A stretch of 61,856 nt of DNA from Luteitalea sp. Lineage in GTDB: Bacteria; Acidobacteriota; Vicinamibacteria; Vicinamibacterales; Vicinamibacteraceae. The position numbers and the translations under genes were made by a program. Shown piece after piece: positions 1 to 61,856 of the stretch. Position 1 is the stretch's first letter, and each line of letters opens with the position of its first letter. The stretch spans positions 1 through 61,856 of the forward strand of contig WHTT01000036.1 of the NCBI GenBank assembly GCA_009377605.1, given 5' to 3'. The notes beneath the pieces were generated by a model, which did not search any database, had not been told where the DNA came from, and saw only the letters and a list, made by a program, of their open reading frames with translations.

Positions 1-1184
1 CCATGCGGCGCGAGGCGATAGTCTTTCGTGGACTCGCCGTCAGTCGCTTCCTCGAGGGTAAAGATCAGTAACCCGTTGGATCGCAGGGCGGCCGCGGCAA
101 CGGCGACGATCTCTTCCAGGGTACCGAAATAGACCAGCGTGTCGGCTGACAGGATGACATCGAACGCCTCTTTGTGCTCCCGGAGATATGCGGTCAACTC
201 GCTCTTGACCAGGTCGTCATAGACGTGCTTTTCTTTCGCCTGAGCCAGCATACCGGCAGACAGGTCGACGCCGACGAGGCGCCGTGCGAAGGGAGCGACG
301 AGCGGGCCGCAGAGCCCGGTGCCGCACCCGGCGTCGAGCACATCGAGGCTTTTCGGCGCTTGGGTCAGATCCGCCAGCATCGCGGCAACCAGCGCCGGGG
401 CGCGGTATGACAACTTGGTGAGCTTGGAATCGAAGGATGCGGCGAAACTGTCGAAGATCTTTTCGATGAAGCCATCCGACGCGCGTGCTGGAACACCCTG
501 ACCCGAGCAGGCCGCGAGCATGTGCCGCGCGATCGGTTCCTCGGGCTCCTCATCGAGCCAGTCTTCGAAGATCTTCACCGCCTTATCGACCTCGCCGATG
601 GTGCAGTGCGCCAGCGCCAGGAGTCTTCGAGCTTCCGGGTGCTTCGGCCTGAGCGTGATGACCTTGCAGAAGCAGGCCACCGCCTCCTGCATTCGCTTTT
701 GTCCCGTCAGCAGAATGCCCAGGTTGGTGTACGCATCAATGCGGTCCGGATTGAGGCGAATGGCGGTTCGATAGGCCGTTTCGGCTTCGACGGGTCTGCC
801 CTGCGCGCGCAGCAGCACTCCGAGATTGTTGTGCGCATTGGCATGATTCGGATCGAGCGCAATCGCGCGCTGATAGGCGACGATGGCGTCGTCCAGCTTG
901 CTTCGATCCTGGAGAACGATGCCCAGGTTGCTGTACCAATCCGCCTGACCCGGCTCGAGCGTGAGGCTTCTCTCGATCAGGGAGATCCCCTCGTCACTTC
1001 GTCCCTGCTGGTGGGCGAGCACACCCGAGTAGTGCAAGGCGTTTGGATAATCGGGAACGAGCTCGAGAATCCGGCGATAGAGCTCGGCCGCCTCGGCCAA
1101 CTGTTGATTCTTCTGCAGCCGAATGGCAAGTGACACCGCCTCCTCGACGGTGACTTCGGGTATTGGTGTCGGAGACTCTTCCAT
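1..1184 (-). CDS. TPR-repeat SAM-dependent methyltransferase (3' end cut by window edge)
   Basis: Translating the minus strand from ATG 1184 gives about 394 open codons running off position 1, so the C-terminus is missing. Residues about 10-220 are tandem tetratricopeptide repeats (helices with N-L-G-x-x-L, A-x-x-x-Y-x-x-A and D-P-x-x pattern). Residues about 270-390 are a class I methyltransferase: motif I LDAGCGTGLCGPLV near residue 280, acidic VGVDLS afterwards, then FDVILSADTLVYFG. The domain order matches TPR-methyltransferases of unknown substrate; probably only a few dozen residues are lost. It lies 56 bp downstream of clpV on the same strand, separated by a hairpin repeat, so it may be read from the secretion operon. 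The target is unknown. Fold assignment is firm; a role in type VI secretion is inference from position only. Confidence 0.85.
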   Translation of the reverse strand, partial: MEESPTPIPEVTVEEAVSLAIRLQKNQQLAEAAELYRRILELVPDYPNALHYSGVLAHQQGRSDEGISLIERSLTLEPGQADWYSNLGIVLQDRSKLDDAIVAYQRAIALDPNHANAHNNLGVLLRAQGRPVEAETAYRTAIRLNPDRIDAYTNLGILLTGQKRMQEAVACFCKVITLRPKHPEARRLLALAHCTIGEVDKAVKIFEDWLDEEPEEPIARHMLAACSGQGVPARASDGFIEKIFDSFAASFDSKLTKLSYRAPALVAAMLADLTQAPKSLDVLDAGCGTGLCGPLVAPFARRLVGVDLSAGMLAQAKEKHVYDDLVKSELTAYLREHKEAFDVILSADTLVYFGTLEEIVAVAAAALRSNGLLIFTLEEATDGESTKDYRLAPH

Positions 1185-1193
1185 CTTGTGCCC

Positions 1194-1215
1194 GGCGGGG
1201 CTATGAAGCCCCGCC
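1194..1215. repeat. Family A hairpin between clpV and the methyltransferase
   Basis: GGCGGGGCT, a 4-nt loop, then AGCCCCGCC: a perfect 9-bp stem, followed by CTACC (GGTAG on the other strand). It is one of several hairpins in the window with the same 9-bp stem size and the same GTAGGG-type flank but different stem sequence. No T-run follows in the direction of clpV transcription, so it is not a classical intrinsic terminator. Confidence 0.75.
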
Positions 1216-1240
1216 CTACCCTCAACGGAGGCGCACGGCC

Positions 1241-4099
1241 TCAATCAAACTGATACGCGAAGTTTCCGTCCGCCACCGCGAGACGCACGCGGTTCAGTGC
1301 CGACCCCGCCATTGTCCGCGTCAGAAACTCGTGGCTGATGGCAGGCAACACGGTATTCGTGAGTATCGCATCGATCATGCGCCCACCGCTCTCCACCTCG
1401 GTGCACCGGCTGACGATGAGGGTGACGGCCTGCTCGTCGTAGTCGAACGGGATCTTGTGCTGATCGCCGACGCGCTTTGCAATGCGGCCGAGCTGTAAGC
1501 GAACGATATTGGCCAGCATCTCGTCGCTCAGCGGATGATACGGAATCACGACCAACCTACCGAGCAACGCCGCCGGGAATCTCTTCAAGAGCGGCTCACG
1601 TAAGCCTTTGGCGATGCCTTCAGGATCGGGCATGAGCTCCGGATCCTTGCACATGCTCATGATGAGATCGGTCCCGACGTTCGAGGTCAGCAGAACAATC
1701 GTGTTCTTGAAATCGATGTGCCGCCCTTCGGCGTCCTCCATCCAGCCTTTGTCGAAGACCTGAAAGAAGAGCTCGTGCACGTCAGGGTGTGCTTTCTCGA
1801 TCTCGTCCAGGAGGACAACGCTGTAAGGACGCCGCCGGACCGCTTCCGTGAGGATGCCGCCTTCGCCGTAACCTACATAGCCTGGCGGTGAGCCCTTGAG
1901 CGTCGAGACGGTGTGCTTCTCCTGGAACTCGCTCATGTTGATGGTGATGACGTTCTGCTCGCCACCGTACAGCGCCTCGGCCAGCGTCAAGGCGGTCTCG
2001 GTCTTGCCCACCCCGGACGGACCGCAGAGCATGAAGACACCAATCGGCTTGTTCGGGTTGTCGAGCTTTGCGCGCGAGGTATGGATGCGACGCGCGATCA
2101 TGTCGAGCGCATGCCGCTGCCCGAGCACGCGCTGGTTGAGGGTTTCCGCGAGATTCAGCAGCGTCTCGATCTCGTTCTTGACCATCCGTCCGACCGGCAC
2201 GCCTGTCCAGTCCTGCACGACGGACGCGACCGCCTGCTCATCGACGCTTGGCAGAATGAGCGGGGATTCGCCTTGCAGCGTCGTCAGCTTCGCTTGGAGG
2301 TCGGCAAGCTCGGCGAGCAGTGTCTCACGCGGCTCCGGCACCGCCGCCGAGAGGCTTCCAGGTGGCGCCTGCGCGGGGTCCAAAGGCGAGGGGTCTAAAG
2401 ACCCCTCGCTACGTGCTGCTCTAGCTGCTGATCCCACGGTGTCAACGGCCGGCCAGCCTTCGCTCGCCTCCGGCGAGCTACGGCTAGGCAAGCCTGATTC
2501 GCGTTGCGCCTGGGCAGCCTGCTCGAGCGTGCTTCCCGTCCCTTCCACGCGCTCGGCTCCTTTTCGCAGCTTCGCGCGAACGGCAAGGATTCGATCCACC
2601 AGCTCGCGCTCCGCCTGCCATTGCTGTTCCAACTCAGCACACCGAGTCTCAGCAGCTACGAGCTTTTCCTCGCAGACCATCCGACGGTCGGCGGCGTCGA
2701 CGCCAATGGCCTCTTCGCGTCCAATGATGCCCAACTCGATCTGCAACGCCTCAATCGTTCGCCGACAGTCTTCGAGTTGCGGCGGGACGGCATGCTGACT
2801 GATGGCCACGCGTGCGCAGACGGTGTCGAGGAGGCTCACCGCTTTATCGGGCAGCTGACGCGCCGGAATGTAGCGATGCGACAGACGGACCGCCGCTTCG
2901 AGCGCCTCGTCGAGCACCTGCACTCGGTGGTGCTTCTCGAGTATCGATGCGACCCCACGCACCATCAGAATGGCTTTCTCCTCGCTGGGCTCGGCCACCT
3001 GCACCACCTGAAACCGACGCGTGAGCGCGGGGTCTTTTTCAATGTATTTCTTGTATTCGGCCCAGGTCGTGGCGGCGATGGTGCGCAAGGTGCCTCGCGC
3101 CAGGGCCGGCTTGAGCAGGTTCGCCGCGTCTCCCGTGCCCGCCGAGCCTCCTGCACCAATCAGCGTATGCGCTTCGTCGACGAACAAGATGATCGGCTTG
3201 GGTGACGACTGCACGTCCTCAATCACGTGGCGCAAGCGGTCCTCGAATTCTCCCTTCATACTCGCCCCGGCCTGTAGGAGCCCGATGTCGAGCGTGTGGA
3301 CGGAGACATTCTGCAGCGGCGGCGGCACGTCGCCTTGGGCCACGCGCGCGGCAAAGCCTTCGACGACCGCGGTCTTCCCGACACCCGCTTCTCCCGTCAA
3401 GATTGGATTGTTCTGTCGCCGGCGCATCAGGATATCGACGATTTGCCGGATCTCCTCGTCGCGACCGCTCACAGGATCGATCTGGCCTTTGCGCGCCCGG
3501 TCGGTCAAGTCCGTCGCAAATCGCTTGAGCGCCTCTTGCTTGCCCATTTGCGCGGGTGCCATCGCATGGCTCGCTTCGCCGGGTGCCGCCAGCGACGAGC
3601 CATCGGCTGCCTCCTGCATGTCTTCGGGTGAGCCGTGGACTATCCGCGCGAACTCTTCCGTCAACGTGTCGAGCTTCACTTTCTCGAACTGCCGTGAGAT
3701 GCCGATCAACGCATTCCGCAGGGAGGGTGTCTTGAGTATCCCGACGATCAAATGACCCGTGCGCACCTGCATGTCGCCGAACATCAGGGTTGCATACACC
3801 CAACCGCGCTCAACGGCATTCTCGACGTGCGTCGAGAGATCGGAAATCGATGTCGCGCCCCGCGGCAGACGGTCCAACGTGTCGGTCATGTCCTCGGCCA
3901 GTCGTGAGGGATCGATCTCGAAATGCCGGGCAATCCGATGGAGGTCCGAGTCCGGTGTCTGCAGGATCTGCTGGACCCAGTGCACCAACTCGACGTACGG
4001 ATTCCCACGCAGCTTACAGAAGGTCGTGGCGCCCTCGATGGCCTTGTACGCGAGGCGATTGAGCTTGCCAAACAACGCCGTGCGACTGATTTCGCTCAT
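1241..4099 (-). CDS. tssH: Type VI secretion AAA+ ATPase TssH (ClpV)
   Basis: Hexameric ATPase that disassembles the contracted TssB-TssC sheath in the cytoplasm so that it can be reused. The 952-residue product has a Clp N domain (about 1-160), a first AAA domain (Walker A GEAGVGKT near 236, Walker B FVDEAHTL near 305), a coiled-coil middle region, and a second AAA domain (Walker A GPSGVGKT near 692, LLDEIEKAH near 762) ending in a ClpB-type C domain. The start overlaps tssG by 4 bp (ATGA), which suggests translational coupling. Odd feature: residues about 515-585 form a low-complexity Ser/Pro/Ala segment encoded by repeat-derived DNA (2388-2490 holds two hairpins), placed between the middle region and the second ATPase domain. 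ClpV rather than housekeeping ClpB is favoured because it sits inside the tss operon. Confidence 0.95.
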   Translation of the reverse strand: MSEISRTALFGKLNRLAYKAIEGATTFCKLRGNPYVELVHWVQQILQTPDSDLHRIARHFEIDPSRLAEDMTDTLDRLPRGATSISDLSTHVENAVERGWVYATLMFGDMQVRTGHLIVGILKTPSLRNALIGISRQFEKVKLDTLTEEFARIVHGSPEDMQEAADGSSLAAPGEASHAMAPAQMGKQEALKRFATDLTDRARKGQIDPVSGRDEEIRQIVDILMRRRQNNPILTGEAGVGKTAVVEGFAARVAQGDVPPPLQNVSVHTLDIGLLQAGASMKGEFEDRLRHVIEDVQSSPKPIILFVDEAHTLIGAGGSAGTGDAANLLKPALARGTLRTIAATTWAEYKKYIEKDPALTRRFQVVQVAEPSEEKAILMVRGVASILEKHHRVQVLDEALEAAVRLSHRYIPARQLPDKAVSLLDTVCARVAISQHAVPPQLEDCRRTIEALQIELGIIGREEAIGVDAADRRMVCEEKLVAAETRCAELEQQWQAERELVDRILAVRAKLRKGAERVEGTGSTLEQAAQAQRESGLPSRSSPEASEGWPAVDTVGSAARAARSEGSLDPSPLDPAQAPPGSLSAAVPEPRETLLAELADLQAKLTTLQGESPLILPSVDEQAVASVVQDWTGVPVGRMVKNEIETLLNLAETLNQRVLGQRHALDMIARRIHTSRAKLDNPNKPIGVFMLCGPSGVGKTETALTLAEALYGGEQNVITINMSEFQEKHTVSTLKGSPPGYVGYGEGGILTEAVRRRPYSVVLLDEIEKAHPDVHELFFQVFDKGWMEDAEGRHIDFKNTIVLLTSNVGTDLIMSMCKDPELMPDPEGIAKGLREPLLKRFPAALLGRLVVIPYHPLSDEMLANIVRLQLGRIAKRVGDQHKIPFDYDEQAVTLIVSRCTEVESGGRMIDAILTNTVLPAISHEFLTRTMAGSALNRVRLAVADGNFAYQFD
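2388..2490. repeat. Two repeat hairpins inside the clpV reading frame
   Basis: 2388-2407 is GAGGGGTCT-AA-AGACCCCTC, a 9-bp family A stem next to GCTACG. 2462-2478 is GCTCGCC-TCC-GGCGAGC, a 7-bp stem within a longer stretch (2453-2490) that looks like an intergenic repeat. Both lie in frame in clpV and encode a Ser/Pro/Ala-rich linker. Confidence 0.7.
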
Positions 4100-5172
4100 G
4101 GTCGTGACCGGTTAACGACACTTTCTGCATCCAGGCACAGCTCATCGGCATCGGTCTCGGTGCGCCGCTGGCCGAGCCAGGTCGTCCATCCAAGTTGTCC
4201 ACGTCCGCCGAGCTTCAGCGGCGGGACCTCGTGCTTGTCGAGGCACAGGCGAACGTCCCAATCCAGCTCGAAGCAGAGATACATCCTGACCCAGTCCACC
4301 AGTTGGCGGAGGGGTCCGCCTTCGCCGCGTTGCGGCTTCGGCGAGACAGGTCCGCCCTTGTCAGGCAGGAAACTCTCGTATTGCGCCAGTGCGAGCGGTC
4401 CGAGATGAATCCGAAACTTGTGCTGACGATCCCAGACCGCGCGGCCGACAACCGCTCCTGTGCCAAGGGTCGCGCCGTCAGCCCCGAGACGCGTGCGCTC
4501 ACCCGCGCCCAAGGACATCCAATGCCCGACGAACTCTTCGATCCGCACCGGAACACGGAAGAAATGCTGGAGAATGGCGCCCAGGCCCTCCGCGTTTCGC
4601 ACCTGACGAACGAGCGCGCCCACGTGAAAGAGCTTGGCGAGGTCGGGCACGGCGTCGCGATTGCGGAAGGGCGCAGGTGACACGCCGGCGAACGCCCCGA
4701 CAAATGCGGCAAAGCGGTCCTCGTCGGGCCGATCGCGCTGAACATGCGGCTGGGCTTGCGCCCATGCTCGATAGAACAGCGCGAGGAAGCGATGATGGAA
4801 GAGATCGAGAAACCGGCTGAACGTCGGATCGCCCGCGTGCCGAAGGCGTTCCCGGGCATATTCCGTGAGATGGAGCGGTAACGGGCCGTTGGGGCCAAGG
4901 AGACCGAACAGTCTCACCTGAAGGCGCGGCGGTCGTCCATCGCGCCCCATCTCGAATGACGCCAGCGGCGCGGGCGCAAACGATAGGTCCGGTTCTTGCC
5001 CCAGACGCACCGGCTCATCGAGTGGACGCAACGCTCGACCCCAGCGGGGCTTTTCAGCGTACAGGCATTCCAATCGCCGCAGCGTCTGATAGAAATCGTA
5101 ATCGTACGGCGCTTCCGCCAACCGCGCGAACAGGCTCAAAGCGTTGGCCTGGCGCCCCAATGTGGCATCCAT
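4096..5172 (-). CDS. tssG: Type VI secretion baseplate subunit TssG
   Basis: Baseplate wedge subunit that, with TssE, TssF and TssK, builds the platform on which the sheath and Hcp tube polymerise. The 358-residue product has the TssG N-terminal pattern FYQTLRRLECLY (about 27-38), then a run through FGLLGPNGPLPLHLTEYA and FLDLFHHRFLALFYRAW, all typical of this family. The start lies 37 bp inside the end of tssF, and the stop overlaps the tssH start, so the three genes are tightly coupled. Residues about 270-288 (DKGGPVSPKPQRGEGGPL) come from a family B repeat at 4315-4356 and are unlikely to be part of the ancestral fold. Identification is firm from sequence pattern and operon position. Confidence 0.93.
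   Translation of the reverse strand: MDATLGRQANALSLFARLAEAPYDYDFYQTLRRLECLYAEKPRWGRALRPLDEPVRLGQEPDLSFAPAPLASFEMGRDGRPPRLQVRLFGLLGPNGPLPLHLTEYARERLRHAGDPTFSRFLDLFHHRFLALFYRAWAQAQPHVQRDRPDEDRFAAFVGAFAGVSPAPFRNRDAVPDLAKLFHVGALVRQVRNAEGLGAILQHFFRVPVRIEEFVGHWMSLGAGERTRLGADGATLGTGAVVGRAVWDRQHKFRIHLGPLALAQYESFLPDKGGPVSPKPQRGEGGPLRQLVDWVRMYLCFELDWDVRLCLDKHEVPPLKLGGRGQLGWTTWLGQRRTETDADELCLDAESVVNRSRP
4315..4356. repeat. Family B element in frame in tssG
   Basis: Contains CCGCCTTCGCC...GCGGCTTCGGCGAGACAGG, the same core as in tssF (6336-6375), tagJ (7560-7640) and the gap at 9512-9593. On the coding strand it gives a Gly/Pro/Ser/Lys-rich segment without a frameshift. Confidence 0.7.
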
Positions 5173-7043
5173 CGGCTGATCTCACCCCGACTTTGCGATC
5201 GCAAGACGGTCTCCGTGACGGAGTTGATCGACGCGTAGCGCGCGAAGAACTGATCGAGCACCGCCCCCAGGAGATAGGCGCTCCCGCCCTCGAAGGCCAG
5301 CTCGTCGACCTCCACCGTGATCTCGAGGCCGCGGCCGAACGCGAGTGGGCCGCGTGTCGGCAGCCTCCGCACCACACGCCCCACTCGGACAGATCTGAGT
5401 CCCTCGATCTGCCGTCTGGCGCTCGCATCAGCCGTGGCCGCGTAGAGCTCCAGCATATCGCGCAGCGCCGTCGCGCCTTCCTGTGGCGTGGAGTTCACGA
5501 GCGAGAGATAGTTGAGCGATAGATGACTGATGGCGCGCCAGGCGACGGCGCCATCGGCCAAGGCGGGGTACGGACGACTGGGTCCGCTGATGACGCGAAT
5601 CGTCGAGACCGGCGCAGCGATGTTCAACGAGAAGTCGCTCTTGCCGATACCGACGGACATCTGCAGCGGCAGGTCCCGATTGGTGCAGAGCCCTTGAATC
5701 GAGAGCTGCCGCAAATCGGCGCTGTACGGGGCCTGAGCGGAATCCACGAGCCCGAGAAAGACCTCACTGCCGATGTAGCTGGAGCGCGCGCGGTAGCGCT
5801 GTTCCGGCGGGACCAGCCGGGGCTCACGGCGCGTCGTGAAATACGCGGCTCGGTGATGTTCGTCGTCCGTGCTGTAGGCCTCGTAGAACGGGAGAAACCG
5901 CTGCTCGCTGTCAGTGCCGGCGCCATGGCCGATGACCTCGGTCACCTCGTAGATCTCGAAATCCAGGGGTCTGGTGCGATCCGCGACGACGTGAAACTCG
6001 TGCGTGGAATCGGTGACGTGAATGCGGTCGATGCGCGACTTCGGAAAGAGGTTGACGGCCGGTGTGCAGAACAGCTTGAAATTCGAGGCGTCCACCACGC
6101 TCTCGAGATCCGGATCCCCACGGCTGAGCAAGATCACGAGCTCGATCTCGTTTCCCTCGACCTGTCGTACCCCTCGTCCGAGGCCCGTCAGCTCGAAGAA
6201 GCGAAAGCGCTGCGGGAACGCGAAGTACTCCTGCAGCAGCCGATAGCCTTGAAACGAGCGCAATGTCACCGGCAACAGCGCTTCACGATCGTCGAATCCG
6301 ACCGGCCGAATGGTCGAGGAAGCGAGGAACTCCAGCCCGCCTTCGCTGCTCCGCAGCTTCGGCGAGGCAGGCGGGCCCTTCGGCGGGCGCACCAGCACGC
6401 CGAGACCGGCGGCGAGACACAACTCATACAGCTGGTTCGCCACATCGTCGCGTCCGGTCAGATAGAAACTGAGCCGGTCGAGGGGCATCTGGGAGAAGGT
6501 GATGCCGTCTGTCGTTCTGAGCCGGATGCGGAGGCCACCTTTGATGCGTTGCGCGATCGGGAGCCGGTTGAGCGGGAGATCGGGGGCAAAGGAGAAATAA
6601 CTTGCCGAGATGATCTCGAGTGGCCACAGGGTGACGTCGTGCGCCGTGCGAAACTCACACGCTGTCACGTCCTCGGGTGCAAGCACCGAGTGCATGGTGG
6701 CGCCGCGCGGGACCGTCCGCGCACCGGTTGCGAGGCTGGGCTCACTCGTATCGGGCTGGAGCTCGGCCACGAGCATCGACGGTGTCGGCGCGAGGTAGTG
6801 CGGGTAGACGACCTCGAGCAGGGCCTGAGTGAAGCGCGGGAACTCGGCGTCGAGCTTGAGCTGAACACGCGCGGCCAGGAACCCGACCCCTTCGAGGAGC
6901 CGCTCGACGTACGGGTCGGCGACCTCCAGCCCGTGCATTCCGAGCCTGGCGGCGATCTTCGGGAATTGCTGGGCGAACTCTGCGCCCATCTCGCGCAGAT
7001 GCTGCAGCTCGAGATTGTAGTGCCGAAGTAGACGGGGGTCCAT
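5136..7043 (-). CDS. tssF: Type VI secretion baseplate subunit TssF
   Basis: Core baseplate wedge protein, the partner of TssG. The 635-residue product opens with MDPRLLRHYNLELQHLREMG, an almost diagnostic TssF start, followed by EFAQQFPKIAARLGM, DPYVERLLEGVGFLAARVQ and LEVVYPHYLAPTPSM. The length fits the family (about 590-640). The start directly abuts the tssE stop, with no gap, and the end overlaps tssG by 37 bp. Residues about 223-236 (the PPASPKLRSSEGG stretch) are encoded by a family B repeat at 6336-6375, a lineage-specific insertion. The C-terminal region ends in RGEISRWMPHWGARPTL. It acts in the cytoplasm at the inner face of the membrane complex. Confidence 0.94.
   Translation of the reverse strand: MDPRLLRHYNLELQHLREMGAEFAQQFPKIAARLGMHGLEVADPYVERLLEGVGFLAARVQLKLDAEFPRFTQALLEVVYPHYLAPTPSMLVAELQPDTSEPSLATGARTVPRGATMHSVLAPEDVTACEFRTAHDVTLWPLEIISASYFSFAPDLPLNRLPIAQRIKGGLRIRLRTTDGITFSQMPLDRLSFYLTGRDDVANQLYELCLAAGLGVLVRPPKGPPASPKLRSSEGGLEFLASSTIRPVGFDDREALLPVTLRSFQGYRLLQEYFAFPQRFRFFELTGLGRGVRQVEGNEIELVILLSRGDPDLESVVDASNFKLFCTPAVNLFPKSRIDRIHVTDSTHEFHVVADRTRPLDFEIYEVTEVIGHGAGTDSEQRFLPFYEAYSTDDEHHRAAYFTTRREPRLVPPEQRYRARSSYIGSEVFLGLVDSAQAPYSADLRQLSIQGLCTNRDLPLQMSVGIGKSDFSLNIAAPVSTIRVISGPSRPYPALADGAVAWRAISHLSLNYLSLVNSTPQEGATALRDMLELYAATADASARRQIEGLRSVRVGRVVRRLPTRGPLAFGRGLEITVEVDELAFEGGSAYLLGAVLDQFFARYASINSVTETVLRSQSRGEISRWMPHWGARPTL
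6336..6375. repeat. Family B element in frame in tssF
   Basis: CCCGCCTTCGCTGCTCCGCAGCTTCGGCGAGGCAGGCGGG in two parts: CCCGCCTTCG at 6336 and CTTCGGCGAGGCAGGCGGG ending 6375. The core is shared with the tssG and tagJ copies, with CCCGCC...GGCGGG ends that pair. Confidence 0.7.
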
Positions 7044-7559
7044 TCACTTGATGCGCGATGCGAGATCGGCGATCTGCACCTCGCCAGTTTCGAGATCGAT
7101 CTCGGTTCGTACGAGCAGTTCCACCGGCACCGGCTGCGCCCAGAGGTGGCCGTAAATCTCGACCCCGATGATGTTGTGATGCTCGAGCTGATCGACGTCG
7201 AGCGCTCTCACCTGCAACGTGCTCGGCAGGATACGCGGCTCGAAGTCCAGGACGGATTGACGAATGGCTCGCTCGATCTCGCTCACATCGAGCGAGGACG
7301 CCGTCTTTCCAGAGAGCGCCGGCAGTCCGAAGAACATCACGGACCGCCGTGCGTAGGGTGCGCCCGCGAGACCCGCTTCGGCCTCGAGACGCGTGGCGTT
7401 GAAGAGCCAGGCGAGATCGCGCAGCACCGCTTGTCGCATGCGGCTCTTCGAGACGACACGCTGCTCGCGCGGCTCCAGCTTCTTCTCTGGCTCGTCATCG
7501 GTCAGTCGGTCGAGCAGTACCGGTTGGAGCCGTTCCTCCGGTGTGCGCCGATCAGCCAT
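7044..7559 (-). CDS. tssE: Type VI secretion baseplate subunit TssE (gp25-like)
   Basis: Small baseplate protein of the gp25/lysozyme-like family that nucleates sheath assembly. The 171-residue product has an N-terminal arm (RTPEERLQPVLLDRLTDDEP) and a gp25 core with VLRDLAWLFNATRLEAE, then SVMFFGLPALSGKTASSLDV, IRQSVLDFEPRILPSTLQV and a C-terminal beta pattern. The motif FGLP...IRQSVLDFEPRI is characteristic. The start lies within the last codons of tagJ (8-bp overlap) and the stop touches the tssF start. This TagJ-TssE-TssF-TssG-TssH order is common in type VI loci that carry tagJ. Confidence 0.93.
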   Translation of the reverse strand: MADRRTPEERLQPVLLDRLTDDEPEKKLEPREQRVVSKSRMRQAVLRDLAWLFNATRLEAEAGLAGAPYARRSVMFFGLPALSGKTASSLDVSEIERAIRQSVLDFEPRILPSTLQVRALDVDQLEHHNIIGVEIYGHLWAQPVPVELLVRTEIDLETGEVQIADLASRIK

Positions 7560-8430
7560 CCGCCTTCGCTCCGCTTCCGCCTTCGTCGCTTCGCGAGTTC
7601 GGCGAGACAGGTCGGCGAGACACGTCCGCTTCGCCGCTGATCACGATCCTGCGGATGTCCATGAGCGGCATCTCGTCGGCATCCGTTGTGATGATGCGTT
7701 GACCGAGACCGTGGTGCCCGCCGTCGGCCATTTCTTCCCACACCGTTTTCCGCGCAAGCGCGACCAGGCCATCTGTTGACGCCTCTGATCCGGGATACCG
7801 GCTCGGAATCAGCGCCACCGACTCGCCTCCGTTCTCGAACTGGAGATGGGCGGGCATCCAGACCATGTCCCGCAGATCCTCCGGGGCCTCGATATCGATC
7901 TGGCTCAGACGGGAGAAGGGCACCCAGTAATATCGCCCGTTGATCAGAGCTTCCAGGACGGGGCCCAGCCGGGAATCCGCATCGGCAATCCAGGAGAACG
8001 GCTGTCCATTGATGGTGCCGCCCGAGGCGTCGGCCTCATCGAAGGCGCGGGCGCGCAGCGCCTCGGCGTGCGCCTGCTCACCCCGGCCCGCGAGCAGGCG
8101 CGACTCGATCAACAGCGCGAGCCACTGCTCCGGCTCGCCGAGCACCATCGGCGATTTCTTGCCATCGAAGACGTCGCGTCGAATGGCCTCACAGCGTACC
8201 GCCTCGCCGTACATCTGTGCCATCGCCAAGGCAATCGGATCGAGGCTCGATGCGACGGTGAGCTGGTTCAGCGCGCGCTCCCATTGCCCGAGCACGCAGA
8301 GCAATTGAAAGAGAAAGATCCGCAGCTTGGCCTCGGCTGGCTTGGCGCGCACCTCTTCTTGCAGTTGGGCGAGCGCCGCGACAGGGTCCCCGTTCTTGAT
8401 GCTCTGTTCGGCCGCGGCGGCGAGGCTCAT
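7552..8430 (-). CDS. tagJ: Type VI secretion accessory protein TagJ (ImpE/SciE family)
   Basis: TPR-containing accessory protein. In other systems TagJ/HsiE binds the sheath protein TssB and modulates ClpV recruitment. The 292-residue product has N-terminal TPR-like helices (LRIFLFQLLCVLGQWERALN) and the ImpE domain: WIADADSRLGPVLEALINGRYYWVPF, followed by the DLRDMVWMPAHLQFENGG pattern. It overlaps the upstream hcp by 4 bp and tssE by 8 bp. Residues about 269-292 (RRPVSPNSRSDEGGSGAKADG) are encoded by a family B repeat, which has replaced or extended the normal C-terminus and also supplies the sequence around the tssE start. Confidence is high from the ImpE signature and gene order. Confidence 0.9.
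   Translation of the reverse strand: MSLAAAAEQSIKNGDPVAALAQLQEEVRAKPAEAKLRIFLFQLLCVLGQWERALNQLTVASSLDPIALAMAQMYGEAVRCEAIRRDVFDGKKSPMVLGEPEQWLALLIESRLLAGRGEQAHAEALRARAFDEADASGGTINGQPFSWIADADSRLGPVLEALINGRYYWVPFSRLSQIDIEAPEDLRDMVWMPAHLQFENGGESVALIPSRYPGSEASTDGLVALARKTVWEEMADGGHHGLGQRIITTDADEMPLMDIRRIVISGEADVSRRPVSPNSRSDEGGSGAKADG
7560..7640. repeat. Family B element forming the 3' end of tagJ
   Basis: Contains two CCGCCTTCG/TCGCTCCGCTTC copies, CTTCGCGAGTTCGGCGAGACAGG and a second GGCGAGACACGTCCGCTTCGCCG. It looks like a duplicated or composite copy of the element seen in tssG and tssF. It encodes the last ~24 residues of TagJ. Confidence 0.6.
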
Positions 8431-8945
8431 AGGGTGCCAAATCGATCTTCGAATGCCATGCTGCCAAGAGGCTGTCCATCGTTCCCTTGGCCGGTGTACT
8501 CGACGGCGATCTCGTTGAACGAGAAGCTGACGTGCTCGAAGGGCTCCGGTCTGCCGCCCGTGTCGCCGGCCTCGATATTGAGTGACGTGACGTGCCCTTG
8601 CTTGATGGTGATCTTCAGAAATTCGTGCTGGATCCCGCCCGCCTTGCGCAGGGTGAGCACCGCTTCGGGAATCACCTGATTCCGCCGTAACGCGAGCATC
8701 AAGGCGGTCGAGGCGCTATCGACCCGCTTGACGATCTTCAGCTCCTGGACGGTGGCCTTCCCCGATGCGCCTCCGCCACCAAGGGCGGTGTTGGCCTGCA
8801 TGCCCCACGACCAACGCACGACGTCGATCTCGCCGCCGTGCGCCTGGTCCTGCGACTCCCCCTTGATCCCCTTGACCTTGAGGAACATGTCGCCGGCGCC
8901 GGCCCCTATTGGGGAACTCGGGAATTTCGCGTCACTGATCGCCAT
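8427..8945 (-). CDS. hcp: Hcp family type VI secretion tube protein (second copy)
   Basis: Hcp forms the stacked hexameric inner tube that is expelled with the spike. The 172-residue product has the Hcp1 pattern: DMFLKVKGIKGESQDQAHGGEIDVVRWSWGM split around residues 19-50, a Gly-rich loop (ALGGGGASGKAT), then IKRVDSASTALMLALRRNQ-type strand/helix and EFLKITIKQGHVTS and FNEIAVEYTGQ. It is longer at the N-terminus than the copy at 9627-10109 (about 18 extra residues, SSPIGAGAG). It overlaps tagJ by 4 bp. The two Hcps are clearly divergent, so they may build mixed tubes or carry different cargo; that is inference. Confidence 0.92.
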   Translation of the reverse strand: MAISDAKFPSSPIGAGAGDMFLKVKGIKGESQDQAHGGEIDVVRWSWGMQANTALGGGGASGKATVQELKIVKRVDSASTALMLALRRNQVIPEAVLTLRKAGGIQHEFLKITIKQGHVTSLNIEAGDTGGRPEPFEHVSFSFNEIAVEYTGQGNDGQPLGSMAFEDRFGTL

Positions 8946-8981
8946 GGTCCGTCAAGCTCCCGCCCAGCGCTTAATCACCGA

Positions 8982-9479
8982 TCAACCACCGTACTGTTGT
9001 GCCTCGCCGCGTCTCTGCCGCAATGCCCGCCTGAGCATCTCAGGCGTGTCCTTGTGCTCGGGTAGGGTAGAGAATAGGTCAGGCCTGGCACGCTCCGCGA
9101 CTTCCAAGAGCACCCCCAATGCATACCTTTGATTTCTGATTGTCGAGACGCTCTGCGGATTACTGTGCCTAATCGGATCCATGCATTGGTCTGGGTACAG
9201 GGGGACCCCAGCCCGCCGAGCCTGATCCTTGAAGTGCATGATGTAGCGTTGCGTTATGGGCCCGACGATGCCGTCCACCATGATGTCTGGCTCGTCCGGC
9301 AACGGAGCGTACTCGCCTTTCGGATCGAAGCCTTGGATGTAAACCATTCTGAGCAGTGCTTGCACCAACATCACGTCATCTTTGCGGTTCGCGGCGGCCC
9401 GTCCAACGCGAAAGTCGGCGTTGTATGATTCGTATTCTGGGCCGCCGCCGGGGTTCTCTCGCACCGTAACGCATGCCAT
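8982..9479 (-). CDS. Peptidoglycan-binding-domain-like protein encoded between two hcp genes
   Basis: A 165-residue protein starting MACVTVRENPGG; ATG 9479 is preferred over an upstream in-frame ATG (9620) because the DNA between them is a family B repeat. Residues about 30-100 resemble a PG_binding_1 fold: DDVMLVQALLRMVYIQGF, then IMVDGIVGPITQRYIMHFK, matching the family's DGxxGPxT-x-aaixxFQ. The second half has no recognised domain; no signal peptide or membrane segment is seen. Lying between two hcp genes it could be an Hcp-associated cargo, adaptor or cell-wall-contacting component. No catalytic residues of an amidase or muramidase are visible, so it is not called an effector. It is 36 bp upstream of the second hcp. 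Confidence 0.7.
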   Translation of the reverse strand: MACVTVRENPGGGPEYESYNADFRVGRAAANRKDDVMLVQALLRMVYIQGFDPKGEYAPLPDEPDIMVDGIVGPITQRYIMHFKDQARRAGVPLYPDQCMDPIRHSNPQSVSTIRNQRYALGVLLEVAERARPDLFSTLPEHKDTPEMLRRALRQRRGEAQQYGG

Positions 9480-9511
9480 TGTTTTACTCCCAAAGGACCG
9501 GTGGTGAAAGT

Positions 9512-9593
9512 GCCGTACGTCGCAGATGGCGTCCGCCTTCGCCGCTTCGGCGAGACAGGCCCACCGGCACTGAAGGCCTGCGCGACGTACGGC
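9512..9593. repeat. Family B element bracketed by a 12-bp inverted repeat, between hcp and the PG-binding gene
   Basis: GCCGTACGTCGC (9512-9523) and GCGACGTACGGC (9582-9593) are perfect inverted copies around a family B core CCGCCTTCGCCGCTTCGGCGAGACAGG. Folded in RNA the element would separate the first hcp from downstream genes. This is the clearest free-standing (non-coding) family B copy. Confidence 0.7.
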
Positions 9594-9626
9594 GCGGGCG
9601 GCGCTCGGCACCTTCACCATCGGCGG

Positions 9627-10109
9627 CTATCCTTCTTTGTTAGCCTTGATGTCATACTTGAACTTGATCCCAGCATCGAGCGATCCATCGGCTTTCTGCC
9701 CCTTGTATTCCAGGTCCACCTTTGCGAACTGAAACGAGACGTTCTCCACCAGGCCACCATCGCTGCCGTTGCCCGAGGGCGTCACGCCGGTGATGAGGAC
9801 GTCCTCCATCTTGTAGATGAGGAACTCCTCCTGGACCTTGCCTGCCTTCCGCGCGGTGAGGGTCGCCTCTTTGATGTGCTCACCAGTCGCGCACGCTTTT
9901 AGAAGAGTCGGTGACGCCTTGTCGACGAAGTGGGTGAACGAGAAGTCGCTGAAGCTCGCTTTGCCCGTACCGCCGCCGCCACCGGCGGCCATGGAACCGC
10001 TCTGCGTTACGCCCCACGACCATGCGAGGAGCTCGATTTCGTCTTTGTGTTTGCTGTCGGTCGATTCGCCCTTGATGTCGCCAATCTTTAGAAAGATATC
10101 TGCTGCCAT
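9627..10109 (-). CDS. hcp: Hcp family type VI secretion tube protein (first copy)
   Basis: The 160-residue product is a standard-length Hcp: MAADIFLKIGDIKGESTDSK at the start, then DEIELLAWSWGVTQSG, a Gly-rich loop (MAAGGGGGTGKA), FTHFVDKASPTLLKACATGEH, EATLTARKAGKVQEEFLIYKM and FAKVDLEYKGQ. An AGGAGG-type ribosome-binding site precedes the ATG (complement of CCTCCT at 10117-10122). Secreted tube subunits are usually needed in large amounts, and its gene directly follows tssC (56 bp gap) with a repeat hairpin downstream that could protect the 5' part of the transcript. It is probably the main structural Hcp; the second copy is the diverged one. Confidence 0.94.
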   Translation of the reverse strand: MAADIFLKIGDIKGESTDSKHKDEIELLAWSWGVTQSGSMAAGGGGGTGKASFSDFSFTHFVDKASPTLLKACATGEHIKEATLTARKAGKVQEEFLIYKMEDVLITGVTPSGNGSDGGLVENVSFQFAKVDLEYKGQKADGSLDAGIKFKYDIKANKEG

Positions 10110-10165
10110 GACAATCCTCCTGCGTTGAGTCCGAACCGTGAGTCGGTGTTAAGCGAGTGGTGATA

Positions 10166-11665
10166 TCAGCCGGCCGCCTTGGCGGACGGCAACTTGGAAA
10201 CGAGCCGCAGAGACACAGTGAGGCCTTCCAGCTGATAGTGCGGGCGAAGGAAGAACTTCGCCGCGTAATAACCTGGATTCCCCTCGACCTCTTCTACTTG
10301 GACTTCGGCGGCGGCCAGCGGCTTCTGCGCCTTGGTGCTCTCCGACGAATGCGCCGGATCGCCGTCGACGTAATTCATGATCCATCGCTGCAGCCACCGC
10401 TGCATGTCATCTCGTTCCTTGAACGACCCGATCTTGTCGCGCACGATACACTTGAGATAATGCGCAAACCGGCAGCAAGCGAACAAATAGGGGAGCCGTG
10501 CGGCCAACTTGGCGTTGGCGGAGGCATCCGGGTCGTCGTACTCGAAGGGCTTCTGCAACGACTGCGCCCCGATGAACGCGGCGAAGTCAGAGTTCTTCTT
10601 GTGCACGAGCGGCATGAACCCGTTCTTCGCCAGCTCCGCTTCGCGGCGGTCACTGATGGCGATTTCCGTCGGACACTTCATATCCACGCCGCCATCGTCG
10701 GTGGGGAACGTGTGGGTGGGGAGGCCTTCGACCGCGCCGCCGGACTCGATGCCGCGGATCCGTGAGCACCATCCGTAGAGCTTGAACGAGCGGTTGATGT
10801 TCACCGCCATGGCGTAGGCGGCGTTCGCCCAGGTGTATCGACTATGGTCGGCGGCCCCGGTCTCTTCTTCGAAGTCGAACTCTTCAACCGGGCTGGTCTT
10901 CGCGCCGTACGGCAGGCGCGAGAGATAGCGCGGCATCGCCAGTCCGACATAGCGGGAGTCGTCTGACTCGCGCAGCGATCGCCACCCGGCATATTCAGGC
11001 GTGGTGAAGATCTTGGTCAGGTCCCGAGGATTCGCGAGCTCCTGCCAGCTCGACATCTGCATCACCGTCGGCGAAGCGCCAGCAATGAATGGGGTATGCG
11101 CGGCGGCCGAAACCTGGGACAGTTCGCCGAGCAACTCGACATCTGGCGGCGTCTGGTCGAAGTAGTAGTCCCCCACGAGACAGCCAAAGGGCTCGCCACC
11201 GAATTGGCCATATTCGGCCTCGTAGATCTTCTTGAAGATCGGGCTCTGATCCCAGGCGGTTCCCTTGTACCGCTTCAAGGTCTTCCCGAGGTCGGCCTTG
11301 CTGACGTTCATGAAGCGAATCTTCAGCATCTCGTCGGTTTCGGTGTTGGTGACGAGATAGTGCAGCCCGCGCCATGCACCTTCGAGCTTCTGGAAGTCCT
11401 CCTGGTGCAGGATCTGGTTGATCTGCTCCGTCAGCGTCTTGTCCAGCTCGGCGATGATCGCCTCGATGGACTTGACGACGTCGGCGCCAATCAGCTTCGT
11501 CTGTGAAAGCGCCTGCTCAGCGAGCGTGCGAACGGCTCGCTCCACCGCTTCCTTGGCTTCGTCGGTCTTTGGCTTGAATTCTTTTCTCAGGAGAGAATCG
11601 AACTCATTCGCTTCGACGGCCCCAATGGCCGATGTTGTGTCTTGCTGGGATTTCGTGTCAGCCAT
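10166..11665 (-). CDS. tssC: Type VI secretion sheath large subunit TssC (VipB)
   Basis: Large subunit of the contractile sheath; forms a heterodimer with TssB that polymerises around the Hcp tube. The 499-residue product shows the family landmarks: LEGAWRGLHYLVTNTETDEM, FKKIYEAEYGQFGGEPFGCL, GDYYFDQTPPDVELL, FIAGASPTVMQMSSWQELANP, PRYLSRLPYGAKTSPVEEFDF, WANAAYAMAVNINRSFKLYG and a C-terminal NPGYYAAKFFLRPHYQLEGL followed by SLRLVSKLP. The length matches the usual ~490-500. It is separated from tssB by a 123-bp gap holding two hairpins, longer than most gaps in the operon. Confidence 0.96.
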   Translation of the reverse strand: MADTKSQQDTTSAIGAVEANEFDSLLRKEFKPKTDEAKEAVERAVRTLAEQALSQTKLIGADVVKSIEAIIAELDKTLTEQINQILHQEDFQKLEGAWRGLHYLVTNTETDEMLKIRFMNVSKADLGKTLKRYKGTAWDQSPIFKKIYEAEYGQFGGEPFGCLVGDYYFDQTPPDVELLGELSQVSAAAHTPFIAGASPTVMQMSSWQELANPRDLTKIFTTPEYAGWRSLRESDDSRYVGLAMPRYLSRLPYGAKTSPVEEFDFEEETGAADHSRYTWANAAYAMAVNINRSFKLYGWCSRIRGIESGGAVEGLPTHTFPTDDGGVDMKCPTEIAISDRREAELAKNGFMPLVHKKNSDFAAFIGAQSLQKPFEYDDPDASANAKLAARLPYLFACCRFAHYLKCIVRDKIGSFKERDDMQRWLQRWIMNYVDGDPAHSSESTKAQKPLAAAEVQVEEVEGNPGYYAAKFFLRPHYQLEGLTVSLRLVSKLPSAKAAG

Positions 11666-11690
11666 GACTAGTCTCCGCGCGTCCGTCGAT

Positions 11691-11759
11691 GGCGGCCCTC
11701 AAGGGCCGCCCTACCGCAAGATGTCGAAGGTGGCGGTAGGGCGCGGCGTTCGCCGCGCC
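11691..11759. repeat. Pair of family A hairpins between tssB and tssC
   Basis: GGCGGCCCT-CA-AGGGCCGCC (11691-11710, followed by CTACC) and GGCGCGGCG-TT-CGCCGCGCC (11740-11759, preceded by GGTAGG) are in opposite orientation, so the GTAGGG ends face each other. This is the head-to-head arrangement seen in paired bacterial REP elements. TssB and TssC are made in roughly equal amounts, so mRNA processing here is a possible but unproven role. Confidence 0.75.
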
Positions 11760-11788
11760 AAGCCCGATGTCGAGGTCGAGCCCCCCTC

Positions 11789-12301
11789 TTAGGACGAGGC
11801 TTCATCCTCCGGCTTACTCGTTGTCGCGAGCGTCTGCAGAAGAGCCGGATCCTGTAACAGCTTGCTCACGAGCTCCTCCGCCCCGGTCTTACCGTCCATG
11901 TACGTGATCAGGTTGGCAAGCTGCTGCCGCGCTTCGAGCAGCTGGTTCAGGGCGTCCACCTTGCGAGCAATCGCCGCCGGTGAAAAGTCGTCCATGCTCT
12001 CGAACGTCAGCTCGACGTTGAGGTTGCCGTCGCCCGTGAGCGTGTTCGGCACCTGAAACGCCACGCGCGGCTTCATCGCCTTCATGCGACTGTCGAAGTT
12101 GTCGACATCGATCTCGAGAAACTTCCGATCGGCCACGGGCGGCAATGCCTCGGTCGGCTTACCCGACAAATCCGCCAAGACCCCCATGACAAAGGGGAGC
12201 TGAATCTTCTTCTCCGCCCCATACAGCTCGACGTCGTACTCGATCTGCACACGGGGCGCTCGATTGCGCGCGATGAATTTCTGACTGCTCGACTTCGCCA
12301 C
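11789..12301 (-). CDS. tssB: Type VI secretion sheath small subunit TssB (VipA)
   Basis: Small sheath subunit, partner of TssC. The 170-residue product has the family pattern: IARNRAPRVQIEYDVELYG, KKIQLPFVMGVLADLSGK, FLEIDVDNFDSRMKAMKPRV (the nearly invariant D-x-D-N-F-D), FQVPNTLT, LTFESMDDFSPAAIARKVD, LLEARQQLANLITYMDGK and AEELVSKLLQDPALL. The ATG is preceded by AGGAGG-like sequence (complement of CACCTCCT at 12305-12312). The C-terminal tail is short and acidic. It follows tssA by 33 bp. Confidence 0.96.
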   Translation of the reverse strand: MAKSSSQKFIARNRAPRVQIEYDVELYGAEKKIQLPFVMGVLADLSGKPTEALPPVADRKFLEIDVDNFDSRMKAMKPRVAFQVPNTLTGDGNLNVELTFESMDDFSPAAIARKVDALNQLLEARQQLANLITYMDGKTGAEELVSKLLQDPALLQTLATTSKPEDEASS

Positions 12302-12334
12302 GACGCACCTCCTAGTGGGCTGTCTCCGACAGCA

Positions 12335-13360
12335 CTACTCGTCTTGTCTCACGCCACCTGCTGCGCGCGCCACCGGGAGCGCCTCAGGGGCAATATCAGC
12401 CAGCACTTCGAGAAAATCCTTGGACACCAGACGCTTCGCGCGTTCCAGGAACAACGGGATCGGACTGGACGGCTCGTTGCTGCGAAAGTAGTCGGCCACG
12501 GCGTCCAACGCCCGGATGGCATCCTGGCGCGATTTGATCGCGCCGACCGCCACTGCAGCAGGGCGCGGCTCTCCGTCGGTCTCTGCCGTGGTGTCGTCGG
12601 CGTGTGTTGCGTCCGGACGCGACGCCAACTGCGCGCGCAGCAGCCGATTCATTCTGACGAGAGGCGCCGACAACGGGTCGAAGCTGGGCACCACTTCGGG
12701 GCCGCCTTCTGTCAGCATCAGCGTGTCGATCCGGTTCAAGGCGTCTACCGCACCGGCGACGCTCTGCTGCAGACCCTCCAACTCGTCCAGCGGCATCTCG
12801 GTAAAGGCCGCATTGATCTGCCCTTCGTCAGCCTTGACATCCGCCGTGCCCATCGGGGCTTGACCTGTGGCGATCTCGATGTCGCGGAGGCTGAACGTGC
12901 CGTGCTGACGATTGTCGACCAGCGGCACACGCCGGAGCCGCTCCACGACCGCCATCGGATCGGCAAAGCAGTTCAGCGCGTTTCGCCGGGCAATCGCGTC
13001 CTCATCCAGGAGCGGATACACCTGGCCCCAATACGACTCGAGCCATCGCGACGCGACCGTGAGCGTCTCTAAAAACGCCGGAAGCCCGTCAGTTCTCAAC
13101 AGCGCTGTGCCCAAATATGCCAGGAGCCGAAGATCTTTACTCTTGCTCAACGCCTCGGTCGCGTTCGCTCGGATCTCGTCCCATTCCGGCGGCTTCCGGC
13201 GCTCGGACGGATCAGGCGGAGCGTCCAGCGACGTCGACTGTCCGAACAACCGCAGCGCATCGAACGAGGCCAGCAGCGCTGTGTCCTCCAGATCTTCTCC
13301 ACACGGCTGATCGACTGTCACTGGTTGCAGCAGGGTTTCACCATCCCATCCAGCAGTCAT
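12335..13360 (-). CDS. tssA: Type VI secretion assembly protein TssA (ImpA N-terminal domain)
   Basis: TssA caps or primes the growing sheath-tube at the membrane complex or distal end. The 341-residue product begins with the ImpA-N domain: LLQPVTVDQPCGEDLE, a variable linker, WDEIRANATEALSKSKDLRL, GLPAFLETLTVASRWLESYWGQVYP split by family-typical W-x-x-x-Y-P, and LNCFADPMAVVERLRRVPLV. The C-terminal third is shorter than in long TssA proteins and ends with FRSNEPSSPIPLFLERAKRLV, then LEVLADIAPE, a common short-TssA tail. It is the first gene after a 316-bp gap and a putative promoter, so it may lead a second transcript covering tssA to tssH. Confidence 0.93.
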   Translation of the reverse strand: MTAGWDGETLLQPVTVDQPCGEDLEDTALLASFDALRLFGQSTSLDAPPDPSERRKPPEWDEIRANATEALSKSKDLRLLAYLGTALLRTDGLPAFLETLTVASRWLESYWGQVYPLLDEDAIARRNALNCFADPMAVVERLRRVPLVDNRQHGTFSLRDIEIATGQAPMGTADVKADEGQINAAFTEMPLDELEGLQQSVAGAVDALNRIDTLMLTEGGPEVVPSFDPLSAPLVRMNRLLRAQLASRPDATHADDTTAETDGEPRPAAVAVGAIKSRQDAIRALDAVADYFRSNEPSSPIPLFLERAKRLVSKDFLEVLADIAPEALPVARAAGGVRQDE

Positions 13361-13676
13361 ACGGCGGCCTCTCCACGGCGACGGGAGCCAGCCTTACGCG
13401 ACCCTCCACCTCTGTGGTACGCCCTCTCCTGCGAATAACGATGGAGTGCCCCTCGGCGAACAGTGCTCAAGTATTGCCCTTACCCGAGGAATGGGGAAAG
13501 TGACCTTGTGGACCCTGCGAGTAACGACCACTACATATTGCGCAGACCGCGCTATGTTGTGCAGCAGTGAGCCCTAGGTCGGCTACCGCCCGCTTCCCGA
13601 AAGCTGCCAAGTTCCTGAAACGAGGCAGATTCTATCGACTTTCGCCGAAAAGTCCAAAGCGAATGAGGAGTCAGGG
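13361..13676 (-). promoter_or_regulatory. Gap upstream of tssA with a candidate sigma-70 promoter
   Basis: This 316-bp gap is the longest inside the secretion cluster and has no credible reading frame. Reading the minus strand, TTGGAC (13657-13652), a 17-nt spacer and TAGAAT (13634-13629) form a plausible promoter; the -10 matches consensus at 5 of 6 positions, the -35 at 3 of 6. It would give a leader of about 260 nt before the tssA ATG. No sigma-54 GG-N10-GC element is convincing. The rest of the gap has no strong hairpin or repeat. Confidence 0.4.
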
Positions 13677-15155
13677 TTACGTACATGCCTCCGCGATGAG
13701 CACGGTGACATTGTCCGGCGCACCGGCATCCAGGGTGGTCCTGATCAGTCCTTCCACCGCCGCGCCGATGTCCTCGCGCTCGAGCCATTCACCGAGACGG
13801 GCGTCCGGAATGGCTCGTGTCAGTCCATCAGAGCACAGCAGAAACCGATCGCCCAGCTGCACATCACCCCGATAGACGTCGAGCTCCAATTGGGGATGGA
13901 TCCCGACGGCCCGCGTCACGGTGTGCGAGCGCTCTTGCCCGGCGAGCGGATCCGAGGCTCCTGGACTGTGATCGCGCGTGACCTGTTCCAGCCGGCCCGT
14001 GCGCCACCGATACACGCGACTGTCGCCGGCCCAGAGGACCACACACCGCGTGCCGCGTACCAGCAAGACAGCAACCGTGCTCCCGCTGCGATCGGCATGG
14101 GCGGCATCCCCCGCTCGGCGAACGAGGTGCGCGTTGACCTCTTGCACACGCGCATAGGCAGCGTCGATGAGATCTTCGAAGGCGGGATGCGGTACGAGAT
14201 CCGCGAGCGCGTCACAAACCATTCGGCTCGCCATTTCGCCGTCGCTGTGTCCGCCAAGACCGTCGGCCACCACCCACAGCCCGATCTCTGGCCGTTCGAC
14301 AAACGCATCCTCATTGTTCGCGCGCGCCCGCCCGACGTCACTCGCGGCGGCCGATCGAACGCGGAGCGGCGTCTCGCCCTCCACGAGCGCATCCGGCAGG
14401 ATCCGATCCGTCTCGATATGTGCTGGGATCGATTGCCAGTGGTGGCGCGCCCATGCCCCCTCCAAGAGCGCCGCGAACGTTTCTGGATGCGGCAAGCCCC
14501 GCACAATCAAGCAACTGGGCTCGACAATGGAGGACCCTGCGGTCCACCACACCATCAAGGGCTCGTACAGGGTCGACAACCGGTGTGAAAGCAGCTGCTC
14601 GAAGCATGGTGTGAGCTCTTCGAGTGAGCCAATGGGGAAGTGCCAACCGCTCGTCTGTCCGTCGTCGTTCAGCATCGCAGCCGCGCCCGGATGGAGCGCC
14701 ACACGCGCCGGTAGACTGACCGACACCAGGTCGTCGGCCAGGCGGATCACGCGCTCGTCGAAGCTCTCGAAATCGACCTGCTCCGCCGCGAGGGTGTCGA
14801 TCACCAAGCGCTCGGCACGGTCGAAGAACGGCGCGGTCCCGGTCACCGCCGCGATGAGACCAGCGGAAGCTGGCAGCTCCGTGACGACTGTCAGCGGAAA
14901 GTAGCGTCCAACGCGATCGACGCTGGGCACCATCAGGCCGATGACGGGGGCTGAACCGCAGGTGCCCGGCGCCCCCATGAAGCGCCACGCCGGACTCGTG
15001 AGATAGACGTCGAGCCAACGTTCACCGAGCGCCGAACGGCTGGCCGCCATTGACTCCTGCAGCCATGCATCCCACACGCTCACGAACGCGTCGGACGTTC
15101 GCCGACGCAGGAAATCGCCGTGGCTCGGCAGCTTGCCGTACAGGCCTACTTCCAA
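13677..15155 (-). CDS. tagF-pppA: TagF-PppA fusion: type VI post-translational regulator and PP2C phosphatase
   Basis: A 492-residue fusion of two regulators usually encoded separately. Residues 1 to about 240 are TagF: MEVGLYGKLPSHGDFLRRR, DAWLQESMAAS, SPAWRFMGAPGTCG, GLMVPSVDRVGRYFPL. Residues about 250-492 are a metal-dependent PP2C phosphatase with its conserved motifs: NNEDAF, VVADGLGGHSDGE, SGSTVAVLL, VVLWAGDSRVYRW, TRAVG, LCSDGLTRAI and APDNVTVL. In other bacteria PppA reverses phosphorylation of Fha by the kinase PpkA, and TagF represses assembly independently. The fusion joins both 'off' functions in one chain. It lies 45 bp after tssM in the operon. The metal-binding aspartates appear intact. 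Confidence 0.93.
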   Translation of the reverse strand: MEVGLYGKLPSHGDFLRRRTSDAFVSVWDAWLQESMAASRSALGERWLDVYLTSPAWRFMGAPGTCGSAPVIGLMVPSVDRVGRYFPLTVVTELPASAGLIAAVTGTAPFFDRAERLVIDTLAAEQVDFESFDERVIRLADDLVSVSLPARVALHPGAAAMLNDDGQTSGWHFPIGSLEELTPCFEQLLSHRLSTLYEPLMVWWTAGSSIVEPSCLIVRGLPHPETFAALLEGAWARHHWQSIPAHIETDRILPDALVEGETPLRVRSAAASDVGRARANNEDAFVERPEIGLWVVADGLGGHSDGEMASRMVCDALADLVPHPAFEDLIDAAYARVQEVNAHLVRRAGDAAHADRSGSTVAVLLVRGTRCVVLWAGDSRVYRWRTGRLEQVTRDHSPGASDPLAGQERSHTVTRAVGIHPQLELDVYRGDVQLGDRFLLCSDGLTRAIPDARLGEWLEREDIGAAVEGLIRTTLDAGAPDNVTVLIAEACT

Positions 15156-15200
15156 CGGACCGCACCAAGAAGAGAGAGGGCACGGCGCTTACCCCGCGCC

Positions 15201-18200
15201 TCAAAGCTCACACGTGAACCGCCGCCAGTCCCGCTTTGCGAACGGATTGTACACGCTGTCGGCTTCGATGATCACTCGAGCTCGATGCCCGCGCGCTTGA
15301 AAGATGAGCGCGGAGCGCACGTCAGATTCACGCTCTTCCCGTGCGGCGTCGATCAACCGAAACCAGGCCCATGGCCCATGGAACAACGGGTTGCGCTCTC
15401 GCCGACCGGAGCCATCCGCGAACACGACCGCAGCCCCGGCGCCGGGCTTGGGACCGGGCCAGACTGCCGTCACACTGCGCTGGGGAACCCGATAGTCGAA
15501 CACCTGGCCGTCGCCCTCGAGCGCGAAATGCGTCGTCGACGCGTCGACGTCCGCGATCGTGACCGTGAAGGGCACGCGTAACGTGCTCGAGGTTCGATTG
15601 AAGAACAGCTCGCGAAGCCGTTCGGCCCCTTCGAATTGATGCAGCATCGCCGGTGACCCACGCACGGCGCCACGGCGCCATGTCCAGGGACTCTGCGATC
15701 TGTCGACCAACGGCTCCAAGTGCTCTTTGAAGAACTTGTCGAACACGCCGCCGTAGCCGAGCAGACGCGCGAAGTCCGACAGCCGCACGTCCGTCCTGCT
15801 GTCTGTCGCGAAGGGATAGCGACCTGCAAGGAGCGTCGTGCACTGGCGCAGCACGTTTTGGCTATAGAGCGTCTCGAGCTCGCTGCTCGCACCCGAGATC
15901 ACCGTTGCTTCGGCCCTCCGACCGATTTGCGTGATCAGTGTCTGGATCACTGGTGGAAGTGCCTCGGCCTCCTGTTGCAGCGATTGCACCATGTCGCGGA
16001 GGGTCGGATCCGACAACGCGTCGAGCGGAGTGGCGGCACCCACCTCGGGACCCAGGGAGCGGAGATGCTGCTGAATCTGACCGATGCGACCAAGGAGACG
16101 GTCGAGCGGCGCGTTGCCTGGCTCACCCTGCATCAGTCGATGAATCGGCTGGAACTGCGCCGTGACGAGCGCGCCTGGCAACGCATCCGGCTTGCCTGTG
16201 GGCTCTGCTTCCTGACGGAAGAGACCGCCGAGGCGGTCCGTGAGCTTCTCTCTCACCGACGGTGCGGCCGTGGAGGACTCTTTTGGCTTCGGGTGCTCGA
16301 CGAGCGTTGTATTCTCGACAACGGCTGTGAGAAGGCCGCGCAGCGGCGAGGCCGGCCCGGCCAGCGTGCCGAGCGCATCCCTGGCCTCCGACACCGTGGT
16401 GAACGGCACGAGCTCGAGGTCGTCGAGGATGCCCTCCCAGGTCGCGATGTAGTCCCGTTCGTACAGATGGGTCACCTCTGCTGCAAGCCTCGATGGGTTG
16501 CGGGCGGCCGCGCCACCCTCGCCCCACACCCAGTCATCCGCGGCGAATTGTGCCACCAGCTTGCTCATGTCGCGGCGGGTGACTTGCTGGAACACCCTGC
16601 GGCTGTAGACACTGGACAACGGCTCGGCCAGGCTTCTTCCGCTCCTGCGTCTGAGCACCTCTTCGACCCCGACACCGGCAGCCAAGTCGAGGCGCACCGC
16701 CCGCGCGCTGTCGTCGGTATACGCACGGTTGAGTCGGCTATAGATGAGCCGTGGAATCGATGCCTGGCGGATGGTGCTGCGCGCCTGCGCCACGAGCGAC
16801 GGATTCAGGGTGATCGCGCGAAGCGTGTCCCCGGAGTCCAGCAAGCTCTGGAAGTGTTTCGACAATGAGCTAGGTAGGGCCGCCTCGCCGAGGCGGCCGT
16901 CTCGGTCAGGCGCGGCGCTCTTCATCGTTTGCCACTCGAGATCCGCGACGAAGCGCAGGTGCTCCTTGTCCAAGCGCTTCGGCTCACCGAGCATGAGGTA
17001 CGCTTTCAGATACTCGTAGAGCTTTTCCGGTTCCGGCGCGAACTCGACCAGACGTTTCTCGATGCGTGCCGTCAATCGCGGCAACAGGGCCCCGTCGAGC
17101 TCCCGGAGGTACGCGTCGCGCGCGGCATTGCCGACCGATCGCCCTTGATAGAGCCCCCATCGCATCGCCCACGGCGTCTTGTCTCGATGGCGGTTTGCCG
17201 AATCGGCCACGGCGCGGATCGCATCAAGGCGTGGCAGCAGCGCGTCGAGCGAGCCATCCGCGGAGACGGAGGGCACCTGCTGAAGCTTGGTAATGTCCGC
17301 CGCGGTCTCCGCAAGGTACGTGCGGTTGCGACCGCAACTCACCGACAACACGAGAACGCCAACGAGGGCCACGAGAACGATGGCGGCGTAGGACCCCAGT
17401 TGCCAGGCGGCCTTCCGCACTTCCAGCCGTCGGTTCACGCCGGCGAGCCCCGACTCGCCGATCAGCACCTCCTTGAGGAGCCGTTCGACGAAGTACGCCT
17501 TGCCACGTCCGGTGGGTGGCACCACGGCCTCGGCCGTGACTCCAAATCTGCGGCCGATGGCGCCCAACAACCGATCGATCGGCGTGCCCTCCTGCGTCCC
17601 GCTGGTGAAGTACACGCCGCGCAGCAGGATCTGCTGGTCGAAACGCGTCGACCCAAACAGCTCGCCCACGAACTGCGTGAGCATGCCACCGAGCGCGGCC
17701 ATCTGCTGAGGGAAGGCAAAGAGCTTCGTGCGGCGTCGAACATCACGATCTTCTTCGACCCGTGCGTAGACCCTCGCGTTGAGACGTGCCATCAACTGGT
17801 CGAACTCGGCAGGAAATGCCTGCGTGGCCTCGCCACCAACCGTCTGCTCGTACGGGAACGTGACGCCCCATACTTGCGCGCGGCCTTCCTGCGCGAGATC
17901 GTCGAAGTACTCGGTAAACCCGGCGACGAGATCGCACTTCGTCACGAGCACGTAGACCGGCAGTCGGATGTGCAGCTCCCGGTTCAGCTCGTTCAACCGA
18001 CGGCGTGCGGCCTCGACGTGAGCCTCTCGGCCGGGCTCGCCCTGCACCATCAGGTCGTGCGCGCTGATCGTGAGGATGACACCGTTCAGTGGCCGTCGCT
18101 TGCGGTACTTGCGCAACAGCCCCAGGAATTCTGCCCAGCCTGCGCTGTCGGACGCTCGGTCGGAGTCCTGGGTGGTGTAGCGGCCCGCGGTGTCGAGAAA

Positions 18201-18716
18201 CACGGCTTCGTTGGTAAACCACCAGTCGCAATTGCGCGTGCCGCCCACGCCGCGCAGCGCCCCGCGGCCCACACGCTGCTCCAGCGGGAACTCCAACCCC
18301 GAATTGAGCAGCGCCGTCGTCTTGCCGGATCCAGGCGCGCCGATGATGACGTACCACGGGAGGTCGTAGAGGCTGTGGCCGCTGCGCCGTGTCTGCTTGA
18401 GCGTCGCGACGGCTTCTTCGAACCGTTCGCGGAGCTGGACAGCCTCGGCGCTTGGTTGTTCCTGATCCGCCGCCGCTTGCTGGACGACCGCCGCGGCGAG
18501 CTGGTCACTCGCGCGGTACGCGCGCAGCTGCCGCACCAGCACCCACACGGACCAGAGCGCGACGATGAGCGCAATAGCGATGACGCGAGAGCTGACGGGC
18601 GCAAGCGGATGATAGGTGGCGAAGGCGAAGTAGGGCCCGGCGTACCAAATGAACAGCGCGAGCAGCAAGAAGCCGAGGAGGATCAACAGCGCGCGGAGCT
18701 TTAGAAAGGAGAACAT
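15201..18716 (-). CDS. tssM: Type VI secretion membrane complex protein TssM (IcmF)
   Basis: Large inner-membrane scaffold whose periplasmic part reaches the outer membrane and opens during firing. The 1171-residue product has two N-terminal transmembrane helices (about 7-27 and 45-63), a cytoplasmic NTPase-like domain with intact Walker A GAPGSGKT (126-133) and the following FLDTAGRYTTQDSD, a third transmembrane helix (about 442-464, AAIVLVALVGVLVLSVSCG) and a periplasmic IcmF-related region ending with the typical beta-rich C-terminus (WPGPKPGAGAAVVF, WAWFRLIDAA). Residues about 604-616 (DRDGRLGEAALPSS) come from a family A hairpin at 16878-16898 inserted in frame in the periplasmic part. 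It is 3 bp downstream of tssL. Confidence 0.95.
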   Translation of the reverse strand: MFSFLKLRALLILLGFLLLALFIWYAGPYFAFATYHPLAPVSSRVIAIALIVALWSVWVLVRQLRAYRASDQLAAAVVQQAAADQEQPSAEAVQLRERFEEAVATLKQTRRSGHSLYDLPWYVIIGAPGSGKTTALLNSGLEFPLEQRVGRGALRGVGGTRNCDWWFTNEAVFLDTAGRYTTQDSDRASDSAGWAEFLGLLRKYRKRRPLNGVILTISAHDLMVQGEPGREAHVEAARRRLNELNRELHIRLPVYVLVTKCDLVAGFTEYFDDLAQEGRAQVWGVTFPYEQTVGGEATQAFPAEFDQLMARLNARVYARVEEDRDVRRRTKLFAFPQQMAALGGMLTQFVGELFGSTRFDQQILLRGVYFTSGTQEGTPIDRLLGAIGRRFGVTAEAVVPPTGRGKAYFVERLLKEVLIGESGLAGVNRRLEVRKAAWQLGSYAAIVLVALVGVLVLSVSCGRNRTYLAETAADITKLQQVPSVSADGSLDALLPRLDAIRAVADSANRHRDKTPWAMRWGLYQGRSVGNAARDAYLRELDGALLPRLTARIEKRLVEFAPEPEKLYEYLKAYLMLGEPKRLDKEHLRFVADLEWQTMKSAAPDRDGRLGEAALPSSLSKHFQSLLDSGDTLRAITLNPSLVAQARSTIRQASIPRLIYSRLNRAYTDDSARAVRLDLAAGVGVEEVLRRRSGRSLAEPLSSVYSRRVFQQVTRRDMSKLVAQFAADDWVWGEGGAAARNPSRLAAEVTHLYERDYIATWEGILDDLELVPFTTVSEARDALGTLAGPASPLRGLLTAVVENTTLVEHPKPKESSTAAPSVREKLTDRLGGLFRQEAEPTGKPDALPGALVTAQFQPIHRLMQGEPGNAPLDRLLGRIGQIQQHLRSLGPEVGAATPLDALSDPTLRDMVQSLQQEAEALPPVIQTLITQIGRRAEATVISGASSELETLYSQNVLRQCTTLLAGRYPFATDSRTDVRLSDFARLLGYGGVFDKFFKEHLEPLVDRSQSPWTWRRGAVRGSPAMLHQFEGAERLRELFFNRTSSTLRVPFTVTIADVDASTTHFALEGDGQVFDYRVPQRSVTAVWPGPKPGAGAAVVFADGSGRRERNPLFHGPWAWFRLIDAAREERESDVRSALIFQARGHRARVIIEADSVYNPFAKRDWRRFTCEL
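16878..16898. repeat. Family A hairpin in frame in tssM
   Basis: GGCCGCCTC-GCC-GAGGCGGCC, a perfect 9-bp stem with a 3-nt loop, preceded by GTAGG (16873-16877). It is the same layout as the intergenic copies, but inside the reading frame of the periplasmic domain. Confidence 0.75.
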
Positions 18717-18719
18717 CTT

Positions 18720-20021
18720 TCACAGTCCGCTCACGTGAATGATCTCCACGCGCCGATTGCGCGCCCGATTCGCCGGATCCGATTCGGGCGTGTACCGCGG
18801 CTGGGAAGACCCGACCCCCTGCCAGCTCACCCTGGCGTCGTTGTCGACTCCAAGCTGGAGAATCCTCGCGACACCGCGCGCGCGCTCGTGCGACAGCTCG
18901 TAGTTGTCTTGGTAGCGCAGCGACCGGAGGGGTTGATCGTCCGTGTGGCCGACCACCAGCACACGCCCAGGCACTTGATTCACCGCAGCCGCCACACGCT
19001 CGAGCGTCTGGTAATACACGGAGTTGACGGTCGCGTTCCCGGACGCGAACAGGTCGGGCCCGAGCAACGTCACCACCGTCCGACCACCCTGTTCTTCGGC
19101 GCGTAGCGCACCACTCGCCTCATCTGGCGCCAGTAGCGTCTTGAGCCTCGGGCCCTCCACCGGCGCTGCGGCCGGACGCGAGAACGCGTCCATGCCCACC
19201 TTCGCGAGCTCGGCGTGCACCGGCGCGGCGGAGCTCGTGAGACTGGCACGGTACGCCGTGAACGTGATCGCCAGGATCGCCAAGGCCGCGGCGGCGACGA
19301 CCCACCACGGGACATAGCGCATGAGCGGATTCCGCCGATCCTCGAGTCCCCGCCAGCGCAACGAGAGCTCCGGCTCAGGAGCACCACGATGATTGCGGAT
19401 CTTGCGGTAGAGGTCTTGCTGAACGGCGGCCAGGTGCTCGTGCCCACGCTCGAGCACTTGGTACTTTCCGGCGAAGCCAAGCGCGAGACAGAGATACTGC
19501 AGCTCCATCAGGTCGATGTAGCGATCGGGATCGTGTGAGACCCGGTCCAGCATCTCGAAGAACTTCTCTCCGCCCCAGGCCTCCCGGTGCAGCGCCACGA
19601 GCAGCGTGTGCTGCGCCCACTCGCTCTGAGCCCCCCACGGCGTGGACAAGACGCCTTCGTCCAGCCCCGCGCACAGCGCGTACCGCGCGGCAATCACGGC
19701 CTCGTTCTGGACACCGGCCTCGCGTGCTAGGGCGTCGAAGCGGTGAATCTGGTCGAGTGCGTCACGCCGCAGCGCGGCGACGTCCATGGGCGAGATCGTG
19801 CCGCGTATCTGCCCAGCCAGCAATAACAACGGGCTTGCTGCCCGCACGAGCGGATTCAGCCCGATGCCGAGCAGGCCACGCGTCGCCTCCTGAATCGGCG
19901 CCGCGTCGTTGGACACTGGCGCCGCCGGGCGTGGCCGCGCAGCATCACGGCGACCGGCTCCAGGCCGCGGCCTGAGACTCGTCACGTCTGGGCGATCGAA
20001 CGGGTTGTCCTGGTCCGGCAT
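18720..20021 (-). CDS. tssL: Type VI secretion protein TssL with C-terminal OmpA-like domain
   Basis: Inner-membrane anchor that contacts TssM and the baseplate. The 433-residue product has a disordered Pro/Arg-rich N-terminus, a DotU cytoplasmic domain (NPLVRAASPLLLLAGQIR, ARYALCAGLDEGVLSTPWG, EKFFEMLDRVSHDPDRYIDL, MELQYLCLALGFAGKYQV), one transmembrane helix (about 237-259, WWVVAAAALAILAITFTAYR) and a periplasmic OmpA-like domain (about 320-433) with VLVVGHTDDQPLR, NYELSHERARGVARIL and NRARNRRVEI. The OmpA domain should bind peptidoglycan and fix the complex to the wall, a job that the separate protein TagL does elsewhere. Stop and tssM start are 3 bp apart. Confidence 0.95.
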   Translation of the reverse strand: MPDQDNPFDRPDVTSLRPRPGAGRRDAARPRPAAPVSNDAAPIQEATRGLLGIGLNPLVRAASPLLLLAGQIRGTISPMDVAALRRDALDQIHRFDALAREAGVQNEAVIAARYALCAGLDEGVLSTPWGAQSEWAQHTLLVALHREAWGGEKFFEMLDRVSHDPDRYIDLMELQYLCLALGFAGKYQVLERGHEHLAAVQQDLYRKIRNHRGAPEPELSLRWRGLEDRRNPLMRYVPWWVVAAAALAILAITFTAYRASLTSSAAPVHAELAKVGMDAFSRPAAAPVEGPRLKTLLAPDEASGALRAEEQGGRTVVTLLGPDLFASGNATVNSVYYQTLERVAAAVNQVPGRVLVVGHTDDQPLRSLRYQDNYELSHERARGVARILQLGVDNDARVSWQGVGSSQPRYTPESDPANRARNRRVEIIHVSGL

Positions 20022-20039
20022 CGGTTCGGCCCGCGAGAA

Positions 20040-21374
20040 TCAACTGCGAATGGCCCAGAACTCCATTGCCAGGCCGGGGAATTCACCCGCGAGATGTATG
20101 GCCAGCCCGCCCGACTGCTTGAGTTGATCCCACAGCTCGTTGGTCTGATCGAGCTCGAAGTACGCAAACCCTGCGTGAAACGGAATTTGCCGGGGCGCGA
20201 CTGGGACCGGCGCCACCGGCACGCCAGGGAGCTGCAGTGTGACCAGATCGCGAATCTTCTCCACCGGACCGATCTTGATTTGCGCGGGAAACCGCCGGCG
20301 TAGCTCTTCCGCCGGGAGATCGGCGCGCGCCGCCAAGATGAAGACCGCCGTGCCGTACAACGTACGATCTGGCACGATCGCCACGCTGATGCCGTACTTC
20401 TTGGACTCGAGCGGAATTGAGATCGCGCGCTGTTCCAGAATCGCGCTCAGCGATGCCCGGAGGGCGGCGATGACCGGCTCGAACGACTCCCGAAGCCGAT
20501 CGTGTCGGTACGCGGGGAGCTTCGGCGGACGTTTGGCCGTTGTCGTAAACGTGGCGAGCTCGCCTGCGGCCGACACGCAGACTTGAAACAGTTCCTCCGG
20601 ATGCACGGCCCCGGAATCGGCATAGTGGGCGAACAAGGGCTCATAGCGATTGATCGCCTGGAGCATGAGAAAGTCGGCGAACTCGGCCGCAGCACCCCTT
20701 GCGGTCGCCATCACCCGGCTTCCCAGCGCGTCGCCACGCTGGTGCAGCAGGCCGAGCAGCTCGGTCGTCACTGTGATGAGCCGATTCGCCGCCCGCGCAT
20801 GCAGCACGGTTGGAATAAAACTGTCATCGAGCACGACCTGCTGATCCGACCGACACTCGACGACGTGTGCGAGCGGCAAGCAGGCATACGCCTCGGTGAC
20901 CTCGCTCGCGAACAAGAATCGCGTACGCAGCGCGCCGACTTCCAAGACCGCCGCGTCTCCGCCGCTCGCTGTCGCGTCACGGGTCTGCAATTCTCGGACG
21001 CCGTGCCGTGCCAGTCCATCGGCACCGCCACCCCGGTCCAGGTCCGGCTCACCCGAGCGACGCAACGGCACCGCCAGATACAGCAACTGATCCCGGACGT
21101 CGGTGCCGACATCGATCGGCGTCGGCAACGGGTCATCCTCGGGTGCGCGAAACGGCGTACCGTCGGGGAACACCCCCGCGGCACGCCTCAGCCCGAGCTT
21201 GCCGATGCGCAGAAAGTCACGTTCGAGCTCGACCTCGGTGAACCCCCAACTGTGAGCAATCAGCGCCTCACACCGCGTTTCGACGTAGCGCTCGAAATAG
21301 CGATCCTGCTGCTGGAAGTGCTGAGGCTGGAGAAACAGCCCCTCGGACCAGACGACTTTGTTGTAGGCAGACAT
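20040..21374 (-). CDS. tssK: Type VI secretion baseplate-membrane linker TssK
   Basis: Trimeric cytoplasmic connector between the TssFG wedges and the TssL-TssM membrane complex. The 444-residue product starts MSAYNKVVWSEGLFLQPQHF, the family hallmark (V-x-W-x-E-G-x-x-x-x-P-Q-H-F-Q), and continues with the shoulder and head domains: LACLPLAHVVECRSDQQVVL-type pattern, FIPTVLHARAANRLI, LLGLLHQRGDALGSRV, FLMLQAINRYEPLFAHYADS, HPEELFQVCVSAAGELATF. The C-terminal head (PFHAGFAYFELDQTNELWDQL, SGGLAIHLAGEFPGLAMEFW) is complete. It is separated from tssL by 18 bp and from tagH by about 100 bp. Confidence 0.95.
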   Translation of the reverse strand: MSAYNKVVWSEGLFLQPQHFQQQDRYFERYVETRCEALIAHSWGFTEVELERDFLRIGKLGLRRAAGVFPDGTPFRAPEDDPLPTPIDVGTDVRDQLLYLAVPLRRSGEPDLDRGGGADGLARHGVRELQTRDATASGGDAAVLEVGALRTRFLFASEVTEAYACLPLAHVVECRSDQQVVLDDSFIPTVLHARAANRLITVTTELLGLLHQRGDALGSRVMATARGAAAEFADFLMLQAINRYEPLFAHYADSGAVHPEELFQVCVSAAGELATFTTTAKRPPKLPAYRHDRLRESFEPVIAALRASLSAILEQRAISIPLESKKYGISVAIVPDRTLYGTAVFILAARADLPAEELRRRFPAQIKIGPVEKIRDLVTLQLPGVPVAPVPVAPRQIPFHAGFAYFELDQTNELWDQLKQSGGLAIHLAGEFPGLAMEFWAIRS

Positions 21375-21476
21375 TCGCGTGAAATCGCAGCCAGCCCAAT
21401 CTATAACAGATAACGCAAGTGGTGCACGCGTCGAACTCGCCCGTAAGGGCAGGGCTTTACAGCCATTGTGGGACGA

Positions 21477-23174
21477 TCACTGCTTGCGTTGTCGGGGCTC
21501 CCTGACAACCCCTTCCCGGGCGTGGCGCTCGGCCTTGAGCCGACTGAGCTGTTCTTCGTAAGCCCGTGCGAACTCCTCACCGAACAACTTGCGGAAGCTC
21601 GCATCGGGGTCCTTGGCGATGGCGTCTCGCCTGTCGCGATAGAGATCCCAGTAGTGAAGCTTGGCCCCCATGCCAAGCAGCGCGCCTCTCTTGAGCTGAC
21701 GGTCGAACTGTTGCTGCAGACGGTCTGGATCGAACTCGGCCAGCATCGATTCGAACGCCACGCGCATCCCGGCCAGCGCCGCGAGTTGATGATTTCGCAG
21801 ATCGTCGAAGGCATCCTCGAATGCTTCGACGGGCCCTAGATACGCGGGATTGCGTTTGACGAGGAGATTGTGGAGCGCGTCCTCGACGTTCACGGAAAAC
21901 TTGAGGGGGTTGTTGTCCGCGGCCCGGAATTGCGTCGTACGCATCCGGAACTCATCCTTGATGTGCTGGCGAGCCCGTAAGACATCCATGACGCCAGAGA
22001 CCACCACACGCAGGATCTGACCAAAGCTGCGCGCCAGCTCGGGGGTGACACGTACTCCATCCAAACCAGCGCCCGCCAGTACTGCCGCCAAGTCCGACTC
22101 GTCCGGCTTCGCGCTTGTCCGCGACGCCAGTGCGTCTTGAGGCAGTGCGTCTTGAGGCAGCGCGTCTTTCGGCAGTGCGTCTTTCGGCAGTGCGTCTTTC
22201 GGCAGTGCGTCTTTCGGCAGTGCGTCTTTCGGCAGTGCGTCTTTCGGCAGTGCGTCTTTCGGCAGTGCGTCTTTCGGCACTGTCTCTTCCGGCGGCACGG
22301 CCGTGCGGTCAGACAGGGCCAGCTCGCTCGGGGCCGGCTCGCTCGGGGCCGGCGGAACAACCTGTACTCGTGAGATCGGAGCCTCTGTCGATTCTGCGGC
22401 TGGTGCACTGGTCGCGGGTCGTTCAGCGCCCGGCGGTGCCTCCAGGTGAGGCGGAGTCATGTCGGGCGGATCATCCGGCGCCAGCGGGTCGTAGTCAGCC
22501 GGAATCAACGGCGCGCCCGGCTGCTGTGTGGATGCAGGGGAGGGCAGGACTGCGGGTGGCTGGTAGTGTCCAGTTATTGGAGAGCTGCGTCCTAGATCTC
22601 TGGCACTGGCTGCCTTCCGTGCCGGTGTGTGCTTGGGCGTGGGATCCAACAGCTTGAGCGGGTCAACTTCCTGGCCAGTCACGGGCTCCGCGTCAGGTCC
22701 CACACTGGCGGAGGATGGGAGCCGTGGCGCTGGCGAGGGGAACCGTTGTGGCATGAACGGATCATCCGTCCCGAGCGGGCTCGAAGCGCCGAATGGAGGG
22801 TCGGGCGAATAGCCTCTGGACGCATCGGCAAACGGGCCCAGCGCCGCATCGTTCTGCTCACTACTGATTGAGACTTCGATCTCGTATGGGTCGATATAGA
22901 TACGGTCGCCAGATTTGAGGGCATGCGGCCGCCCGCGCACCAGACGGTTCTTGGGCGAGTTGACGAAGACGCCGTTGGTACTCGTATCCTCGATATAGAA
23001 GATGGCGTTGACGCAGCTGATCACGGCATGTCGAGCCGAGACCCTGGAGTGTGGCAGCACCCAGTCGTTGCTTGTCTCGCGACCGATGCTGCCCCCCTCG
23101 GCGGAGAAGACTCCGCGGCGGGCGCTCCCGAGCCTTGCTGCCTCGGGCGCGGTGACGTCCAAGGTAAGAATCAT
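21477..23174 (-). CDS. tagH: FHA-domain type VI regulator TagH (Fha/ImpI) with a KDALP repeat linker
   Basis: Scaffold that senses phosphothreonine and triggers type VI assembly. The 565-residue product has an N-terminal FHA domain (about 20-95: GSIGRETSNDWVLPHSRVSA, then RHAVI and STNGVFVNSP, giving the conserved G-R, S, R-H and N-G residues) and the C-terminal ImpI/VasC domain (about 365-565: LARSFGQILRVVVSGVMDVL, then MRTTQFRAADNNPLKF, AFDDLRNHQLAALAGMR, PDASFRKLFGEEFARAYEEQ). The linker, about 265 residues long, is Pro/Ala-rich and contains ten tandem K/Q-D-A-L-P pentapeptides. An AAGGA ribosome-binding site lies 8 nt before the ATG. It is the first gene of the cluster, divergent from a secreted-protein gene. 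Confidence 0.93.
   Translation of the reverse strand: MILTLDVTAPEAARLGSARRGVFSAEGGSIGRETSNDWVLPHSRVSARHAVISCVNAIFYIEDTSTNGVFVNSPKNRLVRGRPHALKSGDRIYIDPYEIEVSISSEQNDAALGPFADASRGYSPDPPFGASSPLGTDDPFMPQRFPSPAPRLPSSASVGPDAEPVTGQEVDPLKLLDPTPKHTPARKAASARDLGRSSPITGHYQPPAVLPSPASTQQPGAPLIPADYDPLAPDDPPDMTPPHLEAPPGAERPATSAPAAESTEAPISRVQVVPPAPSEPAPSELALSDRTAVPPEETVPKDALPKDALPKDALPKDALPKDALPKDALPKDALPKDALPQDALPQDALASRTSAKPDESDLAAVLAGAGLDGVRVTPELARSFGQILRVVVSGVMDVLRARQHIKDEFRMRTTQFRAADNNPLKFSVNVEDALHNLLVKRNPAYLGPVEAFEDAFDDLRNHQLAALAGMRVAFESMLAEFDPDRLQQQFDRQLKRGALLGMGAKLHYWDLYRDRRDAIAKDPDASFRKLFGEEFARAYEEQLSRLKAERHAREGVVREPRQRKQ
22126..22275. repeat. 15-bp tandem repeat (10 units) within tagH
   Basis: Ten consecutive 15-bp units of the form GGCAGTGCGTCTTTC on the plus strand encode (K/Q)DALP on the minus strand. 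Eight units carry Lys and the two closest to the C-terminal side (22126-22155) carry Gln. Most units are identical at DNA level, pointing to recent expansion; a number change keeps frame because the unit is a multiple of three. Confidence 0.95.
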
Positions 23175-23276
23175 GCGGGTGTTCCTTACTGAGCCAGTCT
23201 ACCGCATGCGGTCCCTGTCGAGTAAGATCCGGGGGGCTTGAAACCCAGCACCTGGCAGCGAGGGAGGGAGGTTGTC

Positions 23277-24737
23277 ATGAGACGGTCGCGCGCCGCTCAA
23301 TCCACGCGGGCGGGCTATCCCTGCACGGCAGGAACGAGGGGCCGCGTGCCGCCGTGGCACGGCGCCGTGGTGGGCGCGGCGGTCGGACTGATGATGATGA
23401 CCGGAAGGATAGCGCCGGCATACGCGCAGGCACCGTCGTTCCAACAACACTTCGCTGAAGGGGCCACCGGTTTCTACCACACCGACATCGGCCTGCTCAA
23501 CACCAGTGAGACCGAGGTGGCCGAGGTGCTCGTCACGCTGAATCCGGAGGCGCCAGCCGAGCCGGTCACCGTGCCCCTCACGTTGGAGCCGCGTGCGCGG
23601 CAGACCGTTGACGTGAACGAGGCGATGGGCGATTACGCCGGTGGCGTGTCGATCCATGTCGTCTCGGATCAGCCCGTCGCGGCAACGCGGCAGATGCGGT
23701 GGGGGACACCCCTGACCTACGGGAGCACCCTGGAAAGCGGAGTACCAGAGGCGGCGACGACGTGGTACTTTGCGGAAGGCGCCACCTATTCCTTCAACCT
23801 CTTCTATTTGATCGCGAACCCGAACGACGCCGACGCGAACGTCACGATCCAGTATCTGCGCGCGAGCGGCGAGCCCGTGACGCAGGACCTGGTTGTGGCT
23901 GCGCGGAGTCGCCGCACGATCTGGGCCAACGCGGTGCCAGGACTCGCAACGGCGGAGGTGGCCGCCGTCATCTCGGCCGATCAGCCCATCGTCGCCGAAC
24001 GAGCGATGTACCTCGGCTCGCGGTTCGAGGCGGGCACGGCCTCACGCGGTGCGTCGGCGCTCAGCTCGGAGTGGTTCTTCGCGGAAGGCGAAACGTCTTT
24101 CTTCGACACGTTTCTCCTGCTGGGGAATCCGGGCGCTGCGCCGGCCTCGGTCACGGTCACCTATCAGTTACCGGACGGATCGACCCTGGCCAAGGTGCAC
24201 GACCTGCCTGCTGCCTCGCGACGCACGATTCTCGTTGATCAAGAGGATTTGGAATTGGCTGCAACCGCCGTAGCGATGCGCGTGTCGTCGAGTGTCCCGA
24301 TCATCGCCGAACGTGCCCTGTGGTGGGCGGCGGCAACCGGCTCCTGGTACGAGGCCCACGCGACGCTGGGAGCAACTCAGACAGGCACGGTATGGGCGAT
24401 TGGCGAGGGCGCATCGGGTGGCCCGGACGCGGAAGACACCTATGTTCTGGCCGCCAACGCTTCTGCGGATCCGGGAGAGGTGCGAGTCACCGTGATCCGG
24501 GACGACGGCGCGACCGCGCAGCAGGGCTTCGCGCTTGCGGGGCACCAGCGACTAACCGTGTACCTTCTGGAGTACTTTCCCGGTGTGGAGGGCCACCGGT
24601 TCAGCGTGGTGGTTGAAAGCCTGGCGAACGGAGAGCCGTCGGGCGTACCCATCACGGTCGAGTACGTCCGCTATCAGTCGACCGGGGGCCTCTTCGGCAA
24701 CGCCGGCGGTGCTGCGCTCGCGACCAGAATTCAGTGA
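23277..24737 (+). CDS. Secreted FAEGAT-repeat protein (DUF5719-like)
   Basis: A 486-residue exported protein of unknown function. ATG 23277 is preferred to an in-frame TTG at 23238 because GGGAGG sits 6-8 nt before it. A signal peptide (about 1-50, with hydrophobic AVVGAAVGLMMM and cleavage near AYAQA) is followed by four ~110-residue repeats. Each repeat opens with a version of WYFAEGAT or HFAEGATGFY, then LLNTSETEVAEV or NPNDADANVTIQYL, then sR(R/Q)T and a closing IVAERAMY(L/W). These are beta-sandwich-like surface modules found in several phyla. No enzymatic motif is visible. It is transcribed divergently from the type VI operon across about 100 bp. A link to secretion is positional only. 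Confidence 0.8.
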   Translation: MRRSRAAQSTRAGYPCTAGTRGRVPPWHGAVVGAAVGLMMMTGRIAPAYAQAPSFQQHFAEGATGFYHTDIGLLNTSETEVAEVLVTLNPEAPAEPVTVPLTLEPRARQTVDVNEAMGDYAGGVSIHVVSDQPVAATRQMRWGTPLTYGSTLESGVPEAATTWYFAEGATYSFNLFYLIANPNDADANVTIQYLRASGEPVTQDLVVAARSRRTIWANAVPGLATAEVAAVISADQPIVAERAMYLGSRFEAGTASRGASALSSEWFFAEGETSFFDTFLLLGNPGAAPASVTVTYQLPDGSTLAKVHDLPAASRRTILVDQEDLELAATAVAMRVSSSVPIIAERALWWAAATGSWYEAHATLGATQTGTVWAIGEGASGGPDAEDTYVLAANASADPGEVRVTVIRDDGATAQQGFALAGHQRLTVYLLEYFPGVEGHRFSVVVESLANGEPSGVPITVEYVRYQSTGGLFGNAGGAALATRIQ

Positions 24738-24755
24738 GCAATCCGGACGAGGTAG

Positions 24756-24776
24756 GGCGCGTTCGCCGAACGCGCC
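24756..24776. repeat. Family A hairpin between convergent genes
   Basis: GGCGCGTTC-GCC-GAACGCGCC, 9-bp stem, preceded by GGTAG. It lies between two convergent stop codons 49 bp apart and could act as a bidirectional transcript end, although no T-run is present on either strand. Confidence 0.7.
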
Positions 24777-24786
24777 GTCCAGCCCA

Positions 24787-25452
24787 CTAGGAACCAGGAA
24801 CCGTGAACGAGGCCGCCATGTGCGCGCAGATAGGTTCCTGCTCTTGCAGCTTGTCGGGCTTCATCACACAAGTCAGCCGGTAGAGCGTCTGCGCGACGGG
24901 GAACGAGTACTGTCGCACCACTTCCGGGCCCTGTGAACCCGGTCGCTGATATTGGATGGCCACCACGCGACGGCTGCCGTCCTCGAGCAGCCGGGTGTCG
25001 AAGTCGGACGCATTCGGCTCGCGCTCTTTGATCGTCTCGGCCTCGATCTGGCCAAAGACGTCGGTGACCTCCTCGGGTTGCAGGGCCTGATTGAGCTGCG
25101 TCTGTGACAAGACCACCGTAGCCTCACCAGCCTCCTGTGTGAACGTGGCAACGGTTGGCGAGCTGCCCGGCACGCTTTGCCAGTGCTCCTTCGGATATTC
25201 AATAGAGACGCCGCCCGCGGGATCGCTGAGAGGCACGAAATCGGGCTCCGCTGTCCGGGTGAGCCAGGCGGGCCCACTGGGCGTCGTCACTTCCTCTTCC
25301 ACTGGAGGCTCGGTAGGTGGGTCGGCCGGCGTGCCCCGCGAGGCGCACCCCTGTGACGTCACAGCGAGCGCGGTGACGACTCCCAGGGTGAGCGCCGATT
25401 TCACGAGAGCCCAGCATTGATGACGTCGGAACATTTCCAGTGGCCACTGCAC
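24787..25452 (-). CDS. Probable lipoprotein of unknown function (GTG start)
   Basis: A 221-residue exported protein. The start is taken as GTG 25452 because AGGAGG (25464-25459) lies exactly 6 nt upstream; the upstream in-frame ATG (25467) would have that AGGAGG inside its own codons, and ATG 25434 is too far from it. The N-terminus is basic then hydrophobic (LVKSALTLGVVTALAV) and reaches Cys in TSQGCASRG; the -1 Gly is right for a lipobox but the -2 Gln is unusual. After a Pro/Glu/Thr linker, the domain from about residue 75 resembles PsbP/DUF1795-type folds: GGVSIEYPKEHWQSVPG, VVLSQTQLN, VVAIQYQRPG, LYRLTCVM. No TssJ features. Identity unknown. Confidence 0.6.
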   Translation of the reverse strand: MQWPLEMFRRHQCWALVKSALTLGVVTALAVTSQGCASRGTPADPPTEPPVEEEVTTPSGPAWLTRTAEPDFVPLSDPAGGVSIEYPKEHWQSVPGSSPTVATFTQEAGEATVVLSQTQLNQALQPEEVTDVFGQIEAETIKEREPNASDFDTRLLEDGSRRVVAIQYQRPGSQGPEVVRQYSFPVAQTLYRLTCVMKPDKLQEQEPICAHMAASFTVPGS

Positions 25453-25517
25453 AGGGTACCTCCTCATCGTCGGCGGTCATCGGCTGAGACCCGCGCGCCG
25501 CGCCATGTTGGCATTCG

Positions 25518-26726
25518 TCATCGTCCTTTCTTCAATTCCACGAGACGAGACCTGGCTGCCGCGCGATTCGGATCCCCCAGCGGAAGTAGTGCCACGGCCT
25601 TCTCGTAGAGGGGAATAGCCTCCGCCGTGCGCCCGAACGCATCATACTGCCGTGCTTGCTTGTACGCATCGCTACCCGCCACCTTCATCTTGCCCTCGAG
25701 ACGTGTCAGGGCTTCCTCGAGACCGGGGGTCGCGGGATCGACCGAGCGCGCCCCCATGTATCGACGGTTCGCGGTCTCGAGATCCCCCCTCTCCTCGAGC
25801 CGCGCGCCGTCATGCATCAGCGCTGCCGCCCGCTGGGCGCGCAACTGTCGGGCTTTCTCGAGCAAGCCCTCGGTCTCGTCGGAGGCCGGTATGCCCTCGA
25901 GTACCTCAATTGCCCGAGCATAGTCATCGCGAGCCAGCGCGACCTTTGCCTGGCCAATCCGTTGCCGCCGACCGGCTTCGCCGGCCAATCGCGCTTCCTC
26001 CGCGTTCACGACCGTGTCGGCAGGCAGCGTGCGGCCGTGGGCGGACAACGACGTCTCTGGACGCATCAGAGCGCTTGCGCCCGCCATTCTCGTCGTCTCT
26101 AGTGCTTCGAGGATCGGTTCTGGCGATTCCGTCGGTTTGCTCGAGGGCACGCTCGGCCTGAACATGAGGAGCACCACCACCGCGAGCGCCACGAGGCCCA
26201 GGGCCACCGCCATCGGTTTTGGCTTCAGGACCTTCGATGCGAACGTCGGTGCTGTCGCTGGTGGCTGTGTGGCGCGCGTCGATCGCTCGCCCTCGACTCC
26301 TGCGCCGACGGTCGGCACCGACGATGACGCCTGCGAGGCGCTGAGGGCTGCGACAGGTGCGGGATCTGCCGGTTCTGCGACGGGTTCGGTGTGAACAGCG
26401 GATGCTCCCACCGCTCGGCGCGTCTCCCCGGCGACGAAATCCTCCAACTCGATGCGAACTTTCCCGAGCACGACGGGGCGGCCTGGCTCGAGTCTGGTGC
26501 GCTGCACTCGCTGCCCGTCGACCCAGATGCCGTTCTGGCTGTTCACGTCGATCAAGACGTAACTGCCCTGCTCATGGCGCAGCTCCGCATGATAGCGCGA
26601 GACCGTCTTGTCCTGATCTTGCAGCACGATGTCGTTCTCGGGCGCGCGCCCGATTCGCACGTCGTGCTTCGTCAGCTCGACACGATCGACTCCATCGGAT
26701 CGAAAAATGAGTAGCTTTGCTGCCAT
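25518..26726 (-). CDS. FHA domain - transmembrane - TPR protein
   Basis: A 402-residue protein starting MAAKLLIFRSDGVD; ATG 26726 is chosen because the FHA fold begins immediately after it. Residues about 1-95 form an FHA domain with complete phosphothreonine-binding residues (VRIGRAPENDIVL, TVSRYHAEL, SQNGIWVDGQRV). A linker leads to a transmembrane helix (about 174-192, MAVALGLVALAVVVLLMF), and the C-terminal half holds TPR-like helices (AKVALARDDYARAIEVLEGI, EERGDLETANRRYMGARSVD, YEKAVALLPLGDPNRAAARS). The FHA faces the cytoplasm and the TPRs should be periplasmic. It is divergent from the Ser/Thr kinase gene 348 bp away, a likely phosphorylating partner (inference). Confidence 0.85.
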   Translation of the reverse strand: MAAKLLIFRSDGVDRVELTKHDVRIGRAPENDIVLQDQDKTVSRYHAELRHEQGSYVLIDVNSQNGIWVDGQRVQRTRLEPGRPVVLGKVRIELEDFVAGETRRAVGASAVHTEPVAEPADPAPVAALSASQASSSVPTVGAGVEGERSTRATQPPATAPTFASKVLKPKPMAVALGLVALAVVVLLMFRPSVPSSKPTESPEPILEALETTRMAGASALMRPETSLSAHGRTLPADTVVNAEEARLAGEAGRRQRIGQAKVALARDDYARAIEVLEGIPASDETEGLLEKARQLRAQRAAALMHDGARLEERGDLETANRRYMGARSVDPATPGLEEALTRLEGKMKVAGSDAYKQARQYDAFGRTAEAIPLYEKAVALLPLGDPNRAAARSRLVELKKGR

Positions 26727-27074
26727 AAACTTCGTCGCAAGCCCGGCGCTAGGAGGACTCCTGCTCGCGGAACGCGGAAAGGCCGATCCCCAAATGTCAA
26801 TAACGTTCCGACTGCGATAACCGAAGGTGCGACGTGCACCGCCGGTGGGCATGCCTAGCCGCGCAAATCGCTGGTCGACCAGGCAGTCGATCTCCCGTAA
26901 CCTACACGAGCATAATGCCTTTTCGACACTTTAGCGGGTCCACGATAGCCGGGCCGCTCTTCCCTGGACAGCGTGATCGTGCGGCCCCTGGACGATAAGA
27001 ATATCAACAATGGATGCTATTCTGTGTGGCTGAGCGGATACGCCGAAACGAGACGCCCTTGAGAACCGACAGCA
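26727..27074. promoter_or_regulatory. Divergent intergenic region between the FHA-TPR and kinase genes
   Basis: 348 bp with no credible gene. It must hold the promoters for both divergent genes. A perfect TTGACA is present on the minus strand (26800-26795), but its spacing partner is GC-rich, so no complete promoter is claimed. AT-rich patches occur near 26905-26930 and 26995-27020. The kinase GTG start has no strong Shine-Dalgarno. No repeat element is present, unlike most other gaps. Confidence 0.4.
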
Positions 27075-28871
27075 GTGAGCGCGCCTGACCTCATCGCCCA
27101 GAAGTTTCGCATCAAGAGCCTCCTCGGTCGTGGTGGCATGGGCGAGGTGTATCTTGCGTTGGACGAGACGCTCGGCGCCCGACGTGTTGCGCTGAAGCTG
27201 TTGCGCATCGACGAAGAAGAGATGCGCAAGCGATTCGAGCAGGAGGCACGCGCGGCGGCAAACCTTCAGCACCGGAACATCGTCACGATCTACGAGTACG
27301 GCCAGCACCGCGGGCAGCCCTACATCGCGATGGAGTTCATCAGCGGTGCGACCCTGGCGGCCGTCATCGGGGAGCAGCGACCGCTGTCGCTCGCCACGCG
27401 ACTGGAGCTGGTTGAACAGGCGTGTTCTGGCGTGGCGCACGCGCACAGCCAAGGCATCATCCACCGCGATATCAAGCCCTCGAACCTCATCATCGATCAC
27501 GAAGGACGTCTACGGATCCTCGATTTCGGCATCGCCCACGTCCCAATGGCAAACCTCACCCGCGGACCGGGCATGATGGGCACCCCCAACTACATGTCAC
27601 CGGAGCAAATCAACGGTGATCCGCTCGATCGTCGGAGCGACGTGTTCTCGCTGGCTCTCGTGCTCTACGAGCTGCTCGCGCATCGACAAGCCTTCACGGG
27701 AGATTCGATCCGCGTGCTCGATCGCATTCGCTTCGAAGAACACTCCCCCGTCACGTTCTCTCCCGAAGGACAACTGCCGCAGCAGGTGGTGAATATCGTG
27801 AATCGGGCGCTCCAGAAGCACCCGGATGATCGCTATCAAAACCTCCTCGAGATGGAGATGGATCTGCGACGCGCGCGCGGTGGGACGGGGGCCGCCTGGT
27901 CGAACGCTCAGGTGCCCGCCACGGTCGTCGTCAGGCCGCCGACGCGCGGCACGCCCGGGTCGGGCGGTCCGCTCGCCCACCGTCGCCGAGAGCTGGCGCA
28001 GCGGCGCTTCCTGCTGGCGAGGAAGGCGATCGATCGACAGGACTACACGCTGGCCGTCGAGGAGCTCGAACAGGCCGTGGCGGTCGATGAGTCACATGCT
28101 GAAGCGGCGGCCCTGCTCGACGAGACGCGTCGACGCCTCGGCGAACAGCAGGCAGAGAACGTCGCGCGGCTCCTGGCGGATGCGGAGCGGCGGTTTGCAC
28201 GTGGCGAGCTGGCCGATGCGCGGGCCAGTGTCGAAGAAGCGCGTGCCCTCGATGCCGAGAGCTCGCAGGTCGTGGAGCTGTCGGAGACCATCGCGCTGGC
28301 TGAAGCGGAGGCGCATCTCCACGGCTGTCTGGAGCGCGCACAGTCGGCGCTCGCCGCCGGCGAGCTGAGTCGCTGCGCGGCGCTGCTCGACGAAGTGGGG
28401 CAGGTGCGAGCGGATGCGCCCGGCTTGGTCGAGTTGCGCCAGCAGCTCGACGAGGCGTACGCCGCAAAGGCTCGCGAACGACGCTTGCAGAGGGCAGTGG
28501 CGCAAGGCCGCGCCGACCTCGAGCGACAGGAGGTCCAGCGGGCGCTGCGCGCCGCCGATACGGCCCTGCTCGAGGATCCAGACTACCTGCCTGCACGGGA
28601 GCTGCGCCGCGACGCCCTGGCCGCCCGGTCCAGGGCAACGGCGGGCGCGTCCGAGTTGGAGGCAACTGCCGAGGTCGCCGCAGAACCGCTCGATGACGGC
28701 GATACGCGCCCGGTCCTCGTCAGCGAGCTCCAAAGCTACGCACGACAGGTTACGAAGACCTCGGCGGTTGCGAGCGGTCAAGGGACGAGCCAGGGCCCAT
28801 CGTGGCGAGACCGGCTGACGCGCCTCGTGACCGCCGTGACCGGCACCTTCGCCGGACGCAGGCAGGCCTGA
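27075..28871 (+). CDS. Ser/Thr protein kinase with C-terminal TPR region (candidate PpkA-like)
   Basis: Hanks-type kinase of 598 residues with a GTG start. The catalytic domain (about 7-270) is complete: glycine loop LGRGGMGEVYLA, Lys41 in RVALKLLR, HRDIKPSN (HRD 130-132), DFGIAH (DFG 150-152), activation segment to GTPNYMSPEQI, and DVFSLALVLYELL. Residues about 295-545 are Ala/Glu-rich TPR or coiled-coil helices (AVEELEQAVAVDESHAEAAA, ADARASVEEARALDAESSQV). No transmembrane segment is visible, so it is probably cytosolic. In type VI systems the kinase PpkA phosphorylates Fha; here the nearby TagF-PppA fusion and two FHA proteins make this a reasonable partner, but it is outside the operon. 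Confidence 0.92.
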   Translation: MSAPDLIAQKFRIKSLLGRGGMGEVYLALDETLGARRVALKLLRIDEEEMRKRFEQEARAAANLQHRNIVTIYEYGQHRGQPYIAMEFISGATLAAVIGEQRPLSLATRLELVEQACSGVAHAHSQGIIHRDIKPSNLIIDHEGRLRILDFGIAHVPMANLTRGPGMMGTPNYMSPEQINGDPLDRRSDVFSLALVLYELLAHRQAFTGDSIRVLDRIRFEEHSPVTFSPEGQLPQQVVNIVNRALQKHPDDRYQNLLEMEMDLRRARGGTGAAWSNAQVPATVVVRPPTRGTPGSGGPLAHRRRELAQRRFLLARKAIDRQDYTLAVEELEQAVAVDESHAEAAALLDETRRRLGEQQAENVARLLADAERRFARGELADARASVEEARALDAESSQVVELSETIALAEAEAHLHGCLERAQSALAAGELSRCAALLDEVGQVRADAPGLVELRQQLDEAYAAKARERRLQRAVAQGRADLERQEVQRALRAADTALLEDPDYLPARELRRDALAARSRATAGASELEATAEVAAEPLDDGDTRPVLVSELQSYARQVTKTSAVASGQGTSQGPSWRDRLTRLVTAVTGTFAGRRQA

Positions 28872-28907
28872 CGCGCACCCCCTGCGCTACATTCTGTAAT
28901 TCCGGTG

Positions 28908-29107
28908 TATAATGCCTTGTTTGTGCGCTGCATCTTAGATTTCCCGCTGGAAACCTGACGCCGATCATCTGGGTTCGTCGGTCAGAGTGTCCCACCGCTA
29001 AGTCCCATCGCTCAAATCGAGGCACCCTTTTGGTGTCATTGGTTCGTCTCATTCGGCCTGCTGCGCGGTTAGGGAAACGCTCCAGGCAGTTCAGGAGCAT
29101 TCTCTAT
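28908..29107 (+). promoter_or_regulatory. Consensus -10 box and long leader of the DEAD-box helicase gene
   Basis: TATAAT at 28908-28913, 37 bp after the kinase stop, is a perfect -10; no good -35 lies 16-18 nt before it. Transcription from here would make a leader of about 190 nt before ATG 29108. Long structured leaders are typical of cold-inducible DEAD-box helicase genes. The leader itself was not folded. Confidence 0.4.
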
Positions 29108-30376
29108 ATGCCGTTCTCGACTCTCGGACTCTCGCCCGTTCTCTGCGCTCCACTCGCGCGACTGGGCTATACACAACCGACGCCCGTACAGGCCAAATCG
29201 ATACCTGTTGTGCTCGACGGCAGCGATCTGCTGGCGCGTGCACAGACGGGCACCGGCAAGACGGCCGCGTTTGCCTTGCCGATGATCGATCGCCTCGTCG
29301 TGCGCGGCCGGCGTCGGGCCGAAGCGCGCAAGTCGCGCGGTCTCGTCCTCGTCCCGACGCGCGAGCTCGCGCTTCAGGTGCACAAGGCGCTCACGACGTA
29401 CGGCGCTTCCGTCAACCTCAGGGCCACGGCCATCTTTGGCGGCGTAGCGATGCAGCCGCAGGTGCAGGCGCTGCGGCGGGGCACTGACATCATCGTGGCG
29501 ACGCCGGGTCGGCTCATCGACCACATCCAGCAACGTACCGTCGATCTCTCGGCCGTGGAGATCCTCACGCTCGACGAAGCGGATCGCATGCTCGACATGG
29601 GCTTCTTGCCGCCGCTGCGTCGCGTGCTCGGAACACTTCCACGCGATCGGCAGACGCTGTTGCTCTCGGCCACACTCTCGAAGGAAGTCGTGCAGCTCTC
29701 TACCGAATTCACTCGCGAGCCGGTGCGCGTGGATGTCTCGGAAGCGCAAGTCGTGGCCCCGACGGTGACGCATCGCGCGCACCCGGTGCCAGACGGCCGC
29801 AAGGGCGATCTCCTCCGACACGTGCTGATGCAGCCGCCGGTCGGAAGAGCGCTCGTCTTCTGCAGGACCAAGCACGGATCGAATCGTGTAGGCGACGCGC
29901 TCGAAAGAGCCGGCATGCGTGCGGCGGTCATCCACGGAAACAAGAGCCAAGCGGCTCGCGGCCGGGCGCTCAACGACTTCAAGACAGGCCGCGTGACGGT
30001 GCTCGTGGCAACCGATGTTGCGGCGCGCGGGCTCGATATCGTGCAACTGCCTCTTGTCGTCAACTATGATCTGCCGCTCGTGGCCGCAGACTACATCCAC
30101 CGCGTCGGACGAACGGGCCGAGCCGGGCTCGCCGGACGCGCGGTGTCCCTCGTGTCATCGGCCGATCGCCGCCTGCTGTCCGACATTCAGCGGCTCCTGC
30201 CGTCGCCGATCGAGCAGGTGGTCGTTGAAGGGTTCGAGGTCACGCCCGCTCGCGCCGTCACGGTCGCGCAGAGGCAGCAACCAGGCCGCGCTTTCAGTCC
30301 GGGGCAGCGCCGTGGCGCTCGCTCTGCGGCTGGGCGGTGGTCGGCGAGACCCGGGCGTTCGCGCCCGCGCGCTTAG
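29108..30376 (+). CDS. DEAD-box ATP-dependent RNA helicase (RhlE-like)
   Basis: A 422-residue helicase beginning MPFSTLGLSPVLCAPLARLG; ATG 29108 fits the usual distance to the Q motif and upstream in-frame starts lack family similarity. All motifs are intact: GYTQPTPVQ (Q), AQTGTGKT (I, about 43-50), VPTRELALQV (Ia), TPGRLIDH (Ib), DEAD (II, about 156-159), SAT (III), VFCRTKHGSNRV (IV), ARGLDI (V) and HRVGRTGRAG (VI). A basic C-terminal tail rich in Arg/Gln follows, as in RhlE proteins. Likely roles are ribosome assembly or mRNA turnover in the cytoplasm. The exact subfamily cannot be fixed from motifs alone. Confidence 0.94.
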   Translation: MPFSTLGLSPVLCAPLARLGYTQPTPVQAKSIPVVLDGSDLLARAQTGTGKTAAFALPMIDRLVVRGRRRAEARKSRGLVLVPTRELALQVHKALTTYGASVNLRATAIFGGVAMQPQVQALRRGTDIIVATPGRLIDHIQQRTVDLSAVEILTLDEADRMLDMGFLPPLRRVLGTLPRDRQTLLLSATLSKEVVQLSTEFTREPVRVDVSEAQVVAPTVTHRAHPVPDGRKGDLLRHVLMQPPVGRALVFCRTKHGSNRVGDALERAGMRAAVIHGNKSQAARGRALNDFKTGRVTVLVATDVAARGLDIVQLPLVVNYDLPLVAADYIHRVGRTGRAGLAGRAVSLVSSADRRLLSDIQRLLPSPIEQVVVEGFEVTPARAVTVAQRQQPGRAFSPGQRRGARSAAGRWSARPGRSRPRA

Positions 30377-30439
30377 TGGTCCGGGCCACTAAAGCCAGGA
30401 ATTCACTCGAGTTGCCATGAATTCCGGGCGGCCATGACG

Positions 30440-30580
30440 TCACGCGTGACTGGCCTGTTCGACGCTCACAGCCCGTCGGTGCAGCCGAAGGCGCGGCGCG
30501 AACAACAGTAGGTAGAGCGCTGGCACAGCAAGCAGCGTGAGTGCCGTGGACGCGGGGTCGCGGGCGCGGGACGACGCCGC
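30440..30580 (-). pseudogene. Relic of an RND efflux pump C-terminus
   Basis: Reading the minus strand between an in-frame stop (TGA, 30583-30581) and the TGA at 30442-30440 gives ...STALTLLAVPALYLLLF followed by a basic tail (PRLRLHRRAV) and a short end. The segment T-L-x-V-x-P-A-L-Y matches the last transmembrane helix of RND transporters, especially the heavy-metal (CusA) group (T-L-F-V-L-P-A-L-Y). Nothing upstream continues the frame, so over 95% of such a gene is missing. It is unrelated in position to the intact pump at 44390-48650. Short length limits certainty. Confidence 0.5.
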
Positions 30581-30615
30581 TCAGCGCGGATTTCGGGGCC
30601 GCGAGCGCAGAGGTA

Positions 30616-30747
30616 GTGGTCAGTGGCAGTGATCAGCCGATACGCCGACGGTCGGGGGCTGGCGGCCGAACTGGCTCGTTAGCCGCGACGTAGGCCCCCG
30701 AGCGGTGGCCAACCGGCTGGCCACTGACCACTGACCACTGACCACTG
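30616..30747. repeat. Family C element, GTGGTCAGTG type, copy 1
   Basis: Left end GTGGTCAGTGGCAGTGATCAGCCGAT and right end CGGCTGGCCACTGACCACTGACCACTGACCAC are inverted; the core has GTCGGGGGCTGGCG opposite GGCCCCCGAG. The right arm is a 10-bp tandem repeat (TGACCACTGACCAC). A second copy of the same type is at 57966-58105. Confidence 0.75.
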
Positions 30748-30750
30748 CTG

Positions 30751-31131
30751 TTAGGGCACGAGCTTCTGGAGCTTTTCCTTGTCGGCTTCCGTCGGCGTGT
30801 GGGCCAGATTGACGAGAACCATGGCCAGCGTCTTCACGGACTCGGAGGCCGACTCGTCCTTCAGGAGCGCTTCGAGCTTTGGCTTGCCGTCAGCACTCAC
30901 CTTGTGTTCGAGATTGATCAGCGCCTGCGCCACCACGCGCTCGTGCTCGCTCGTCTCCTCGTTCTCGACGATGCCCTTGAGCGCCTCTTTGTCGCCATCG
31001 CTCGGGAAGTGATTGAGCTTGAGGAGAATTCCGGCCATGGTCTGGACGGCCTTGGTTTCAGCCGCAGCCACCGTGTCGACAGAAGATGTCAAGAACAGCA
31101 ACACGAGGAAAGACGCCAGTGAGTACCGCAT
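30751..31131 (-). CDS. Small exported helical-repeat protein of unknown function
   Basis: A 126-residue protein with a clear signal peptide (MRYSLASFLVLLFLTSSVDT, cleavage near VAAA-E). The mature part is about 100 residues of imperfect ~35-residue helical repeats: LLKLNHFPSDGDKEALKGIV, then ALINLEHKVSADGKPKLEAL, then VLVNLAHTPTEADKEKLQKL. Each repeat has the pattern (I/V)NL-x-H-x3-(S/T)-x-(A/G)-(D/G)-K-x-(A/K)-L. This resembles small HEAT-type solenoids but no family is recognised. It is probably periplasmic. The stop codon lies just after a family C element; the start has an AGGAGG (complement of CTCCTCCT, 31131-31141 region). Confidence 0.7.
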   Translation of the reverse strand: MRYSLASFLVLLFLTSSVDTVAAAETKAVQTMAGILLKLNHFPSDGDKEALKGIVENEETSEHERVVAQALINLEHKVSADGKPKLEALLKDESASESVKTLAMVLVNLAHTPTEADKEKLQKLVP

Positions 31132-31226
31132 ACTCCTCCTCCATGGGCGCGACGGCCTGGTCGACCTCGAGCATTTGCGTTGGAGAGATGAGAATAGGGG
31201 GCCGAGCGACGCGAGTCAAGCCGGGA

Positions 31227-34200
31227 TTAGCCCGACGTCCCCCAGAGCACGGCGACCGGAAAGTCCTTCAGCGCTTGACCCGCGAAGATCCACGACTCCT
31301 GCGGGTTCGTGACAATGGGCACGTCTTGACCGGTAAGGACGTTTCGATAACGTAACGCGGCAAGCTCGGGCGGAAGCAGCACACGGCTCGTTGCCCATGT
31401 CCCAATGCCGACAGGCCACTGTTCCGGCTCGTCCCACATCAGAGAGGCCACGAACCGTGGCACCAGAGTGATAGCGACGTGCCCGCCCTCGTCCTTCGGG
31501 CTTCGGCGGGCGAAAGCCACGAGATCGCTGGGCACCGTCACGTCGCACGCAAGCGGGATGTATTCGCCCTCCAAGAAGAGGTTGGGATGCATTTGACGCA
31601 GCCGTAGGCCAATCAGCGTCAACAGCAGCTTGACTCGTCCATCGCGCCAGGTGTCGAGCAGCTCCGAGAGACGCGCCGTCCGCTCCGAGGTTGGCAACGC
31701 AGTGAAAGGCGAGGGAGCCTCGCTCGTCCCCCAAGGGGTCACACCCTTCGGGTGCAGCTCGCTTCCAGCCAAATGGCCCAATCCCCGAGCCGGGATCGTA
31801 GCCGTCCCCTCGCTCCTGACCTCTCGGCCGTGGGTTCCAGCAACCGCCAGCGCATCCTCGTCATCCGGTAGCAGCGCGGCATCGCATGCCAGCGTTTCGA
31901 CCTCGTCCAGCAAGCGGCGACGCAGCTCGTAGTCGACCGGGCGGCGGTTGTCGGGGTCGACGAGCGACAGCTCCCACAGCTCCGCGCCCTGATAGAGATC
32001 CGACACACCGGGCGAGGTGAGCCTGAGCAGGATCTGGCCAAGCGAATTCACCGCACCCACGTGCGCGAGCTTGTGCGCAAACGGCACGAAGGCCGGAAGA
32101 AAGCGGTGGGACGTCGACCCCGTCAGGACGCGATCAACGAACGTCGCCATGGCGTCGTCGTATGCCTGGTTGGGATTGATCCAACTGGTATGCAACTTGG
32201 CCTCGTGAATGGCCTTGAGCATGTAATCGCGCAAGCGTTCGACGAGCGGCGCCGGCGCTGGGCTCTCGGGCCCGAGGTCTGGCGGCCAGATGCCGAGCAA
32301 GACCTGATAGAAGCGGTACTCGTCGTTCCGTGACGGTGCCCAATCGTTGTCGTAGTGCACGCGGGCGCCGCCCGTGATGCGCGTCCAGCGCGAGAGTTCC
32401 GTTCGCCACGCGTTCGGGATCTCCGACAGCACGTTGATGCGTGCCCGCACGTCCTCACCGAGCTTGGTGTCATGCGTCGCCGTCGTCAACATCTCGCACG
32501 GCCACGTGGCCAGACGATGGAGATTCGTCGCGTGGAACTCGTCTGTCGCCCGCGACGGGCGCGCCGGATCGGCGCCCACCTCGTTGACCGAGACGAGGAT
32601 GTTATAGCGGTAGAACGCGGTGTCCTCGAGGCCCTTGGCCTGCACCGGACCGGTGTACTGCTGGAACTTCATCGCGAACGTGATCCGGTGCGCGTAGTCC
32701 TCGTCATCGACGGCCGCGAACAGAGGGCGCGGCTTCTGGTCGTCCGCTGCCTCGAAGGCAAGATCGCCGTCTCGTTCCGGCAGAAGCACCGCGCGCAAGA
32801 AATCGAACAGCGAGCGCTCCATGGCCGGATTGCGACGACGTGCTTCGGTGATGGCTCGGTCGATCATCTCCCGATCGCTAGGCGTCCAACCGTCGTGGCT
32901 GACATATGTGCGATAGACGGGAAAGCAGGCCACGACCTCGGTGAGCATCTCGCGTAAGCTGCTGAGCGTGAAGTCGCGCGATCGCCGGCTGCCTTGCGCG
33001 ATATGGCTGAGAGCGTGTACCAGCACGTTCAGCTCGCTCGCCATCGTCGTTTCGATGATGAGCTTCTTGCTCTTGTAGGCCACCTCTGAGAACGGCAGGC
33101 TCCTACCGGTGATGCGGACATAGATGCGCCGCAGAGCGCGGAATCCGTCGGGCTTGACGAACAGTCCGTTGACGTCGTTGATGAAGTTGTAGCCCGTGGT
33201 CCCGTGCACCAGCCATTCATGGGGCAGTGTCTCGCGATGAGACAGAATCTTCTCGGCGATCATCCAGATGGGACGCTCGGCGTCCGGGTGGTGCTGTCCG
33301 CCGGCGCTCGCCGCCGTTGGGCTGCGCCGGGCCAACGCCTGCACCCTCGCAAAATAGCCGGCTGGATCGAAAAGACCGTCGGGATGGTCGATGCGGAGGC
33401 CGTGCACCTGGTTCTGCGCGAAGAGTCTCGCCAGCAGCGAGTGCGTCGCCTCGAATACCAGCGGGTCCTCTACGCGCACGCCGGCCAGCTCGTTGATGTC
33501 GAAGAACCGCCGGTAGTTGATCTCGTGTTGCGCGGTGCGCCAGTAGGCGAGGCGATATGGCTGTTCCTCCAGCAGGTTGTGCAGCGCGTCGAACGTTTCT
33601 GGACGCCCAGGCACACCATTGGCCGCCGCCAGCGCCTCCTCGATGTGTGCGCGAATGCGTGGCGAGGCCCTGAGCAAGCGTCGCAGGCGCTCGCGCAAGA
33701 CTTCCTTTTCGCGGTGCCGCTCCTCGATGCTGTCGGAATCGGTGTCAGTGTAGAGCGGCAGATTGTGCAGGCCCGTCAGAATGCTCAGGAACTCGCGAAG
33801 ATCGGGATCGCCCAGGCCCATCGCGGCTTTCAGCTCGTCGATCCGATGACGGAGCACCCTCGGCTGCTGGCGCGGGTTGATGGGCAATTTATGGTCGTAG
33901 TACTGCACGAAAAGGTGCCCGTCGTCCATGCCGAGCGTCAGCTCGCCTCGCTCGAGCACAGCGCCGTACTGATCGCCCAAGATCGGTAGCAACACCTTGT
34001 TCTTCATCTCCGGCGTCACCGGATCCCAATCGATGTCGAAGAAGCGGGCATAGAGAGAGCAGGGCCCGTTCTCCAGTACCTCGCGCCACCACATGTTCGA
34101 CTGAGGCTCGACACCCATGTGGTTCGGGACGAAGTCCAGGACGAGTAGGAGGCCGTGCGTCTCCAGTGTCTGCGTCAAGGCGCCAAAATCGGCATCCGTG

Positions 34201-34496
34201 CCGAGCTCGGGATTGAGGCGGTTGTGATCACAGATGTCGTAGCCGTGCAGGCTGCCCGGGCGCGCCATCAAGAACGGCGAGAAATAGCATCCGCCAACGC
34301 CGAGGCGGGCCAGATAGGGCACCAGGGCCTGCGCGTCCGAGAACGTGAACGCATGGTTCATCTGTACTCGGTACGTGCTCACGGGAACACGGCCTGGACC
34401 GGAACGCCTGACGTTGATGGGTACCTCCTCGAGCTGGCTGGCTCGCGACTCGTGTCTCGTCGATCCTATCCGGGAAAGGGGGAGGGGCCAAAACAA
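31227..34496 (-). CDS. treY: Malto-oligosyltrehalose synthase TreY
   Basis: Converts the reducing-end alpha-1,4 bond of maltodextrins to alpha-1,1, the step before TreZ releases trehalose. GH13 fold: VSTYRVQMNHAFTFSDAQAL, YLARLGVGGCYFSPFLMARP, GLLLVLDFVPNHMGVEP, then the catalytic VHGLRIDHPDGLFDP, and YRTYVSHDGWTPSD, EDTAFYRY, TTATHDTKLGEDVRARI, GVSDLYQGAELW. At 1089 residues it is long for the family. Start is uncertain: the first standard codon (TTG 34496) lies in a tandem repeat without a ribosome-binding site, whereas AGGAGG (34429-34424) lies 5 nt before an ATC (34418), which would give the expected N-terminus. Repeat-derived segments occur at residues about 893-935 (HLAGSELHPKGVTPWGTSEA) and 994-1010. 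Confidence 0.93.
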   Translation of the reverse strand: MFWPLPLSRIGSTRHESRASQLEEVPINVRRSGPGRVPVSTYRVQMNHAFTFSDAQALVPYLARLGVGGCYFSPFLMARPGSLHGYDICDHNRLNPELGTDADFGALTQTLETHGLLLVLDFVPNHMGVEPQSNMWWREVLENGPCSLYARFFDIDWDPVTPEMKNKVLLPILGDQYGAVLERGELTLGMDDGHLFVQYYDHKLPINPRQQPRVLRHRIDELKAAMGLGDPDLREFLSILTGLHNLPLYTDTDSDSIEERHREKEVLRERLRRLLRASPRIRAHIEEALAAANGVPGRPETFDALHNLLEEQPYRLAYWRTAQHEINYRRFFDINELAGVRVEDPLVFEATHSLLARLFAQNQVHGLRIDHPDGLFDPAGYFARVQALARRSPTAASAGGQHHPDAERPIWMIAEKILSHRETLPHEWLVHGTTGYNFINDVNGLFVKPDGFRALRRIYVRITGRSLPFSEVAYKSKKLIIETTMASELNVLVHALSHIAQGSRRSRDFTLSSLREMLTEVVACFPVYRTYVSHDGWTPSDREMIDRAITEARRRNPAMERSLFDFLRAVLLPERDGDLAFEAADDQKPRPLFAAVDDEDYAHRITFAMKFQQYTGPVQAKGLEDTAFYRYNILVSVNEVGADPARPSRATDEFHATNLHRLATWPCEMLTTATHDTKLGEDVRARINVLSEIPNAWRTELSRWTRITGGARVHYDNDWAPSRNDEYRFYQVLLGIWPPDLGPESPAPAPLVERLRDYMLKAIHEAKLHTSWINPNQAYDDAMATFVDRVLTGSTSHRFLPAFVPFAHKLAHVGAVNSLGQILLRLTSPGVSDLYQGAELWELSLVDPDNRRPVDYELRRRLLDEVETLACDAALLPDDEDALAVAGTHGREVRSEGTATIPARGLGHLAGSELHPKGVTPWGTSEAPSPFTALPTSERTARLSELLDTWRDGRVKLLLTLIGLRLRQMHPNLFLEGEYIPLACDVTVPSDLVAFARRSPKDEGGHVAITLVPRFVASLMWDEPEQWPVGIGTWATSRVLLPPELAALRYRNVLTGQDVPIVTNPQESWIFAGQALKDFPVAVLWGTSG
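31468..31515. repeat. Family B-like element in frame in treY
   Basis: GCCCGCCCTCGTCCTTCGGGCTTCGGCGGGCG has the CCGCC...TTCG...CTTCGGCG layout and pairing GCCCGCC/GGCGGGC ends. It encodes FARRSPKDEGG in TreY. Confidence 0.55.
31690..31815. repeat. Repeat-derived insertion in frame in treY
   Basis: About 126 bp encoding low-complexity TATIPARGLGHLAGSELHPK and the following GVTPWGTSEAPSP, which interrupt the C-terminal domain. It contains ACCCTTCGGGT and CCCCAAGGGGT small palindromes typical of the intergenic repeats here. Confidence 0.5.
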
Positions 34497-34674
34497 GGGG
34501 TCAAGGGGTCAAGGGGTCAAGGGGTCAAGGGATGGTTCTTAGGGCGTACGTAGCGCGCGGCCTTCAGGCCCCGCGGCCGACGAGCCGGAAACGTCGTCCT
34601 CACCCCGCTGCGCGACCCACCCTCCCTTGACCCCTCGACCCCTTGACCCCTCGACCCCTTGACCCCTCGATCCC
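34496..34674. repeat. Family C element between treY and treZ
   Basis: Left arm 34496-34533 is about four 8-bp units AAGGGGTC; right arm 34624-34674 is the reverse complement (CCTTGACCCCTCGACC-type units); the core includes CGCGGCCTTCAGGCCCCGCGG. The right arm and part of the core lie inside the treZ reading frame. Confidence 0.8.
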
Positions 34675-36573
34675 TTTACCTAGCACCAGAGCTCCCGGGC
34701 GCTGAAAGGAGATAACCAGGCCACCCGATGGCGATCGATCGACCGTCAAGGGCTGCGCATCGGACGAGAGCAACGTGTCCTCGCTCGACAGCAGGACGTG
34801 CCAGGGGCCCGTGGGTCCCACCTTGGGGTCGGGCGAGCCCGCGTCCCGCCTGGCCAATCGCTCAGCGGACAGCGAGACCGTGCCCTGTCCCGAGAGGCGC
34901 ACGACCACCAGCAATACGCGCTCTGGCTCGCGGCGCAGTACCGCCACGGTCCCCTCGTCTGGCGCCCAGGCATCGGTCTCGATCCGATCATTGCCGGACT
35001 CGCTGATCGTCTGGCGCCGAAGCGAGAGCAAGTGGCGATAGTACGCGAGCGTCGACCGGTGCGGCTCGTGACCGACCTCGTCCCACTGCAATCGACTCCG
35101 CAGAAACGTGTCGTGAGCTTGTGGGTCCGGGACGCGATCACGCGCGCGCGGATCGCTGAATGCCGTGAAATGCCGGAACTCCTCGCGCCGTCCCGCGGTC
35201 ACCGCGCGACCCAATCGGCCGCTGTGATCGGTGAAGAAGAGAAACGGCGTCGACGCCGCCCACTCTTGCCCCATGAAGAGCAGCGGCACCTCCGGTGCCA
35301 GCAACACGAGGGCGCTGGCGGCGCGGTACACCTCGAGCGGCACCTGGTGGTTCAACCGCTCGCCGTGCGCGCGATTCCCAATCTGATCGTGGTTCTGGAG
35401 GCAGGTGATGAACACATGCCACGGAAGACCGGTCGGATCGGTGCCGCGCGGCGCGTTGCGATATCTGGACCACTCGCCTCGGTACAGCCAGCCTCGTCGA
35501 ATGGTCTCGGCGATTTCAGCGGTGGTGCCCTTGTAGTCGGCGTAATACCCCTCGCGGTCACCCGCCGTGTGCCCGCGGATCGTATGGTGCAGATCGTCGG
35601 CCCAAACGGCGTCGAGACCCCAGCCGCCGTCGGCGGTTGGCCGCGCGATGACGTCCAGGTTTCGCGAGTCCTCTGCGATCAGAAGGCGGCGCGGCGGCTG
35701 GACGTGTGCTTTCACGCTGGCGGCGAGCTGTCCAAGAAACGGCGAGGACGACTCATCCACGATGGCGTGCGTTGCGTCGAGCCGCAGGCCGTCGATGCGG
35801 TACTCCACGAGCCAATGCAGCGCGTTGTCGATGAAGAATCGGCGAAGCACCTGACTGCCAGGCTCGTCGAAGTTCAGTCCACGGCCCCAGGGGCTGTGGT
35901 GTCGTGTGGAGAACACCAACGGGCTGAACGCTGCCAGATAGGCACCGTCCGGTCCGAGGTGGTTGTAGACGACATCGAGAATGACACCCAGGCCAAGCGC
36001 GTGCGCCCGATCGACCAAACGTCGAAGGGCGTCCGGGCGACCGTATTGCTCCGACGGTGCGTAGAGCGCTGCACCGTCGTAACCCCAGTTTCGGCTCCCT
36101 GGGAATGCCGCCACGGGCATGAGCTCGATTGCTGTGACGCCGAGGTCGCGCAGGTATGGCAGCCGCTCGGTCACGGCATCGAACGTGCCGGCGTCCGTGA
36201 ACGTGCCGACATGCAGCTCGTAGACAATCAGCTCGGTGGGCGCGATGCCACGCCAGCCGGTCTCGCTCCATGTGAACGTCGAGGGGTCGACGATCTCGGA
36301 GAGCGCGTGCACACCGTCCGGCTGACAGCGTGATGCAGGATCTGGCCACAGCGGCTCCTCGTCCATTCGGTAGCCGTACCGATCTCCGGGCCGCGCGTCC
36401 CCGACGATGGCTGCAAAGCAGTTGTCATCGTCACGGATCAGCGGAATCTCGCGCGATCCGCCGGCGCGCGCCTCGAGGTGCAACATGACGCGGGACGCGG
36501 TTGGCGCCCAGACACGAAACCGCGCGCCGTCCGTCGTGAGTACGGCTCCGAACCTGGGCTGCCAGATGTCCAT
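34600..36573 (-). CDS. treZ: Malto-oligosyltrehalose trehalohydrolase TreZ
   Basis: Hydrolyses malto-oligosyltrehalose to free trehalose. The 657-residue GH13 enzyme starts MDIWQPRFGAVLTTDGARFR and has an N-terminal CBM48-like domain, then YELHVGTFTDAGTFDAVTER, LPYLRDLGVTAIELMPVAAF, GNWGYDG-type [34 protein letters not shown], catalytic IDGLRLDATHAIVD, LLIAEDSRN (acid/base Glu) and LQNHDQIGNRAHGE. The last ~26 residues (GKGIEGSRGRGVKGSRGQGR, then a short end) are translated from the tandem-repeat arm of the downstream element and are not part of the enzyme. It lies between treS and treY on the same strand. Confidence 0.94.
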   Translation of the reverse strand: MDIWQPRFGAVLTTDGARFRVWAPTASRVMLHLEARAGGSREIPLIRDDDNCFAAIVGDARPGDRYGYRMDEEPLWPDPASRCQPDGVHALSEIVDPSTFTWSETGWRGIAPTELIVYELHVGTFTDAGTFDAVTERLPYLRDLGVTAIELMPVAAFPGSRNWGYDGAALYAPSEQYGRPDALRRLVDRAHALGLGVILDVVYNHLGPDGAYLAAFSPLVFSTRHHSPWGRGLNFDEPGSQVLRRFFIDNALHWLVEYRIDGLRLDATHAIVDESSSPFLGQLAASVKAHVQPPRRLLIAEDSRNLDVIARPTADGGWGLDAVWADDLHHTIRGHTAGDREGYYADYKGTTAEIAETIRRGWLYRGEWSRYRNAPRGTDPTGLPWHVFITCLQNHDQIGNRAHGERLNHQVPLEVYRAASALVLLAPEVPLLFMGQEWAASTPFLFFTDHSGRLGRAVTAGRREEFRHFTAFSDPRARDRVPDPQAHDTFLRSRLQWDEVGHEPHRSTLAYYRHLLSLRRQTISESGNDRIETDAWAPDEGTVAVLRREPERVLLVVVRLSGQGTVSLSAERLARRDAGSPDPKVGPTGPWHVLLSSEDTLLSSDAQPLTVDRSPSGGLVISFQRPGALVLGKGIEGSRGRGVKGSRGQGRVGRAAG

Positions 36574-36631
36574 GGCGCATCATCGACAGGCGAACGCTCT
36601 CCCTCCCTCGCCGAGGCGTCGGTTGATCGAC

Positions 36632-36652
36632 GGCGGCTTCGGCGAAGCCGCC
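36632..36652. repeat. Family A hairpin between treS and treZ
   Basis: GGCGGCTTC-GGC-GAAGCCGCC, 9-bp stem and 3-nt loop, followed by CTACG. It sits in the 98-bp gap between the treS stop and the treZ start. Confidence 0.75.
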
Positions 36653-36671
36653 CTACGTTCCCTGTTGCCCT

Positions 36672-39600
36672 TCATCCGAGCAAATCCGCGAGATCCCTGA
36701 GCGGCAGCCCGAGCCAGTCCGGTCGGAGCAGCAGCTCGTTCTCCACATCGCGCAAGGTACGGTCGATCAAGTGCATTCGGAGTAACGCTTCGAACGAAGC
36801 CGCTCGTCGCGGCACGAGGGTGGTGTCGCGCATCAGCGATCGATAGCTCCGCAGAAATAGCGCGGACACCCACGCGGCCCAGAAGCGGCCCCACGGCTCG
36901 AGACGCTCGGCATCGCTGGGTCGCGTGACGACATAGCTCTGCAAGCCGGCGTATGCCGCATAGCTGAACGATCGCAGCATCCCCGCCACGTCGACGAGCG
37001 GCGACTGCTGCGTGCGCCGCTCCTCGAGTGGCTTGCTCGGATCACCCTCGAAGTCGACAATGACGAAGTCTTGCTCGCGCCAGAGCACCTGACTGAGCTG
37101 GTAATCGCCGTGAATGCGAATGAGCGCCGAGGTCTCGGTGACGCGCGCAGCCAAGGCGTCGATCAACGGCTCGATACTGTCGGCACGTGCGAGGACCGAT
37201 TCGTACAGCTCCCGGAGCGACGCGGGCACCAACGGCTGTTTTTCCCGGAGCAGCAGTACCGCCCGCCGGGCCCGCGCGCGCACCCCTTCGGCCAGCCGGA
37301 CGACCCCCGCGGGGGGGAGCGGCTGTGGCTCGAACGCCGGGTCGCTCGAGGCGTCCGCGAGCGCCACGTGGAGCTCGGCCGTGCGGCGCCCAAGTGTCGC
37401 GGCAACCTCGATGTAGCCACCAATCGTGTCGAGGACCGGAAACGGAAGCAGTTGATCCGCGAGGGCGACCAGAGACTGAGCCGCAGGCACATCGGGGGTT
37501 TCACCGTGGCGACCACCAGCGATGACCCGCTCGGAGTATCGTGCCATCTCGTCGGTCGCGTGTGACCACCCATCCGCCTGGTACAGGACACACTGCTCCA
37601 ACACCGCGATCGTGGCGGCCGGCCTGTCGCCGCCGCCGCGTTCATAGAGGAGCCCGCCGATCGACGCGGGCGCGTGCGCGAACTGTCGGCGCGTCAGATA
37701 CGCGCCAACCTCGATTTCCGGATGTGTTCCTGCCTGAGAGGCCCGGAGCAGCTTGAGCGCGAACCGATCACCGAGGAGGTACACCGTATTGCTGAATTCA
37801 CCAGTGACCCGCGCCGCTTTGAGCGAGGTGACCCCTTCGGGTATCTCGGCCACGGCCGTCGCGTCCAGCGACAGGCCGCGCAACCGGCCGGCGGCCGAGC
37901 GTATCTCACGCTGCTCCAAGATCGCTGCCGCCATCAACGGCGCTGCCTCGTGCTCGCCCACGCCGTGGAGCACGCCCTTCCGTGCCCCAGTGATTGGTGC
38001 GATCACACGTTCCGGATGGTCCCGCAGGATCGCGACACCCGCCTCGCCGCTCGTGAGACCCACGGGCACGTTGCACCGCAAGCGTGCGCGTCCCACCGCT
38101 TCCGCCTCGACCACCAAGAAGAACACCGGCTCCCGTCCCGACTTGAGACGCGCCCAATCCACGATTCGCACACGCTCGGCCTCCGGCAGCCGGCTCGTGA
38201 ACCAATACTGGCGCTGCAGGTAGGCGAGCAGGTGCTTGCGTTCGACGAGCTCGCGAACCGACGTGTCCAGGACCGTATCCCAGGCTTCGCCGATGAGCAG
38301 CGACGCCGCCGCCAGCGTCGCCGGCTCGCTGGTCGTGGCGAGCGGGCGTTCCACCAACACCGGCGGTGAGCTCCACTGCAGCGTGAACCAGTAGAACGCG
38401 TAGGGGCCGAGTGTGAGGAAGTACGGTATCTCGGAGATGCGCGGAAACGGCGTCTGGCCGAGCAGCTCCACCGGTGTCATCCCGGCAAACGATGGAAGCT
38501 CGAGCTCGACCGGCTGCACGCTCGGCGAAAGATTGCTCACCACCAGGATGACCTCGTCCTCGTAGCGGCGCACATAGGCGAGGACCTTTCGGTTCGACGG
38601 CTCGAGGACTTCGAGCGTGCCGCGGCCGAACGTCTTGTACTGCTTTCTCAGCGCAATCATTCGTCGTACCCACGCGAGCAGCGAAAACGGCGATCGCTCT
38701 TGCGCCTCGACGTTGATGGCCTGGTATCCGTAGACCGGATCCATGATGGGCGGCGCATAGAGGCGTGCCGGATCCGCGCGCGAGAAGCCAGCGTTGCGGT
38801 CGCTCGTCCACTGCATCGGCGTGCGAACACCGTTGCGATCGCCGAGAAAGACGTTGTCGCCCATGCGCAGCTCGTCGCCGTAGTAGACGATCGGCGTGCC
38901 CGGCAGCGAGAAGAGCAGGCTGTAGAGCAGCTCGATGCGCTGTCGGTTGTTCTCCATGAGCGGTGCGAGCCGCCGCCGAATGCCCATGTTCAAGCGCATG
39001 TGCGGATCCGCGGCGTACGCCTGATACATGTAGTCGCGTTCCTCGTCCGTGACCATCTCCAGCGTCAGCTCGTCGTGATTACGCAAGAAGATGGCCCACT
39101 GGCACGAGTCGGGAATGTCCGGCGTCTGGCTGAGGATCTCGGTAATGGGGTGGCGATCCTCCTGCCGCAGCGCCATGAACATGCGCGGCATCAGAGGGAA
39201 ATGGAACGCCATCTGGCATTCGTCGCCGTCGCCAAAGTATGGACGCACATCCGACGGCCACTGGTTGGCCTCGGCCAGCAGCATGCGCCCCCTGTAGTGC
39301 TGGTCCAACGCGTGGCGAATCTCCTTCAGGAAGGCATGCGTCTCCGGCAGGTTCTCGCAAATGGTACCGTCCCGCTCGAAGAGGTACGGCACGGCATCCA
39401 GCCGCAGGCCGTCGACACCCATGTCCAGCCAGAACCTCATCACCTTCAGCACCGCGCGGCGGACCCGCGGGTTGTCGAAGTTCAGATCGGGCTGGTGATG
39501 GAAGAAGCGATGCCAATAGTACGCGCCTGCGGCTTGGTCCCACGTCCAATTGGACTTCTCCGTATCGTTGAAGATCACGCGCACGTCCGGCCAGCGCCGT

Positions 39601-40025
39601 TCCGCATCGCTCCAGACGTAGTAGTGGCGCTTCGACGAATCGGGCGGCGCTTGGCGCGCCGCTTGAAACCAGGGATGTTGATCGGACGTGTGGTTGATGA
39701 CCAGCTCGGTGAGCACCTGCAAGCCGCGCTCGTGCGCCTCTCGCAGAAACGTCCGAAAATCCTTGAGCGTGCCGTAGCTGTGGTGGACCCCTTCATAGTG
39801 CGAGATGTCGTACCCGTCGTCCTTGAGCGGAGAGGGGTAGAAGGGGAGCAGCCAGATCGCCGAGACACCCAGGTTCTGCAGGTAGTCGAGCTTCTGCGTC
39901 AACCCCGGAAAATCTCCCACGCCATCGTCGTTGCTATCGAAGAAGGCGCGGACGTGGACCTGGTAGATCACAGCGTCCTTGTACCAGAGGGGGTCGCGTG
40001 CGCTACCGGAACGAGGCATAGCCAT
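36672..40025 (-). CDS. treS: Trehalose synthase-maltokinase fusion (TreS-Mak)
   Basis: Bifunctional: the N-terminal GH13 domain interconverts maltose and trehalose; the C-terminal domain phosphorylates maltose to maltose 1-phosphate. Product 1117 residues, start [20 protein letters not shown] (ATG 40025; an upstream in-frame ATG at 40061 overlaps glgX). TreS motifs: [64 protein letters not shown] and [20 protein letters not shown]. From about 690 the maltokinase follows: [23 protein letters not shown], and the kinase-like [20 protein letters not shown] with [17 protein letters not shown]. The glgX stop is 2 bp from the start, so glgX and treS are coupled. No glgE (user of maltose 1-phosphate) is in the window. 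Confidence 0.95.
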
Positions 40026-40027
40026 GC

Positions 40028-42169
40028 TCAGGATGCGGGCGGGCGGCCCGGGACGAGGCACAGCAGCGCGACCGATCGGCCTACCATCTTGTAGGACGCG
40101 CCGACGCGTGGATCGTCGCTCGGCATCGTCGCAGTTCGCGTGTCGAGCTCGAGCGCCCAGGCGCAGTGCGATCCGGTCCGAACCGATGGGGGCGGCAGCA
40201 CGAAATCAATGGGTCCCTCGTTCGCATTCAGGAGGATCAGGAAGGTGTCGTCGACGATGGGCGCACCGCGATCGGTCGTCTCCAACATCTCGTTGCCGTC
40301 GAGTCGCATCCCAAGGGAGCGCGCCTGCGTTTCCTCCCACATCTCGTCGGTCATCTCGACACCGGAACGGTGATACCAGGTGAGGTCCTTGACGCCGGCG
40401 CCACGGATTGGCCGGCCCTGGAAGAAGCGCTGTCGACGAAGCACGGGATGCTTTCGGCGCAACCGGACCAGGTGACGAGTGAACGTGAGCAGGGCCTTTT
40501 TCTCCTCGTCCAGGGTCCAGTCGCTCCAGCTGATCTCGTTGTCTTGGCAGTACGCGTTGTTGTTGCCTTGCTGCGTGCGGCCCATGTCGTCACCGGCGCA
40601 GATCATCGGGACTCCCTGCGAGAGGAGGAGCGTGGCGAGGAAATTGCGCTTGTGCTTGGCGCGCGCGGCGCGAATCTTCGGATCGTTGGTCGGCCCTTCG
40701 ACGCCGAAGTTCATGCTCAGATTGTGGTTCTCCCCGTCGCGGTTCTCCTCGCCGTTGGCCTCGTTGTGCTTCCGCTCGTAGCTCACCAGGTCTTCGAGCG
40801 TGAAGCCGTCATGACACGTGACGAAGTTGATGCTCGCCACCGGCCAGCGTCCCGTCAACTCGTAGAGGTCGCTGCTCCCGGCCAAGCGCGTGGCGAACTC
40901 CGAGACCGCGCCGCCGTCACCGCGCCAGAATCGGCGCACCGAGTCGCGGTACTTGCCGTTCCACTCGGTCCAGCCAGGCGGAAAGTTCCCAACCTGATAC
41001 CCGCCCTCGCCGAGATCCCACGGCTCGGCAATCAGCTTCACCTGTGACAGTACCGGATCCTGGTGAATGATGTCGAAGAACGACCCCAGCTTGTCGACCG
41101 CGTGCAGCTCGCGGGCCAGCGCGCTTGCAAGGTCGAAGCGAAACCCGTCGACGTGCATCTCGAGCACCCAGTAGCGGAGGCTGTCCATGATGAGCTGCAG
41201 CACGCGGGGGCTCATCATGTTGAGCGTGTTGCCAGTACCGGTGAAGTCTTCGTAGAACCGCGCGTCCTCGGGCGAGAGGCGATAATACGACTTGTTGTCG
41301 ATCCCGCGCAGCGACACCGTTGGCCCGAGATGGTTCCCCTCTGCCGTGTGGTTGTAGACGACGTCGAGGATCACTTCGAGGCCGGCCCGATGAAGGGCCC
41401 GCACCATCATCTTGAACTCTCGAACCGAGTCGAGCGCGCGGCGCGCCAGGGAGAAGCGCAGATCCGGCGCGAAGTACGCGAGCGTGTTGTAGCCCCAGTG
41501 GTTCGAGAGGCCCTTCTTGATGAGATGCCAGTCATCGAGGTGATGATGCACTGGCATCAGCTCGACCGCGGTGACGCCGAGCGACACCAGGTGCGACAGC
41601 ACGGCATCGGATGCCAAGCCGAGATACGTGCCGCGCAGCTCTTCGGGCACGTTCGGGTGGAGCTTCGTGAAGCCGCGAACGTGCAGCTCGTAGATGACGG
41701 TCTCATGCCAAGGCCGGCGGACGGGGCGGTCCTCGCCCCAGGTGAAGGCCGAGTCGACCACGGCCGCCAGTGGCGCGTAGGCGGCGCTGTCGCGCTCGTC
41801 CATCGCGTCGAGGTTGCCGTCCTGATAGTCGAACAGTGACGCGTGCCACCGCAAGCTGCGGCCGATGGCCTTGGCGTAGGGGTCGAGCACGAGCTTGTTC
41901 GAATTGAAGCGATGCCCGTTCCCGGGCTCCCACGGACCCGACACCCGATACGCGTACAGTTGGCCGGGTCCGACCTCGGGTAGGTACCCGTGCCAGACGA
42001 GGTCGGTTCGTTCCGTCAGCGGAATGCGCGTCGATTCATGAGCCGCGTAAGGCGAATCGAAGAGGCAGAGGTCGACGGACGTTGCGTGCTCCGAGAATAA
42101 TGCAAAGTTGACGCCGCTGCCGTCCCACGTTGCTCCAAGGGGATACGGTTTGCCTGGCCAGATCCTCAT
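40028..42169 (-). CDS. glgX: Glycogen debranching enzyme GlgX/TreX
   Basis: Isoamylase-type debranching enzyme that trims glycogen or maltodextrin branches, feeding TreY. Start [19 protein letters not shown] at ATG 42169 is the standard GlgX beginning; the frame stays open upstream to 42241 without similarity. The 713-residue product has CBM48 ([19 protein letters not shown]), [67 protein letters not shown], catalytic [54 protein letters not shown] and [11 protein letters not shown]. All GH13 catalytic residues are present. It leads the minus-strand trehalose operon, divergent from the DUF4112 gene. Confidence 0.95.
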
Positions 42170-42257
42170 CAAGCGGACGATTGTGACACAGGTCGCGGAA
42201 AGAGCAGAAACAGTGCAGCTGTACCCGGTACCCCTCCTCACGTACTAAAATGTCGGT

Positions 42258-42746
42258 GTGCCGGCCGTCACCCAGAACCTGGCTCCCTTCGACCTCCTGC
42301 GGCGGTGGGCGCGGTTGCTCGACGATGTTTTCCGGATTCCCGGCACCAACATCAGATTCGGGATCGACCCGCTGGTGGGGTTGATTCCCGGTCTCGGCGA
42401 CGTCGCGAGCCCGCTCTTCACGATCGCTCTTCTTTTCCAAGGGCTCTGGACGGGGGTGCCCAAGGTGGTGCTGGCGCGCATGGTCGCGCACGCCGGCGTC
42501 GACGCGCTCCTGGGACTGTTTCCCTTGGTCGGCAATGTCGCCGACGTGTTCTGGCGCGCGAACCGCTGGAATCTCGCGCTGCTGGAACGCCATGCGTCGG
42601 TCGGTGTGTCGCCGTCACGCGGCGATTACCTGTTCGTGTGGTGTGCTATCGGCGTCTTGCTTCTGCTCGTCTTCCTACCCATCTTGCTCGTCCTCGGGCT
42701 CGTGATCTGGATGTGGAACCATCCCGCGCCCGGTCTTGGCCTGTAG
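42258..42746 (+). CDS. DUF4112 membrane protein
   Basis: A 162-residue protein with GTG start at 42258. The DUF4112 signature is complete: ARLLDDVFRIPGTNIRFGID, then PLVGLIPGLGDVASPLFTIA, then HAGVDALLGLFPLVGNVADV, FWRANRWNLALLERH. A hydrophobic C-terminal helix (about 128-152, FVWCAIGVLLLLVFLPILLV) anchors it. The family has no known function; the G-L-I-P-G-x-G-D motifs suggest re-entrant membrane loops. It stands alone, divergent from glgX and followed by a 423-bp gap. Confidence 0.9.
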   Translation: MPAVTQNLAPFDLLRRWARLLDDVFRIPGTNIRFGIDPLVGLIPGLGDVASPLFTIALLFQGLWTGVPKVVLARMVAHAGVDALLGLFPLVGNVADVFWRANRWNLALLERHASVGVSPSRGDYLFVWCAIGVLLLLVFLPILLVLGLVIWMWNHPAPGLGL

Positions 42747-43169
42747 TTCCCGACGATTACGCTTCCCACCTCCTCCGGAATATCGCTGGTGACCGGAGTC
42801 TTCTCGGCTGCCTGCCCCGAGAGACAGAGAACACTGACAGCCATCAGAATGACTGCGAGGCGGTTAGCAGCGCGCATCCGGGAAGTGTCGCGGTTGCGAC
42901 GAAGACCGACTTGGACGGTCGTTAAAAATGGGATTATCGGAATCACCTATGGGTGGTATTGGATGTCGAAGGCACCACGATGGTGTGGGTGCGAGTCTCG
43001 GGCCGTGACTGGCGGTCTATCGATTATTCGAAGAAGACCATTTTGCAGAAGCGATAGCCGAGACGAACTGGAAGATTATCGCCCTGCCCCTGGATCCCTT
43101 GATCCCTCGATCCCTCGATCCCTTGATTCCTTGATTCCTTGATCCCTTTTATCCCTTTTATCCTTGCCC
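42747..43169. other. 423-bp gap with possible gene relics and a tandem-repeat tract
   Basis: From about 42790 to 42880 the minus strand reads an isolated signal-peptide-like MRAANRLAVILMAVSVLCLS without a ribosome-binding site. From about 42915 to 43075 the DNA is more AT-rich than its surroundings, and one plus frame reads WVVLDVEGTTMVWVRVSGRD up to a stop, suggesting a decayed gene. 43090-43163 is a tandem tract of CCTTGATCC/CCTCGATCC/CCTTGATTC units (family C arm) leading straight into the queA start. No intact gene is supported. Confidence 0.45.
43090..43163. repeat. Family C tandem tract upstream of queA
   Basis: About seven 9-bp units TGGATCCCT, TGATCCCTC, GATCCCTCG, ATTCCTTGA in series. 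It resembles the right arm of the treY-treZ element but no matching left arm is seen, so this copy is one-sided. Confidence 0.7.
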
Positions 43170-44216
43170 ATGCTCGTCAGCGACTTCGACTACGATCTGC
43201 CCCCGCATCTCATCGCCCAAACGCCGGCGGCCGACCGCAGTGCCTCTCGGCTGATGGTGCTCGACCGCAAGACCGGGTCGGTCGAGACAGGTGTTGCAGC
43301 CAACCTGCCACGGTGGTTGCATCCAGGCGACCTCTTGGTGGTAAACGACACCCGGGTGTTTCCCGCGCGCCTCGTGGGCCATCGCGTACCAAGCGGTGGC
43401 GCTGTGGAGTGCCTCCTCCTACGCCGGCTGGATGACGCTCGGTGGGACGCGCTCGTTCACCCGGGACAGAAGCTGAAGCCAGGACGACGGTTCCGTTGTG
43501 AGGGCTTGGGCGGTGTGATCGATGGTGAGGTTCTCGCGCAGCACACGTTCGGCCGGCGCACGGTGCGATTGTGGGCACCGGATGGCGGCGATCTCGACCG
43601 AATGATCGATGCGATTGGCCACGTACCCCTGCCGCCATACATCAGGCGCAGCGAGACACCCGAGGATCGGGAGCGCTACCAAACCGTCTTTGCGCGCGCG
43701 CGCGGCTCGGTCGCCGCCCCCACGGCCGGGCTGCATTTCACGCCAGCGCTCCTCGAGGCGCTCGACCGCCGCCGCGTCGAGCGCCTCGCCATCACCCTGC
43801 ATGTCGGCTACGGCACGTTCAAGCCGGTCCGGACCGAAGCGGTAGAGGACCATCGGGTCGACGCCGAGCCGTATATCATTGATGAGGCCTCCGCGCGCGC
43901 GGTCAACCGCGCCTTGGACGAACACCGTCGTGTCATCGCCGTAGGGACGACGACCACGCGGGCCCTCGAGAGTGCGGCGATGAGGGGGAACGGACGCCTG
44001 ACGGCCGCTCGCGACGAGACATCGCTCTTCATTAGTCCCGGATTCGCGTTCCAGGTCGTCAGCGGCCTGCTGACCAACTTCCATCTACCTCGCTCGTCCT
44101 TGCTGTTTCTCGTCTGTGCGTTCGCCGGGCGCGACGAGACCTTGGCGGCCTATAGACGAGCCGTCGAGGAGGGCTTCCGATTCTACAGCTACGGTGACGC
44201 GATGCTCATTGTGTGA
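43170..44216 (+). CDS. queA: S-adenosylmethionine:tRNA ribosyltransferase-isomerase QueA
   Basis: Transfers the ribosyl moiety of SAM to preQ1 in tRNA, giving epoxyqueuosine. Start MLVSDFDYDLPPHLIAQTPA at ATG 43170 matches the family; an in-frame TTG (43164) lies in repeat DNA. The 348-residue product shows LIAQ-x-P, DRSASRLMVLDR, LHPGDLLVVNDTRVFPARL, YQTVFARARGSVAAPTAGLHF (the substrate-site motif), ITLHVGYGTFKPVR, VIAVGTTTTRALESA, FISPGFAFQVVSGLLTNFHL and the closing FRFYSYGDAMLI. Every conserved block is intact. It stands alone between a repeat tract and the efflux operon. Confidence 0.97.
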   Translation: MLVSDFDYDLPPHLIAQTPAADRSASRLMVLDRKTGSVETGVAANLPRWLHPGDLLVVNDTRVFPARLVGHRVPSGGAVECLLLRRLDDARWDALVHPGQKLKPGRRFRCEGLGGVIDGEVLAQHTFGRRTVRLWAPDGGDLDRMIDAIGHVPLPPYIRRSETPEDRERYQTVFARARGSVAAPTAGLHFTPALLEALDRRRVERLAITLHVGYGTFKPVRTEAVEDHRVDAEPYIIDEASARAVNRALDEHRRVIAVGTTTTRALESAAMRGNGRLTAARDETSLFISPGFAFQVVSGLLTNFHLPRSSLLFLVCAFAGRDETLAAYRRAVEEGFRFYSYGDAMLIV

Positions 44217-44389
44217 CGAGGCCGGAACCACGAGGCCGCGCGATGCGTCTTCTCTGGACGTAACGTTATCGTCGGCCCGAGCGTCCAACTGAGGCGTGCG
44301 GCCGTGCTGTGGCTGTCCCACCGTTTCCAGGGCTTTTTCGGGTTACACTCAGGGGTTGTTTTGCTTTCCCGTACCGCGGGAGATTCATT

Positions 44390-45517
44390 TTGGCGTCCTT
44401 CATCCCTAATTACAGCTTCACACCAAGGCACCGGTTCGCCGGCCGCCGCGTATTTTTTTCATTGCTCGTGCTCACGGCATCTGGGCTCGCCGCATGTGGC
44501 GGGGGTGCCTCCTCTGCATCGCCACCCCAAATGCCTCCCGCTAAGGTGGAGCTCCAGGAGGTGCAGCCGGTTCCGCTGGAGGAGGCTGGCGAGTTCGTGG
44601 CCACCCTTCGGTCGCTCCGCTCGACGGCTATCAGACCTGATGTCCCGGGGCGGATCAGGCGGATCGACGTAAGCTCGGGCGATCGCGTCAAGCAAGGCAC
44701 GCCGTTGATGCAGATTGACCCCCGTCGACAGCAGGCCGCCGTGTCGAGCCAGCAGGCCGCCATCCAGGCGCAACGCGCAAATGTCGAGCTTGCGCGCCAG
44801 GAACGGGACCGTGGAAAGGCGCTGCTCGATGGCGGCATCATCAGCCAGCAGGACTTCGACCAGCTCGCGAACACCTACTCGACAGCGCAGGCGCAGCTCG
44901 AGTCGCTCGAGGCGCAGCTCACGGAGCAGCGCGTCAACCTCCAGTTCTTTCAAGTGCTCGCGCCCACGACGGGTATCGTCGGCGACATCCCGGTGCGGGT
45001 GGGCATGTACGTCACCTCGGACACGGATCTGACGACAATCGATGGCGAGGGGGCGCTCGAAGTCTATGTGCAGGTGCCGGTCGAGTACGCGACTGACCTC
45101 GCTGTACGCTTACCGCTTACGATCGTGGACAACGCCGGCAAGGAGCTGGCGAAGACCACGGTGTCATACGTGGCGCCTCGGGTTGATAGCCAGACACAGT
45201 CGATCCTCGTCAAGGGGCGTCTGCCGGATTCCGCTGCGCTCCGTTCGGATCAGTATGTGCGTGCCCGGATCGTCTGGCGGACCACTGAGGGTCTGGCAGT
45301 GCCCGTGCTGGCCGTGACGCGGATGGGCAACCAGCATTTCATTTATGTGGCCGAGTCCCAGGAAGGGAAGACGGTCGCGCGGCAGAGGCCCATACAGGTA
45401 GGCGAGATCGTGGGCGACAATTTCACCGTCCGCAGCGGCCTCGAGCCCAACGAGCAGATCGTCGTCTCCGGCGTGCAGACCCTCTTCGACGGAGCGCCCA
45501 TCGCGGCGGGCTCGTAA
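44390..45517 (+). CDS. RND efflux periplasmic adaptor (membrane fusion lipoprotein, AcrA/MexA family)
   Basis: Periplasmic adaptor linking the inner-membrane pump to an outer-membrane channel. TTG 44390 is chosen because CGGGAGA lies 6 nt upstream; an ATG at 44309 lacks this. The 375-residue product has a lipoprotein signal ending in lipobox LAAC (SLLVLTASGLAACGGG), barrel-sandwich/lipoyl half-motifs (IRPDVPGRIRRIDVSSGDRV), a coiled-coil hairpin (QQAAIQAQRANVELARQERD, STAQAQLESLEAQLTEQRVN), then TGIVGDIPVRVGMYVTSDTD and the membrane-proximal domain (PNEQIVVSGVQTLFDGAPI). It is 4 bp upstream of the transporter. No outer-membrane factor gene is nearby. Confidence 0.94.
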   Translation: MASFIPNYSFTPRHRFAGRRVFFSLLVLTASGLAACGGGASSASPPQMPPAKVELQEVQPVPLEEAGEFVATLRSLRSTAIRPDVPGRIRRIDVSSGDRVKQGTPLMQIDPRRQQAAVSSQQAAIQAQRANVELARQERDRGKALLDGGIISQQDFDQLANTYSTAQAQLESLEAQLTEQRVNLQFFQVLAPTTGIVGDIPVRVGMYVTSDTDLTTIDGEGALEVYVQVPVEYATDLAVRLPLTIVDNAGKELAKTTVSYVAPRVDSQTQSILVKGRLPDSAALRSDQYVRARIVWRTTEGLAVPVLAVTRMGNQHFIYVAESQEGKTVARQRPIQVGEIVGDNFTVRSGLEPNEQIVVSGVQTLFDGAPIAAGS

Positions 45518-45521
45518 AGCC

Positions 45522-48500
45522 ATGTTTGTCGATACCTTTATCCGCCGGCCGATTCTCGCGAGCGTGTGCTCGTTCATCATCATTCTCGCCGGCGCGATGG
45601 CGATCCCGACGATGCCCATCGCGCAATATCCGGAGCTCGCGCAGCCACAGGTCGCCGTCTCCGCTGTCTACACGGGCGCGAGCGCGGAGGTGGTCGAGAC
45701 GACGGTGACCCAGCCGCTCGAGCAGGCGATCAATGGCGTCGAGGGTCTGGTCTACATGACCTCGACGAGCAGCAACCAGGGCACGAGCACGATCACGGTG
45801 ACGTTCGACGTGACCCGCGATCCTGATCTGGCGGCGGTCGACGTGCAGAACCGTGTCGCAACAGCCCAGGCACGGCTCCCGGCCGCGGTCCAGCAGCTTG
45901 GCGTCACGGTACAGAAGCAATCGACGGGGTTTCTGCTTGGCGCCGCCTTCCTAAGTGAGAACGACCAATATGACACGCTCTTCATGAGCAACTACGTCGA
46001 CGTCTACGTCAGGGATGCGATCAAGCGTGTGCCTGGTGTTGCCGACGTGATCATCTTTGGCGAGCGCAGGTACTCGATGCGTTTGTGGCTCGACCCGGAT
46101 CGACTGGCCGGACGAGGTCTCACGGCCGCCGACGTCGTCAGTGCGTTGCGCGAGCAGAACGTCCAGGTGGCCGCCGGCCAGGTGGGGCAGCCGCCTGCGA
46201 GGAAGGGGCAGAGCTACCAGATCAGCGTGCGGGCGGTCGGCCGGCTCCGCGAGGCGTCGGAATTCGAGAACATCATCCTCAAACGAGGGAACGATGGCGC
46301 CTTGGTTCGGCTCGCGGATGTGGGCCGGGCCGAGCTCGGCGCCGAGACCTACGACGCCTCCCTCCGCTACAACGGTCGAGAGGCGGTTGGTGTTGGCGTG
46401 ATGCAGCTGCCGACGGCCAACGCGCTCGATGTGTACCGCGACGTGACCGCAGAATTGGATCGCCTCTCGGAGAGCTTTCCTCCGGGCTTCGAATACGAGA
46501 TCGCCTTCGACACCACCACCGCGGTGCAGGAGTCGATCAGAGAGGTGATCACCACGCTCGCCGAAGCGATTTTTCTGGTCCTGCTCGTCATGTTCTTCTT
46601 TCTGCAGGACTGGCGCAGCACCGTCGTCCCGGCGATCACGATTCCCGTCTGTCTCGTCGGCGCGTTTGCGTTCATGAAGCTCTTCGGCTTCTCGATTAAC
46701 ACGCTCACGCTGTTCGGGATCACGCTGGCGACCGGCCTGGTCGTCGACGATGCGATTGTCGTGGTCGAGAACATCCAGCGGCACATTCACGACTACGGGA
46801 AGAGTGCTCGTGTGGCTGCGTCGGAGGCGATGGGGGAGGTCATTGGACCGGTCATTGCGACGTCGCTCGTGCTGGCCTCGGTGTTCGTGCCGGTGGCGCT
46901 CTTTCCTGGGACCACCGGGCGCTTGTACCAGCAGTTTGCGCTCGTCATCGCCGTCGCGGTGACCATCTCCGCCTTCACGGCGTTGACGATGTCGCCCGCG
47001 ATCTCCGCGCTCCTGCTGCGCAGTGAGCGTACAGAAGGGCGATTCTGGCACCTGGTCAACCGCGGCATCGATGGGTTCTCGCGCGGCTACATCTGGTGGC
47101 TGCATCGCCTCGTGAACCGTAAGGCCATCGTGGCTGTGTGCTTTGCACTTGGCCTCGTTGCCACCTATTGGATCTACACGCGCGTCCCCTCCGGCTTCGT
47201 GCCAGACGAGGATGCCGTGTTCTTCATGGTCACGGTGCAGGCGCCGGATGGTGCGTCGCTCGACTACACGTCGAACATCACGCGTCAGTCAGAAAAGATA
47301 CTGCTCGAGGCTGAAGAGGTGAGCGGTGTGTTCTCCGTCCACGGCTTCAGCTTCCTCGGTGGCGGCCCGAACCGCGGGATGCAGTTCGTGCGCTTGAAGT
47401 CGTTCGATGAGCGCTCAGGTGATGAGCACTCGTCCATGGCGGTCGTTGAACGGTTGCGGCCGGCGCTGATGGGGATCTCGGGCGCGATGGTCATCCCGTT
47501 CCAATTCCCGGCGATTCCGGGGATTGGCCAATTTGGCGGCTTCACGTTCGAGTTGCAGGATCAGAGCGGCGGGGCCATCAGCCGGCTCGCAGAAGCGACA
47601 GGTCAGCTGACCATGCAAGGGAACCAAACGCCTGGTCTGGCCGGTCTGTTCAGCGCGTTCACGATCAACGATCCGCAACTCACGGTCACCGTCGACCGCG
47701 AACGGCTCAAGGCGCTCGACCTCTCCTTCGAGGACGTGACGAGCACGCTTCAGACGCTCATGGGCTCCGTCTACGTCAACGACTTCGACTTCAACAATCG
47801 CTCGTATCGTGTGTACGTGCAGGCGGACCAGCAGTTTCGCGCACAGCCCCAAGATCTCGGCCGCTACCAAATGCGGACCCCCGATGGTCAAATGGTCCGG
47901 CTCGAGACGGTGTCGAGCGTCGCAGAAGCGACGTCGCCTCAAATCATCTCGCACTACAACATGTTCCGCTCGACGACCATCAACGGCGGGGCGGCACCCG
48001 GCTTCAGCTCGGGTCAGGCGCTCGGAATCATGGAAGATCTCGCTCGGCGCACGTTGCCGCAGGGGATGACGTTCGCCTGGTCAGGGCTCTCGCGAGAGGA
48101 GATTGCGGCCGGCGGGCAGGCGATGATCATCTTCGGCCTGGGGCTGTTGCTCGTCTACCTCACGCTCGCCGCACAATACGAGAGCCTGGTCCTCCCGTTC
48201 ATCATCTTGCTGTCGGTGCCGCTCGCCGTGATGGGCGCGCTCCTGGCCCAATGGGGCCGCGGCCTCATCAACGATGTGTACTGCCAGATCGGACTTCTGA
48301 TGCTGATCGGGCTTGCCACCAAGCAAGGCATTCTCGTGGTGGAGTTCGCCGAGCAGCTCCGGCGCCGCGGCCTGTCCGTCGTGGAGGCTGCGATTGAAGC
48401 CTCCCGCATTCGTCTTCGACCGATCTTGATGACCTCGTTGTCCTTGATTTTCGGGGTGATGCCGCTCGCGCTGGCGACCGGCGCCGGCCGGTTCGCTCGT

Positions 48501-48650
48501 CATTCGGTCGGGACCACGGTGATCGGGGGCATGATCCTCGCGACGATACTCAACCTCATCATCATCCCGGTGATGTACATTGCAGTCCGCAGTCTCTTGC
48601 CGACTCGCGCCGCTGCACCAGCGGAGGCCTCTGCAGAGGAACCTGCATAA
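45522..48650 (+). CDS. RND multidrug efflux transporter (AcrB/MexB family)
   Basis: Proton-driven trimeric inner-membrane exporter. The 1042-residue product has the HAE1 architecture: start MFVDTFIRRPILASVCSFII, twelve transmembrane helices, two large periplasmic loops, proton-relay Asp409-Asp410 in GLVVDDAIVVVENIQRH (equivalent to AcrB Asp407/408), a Lys in the C-terminal half in GLATKQGILVVEFAEQ, and the closing VGTTVIGGMILATILNLIII. YVRDAIKRVPGVADVIIFGE is the typical first porter segment. Length and features match a multidrug rather than heavy-metal pump. Substrates cannot be told from sequence. It is translationally close to the adaptor gene and ends just before a repeat hairpin. Confidence 0.95.
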   Translation: MFVDTFIRRPILASVCSFIIILAGAMAIPTMPIAQYPELAQPQVAVSAVYTGASAEVVETTVTQPLEQAINGVEGLVYMTSTSSNQGTSTITVTFDVTRDPDLAAVDVQNRVATAQARLPAAVQQLGVTVQKQSTGFLLGAAFLSENDQYDTLFMSNYVDVYVRDAIKRVPGVADVIIFGERRYSMRLWLDPDRLAGRGLTAADVVSALREQNVQVAAGQVGQPPARKGQSYQISVRAVGRLREASEFENIILKRGNDGALVRLADVGRAELGAETYDASLRYNGREAVGVGVMQLPTANALDVYRDVTAELDRLSESFPPGFEYEIAFDTTTAVQESIREVITTLAEAIFLVLLVMFFFLQDWRSTVVPAITIPVCLVGAFAFMKLFGFSINTLTLFGITLATGLVVDDAIVVVENIQRHIHDYGKSARVAASEAMGEVIGPVIATSLVLASVFVPVALFPGTTGRLYQQFALVIAVAVTISAFTALTMSPAISALLLRSERTEGRFWHLVNRGIDGFSRGYIWWLHRLVNRKAIVAVCFALGLVATYWIYTRVPSGFVPDEDAVFFMVTVQAPDGASLDYTSNITRQSEKILLEAEEVSGVFSVHGFSFLGGGPNRGMQFVRLKSFDERSGDEHSSMAVVERLRPALMGISGAMVIPFQFPAIPGIGQFGGFTFELQDQSGGAISRLAEATGQLTMQGNQTPGLAGLFSAFTINDPQLTVTVDRERLKALDLSFEDVTSTLQTLMGSVYVNDFDFNNRSYRVYVQADQQFRAQPQDLGRYQMRTPDGQMVRLETVSSVAEATSPQIISHYNMFRSTTINGGAAPGFSSGQALGIMEDLARRTLPQGMTFAWSGLSREEIAAGGQAMIIFGLGLLLVYLTLAAQYESLVLPFIILLSVPLAVMGALLAQWGRGLINDVYCQIGLLMLIGLATKQGILVVEFAEQLRRRGLSVVEAAIEASRIRLRPILMTSLSLIFGVMPLALATGAGRFARHSVGTTVIGGMILATILNLIIIPVMYIAVRSLLPTRAAAPAEASAEEPA

Positions 48651-48654
48651 GAGC

Positions 48655-48735
48655 AGGGGCCAGGGATCAGGCATCAGGATCAGCGCCGGGCTGGCCCTGA
48701 CGCCTGCTGACTCTGGTGCCTGATCCCTGACCCCT
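48655..48735. repeat. Family C element after the efflux operon
   Basis: 48655-48673 (AGGGGCCAGGGATCAGGCA) and 48717-48735 (TGCCTGATCCCTGACCCCT) are inverted with 18 of 19 positions pairing; further TGACCCC units follow to 48750. The core carries GGGCTGGCCCTGACGCC. It probably ends or stabilises the efflux mRNA; no T-run. Confidence 0.75.
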
Positions 48736-48754
48736 ACTGACCCCTGACCCCCTG

Positions 48755-48760
48755 TATAAT
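48755..48760 (+). promoter_or_regulatory. Candidate -10 box for tRNA/tilS/ftsH
   Basis: Perfect TATAAT directly after the repeat element and about 110 nt before the tRNA. No recognisable -35 at 16-18 nt. The intervening 48786-48840 is a GC-rich repeat (GAGCGAGCGCCGAAGGCGCGAG). Confidence 0.35.
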
Positions 48761-48869
48761 CGATTGGTTCGGCTGGCGTGGGCCGAGCAGCTCTTGAGCC
48801 CTGAGCGAGCGCCGAAGGCGCGAGTCGAAGGGTAGGGCGCCGCCGCGCGAACGAACGCCTACCTTTCGT

Positions 48870-48946
48870 GCCGGTGTAGCTCAGCTGGTCAGAGCATGCG
48901 TCTCATAAGCGCAGGGTCGACGGTTCGAGTCCGTCCACCGGCACCA
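48870..48946 (+). tRNA. tRNA with CAU anticodon (tRNA-Met elongator, or tRNA-Ile2)
   Basis: 77 nt with full cloverleaf and encoded CCA: acceptor GCCGGTG pairs CACCGGC, discriminator A, D arm GCTC/GAGC, anticodon stem TGCGT/GCGCA with loop CTCATAA (anticodon CAT), T arm GACGG-TTCGAGT-CCGTC. It is not the initiator: position 1 is paired G-C and the anticodon stem lacks the three G-C pairs of tRNA-fMet. Elongator Met is most likely, but Ile2 (CAU, modified by TilS) has the same loop, and the next gene, 10 bp away, is tilS. Confidence 0.95.
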
Positions 48947-48956
48947 ATCTTCCCCC

Positions 48957-50387
48957 ATGTCTCGCTTCGCCGCCCGTGTGCGGTCGACCATTCGTGAGCA
49001 GGGCTTGCTCGGACCTGGCGATCGTGTGCTGGTGGGGTTGTCCGGCGGGCCAGATTCCGTGGCGCTCGCGCACGTGCTGCTGCGTGTTGCGCCGGCGCTC
49101 GACGCCACAATCTGCGCGTTGGTGCACGTGCACCATGGACTGCGTCGCCAGGAAGCGGACGATGATGCAGTGTTTTGCCGATTGCTGGCGGAGCAGGTCG
49201 GCCTACCAATCTCGGTAGGGCACGTGGACGTGCGCGCGGAAGCGACAACGAGACGCATCTCACTCGAGCGAGCCGGCCACGATCTGCGACACGCGTGCTT
49301 CGAGCGGGCGCGTGTGCAAACGGACGCAAGCGTTATCGCGCTCGGTCACACGCGTGACGACCAAGCCGAGACGCTGCTGCTGCGTCTGTTCCGCGGCGCG
49401 GGCACGCGGGGGTTGGGTGGGATGTCCCCTCGAGTGGGCCACGTGGTGCGTCCGTTACTCGATACCACCCGGGCTGAGGTTCTTCGATATTTGGCATCGC
49501 ACGGGCTCGGCTACCGCGAGGACACGTCCAACCGCGACCTCACGTTTGCGAGGAACCGGATTCGCCACGTCGTCTTGCCACAGCTCATGCTTCAGATTGG
49601 CCCGCACCTGCCGAAAGTCCTCGCCCGCGAAGCGGCGCTGGCGCGTGACGATGAAGCATGGTTGAGGGAGGCTGCAACCGAAGCGGCCCAAAGAGTCGTC
49701 TTATACAAAGAAGGAGAGGCCTCAGCGAGGCTGCAGCTTCCGGCGCTTCGGGCGCTGCCGCCCGCGCTCCAGCGCCGGGTGGTGTGGCAGGCGCTAGAGC
49801 GCCTGGCCTGTGGGCGCTTCATTGGGTGGACGCATGTCCGCGCCACGCTCGAATTGGCCAATGGTCGCCGTACTGGTTCCTTGGCGCTGCCAGCCGTTCG
49901 CGCGGCGCGGCGCGGCGAGGTGCTGGTGTTGGAGGTGACCGCAGGCGAGGCCGGACGCCAACGGCAGGAGAGAGGTTCGCGAGAAGGGCGAGCATTTCGC
50001 TATGAGCTGGGGGTGCCAGGGACGCTCGAGATCGCGGAAGCAGGGCTCGTTCTGACGGCCGAGATGAAAGCGGTCGGACCCGAATGGGTGGCGCGGGTGT
50101 CCAACCCAATGGAGGCTATTTTGGATGCACGCGCGCTGGGCCGGCCGCTGGTCGTACGGAGCCGGCTGCCTGGCGATCGGCTCCAGCCCCTGGGGTTGAC
50201 CGGCACCCGTAAGTTGCAGGACCTTTTGGTGGATAGGAAGGTGCCGCGGGAAGCCAGGGATCGTGTGCCCCTCGTGGTGGCTGCTGACGGCTCGATTGCA
50301 TGGGTGATTGGGCAGGCCGTTGCTGAGCCGTTTCGCGTCTCGCCGGAGACCGCAGGCGTGGTATTCTTGAAAGCTACCCCGGTGTAG
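48957..50387 (+). CDS. tilS: tRNA(Ile)-lysidine synthetase TilS
   Basis: Converts C34 of tRNA-Ile2 (CAU) to lysidine, changing its identity from Met to Ile. The 476-residue product has the N-terminal PP-loop ATPase with SGGPDS (29-34), [65 protein letters not shown] and [33 protein letters not shown], then the TilS substrate-binding and C-terminal domains ([40 protein letters not shown]). The start is 10 bp after a CAU tRNA. The stop TAG forms part of the ftsH ribosome-binding region TAGGAGGG, so the two genes are coupled. Confidence 0.96.
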
Positions 50388-50397
50388 GAGGGTCACG

Positions 50398-52311
50398 TTG
50401 AATTCGACGCTCAAGAGCTTGCTGTTCTGGATCGGCCTCGTTGTCGTCGTCGCGCTCATCTGGAACTTTTCGAACAGCTTCCAGAAGGGCGAGCGGTCCG
50501 TGTCCTTCAGCGAGTTCTCGAAGTGGGTCGACCAGAAGAAGGTCGAGCAGGTCACGATCACCGGGCAAGAAATCGTCGGCACCGAGAGAGGGTCTCGCGA
50601 CGAGTTCAGCACGTATGCGCCGGTGGTTGGTGAGCAGCTGACGGATCGGCTGATTGCGAGCGACGTGGTCGTCAACGCCAAGGAGCCGGTGACGAGCCCG
50701 TGGTCCGCGCTGCTGTACGCGTGGGCGCCGATCTTGTTGTTGATTGGCTTCTGGATCTTCTTCATGCGACAGATGCAGAGCGGCGGCAACAAGGCGCTGT
50801 CGTTCGGCAAGAGTCGCGCAAAGCTTTCCTCGAGCTCGCAGAAAAAGGTCACGTTCAAGGATGTGGCCGGTGTCGACGAGGCGAAGGACGAGCTCCAGGA
50901 GATCATCGAGTTCCTCAAGGAGCCGCAGAAGTTCCAAAAGCTCGGCGGGCGCATTCCCAAGGGCGTCCTGCTCATGGGCCCCCCGGGAACTGGCAAGACG
51001 CTTCTGGCGCGCGCTGTCGCGGGCGAAGCCAATGTGCCCTTCTTCTCGATCTCTGGTTCCGACTTCGTCGAGATGTTCGTGGGCGTGGGGGCGTCGCGCG
51101 TTCGCGATCTCTTCGAGCAAGGGAAGAAGAACGCGCCGTGCATCGTCTTCATCGACGAGATTGACGCCGTTGGTCGGCACCGAGGCGCGGGCCTGGGTGG
51201 AGGCCACGATGAGCGAGAGCAGACGCTCAATCAGTTGCTCGTGGAGATGGACGGCTTCGAGTCCAACGAAGGCGTCATCCTCATGGCGGCAACGAACCGG
51301 CCGGACGTCCTCGATCCGGCGCTGCTCCGGCCTGGCCGGTTCGATCGCCGAATCGTGGTCAATCGGCCGGATGTGAAGGGGCGCGAGGGTATCCTCGCCG
51401 TTCACACGAAGAAGATCCCGCTGAGCGACGACGTCAATCTGCCGGTGCTGGCGAGGAGCACCTCGGGGTTCGCGGGTGCGGATCTGGCGAATCTCGTCAA
51501 CGAGGCTGCGCTCAGCGCCGCGCGTCTGAACCAGCGCATCGTGCGCATGATGGACTTCGAGTTCGCCAAGGACAAGGTGCTCATGGGCGCCGAGCGACGC
51601 TCGATGATCATCAGCGACGAGGAGAAGAAGGTCACGGCTATTCACGAAGCAGGCCACGCGCTGCTCGCCGTGCTGCTGCCTCACGCCGACCCTGTCCACA
51701 AGGTGACGATCATCCCGCGTGGAATGGCGCTTGGCGTGACCCAGCAGATCCCAGAGGATGACAAGCACAACTTCTCCAAGGTCTACCTCTACGATCACAT
51801 CGCGATTCTGCTCGGTGGACGATTGGCCGAGGAGATCGTGAACACGACCATTACGACCGGTGCCGGCAACGACCTCGAGCGCGTCACCGAAATGGCACGG
51901 CGCATGGTCTGCGAGTGGGGAATGAGCGATTCGATGGGTCCGCTCACCTTCGGCAAGAAGGAAGAGCAGATCTTCCTCGGTCGCGAGATTGCGCAGCACC
52001 AGGACTACAGCGAGAGCACCGCTGTCCAGATCGATCAGGAAGTCCGCCGCATCGTGATGGACAATTACACCCGCGCCAAGCAGACGCTGGAGGAGCACAA
52101 AGCGGAGCTGCTCCAGATTGCGGACGAGCTCCTCGTGCGCGAGGTTCTTGACGCCGGCCAGGTGAAGCGGATCATCCAAGGCCTGCCGGTCGATGAGGTG
52201 CCGTCCGAATCCGCCGGGCATACGACTTCACCGCGCCCCACATCCAACGAGCCGCAGGAGCGGCCTACCCTGCCCGTCGCCCCGCTCAAGGCGCCGCTGG
52301 CACAGGAGTAG
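50398..52311 (+). CDS. ftsH: Membrane ATP-dependent zinc metalloprotease FtsH
   Basis: Hexameric membrane protease for quality control. TTG start at 50398, 6 nt after GGAGGG. The 637-residue product has two transmembrane helices (about 4-22 and 103-123, [20 protein letters not shown]) flanking a periplasmic domain, AAA domain with GPPGTGKT (194-201), [10 protein letters not shown], the second region of homology [20 protein letters not shown], and the zinc protease motif HEAGH (416-420) with the third-ligand helix [18 protein letters not shown]. The C-terminal tail is Pro-rich. tilS-ftsH adjacency is widespread in bacteria. Confidence 0.97.
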
Positions 52312-52478
52312 GGATCAAGGTTCGAGGTAAGAGGTTAAAGGTTCGAGGTGGGGGTTTGAGATAGGTCTCGGGCGGCTGGCGCCGGCCGTCGGCCCGGAGC
52401 CTCGAACTTCCACGGAAAGCGTTGAACCTGCCCCAGATATACCTCGAACCTCGAACCTCGAACCTCGAACCTTGATTC
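52312..52478. repeat. Family C element between ftsH and folP
   Basis: Left arm GATCAAGGTTCGAGGTAAGAGG with variants to 52352; right arm 52441-52477 is four CTCGAACC units ending CTTGATT. The arms pair at almost every position; the core has GGCTGGCGCCGGCCGTCGGCC. It fills the whole gap and supplies a possible TTG start for folP. Confidence 0.8.
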
Positions 52479-52486
52479 CTTCCTCC

Positions 52487-53371
52487 GTGAGCCCCCGGCC
52501 CCGCTATCACGTGCCGCTACCAGATGGGCGCGCGCTCATCCTCGGTGAGCGCACGCTCGTGATGGGTGTGCTCAACGTCACGCCGGACTCCTTCTCTGAC
52601 GGCGGCCTCTACTTCGACCACGATCGCGCGCTGACCGCCGCACTGGCCATGATCGACGACGGTGCAGATATCGTCGACGTTGGCGGCGAATCGACGCGCC
52701 CAGGCGCGCGCGACGTGGACGAAGCCGAGGAGCGGCGGCGCGTCGTCCCGCTCGTCGCCAAGCTGGCGCCCCACGCGAGCGTGCCGATCTCGGTGGACAC
52801 CACCAAGGCCGGTGTCGCGCGAGCGGCGCTCGATGCCGGCGCCACCATCGTGAACGACATCAGTGGCTTACGGCAGGATGCCGCGCTCGGCGACGTCGCA
52901 GCGCGTGCGGGTGCTGCCCTGATTCTCATGCACATGAGGGGCACGCCGCACGACATGTATGCACGGGCGGTCTACCGCTCGGTGCCGGAAGAGGTCGCCG
53001 CCGAGCTTCGATGGAGCCTGGCTGCAGCGGTTGCTCGCGGCGTGTCGCGCGAGGCGGTGATCCTCGATCCGGGCATTGGCTTTGCCAAACGGGCAGAGCA
53101 TAGCTGGCAAATACTCAGCCATCTCGACCACCCGGCCCTCCTGACGCTCGATCGACCCTGGTTGGTTGGCCCGTCCCGTAAGTCCTTCCTCGAGCAGGCG
53201 ACCGGAGAGTGTCCTTCAGCGACACGTGAATGGGCAACGGCCGCCGCCGTAACGACCGCCGTCCTGCTCGGAGCACACATCGTCCGAGTCCACTCGGTCC
53301 GGGAAATGACCGCCGTCGTTCGGGCCGCAGACCTGGTGCGCCGGTGTCGGGAGCAGGCAAAGCAGGTTTGA
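52487..53371 (+). CDS. folP: Dihydropteroate synthase FolP
   Basis: Condenses p-aminobenzoate with dihydropterin pyrophosphate in folate synthesis; the sulfonamide target. Signature blocks: LVMGVLNVTPDSFSDGG, DIVDVGGESTRPGA, VPISVDTTKAGVARAALDAG, IVNDISGLRQD, LILMHMRGTP, VILDPGIGFAK, LVGPSRKSFL and AHIVRVHSVREMT. The product is 294 residues if GTG 52487 is used. An in-frame TTG at 52472 lies inside the preceding repeat; neither has a clear ribosome-binding site, so the start is uncertain. It is followed by cdaA after 32 bp, and the four genes folP-cdaA-cdaR-glmM are probably co-transcribed. Confidence 0.95.
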   Translation: MSPRPRYHVPLPDGRALILGERTLVMGVLNVTPDSFSDGGLYFDHDRALTAALAMIDDGADIVDVGGESTRPGARDVDEAEERRRVVPLVAKLAPHASVPISVDTTKAGVARAALDAGATIVNDISGLRQDAALGDVAARAGAALILMHMRGTPHDMYARAVYRSVPEEVAAELRWSLAAAVARGVSREAVILDPGIGFAKRAEHSWQILSHLDHPALLTLDRPWLVGPSRKSFLEQATGECPSATREWATAAAVTTAVLLGAHIVRVHSVREMTAVVRAADLVRRCREQAKQV

Positions 53372-53403
53372 GGTGAGGGACTCAGCTATGATCTTGACTG
53401 CTG

Positions 53404-54222
53404 ATGCCTGACACCCTCACCGCCCTGCTACGCCGAGCCCCGGTCACGTGGTGGGACATCCTCGACATTCTCATCATCGCGGTTGTCATCTACGAGTTCT
53501 TGAAGCTCATTCGTGGCACGCGAGCCGTGCAGATGGCGGTGGGCTCGGCGCTGGTCGTCGGGCTGTATTTCCTGTCGACAGCTGCGCCGTTGCAGACGGT
53601 CAACTGGGTGATCCGCAACATCGTTGGCTACTTGGTGTTTGCCGCCATCGTTTTGTTCCAGTCCGACATCAGACGCGCGCTGGCGCACCTCGGACGTACG
53701 TGGTTGCTCCGCTACGTCACCAGCGCGGAGACGGACGAGGAGGCGCTCGAGGAGATCGTGACCGCCGCCGCCCAGCTCGCCGACCGCCGAACGGGCGCCA
53801 TCATTGCCGTGGAGCGCGAGATTGGACTCCGCAATTACGTGGAAAGCGGTATCCCACTCGACGCCACCATCACGCACGACCTCCTGGTGAGCGTGTTCCA
53901 ACCGGCTTCGCCGCTGCACGATGGTGCCGTCATCTTGCAGGAGAATCGGGTTGCCGCCGCCTCGTGCTTCCTTCCGCTCACGGTGAACCCACAGCTCAGC
54001 ACGGAGCTCGGCACGCGACACCGCGCGGCCATCGGTCTCACCGAGGAGAACGACGCCGTTGCCGTCGTGGTCTCGGAGGAAACAGGCGCCATTTCCTTGG
54101 CGCTCGATGGTACGATCGAGCGCGGCCTCACGCCCGAGAGGCTGCACGCCCGGCTGCGCACGCTCGTAGTGCAGCGGCGCAGCACCGGTGACCGAAATCA
54201 CGAGCCGGCCTATACGATCTGA
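53404..54222 (+). CDS. cdaA: Membrane diadenylate cyclase CdaA
   Basis: Makes cyclic di-AMP from two ATP. The 272-residue product has the CdaA N-terminus with three transmembrane helices (ILDILIIAVVIYEFLKLI, AVGSALVVGLYFLS, NIVGYLVFAAIVLFQSDI) and a DAC domain: GAIIAVEREIGLRNYVESG, then SPLHDGAVILQ (DGA motif) and GTRHRAAIGLTEENDAVAVV (RHR motif) with SEETGAISLALDG. Both catalytic motifs are intact. The stop and the cdaR start share one base (TGATG). cdaA-cdaR-glmM is a conserved bacterial order linking c-di-AMP and cell-wall precursor synthesis. Confidence 0.96.
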   Translation: MPDTLTALLRRAPVTWWDILDILIIAVVIYEFLKLIRGTRAVQMAVGSALVVGLYFLSTAAPLQTVNWVIRNIVGYLVFAAIVLFQSDIRRALAHLGRTWLLRYVTSAETDEEALEEIVTAAAQLADRRTGAIIAVEREIGLRNYVESGIPLDATITHDLLVSVFQPASPLHDGAVILQENRVAAASCFLPLTVNPQLSTELGTRHRAAIGLTEENDAVAVVVSEETGAISLALDGTIERGLTPERLHARLRTLVVQRRSTGDRNHEPAYTI

Positions 54223-54878
54223 TGGCGTACCACCCGTTTCGCAATCTCGGGCTGAAGCTCGTGGCTTTGAGCCTGGCTACGCTGCTGTGGGTCGCCGTAG
54301 GCGGTCAGGAGACCGCCGAGCGCTACCTTCCCGTCCCGATCGAGTTCCAAAACGTGCCGAAGGGCCTCGAGATCATTGGTGATCCGCCGGACTCGGTCAA
54401 CGTGCGTGTACGGGGCTCGTCTGGCAACCTCGCGCGCATGCAGATCGGTGAGGTGCTGGCCGTGTTGGATCTCCGCAACGTACAGCCCGGCACGAGGCTC
54501 TTTCACTTGTTGCCCGAACAGGTGCGTACACCCTATGGTATCGAAGTGGTGGAGGTATCACCCTCCTCCTTCTCGCTCGTGGTCGAGCGATCGAGCGTTC
54601 GTGATGTGCCGGTCGTGCCGGAGATTACCGGCCAGCCGGCGCCGGGCTACGTAATGGGGAAAGTCACCAAAGAGCCGGCGACCGTTCAGGTGGCCGGCCC
54701 CGAGAGCCATGTGCGCCAAGTGACCCGAGCGACCACCGAGCCGGTGAGCATCGAGGGCGCGGTGCGCCCGGTGCAAGAGCAAGTGGGGATCGGCGTGGCT
54801 GACGCGCAAGTGCGGTTGCTCGGCGCGCGCGAGGCGCTGATCAGAGTCGAGATTCGCCGGGAGCCTGTGAAGCCATGA
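54222..54878 (+). CDS. cdaR: CdaA regulatory protein CdaR (YbbR domain)
   Basis: Membrane-anchored regulator of CdaA. The 218-residue product has one N-terminal transmembrane helix (FRNLGLKLVALSLATLLWVA) and then YbbR-like repeats in the external compartment: ERYLPVPIEFQNVPKGLEII, DSVNVRVRGSSGNLARM, AVLDLRNVQPGTRLFHL, and a second with VVPEITGQPAPGYVMGKVTK and VQVAGPESHVRQV. Only two to three YbbR repeats are present, shorter than Firmicute CdaR. It overlaps cdaA by 1 bp and glmM by 4 bp. Confidence 0.92.
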   Translation: MAYHPFRNLGLKLVALSLATLLWVAVGGQETAERYLPVPIEFQNVPKGLEIIGDPPDSVNVRVRGSSGNLARMQIGEVLAVLDLRNVQPGTRLFHLLPEQVRTPYGIEVVEVSPSSFSLVVERSSVRDVPVVPEITGQPAPGYVMGKVTKEPATVQVAGPESHVRQVTRATTEPVSIEGAVRPVQEQVGIGVADAQVRLLGAREALIRVEIRREPVKP

Positions 54879-56209
54879 CACGACTGTTTGGCACTGATGG
54901 CGTACGTGGCACCGCAGGCGAGCCACCGCTCGACGAAGCCACGATCCTGCGGCTCGGGGCGGCGCTCGTACGAGTGCTGCCGCACGAAGGACGCGGTCGA
55001 CTGCTCGTCGGGCGGGACACCCGCGAGTCTGGAGCCTGGCTGGAGCAGGCAATCGCGCGCGGCGTGCGGGCGATGGGCAGTGACATCCAGAGCGTGGGCG
55101 TCATCCCGACACCCGCGGTCGCGTACCTCACACGCACGCTGGGATTCGATGCGGGCATCGTCATCTCGGCATCACACAACCCCTATCGGGACAACGGGAT
55201 CAAGATCTTCTCCGGCCGTGGTGAGAAGTTCGACGCGCCGCTCGAGCGCGAGATCGAGCGTTGGGTCTTCGAGCCTGTGTCGTCGATTGATTGGCCCCAG
55301 CCGATGCCGGTCGAGACCATCGACGGCGTCGCGCCGTACATCGAGCACGCCCGGCAGGTGCTGCCCGACGTAGGATCGCTCCGAGGAGCCAAGATTGCCC
55401 TCGACTGCGCGAACGGTGCGACAGTGGCGGTTGCGCCACGCGTCTTCGAGGCCCTGGGCTTCGAGGTCACGGCCACGGGTGACGCCCCCGATGGGCGCAA
55501 CATCAATCTCGGGTGTGGGTCGACCCACCCGGAGCGATTGTCCGCGCTCGTCGCCGACAATGGCTACGTTATGGGCGCCGCGTTCGACGGCGACGGCGAC
55601 CGCGCCATCCTGGTCGACGCCACAGGACGCATCGTCGACGGCGACGCGATCATCCTGCTCTGCGCCCGACATCTTCAGCGCCAGGGTCGGCTTCGCGGCA
55701 ATGCCATCGTCGCTACCGTGATGAGCAACATTGGCTTGGAGCTGGCATTGCGCGACGATGGCATTGACGTGGTTCGTTGCGCGGTGGGCGACAAGTTCGT
55801 CTGTGAGGACCTGCTCGCCCGCGGCCTGTCGCTGGGCGGAGAGCAGTCGGGCCACATCATCCTCTCCGACTTCCTCTTCACTGGGGACGGCATCGCGACG
55901 GCGTTGTTCGTCTTGCGTGTGATGGCGGAGTCGGGGCGATCCCTGGCAGACCTCGCCGCGCAGTTCAGAGGTTATCCTCAGACGCTCGTCAACGTCAGAG
56001 TAGGGACGAAGCGTGATCTGCAGGCGGTTCCTGCCGTCTCGGCGATCATGGCGGACGTCGAGCGCAGGCTAGCCGGCCGCGGCCGGCTGTTGGTGCGCTA
56101 CTCGGGAACCGAGCCGCTTCTTCGTATCATGATAGAGGGAGAGGATCAGAGCCAGATTCAGGCGTGGGCCGAGGAGATCGCTACCACGGCTCGGGGGCAT
56201 TTGAGCTAA
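54875..56209 (+). CDS. glmM: Phosphoglucosamine mutase GlmM
   Basis: Interconverts glucosamine 6- and 1-phosphate for UDP-GlcNAc synthesis. The 444-residue product begins MTRLFGTDGVRGTAG, has the phosphoserine loop GIVISASHNPYRDNGIKIF (Ser100), metal loop FDGDGDRA (near 238), the sugar-binding GGEQSGHII and the phosphate-binding RYSGTEPLLRIMIEG. All four domains are complete. The start overlaps cdaR (ATGA). It is the last gene before a 31-bp inverted repeat. Confidence 0.97.
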   Translation: MTRLFGTDGVRGTAGEPPLDEATILRLGAALVRVLPHEGRGRLLVGRDTRESGAWLEQAIARGVRAMGSDIQSVGVIPTPAVAYLTRTLGFDAGIVISASHNPYRDNGIKIFSGRGEKFDAPLEREIERWVFEPVSSIDWPQPMPVETIDGVAPYIEHARQVLPDVGSLRGAKIALDCANGATVAVAPRVFEALGFEVTATGDAPDGRNINLGCGSTHPERLSALVADNGYVMGAAFDGDGDRAILVDATGRIVDGDAIILLCARHLQRQGRLRGNAIVATVMSNIGLELALRDDGIDVVRCAVGDKFVCEDLLARGLSLGGEQSGHIILSDFLFTGDGIATALFVLRVMAESGRSLADLAAQFRGYPQTLVNVRVGTKRDLQAVPAVSAIMADVERRLAGRGRLLVRYSGTEPLLRIMIEGEDQSQIQAWAEEIATTARGHLS

Positions 56210-56231
56210 CGAGCCAAGGGCTCATTTGAAT

Positions 56232-56316
56232 GGTCCTCGTAGCGCAGGCCTTTAGGCCTGCCTGCTGAGATGTCGCGCCGTGATTGGCAGGCCTAAAGGC
56301 CTGCGCTACGAGGACC
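56232..56316. repeat. Perfect 31-bp inverted repeat between glmM and pdxJ
   Basis: 56232-56262 and 56286-56316 are exact reverse complements (outer GGTCCTCGTAGCGC / GCGCTACGAGGACC), with a 23-nt centre. Each arm also contains its own hairpin CAGGCCT-TT-AGGCCTG flanked by GTAGCG, so the unit is two family A-type hairpins in opposite orientation. It could form a long hairpin or two short ones. Confidence 0.9.
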
Positions 56317-56331
56317 AGCGATGGCAACTGT

Positions 56332-57042
56332 ATGAGGCTCGCCGTCAACATCGACCACATCGCGACGATCCGGGAGGCCAGGCGTGCTCGTGAGCCGCAG
56401 CCCGTGGCTGCGGCGCTTGCAGCGGAAATGGCCGGTGCCGAGGGGATCACCATCCACCTGCGCGGGGATCGGCGGCACATTCAAGAGCGCGATCTGGAGC
56501 TGCTCCGTGAGGTCGTCACGACGAAGCTGAACGTCGAGATGGCGGTCACGGCTGAAATGCTGCAGATTGCGCTGCGGGTGCGCCCGGATCAGGTCACGCT
56601 CGTTCCCGAACAGCCGAATGAGGTGACCACGCAGGGTGGCCTGGACGTGGGAGCACACAACCAAGCCATCAAGGACATGACCCGTCAGCTAACCGATGCG
56701 GGCATCCGCGTCAGTTTGTTCATCGACGCTGACCCAGAGCAGGTGCGACGCGCTCGGCAAACCGGTGCACAGGCGATCGAGATCAACACCGGACCATATG
56801 CCGACGCCCGCGAAGCCGCGCGACCGCAAGAGTTCGCCCGTATTGCGGATGTGGCGCGTCTTGCAGCCCGCGGCGAGGTCGAGGTGCTTGCGGGCCACGG
56901 CTTGAACTACTTCAACGTACGTCCAATCGTGGCGATCCCAGAGATTGTCGAGCTCAACATCGGTCACGCCATCGTCGCGCGCGCCGCGCTGGTCGGGTTC
57001 GACCGTGCCGTGCGCGAGATGGCGGCCCTGGTGTTACGCTGA
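56332..57042 (+). CDS. pdxJ: Pyridoxine 5'-phosphate synthase PdxJ
   Basis: Closes the ring of pyridoxine 5'-phosphate from deoxyxylulose phosphate and amino-acetone phosphate. Start MRLAVNIDHIATIREARRAR at ATG 56332 is the family N-terminus; the upstream frame is repeat DNA. The 236-residue TIM barrel shows GAEGITIHLRGDRRHIQERD, TTKLNVEMAVTAEML, QVTLVPEQPNEVTTQGGLD, VSLFIDADPEQV, AIEINTGPYAD, VLAGHGLNYFNV and ELNIGHAIVARA. Catalytic Glu, His and Arg positions are intact. DXP-dependent vitamin B6 synthesis is implied. Confidence 0.96.
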   Translation: MRLAVNIDHIATIREARRAREPQPVAAALAAEMAGAEGITIHLRGDRRHIQERDLELLREVVTTKLNVEMAVTAEMLQIALRVRPDQVTLVPEQPNEVTTQGGLDVGAHNQAIKDMTRQLTDAGIRVSLFIDADPEQVRRARQTGAQAIEINTGPYADAREAARPQEFARIADVARLAARGEVEVLAGHGLNYFNVRPIVAIPEIVELNIGHAIVARAALVGFDRAVREMAALVLR

Positions 57043-57064
57043 TCTGCGGCGGTTCACCGAGAGT

Positions 57065-57697
57065 ATGAAGGCCGAATCGATCGTCTTCGCCGTGGCCGGC
57101 GCCTGTTTTGGGCTGCTCGTCGGTTGGTTGCTGGGCGCTCAGTCCGCGCCGACGAGCCGTCCGGAGCCCACGGAGGCGGAGGCGAGCACGCCGGCGGCGG
57201 CCGGCGACGGTGCGGCGGCGCAAGCAGGCGCGCCGGCTCCGCTCGACCAGGCGAAGCTCGAGAAGTTGATCGCCGGCGCCGAAGCGCGTCCCAAGGATGC
57301 CGAGGTGCGCGCGGAGATAGGAAATCTGTACTTTGACGCCGAGCGCTTCGATGAAGCTGCCCGTTGGTACGAAGCGTCGCTCGAGCTCGACGCGAGCGAC
57401 CCGGACGTGACGACGGACCTCGGCGTGAGCTATTACTACACGAACCAGCCGGACCGCGCACTCTCCCAGTTTGCACAGGCACTGGAAATCAATCCGCGGC
57501 ATACGAAGACGCTTCTCAACCTCGGTATCGTTCGAGCGTTTGCGAAGCAGGACTTGAAGGGTGCGGCCGAGGCATGGCAACAGGTCGTCGCGCTGGCGCC
57601 GGACAGCCCCGAGGGGCGGGCTGCCCGGACCGCCCTCGATGCGCTTCGTTCCGCGCATCCGGAGGTTGGGGAGGAGCGCGCCCCGACATCGCCGTAA
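57065..57697 (+). CDS. Membrane-anchored TPR protein
   Basis: A 210-residue protein starting MKAESIVFAVAGACFGLLVG (ATG 57065, 22 bp after pdxJ). The N-terminal transmembrane helix (about 5-25) is followed by an Ala/Pro/Glu linker and three to four TPRs (AEVRAEIGNLYFDAERFDEA, WYEASLELDASDPDVTTDLG, QPDRALSQFAQALEINPRHT, LNLGIVRAFAKQDLKGAAEA). It resembles CcmH/NrfG-type TPR proteins but no cytochrome-maturation genes are nearby. The TPR part is probably periplasmic. Partner unknown. Confidence 0.85.
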   Translation: MKAESIVFAVAGACFGLLVGWLLGAQSAPTSRPEPTEAEASTPAAAGDGAAAQAGAPAPLDQAKLEKLIAGAEARPKDAEVRAEIGNLYFDAERFDEAARWYEASLELDASDPDVTTDLGVSYYYTNQPDRALSQFAQALEINPRHTKTLLNLGIVRAFAKQDLKGAAEAWQQVVALAPDSPEGRAARTALDALRSAHPEVGEERAPTSP

Positions 57698-57983
57698 CGA
57701 AAGGCTGGGTGTATCACTGACCGGCTGGATTCTGCGCATTCTGCTGTTGTTGCTCCTGATTCGCCTGGTGTGGCGTCTGGTGGCGAGGGTGCGGCACGCC
57801 CTGAGCCAAGGAGCGCGGAGCTCACCGACGTCGGCTGCCCTGGCCCGCGACCCGGTGTGCGGCACTCATGTCTTACCTGAGCGGGCCGTTGCACTGCAGT
57901 CCGGCGGGGAGACGAAGTACTTTTGTTCCGAGGCATGCCGTCAAGCATGGAAGAAGCACAAGAAAGTGGCCAGTGGTCAGTGA
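57639..57983 (+). CDS. Small membrane protein with Cys-containing YHS/PP0621-like domain
   Basis: Downstream of the TPR gene, a frame reads a transmembrane helix (LTGWILRILLLLLLIRLVW) and a small Cys domain DPVCGTHVLPERAV...TKYFCSEACRQAWKK, matching PP0621/YHS-like metal-binding modules (CxxH and CxxxC spacing). The family normally starts just before the helix, where no ATG, GTG or TTG exists in frame; ATG 57639 overlaps the TPR gene by 59 bp, while CTG 57720 would give an 88-residue product of expected size. The start is therefore uncertain. The stop TGA lies inside a repeat element. Confidence 0.6.
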   Translation: MRFVPRIRRLGRSAPRHRRNERLGVSLTGWILRILLLLLLIRLVWRLVARVRHALSQGARSSPTSAALARDPVCGTHVLPERAVALQSGGETKYFCSEACRQAWKKHKKVASGQ

Positions 57984-58105
57984 TCAGTGGCCAGCCGATT
58001 CACGAGCGTCCGGGGGTTGCATCGTTTACCCGGGTAGCACGCCGCCAGCCCCCGAACATCCGTAAACCGGCTGACCACTGGCCACTGACCACTGACCACT
58101 ACTCA
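57966..58105. repeat. Family C element, GTGGTCAGTG type, copy 2
   Basis: GTGGCCAGTGGTCAGTGATCAGTGG at the left and CCACTGGCCACTGACCACTGACCACT at the right, with a GTCCGGGGG / CAGCCCCCGAAC core. Same architecture as 30616-30747, 27 kb away. It supplies the stop codon of the preceding gene. Confidence 0.8.
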
Positions 58106-58124
58106 TGATTCAGTCCCTGCCCCT

Positions 58125-58997
58125 ATGTTGAGCCCTGAGGAGAAAGCCCGCGCGGAGATCGTCGAGATCGGCCACCGCCTGTGGACACGAGGCTTTGTCG
58201 CGAGCAACGACGGCAACATCAGCGTTCGTCTGGACCGCGAGCGCATCCTGACGACCCCGAAAAGTGTGTCGAAGGGATTCATGACGCCAGACATGATGGT
58301 GATGACCGATCTTGCTGGCACGAGGATCGCCGGCGAGCGGGCGCCCTCGTCCGAGCTCCTCATGCACCTGGCCGTGTACGAGCTACGGCCGGATGTACAC
58401 GCCGTCGTGCACGCGCATCCGCCAAAGGCCACCGGCTTCGCGGTCGCCGGCATTCCGCTCGACCGCGCCGTCCTCGCGGAAGTCATCACGACCCTTGGTA
58501 GCATCCCCATTGCGGAGTACGGCACACCGTCGACGCAGGAGCTGCCAGACGCGGTGCGAAGATACATCAAGGCACACGATGGCCTTCTGCTGGCCAATCA
58601 CGGAGCGCTCACGATCGGCGCGGAGCCGTTCAACGCGTACTACAAAATGGAGACAATCGAGCACTTCGCGCACATCAGTCTCGTCGCGAGGCTGTTGGGC
58701 CGCGAGCATGTGCTTTCTCGGGACGAGGTCCTCCGTCTTCAGGGCTTGCGCGGAGCGTATGGCATAGCAGCAGCGGCGCCCATCTGCATCGACTCGCCAG
58801 TGGCGGACGGCGGTGACGCCGCGGGCACCACCGACGCGGGTGAGCCCTGCCAGCGCGTGCTCGCCCCTGAGGCGCCCGGCCGGCGGCTCGTGCCAGCCGC
58901 GGGCTCGGCCGCCTTGAGCGGCGAGCGCGAAATTCGACTAACATACCGCGAGCTGGCTGCGCTCCTCGAAGATGCGGTTCGGGCGTTCACGCGATGA
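58125..58997 (+). CDS. Class II aldolase (fuculose/rhamnulose-phosphate type) of a microcompartment, with C-terminal encapsulation-like helix
   Basis: Zinc aldolase of 290 residues that probably cleaves a deoxy-ketose phosphate into dihydroxyacetone phosphate and lactaldehyde. Catalytic domain (about 1-215): GFVASNDGNISVRL, TPKSVSKGFMTPDMMV, SSELLMHLAVYELRPDVHAV, HAHPPKATGFAVAG (His94/His96 zinc ligands), LLANHGALTIG. After a Pro/Ala/Gly-rich linker (about 225-272) comes an amphipathic helix IRLTYRELAALLEDAVRAF at the extreme C-terminus, the layout of encapsulation peptides. It heads the shell-protein operon 63 bp upstream of the hexamer gene. Fuculose versus rhamnulose specificity cannot be decided. 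Confidence 0.88.
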   Translation: MLSPEEKARAEIVEIGHRLWTRGFVASNDGNISVRLDRERILTTPKSVSKGFMTPDMMVMTDLAGTRIAGERAPSSELLMHLAVYELRPDVHAVVHAHPPKATGFAVAGIPLDRAVLAEVITTLGSIPIAEYGTPSTQELPDAVRRYIKAHDGLLLANHGALTIGAEPFNAYYKMETIEHFAHISLVARLLGREHVLSRDEVLRLQGLRGAYGIAAAAPICIDSPVADGGDAAGTTDAGEPCQRVLAPEAPGRRLVPAAGSAALSGEREIRLTYRELAALLEDAVRAFTR

Positions 58998-59059
58998 GGC
59001 CCTCCCGGCTGCCAGGGACCGTTGCTCGCACGGCGACAGCGCGAAGATGGAGACTCTAA

Positions 59060-59356
59060 ATGGGTGAAGCACTGGGCATGATCGAGACCAAGGGATTGGT
59101 CGCAATGATTGAGGCGGCCGATGCCATGGTCAAGGCGGCGAAGGTGACGCTGGTCGGCTGGGAGAAGATCGGCGCCGGCTACGTCACAGCCATCGTGCGT
59201 GGTGATGTTGCCGCCGTGAAGGCCGCGACCGACGCTGGCGCGGCGGCGGCCAGGCGGGTCGGCGAGCTCGTGTCGGTGCACGTCATCCCTCGTCCGCACA
59301 GCAACCTCGAGGATGTGCTGCCCATTGGCAAGGCCGCGGCGGCCTCAAGCAAGTAA
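59060..59356 (+). CDS. Microcompartment shell hexamer (BMC-H)
   Basis: A 98-residue single-BMC-domain protein forming the hexagonal shell tiles. [20 protein letters not shown] is the canonical beginning, followed by [40 protein letters not shown] and [20 protein letters not shown] with VLP. A GGAG ribosome-binding site lies 7 nt before the ATG. It is similar to EutM/PduA/CsoS1 proteins. It is the only hexamer gene in the window; others may lie beyond the right edge. Confidence 0.96.
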
Positions 59357-59431
59357 GACCGTGTGACGCCCGCGCTGTAGAGATAGCACAGCGCGTTTAC
59401 CACACGCTCCGGACCATCGCCCATCGAAGTC

Positions 59432-59701
59432 ATGCTCCTCGCCAGGGTTGTCGGGACCGTCGTCGCCACACGCAAAGACGAACGGCTGGTCGGCAGCAAG
59501 TTGATGGTCGTCCGACCCGTCAGCCCGGAGGGCAAGCCGGACGCGCCGACGCTCGTCGCGGTAGATACGGTGGACGCCGGCTCCGGCGAAACGGTGCTCA
59601 TCGTCACGGGCAGCTCCGCGCGGATGTCGTCGGGCCTCAAGGATTGTCCGGTCGATGCCGCCATTGTGGCCATCGTTGATACCGTCTCGGTTGGTTCTTA
59701 G
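59432..59701 (+). CDS. Microcompartment shell pentamer 1 (BMC-P, EutN/CcmL family)
   Basis: An 89-residue vertex protein: MLLARVVGTVVATRKDERLV, GSKLMVVRPVSP, TLVAVDTVDAGSGETVLIVT and DAAIVAIVDTVSV, the EutN fold pattern (G-T-V-V-A-T, K-L, V-D, G-G/A-G-E-x-V, D-x-x-I-V-x-I-V-D). The stop codon TAG lies at the edge of a repeat element that fills the gap to pentamer 2. Three pentamers in a row are typical of planctomycete-type sugar microcompartments. Confidence 0.95.
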   Translation: MLLARVVGTVVATRKDERLVGSKLMVVRPVSPEGKPDAPTLVAVDTVDAGSGETVLIVTGSSARMSSGLKDCPVDAAIVAIVDTVSVGS

Positions 59702-59806
59702 TTCTTGGTCCTTGGTGCGCTTTGGCGTACCGAAGCATCGAAGCGTACTAGGCGCACCAAGAACCGAGAACCAAGGACGAAGAACCGAGAACCAAGGACC
59801 TGAAGA
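59702..59806. repeat. Family C element between pentamer genes 1 and 2
   Basis: Left arm TTCTTGGTCCTTGG, core 59714-59757 (GGTGCGCTTTGGCGTACC ... GCGTACTAGGCGCAC), right arm of CAAGAACCGAGAACC units, ending ACCTGAAGA just before the next ATG. The element therefore runs from stop codon to ribosome-binding site. Confidence 0.85.
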
Positions 59807-60082
59807 ATGCGACTCGCCAATGTGGTTGGGACCGTGGTCGCGACGCAGAAGGACCCGGGGCTCGCCGGGCAGAAGCTGCTCGTTATCCAGCCGCTCACAC
59901 CGGGCGGCGAGCCGAGCGGGCGGGCGCTGGTTGCGGTCGATGCCGTGGGCGCGGGCGTGGGCGAGCGCGTGTTCTACGTTCGCGGCCGAGAGGCTTCGTA
60001 TCCGTTCCTGCCCACGGAGGTTCCCGCGGATGCCGCCATCGTGGCGATCGTCGACCATACGGATGTGGTTCTTGGTGCTTAG
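59807..60082 (+). CDS. Microcompartment shell pentamer 2 (BMC-P)
   Basis: A 91-residue EutN-type vertex protein: MRLANVVGTVVATQKDPGLA, GQKLLVIQPLTPGGE, LVAVDAVGAGVGERVFYVRG and DAAIVAIVDHTDVV. It differs from pentamer 1 at the loop after the second strand (EASYPFLPTEVP). Its stop is inside the following repeat. Its ribosome-binding site (AAGGA or GAAG) is supplied by the preceding repeat's end. Confidence 0.95.
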   Translation: MRLANVVGTVVATQKDPGLAGQKLLVIQPLTPGGEPSGRALVAVDAVGAGVGERVFYVRGREASYPFLPTEVPADAAIVAIVDHTDVVLGA

Positions 60083-60174
60083 TTCTTGGTTCTTGGTGCG
60101 CTTTGGCGTACCGAAGCATCGAAGCGTACTAGGCGCACTAAGGACCAAGCACCAAGGACCAAGAACCTGAAGAG
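60083..60174. repeat. Family C element between pentamer genes 2 and 3
   Basis: Core 60095-60138 is identical over 44 bp to the core at 59714-59757, but the arms differ in unit order and number (TTCTTGG left, ACCAAGC/ACCAAGG right). It ends ACCTGAAGAG before the ATG at 60175. Confidence 0.85.
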
Positions 60175-60450
60175 ATGCAAATCGGCACCGTTGTCGGCAC
60201 CGTCGTCGCCACACAGAAACATCACAAGATCGAAGGTGCGAAGCTCTTGCTCGTGCAGGTGGAGGAGCCGGATGGCTCGCTGTGCGGCACCCCGCTGTTG
60301 GCGATCGACTCGGTTGGGGCCGGCGTTGGCGAGCGTGTACTGGTCGTGATCGAAGGGCGCGCCGCTGGTGACGCGCTCGGCCGAAAGGCGGCGCCCGTCG
60401 ACGCCGCCATTCTGGGTATCATCGATTATGTCGACGTACAGGAACGCTAG
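60175..60450 (+). CDS. Microcompartment shell pentamer 3 (BMC-P)
   Basis: A 91-residue EutN-type vertex protein: MQIGTVVGTVVATQKHHKIE, GAKLLLVQVEEPDGS, LLAIDSVGAGVGERVLVVIE and DAAILGIIDYVDV. GRAAGDALGRK in the exposed loop is specific to this copy. It is followed 51 bp later by the Cys-rich small protein, without a repeat in between. Confidence 0.95.
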   Translation: MQIGTVVGTVVATQKHHKIEGAKLLLVQVEEPDGSLCGTPLLAIDSVGAGVGERVLVVIEGRAAGDALGRKAAPVDAAILGIIDYVDVQER

Positions 60451-60501
60451 GTAGGACGCGGGAGGCTGACGCGCCCTACCTGTGTGGCTGTTCGGATCAC
60501 C

Positions 60502-60720
60502 ATGACTGAAGACGAGCTGCGTGGGCTCGTTCGTGAGGCGATTGCGCGCCACCTCTCGGGCTCCGGTCCGCAGGTAGACGTGTCAGCAGCGCCTGTGAGA
60601 CTGCATCCGAGCCACGCCAAGCTCAGTGTGCGCCCGGGCAGCGACATCGAGGGCCCGTGTCTCATCGAGCCAACCGTTCGCTGCAATCACTGCGGTTATT
60701 GCCAATCCCTAGGACATTGA
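60502..60720 (+). CDS. Small Cys-rich protein with encapsulation-peptide-like N-terminus
   Basis: A 72-residue protein (ATG 60502; GTG 60484 would add six residues) of no recognised family. Residues 1-20, MTEDELRGLVREAIARHLSG, form an amphipathic helix with the hydrophobic spacing of microcompartment targeting peptides. A Pro/Ser linker follows, then a C-terminal metal-site-like block GPCLIEPTVRCNHCGYCQSL ending GH: Cys53, Cys61, Cys64, Cys67 and His63, His72, suggesting a [4Fe-4S] or zinc site. It overlaps the next gene (TTGA) and follows the third pentamer, so it is probably a luminal component, perhaps a redox carrier. Function is inference. Confidence 0.75.
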   Translation: MTEDELRGLVREAIARHLSGSGPQVDVSAAPVRLHPSHAKLSVRPGSDIEGPCLIEPTVRCNHCGYCQSLGH

Positions 60721-61712
60721 GCCGACCTGCCATTTTCGTCACCAAGCGTCTTCCTTCGTCTGTGCTCGATGAGCTCGCCGCGCGGGCGTCCCTCGAGGTC
60801 TGGAAGGACCCATCGGGTCCTTCGCCCGAGGAGCTTGTCGAGCAGGCGGCCTCCTGCACGGGGATCATCAGTCAACCCACGGACCGCGTCGACGCGGCGC
60901 TCCTCGACCGAGCACCGGAGCTCCGCATTGTCGCGAACGTGGCGGTGGGCTACGACAATGTGGACGTGACGGCCGCGCGGGAGCGCCGCGTGATCGTGAC
61001 CAACACACCGGACGTGCTGACCGAGTGCTGCGCGGCGTACACGTGGGGGCTGATCTTGACGGCGACGCGACGTATCGCCGAGGGCGACAGGCTGGCGCGG
61101 CGCGGCGCGTGGGAAGGTTGGGCGATTGACTTCATGCTCGGGTGCGAGATCAGTGGCCGACAGCTCGGCATCGTGGGCATGGGGCGAATCGGCCGGGCAG
61201 TCGCAGCCAAGGCTGGCTGCTTCGGCATGCGTGTCGCGTACGCGCCATCGCGAGCCAACACGGCCGACCTGCCACTCGCGCCCGACGGCACGCCCTACAC
61301 GCCGATGTCCTTGGACCAACTGCTCGTCACCTCGGACGTTGTCTCGCTGCACCTGCCGCTTCGACCGGAGACTCGTCATCTCATCGACGCCAAAGCGCTC
61401 GCGCGAATGAAGCGATCAGCCTTTCTCGTGAATATGGCGAGAGGGCCAGTCGTTGACGAGGCGGCGCTAGCCTGGGCCCTGCGCGAAGGGCTCATCTCCG
61501 GCGCAGCGCTGGACGTTTACGAGAACGAGCCGACGATCCATCCAGATCTCTTCGGGCTCGAGCAGGTCGTATTGGCGCCACACCTCGGCAGCGCCACGCG
61601 TGAGACACGAACCGCCATGGCGGACCTGGCCGTCCGAAACGTCCTCGCCGTCATCGATGGGCAATTGCCGCTCACACCCGTCCCCGGCAGCTTCGTGGGT
61701 CAAGGGATCTAG
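60717..61712 (+). CDS. D-isomer-specific 2-hydroxyacid dehydrogenase
   Basis: NAD(P)-dependent dehydrogenase of 331 residues related to glyoxylate/hydroxypyruvate reductases and D-lactate-type enzymes. TTG 60717 overlaps the stop of the Cys-rich gene, giving MSRPAIFVTKRLPSSVLDEL, the typical N-terminus. Motifs: LRIVANVAVGYDNVDVTAAR, Rossmann GIVGMGRIGRAVA, catalytic Arg in NMARGPVVDE, Glu in YENEP and His in LAPHLGSAT. In a sugar microcompartment it may recycle NADH or reduce a 2-oxoacid, but no targeting peptide is obvious. It is the last gene before the edge. Confidence 0.9.
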   Translation: MSRPAIFVTKRLPSSVLDELAARASLEVWKDPSGPSPEELVEQAASCTGIISQPTDRVDAALLDRAPELRIVANVAVGYDNVDVTAARERRVIVTNTPDVLTECCAAYTWGLILTATRRIAEGDRLARRGAWEGWAIDFMLGCEISGRQLGIVGMGRIGRAVAAKAGCFGMRVAYAPSRANTADLPLAPDGTPYTPMSLDQLLVTSDVVSLHLPLRPETRHLIDAKALARMKRSAFLVNMARGPVVDEAALAWALREGLISGAALDVYENEPTIHPDLFGLEQVVLAPHLGSATRETRTAMADLAVRNVLAVIDGQLPLTPVPGSFVGQGI

Positions 61713-61805
61713 GGGTCAAGGGATCTAGGGACCAAGGGACCAAGGGATCTAGGGATCTAGGGGGAAGGAAGGCAACGTCCCTTGCTTCGACCTTCCTACC
61801 CCTAG
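61698..61805. repeat. Family C tandem tract and hairpin at the right edge
   Basis: 61698-61762 is a run of GGGATCTAG / GGGTCAA / GGGACCAA units; then CTAGGGGGAAGGAAGG (61757-61772) pairs with CCTTCCTACCCCTAG (61791-61805) around an 18-nt loop. The stop codon of the dehydrogenase lies in the first units. The rest of the window (61806-61856) shows no gene. Confidence 0.75.
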
Positions 61806-61856
61806 TACATCGTCCGAAAAGTACTTTGTGATACGTTCAGGTTCTTGTAGAGTGGG

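Follow-up and report, generated by a model that had tools for sequence, protein, structure and literature searches.

Towards its end the 61,856-nucleotide stretch of DNA analysed here (the window) carries a microcompartment locus with all genes on the forward (+) strand; upstream of it lie genes recognisable by eye as housekeeping genes, and the window reaches the contig end just past the dehydrogenase gene. The locus includes a class II aldolase (58125..58997; PF00596, E 5.1e-47) that has Cys221 and Cys242 in a linker and ends in a C-terminal encapsulation peptide (EP; about 58938-58994), as stated for the aldolases of ACI loci in the main text of Sutter et al. (2021; PMC8217296). It is followed by a BMC-H hexamer (59060..59356; PF00936, E 1.5e-30), which is also above the cut-off of the NCBIfam EutM model, and by three BMC-P pentamers matching PF03319, i.e., BMC-P 1 (59432..59701, E 2.8e-31), BMC-P 2 (59807..60082, E 2.2e-29) and BMC-P 3 (EutN/CcmL pentamer; 60175..60450, E 2.1e-27). 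Next come a 72-residue open reading frame with an ATG start (60502..60720), encoding an EP-helix plus Cys-tail protein that we name CysP, and a D-2-hydroxyacid dehydrogenase (HADH; 60717..61712; PF02826 and PF00389), for which the nearest NCBIfam model is glyoxylate reductase, below that model's cut-off. Judged from the sequence, HADH probably starts at the TTG at 60717, inside ...CATTGA; the longest HADH ORF, from a GTG at 60657, would overlap CysP by 64 nt. The placement of the small gene in the initial annotation, between the third pentamer and the dehydrogenase and overlapping the latter, is retained, the overlap being probably 4 nt. Near-identical short units, accaaggaccaag or ggatctaggg, were seen by eye in intergenic runs at about 60100-60170 and 61712-61760, where they adjoin shell genes and the 3' side of the dehydrogenase. 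Upstream of the aldolase an ORF at 57561-57983 has a C-terminal YHS/FCS-like Cys motif that stays below the Pfam cut-offs, and an ORF of about 80-100 aa occupies this position in many related loci. In two related loci, L080 and L109, HADH is directly followed by an HhH-GPD DNA repair enzyme, in L109 then by a cyclophilin.

The main text of Sutter et al. (2021; PMC8217296) gives the ACI locus as a class II aldolase with C-terminal EP, a hydroxyacid dehydrogenase, a BMC-P triplet, a BMC-H and a satellite AldDh, along with "several proteins of unknown function". The window locus is of this type: according to Pfam and NCBIfam the aldolase, HADH, the BMC-P triplet and BMC-H occur together in one locus, and in the same genome (G000) another contig (C117, locus L123) carries an AldDh (PF00171) beside a second BMC-H. 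An acidobacterial host is also indicated, as the nearest of 63 homologous records is titled Luteitalea sp. (79% identity); of the 63 titles, which can be wrong, 58 name Acidobacteria or groups thereof, four Acidimicrobiia and one Cyanobacteria. The small protein had been put forward as undescribed. This applies to the protein itself, for which a term search of the main text of PMC8217296 gave no description and a literature search covering few subscription journals gave no title or abstract opening that describes it, but not to its surroundings, as the ACI locus type was published with unnamed proteins of unknown function, and the CysP gene may be drawn, unnamed, in the supplement of that paper. 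New here is the tail of what would be an accessory protein of microcompartments, whereas the locus type was known.

The CysP ORF is a real gene and not a chance ORF, because dN is far below dS in the one pair compared, the window and its nearest relative L058 (NG86 dN 0.114, dS 1.13, dN/dS ~0.1, i.e., purifying selection), and because 63 homologous loci exist. These loci were found by scanning genome contigs of all phyla with one short seed, which fixes the last nine residues and does not impose Cys53, Glu56 or Cys61; the searches by profile were made in one phylum. The product can be written MTEDELRGLVREAIARHLS...HPSH...GPCLIEPTVRCNHCGYCQSLGH, and its translation contains what had been read from it initially, namely 72 residues with Cys53, a CxxCxxC-type block (Cys61, Cys64 and Cys67) and a terminal His, preceded by Gly71. 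It has no match in Pfam, NCBIfam or PDB sequences, and viral contigs, plasmids and PDB sequences gave no relatives, with five plasmid matches at chance level (E 0.5-9). Foldseek with the AlphaFold2 model of CysP returned one match (E 9.8), which is meaningless because the pTM of the model is only 0.36.

The distribution of CysP among 396 genomes of the phylum follows that of the pentamer genes. A single-sequence search matched 41 genomes, of which G143 was judged spurious since the profile did not confirm it and the region is without a shell gene. A profile of 61 rows found CysP in 60 genomes at E <=0.01, 41 in the class of the window and 19 outside it. Also judged spurious and dropped were the G420 match (L294), a second G426 match (L297) and a second profile match in G299. 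PF03319 pentamers are encoded in 164 of the 396 genomes, including 60/60 of those with CysP and 104/336 of those without a CysP match at E <=0.01, and at least eight of the latter 104 do carry a CysP on closer reading; none of the 232 pentamer-free genomes had one by the profile search. Within the class, CysP accompanies an AldDh match of >=50% identity in 38 of 41 genomes, and it occurs in two of the 12 genomes counted that lack such a match (p 8e-7 with kinship ignored; the count covers 53 of 60 genomes and takes the G420 match as absent). Related aldolase/shell loci from several other families yielded no CysP, and a shell of the ACI kind may therefore exist without it; CysP is part of the ACI system, but perhaps not a requirement for each such shell.

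The position of the gene is equally constant. BMC-P3 is directly upstream of CysP in 60 of the 63 loci and the remaining three start at a contig edge, so that all 60 loci with upstream sequence have this arrangement. Outside the order of the window CysP lies within 1 kb after a pentamer gene in 41 of the 43 genomes read, with 191-829 nt from the pentamer end to the CysP stop; eight of these genomes were found only by inspection beside pentamers, which makes 33/35 the unbiased figure. The two others, G251 and G365, have CysP about 28 kb from a pentamer gene on the same contig. The proposal of a small protein with a targeting-type helix that is tied to microcompartments is thus supported: the homologues, rather than being mostly outside microcompartment loci, occur only with pentamer genes in the 396 genomes and in 33 of 35 cases within 1 kb of one even outside the order.

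The C-terminal block of CysP is C53-x7-C61-x2-C64-x2-C67-x3-G71-H72-COOH (60658..60717, +). Close relatives keep C-x7-C-x2-C-G-x-C-x3-G-H in 63/63 loci, with Cys53, Glu56 and Cys61 invariant although they lie outside the seed, and in an unseeded set from the order of the window the four Cys are invariant in 27/27 and the terminal His is present in 26. Another 43 genomes are more divergent. All of them have Cys53, Cys61, Cys67 and the penultimate Gly, and 42 have the Glu, a conservation that is partly selected for because these tails were found with tail profiles or patterns. This does not apply to the loss of the middle Cys. Cys64 is kept in 22 genomes, whereas the other 21 have Ser, Thr or His in its place, with an extra Cys elsewhere in three of them (25 tails with four Cys and 18 with three). 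The divergent tails end in F (24), H (11) or Y (eight). A lack of conservation of the four Cys had been named initially as refuting the proposal; they are conserved in the close relatives, but not beyond these, and because the middle Cys is absent in 21/43 the family as a whole gives no support to Cys4 binding of iron-sulphur or zinc as an obligate feature. Neither a four-Cys site nor one that requires the terminal His is general, and this His, often replaced by Phe or Tyr, is no constant ligand. A second conserved element precedes the tail in relatives, HxSH or HPSxxKF; in the window it is the HPSH motif at residues 35-38 (60604..60615, +), recognised from alignments and ORFs of relatives, with Ser37 nearly invariant.

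The N-terminal part is predicted to form an encapsulation-peptide-like helix (residues 3-19; 60508..60558, +). In an AlphaFold2 model built from the 61-row alignment residues 3-19 are helical, with a mean pLDDT of 96 over the first block of ten residues and 86 over the second, residues 21-50 appear as a linker (pLDDT 54-67), and residues 51-70 reach a pLDDT of 87 and 81. As modelled, CysP would have the terminal helix of 15-20 residues and flexible linker by which EP proteins are recognised. The helix had been called amphipathic: the helix itself is confidently predicted, but its hydrophobic moment is not above that of shuffled sequences (Eisenberg scale, the one scale used; p 0.56 for the window protein, median p 0.61 for 60 members). 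When a profile of 58 CysP helices was slid along 55 aldolases, the best window started within the last 24 residues in 48, i.e., in the region of the EP; in the aldolase of the window itself the tail is only the second-best match (p 0.06 vs. shuffles for the best window). CysP relatives in other acidobacterial families (L174, L201, L222, L181, L168 and L169) have a longer N-terminal part.

Cys columns present in >=30% of sequences were counted in the other proteins of the locus as a screen for partners of the tail. Such columns are absent from BMC-H, BMC-P2 and BMC-P3 and number one in BMC-P1 (66%), so the shell proteins were set aside as Cys partners; HADH has two (44-48%) and the aldolase two that are invariant. 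The latter two fall in the variable stretch that connects the catalytic domain to the EP. This linker contains exactly two Cys in 55/55 loci at a spacing of 10-19, corresponding to Cys221 and Cys242 in the window. Outside the order, at least two linker Cys were found in 18/31 genomes with CysP vs. 4/14 loci without it, one of which (G077) is in the order, and presence of CysP does not predict the pair (p 0.11). An earlier partial count of 17/20 vs. 4/14 (p 0.001) was dropped as incomplete when 11 more genomes, all with three-Cys tails, were added. The type of tail, by contrast, does go with the linker: at least two linker Cys were found in 15/18 genomes with a four-Cys tail and in 3/13 with a three-Cys tail (p 0.001, hand-scored and with lineages that are not independent). 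The aldolase ORFs of G411, G417 and G409 end early and were scored as having no linker Cys. There are exceptions, as G012 combines a four-Cys tail with an aldolase lacking linker Cys, and in G077 the linker pair occurs where no CysP was found. This association in sequence is a lead, not a proof, that the two proteins may share a thiol or metal site. In most f31 relatives read the aldolase linker contains CQxCGYL and one further Cys.

Several known accessory proteins offer comparisons. PduM (PF15953) is a small accessory protein that, like CysP, starts with a targeting-type helix and is encoded beside a pentamer (pduM adjoins pduN); its helix is described together with a role in joining core to shell (PMC12108088; PMC9132943), and a 2024 paper makes the case for EP binding between shell tiles (PMC11157265). 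Long CysP relatives from two genomes give a weak 42-column alignment with PduM (two vs. two sequences; hhalign probability 25%, pairwise E 7.5e-4). A C-terminal Cys block of this kind is, on the other hand, absent from both PduMs read, and PF15953 matches neither the window protein nor anything in G000 (E <=0.05). In the phylum this model matches 18/396 genomes at E <=0.05, one of them over the cut-off, with 16 of the 18 covering only the C-terminal end of the profile and none falling on a CysP ORF. CysP was therefore not taken for a PduM, the profile comparison being at most suggestive for the long relatives. PduK is another BMC protein with a Cys-rich C-terminus, a tetracysteine extension that according to a review may bind an FeS cluster, but PduK contains a BMC-H domain whereas CysP has no BMC domain and the spacing in the one PduK sequence compared is C-x2-C-x4-C-x10-C, so this identity was rejected as well. 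CcmM and CcmN have been named as carboxysome linkers. Like CsoS2 they are scaffolds that join shell and cargo, a role resembling the one proposed here for CysP. Both CcmM and CsoS2 show Cys-dependent behaviour.

It is possible, and to us the likeliest of the explanations considered, that CysP serves the ACI metabolosome as a dedicated accessory protein of the lumen, where it links core to core or core to shell and has a Cys latch closed by a metal or by disulfides. The N-terminal helix, being similar to the C-terminal EP of the aldolase, would place CysP in the enzyme core or at the inner face of the shell, and the flexible linker would present the short C-terminal Cys knuckle, which may use a structural metal or disulfides to latch a partner; the likeliest partners would be the linker Cys pair of the aldolase and/or the pentamer whose gene directly precedes that of CysP. 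CysP would then be a small linker that works like PduM without being one. A linker role is favoured because this is how linker proteins are built, with a helix for targeting, a flexible middle and a compact end. It is consistent with the confinement of CysP to genomes with pentamer genes, its place directly after BMC-P3, its co-occurrence with AldDh, the affinity of the helix profile for the aldolase EP tail, the invariant Cys pair of the aldolase linker with its preference for four-Cys tails, and the precedent of PduM, which has such a helix, is encoded beside the pentamer PduN and links core to shell. Against it stand the related aldolase/shell loci without CysP, the poor prediction of the linker pair by presence of CysP and its exceptions G012 and G077, the unremarkable helix moment, the second rank of the window's own aldolase tail, and the failure of PF15953 to match. 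A more specific form, in which the Cys tail pairs with the aldolase linker Cys so that core assembly in this catabolic microcompartment would be set by redox state or metal, independently of PduB/PduM and the carboxysome scaffolds, is doubtful.

The Cys tail also allows other readings. One, akin to the electron-carrying iron-sulfur protein of the initial annotation and in our view unlikely, makes CysP a redox relay or electron carrier inside the compartment, whose tail would bind a [4Fe-4S] cluster in a ferredoxin-like manner (CxxCGxC plus a remote Cys) and move electrons within the lumen or across the shell. The CxxCGxC is invariant in the 27 unseeded and 63 seeded relatives, and a review discusses the iron-sulphur shell proteins PduT and GrpU and the PduS electron route. 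Fer4-type Pfam models do not match the window protein and touch at most six of 61 members weakly (five by Fer4_2, best E 0.045, and one by Fer4, E 0.21). Beyond the close relatives CGxC is not kept, the middle Cys being lost in 21/43 genomes (three with an extra Cys), and among the neighbours scanned for families no flavin, Fe-S or other electron-transfer partner was recognised, the enzymes of the locus being an aldolase and a 2-hydroxyacid dehydrogenase, with AldDh on the satellite; the electron carrier first suggested would thus be without a recognised partner there. About as improbable is a zinc knuckle that is structural and serves local folding only, the tail docking on shell or enzyme. 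It would accommodate C, S, T or H at the middle ligand position, and the best PDB profile matches fall on medium-chain dehydrogenases, at IEPxVxCxxCxxC, which is their structural-zinc loop (5vm2, E 0.14 and 0.36; 1e3j, E 0.31). These E-values are not significant and a profile of the divergent tails found no such dehydrogenase in the PDB, so the resemblance was not confirmed; the zinc lobe of these enzymes is moreover C-x2-C-x2-C-x7-C within an ADH fold, whereas CysP has only 72 residues and its fourth Cys precedes the triplet. The weak Fer4_2 and zinc-loop matches do not decide between iron-sulphur and zinc.

It is more improbable still that CysP delivers or regulates a metal or cofactor, by handing zinc to the aldolase or by sensing metal or redox state. 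Class II aldolases are Zn-dependent, the locus type contains one and the tail is rich in Cys, but related aldolase loci lack CysP and it matches no described family in Pfam or NCBIfam. The least probable reading is that of an encapsulation adaptor for HADH. HADH shows no clear targeting helix (the helix profile finds nothing above shuffles, p 0.37), the two genes overlap or adjoin, and HADH lies downstream of CysP in 53/63 loci. Of the ten loci without an HADH match two are limited in what follows CysP, to 124 nt in L077 and 3.5 kb in L105, but the other eight have room and keep CysP, and their genomes, for which completeness is not given, have no HADH match of >=50% identity (best 42%); conversely, G077, in the order of the window, has HADH directly after BMC-P3 and no CysP was found there. 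Because CysP is kept in these eight loci it does not appear to be an HADH accessory. The linker with a Cys latch is therefore ranked above the electron carrier, the zinc knuckle, the metal delivery protein and the HADH adaptor.

As a linker, CysP would be one dedicated component, neither enzyme nor shell protein, of the ACI metabolosome, an organelle of soil acidobacteria for which the main text of Sutter et al. (2021; PMC8217296) gave no assigned assembly factor. The residues singled out by the comparisons are C53, C61 and C67 of CysP and C221 and C242 of the aldolase. If the tail does latch the aldolase linker, it would show how a core is organised in a metabolosome with very few shell components (the main locus has a single BMC-H and three BMC-P), and would provide a very short tag-plus-latch module for engineering.

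The satellite AldDh of G000 (L123, 162-1982 on the minus strand of contig C117) looks by its type CoA-acylating, although no PduL-type phosphotransacylase (PF06130) was matched in this genome, which is 97.5% complete. It carries, as do L254-L281, a C-terminal extension that includes an EP-like helix and closes with the segment FVCEEDVR...IVTPSARELG. This segment resembles the C-terminus of PduM (VTALARE) and also EutQ, and its Cys is a Ser in all four f89 genomes read.
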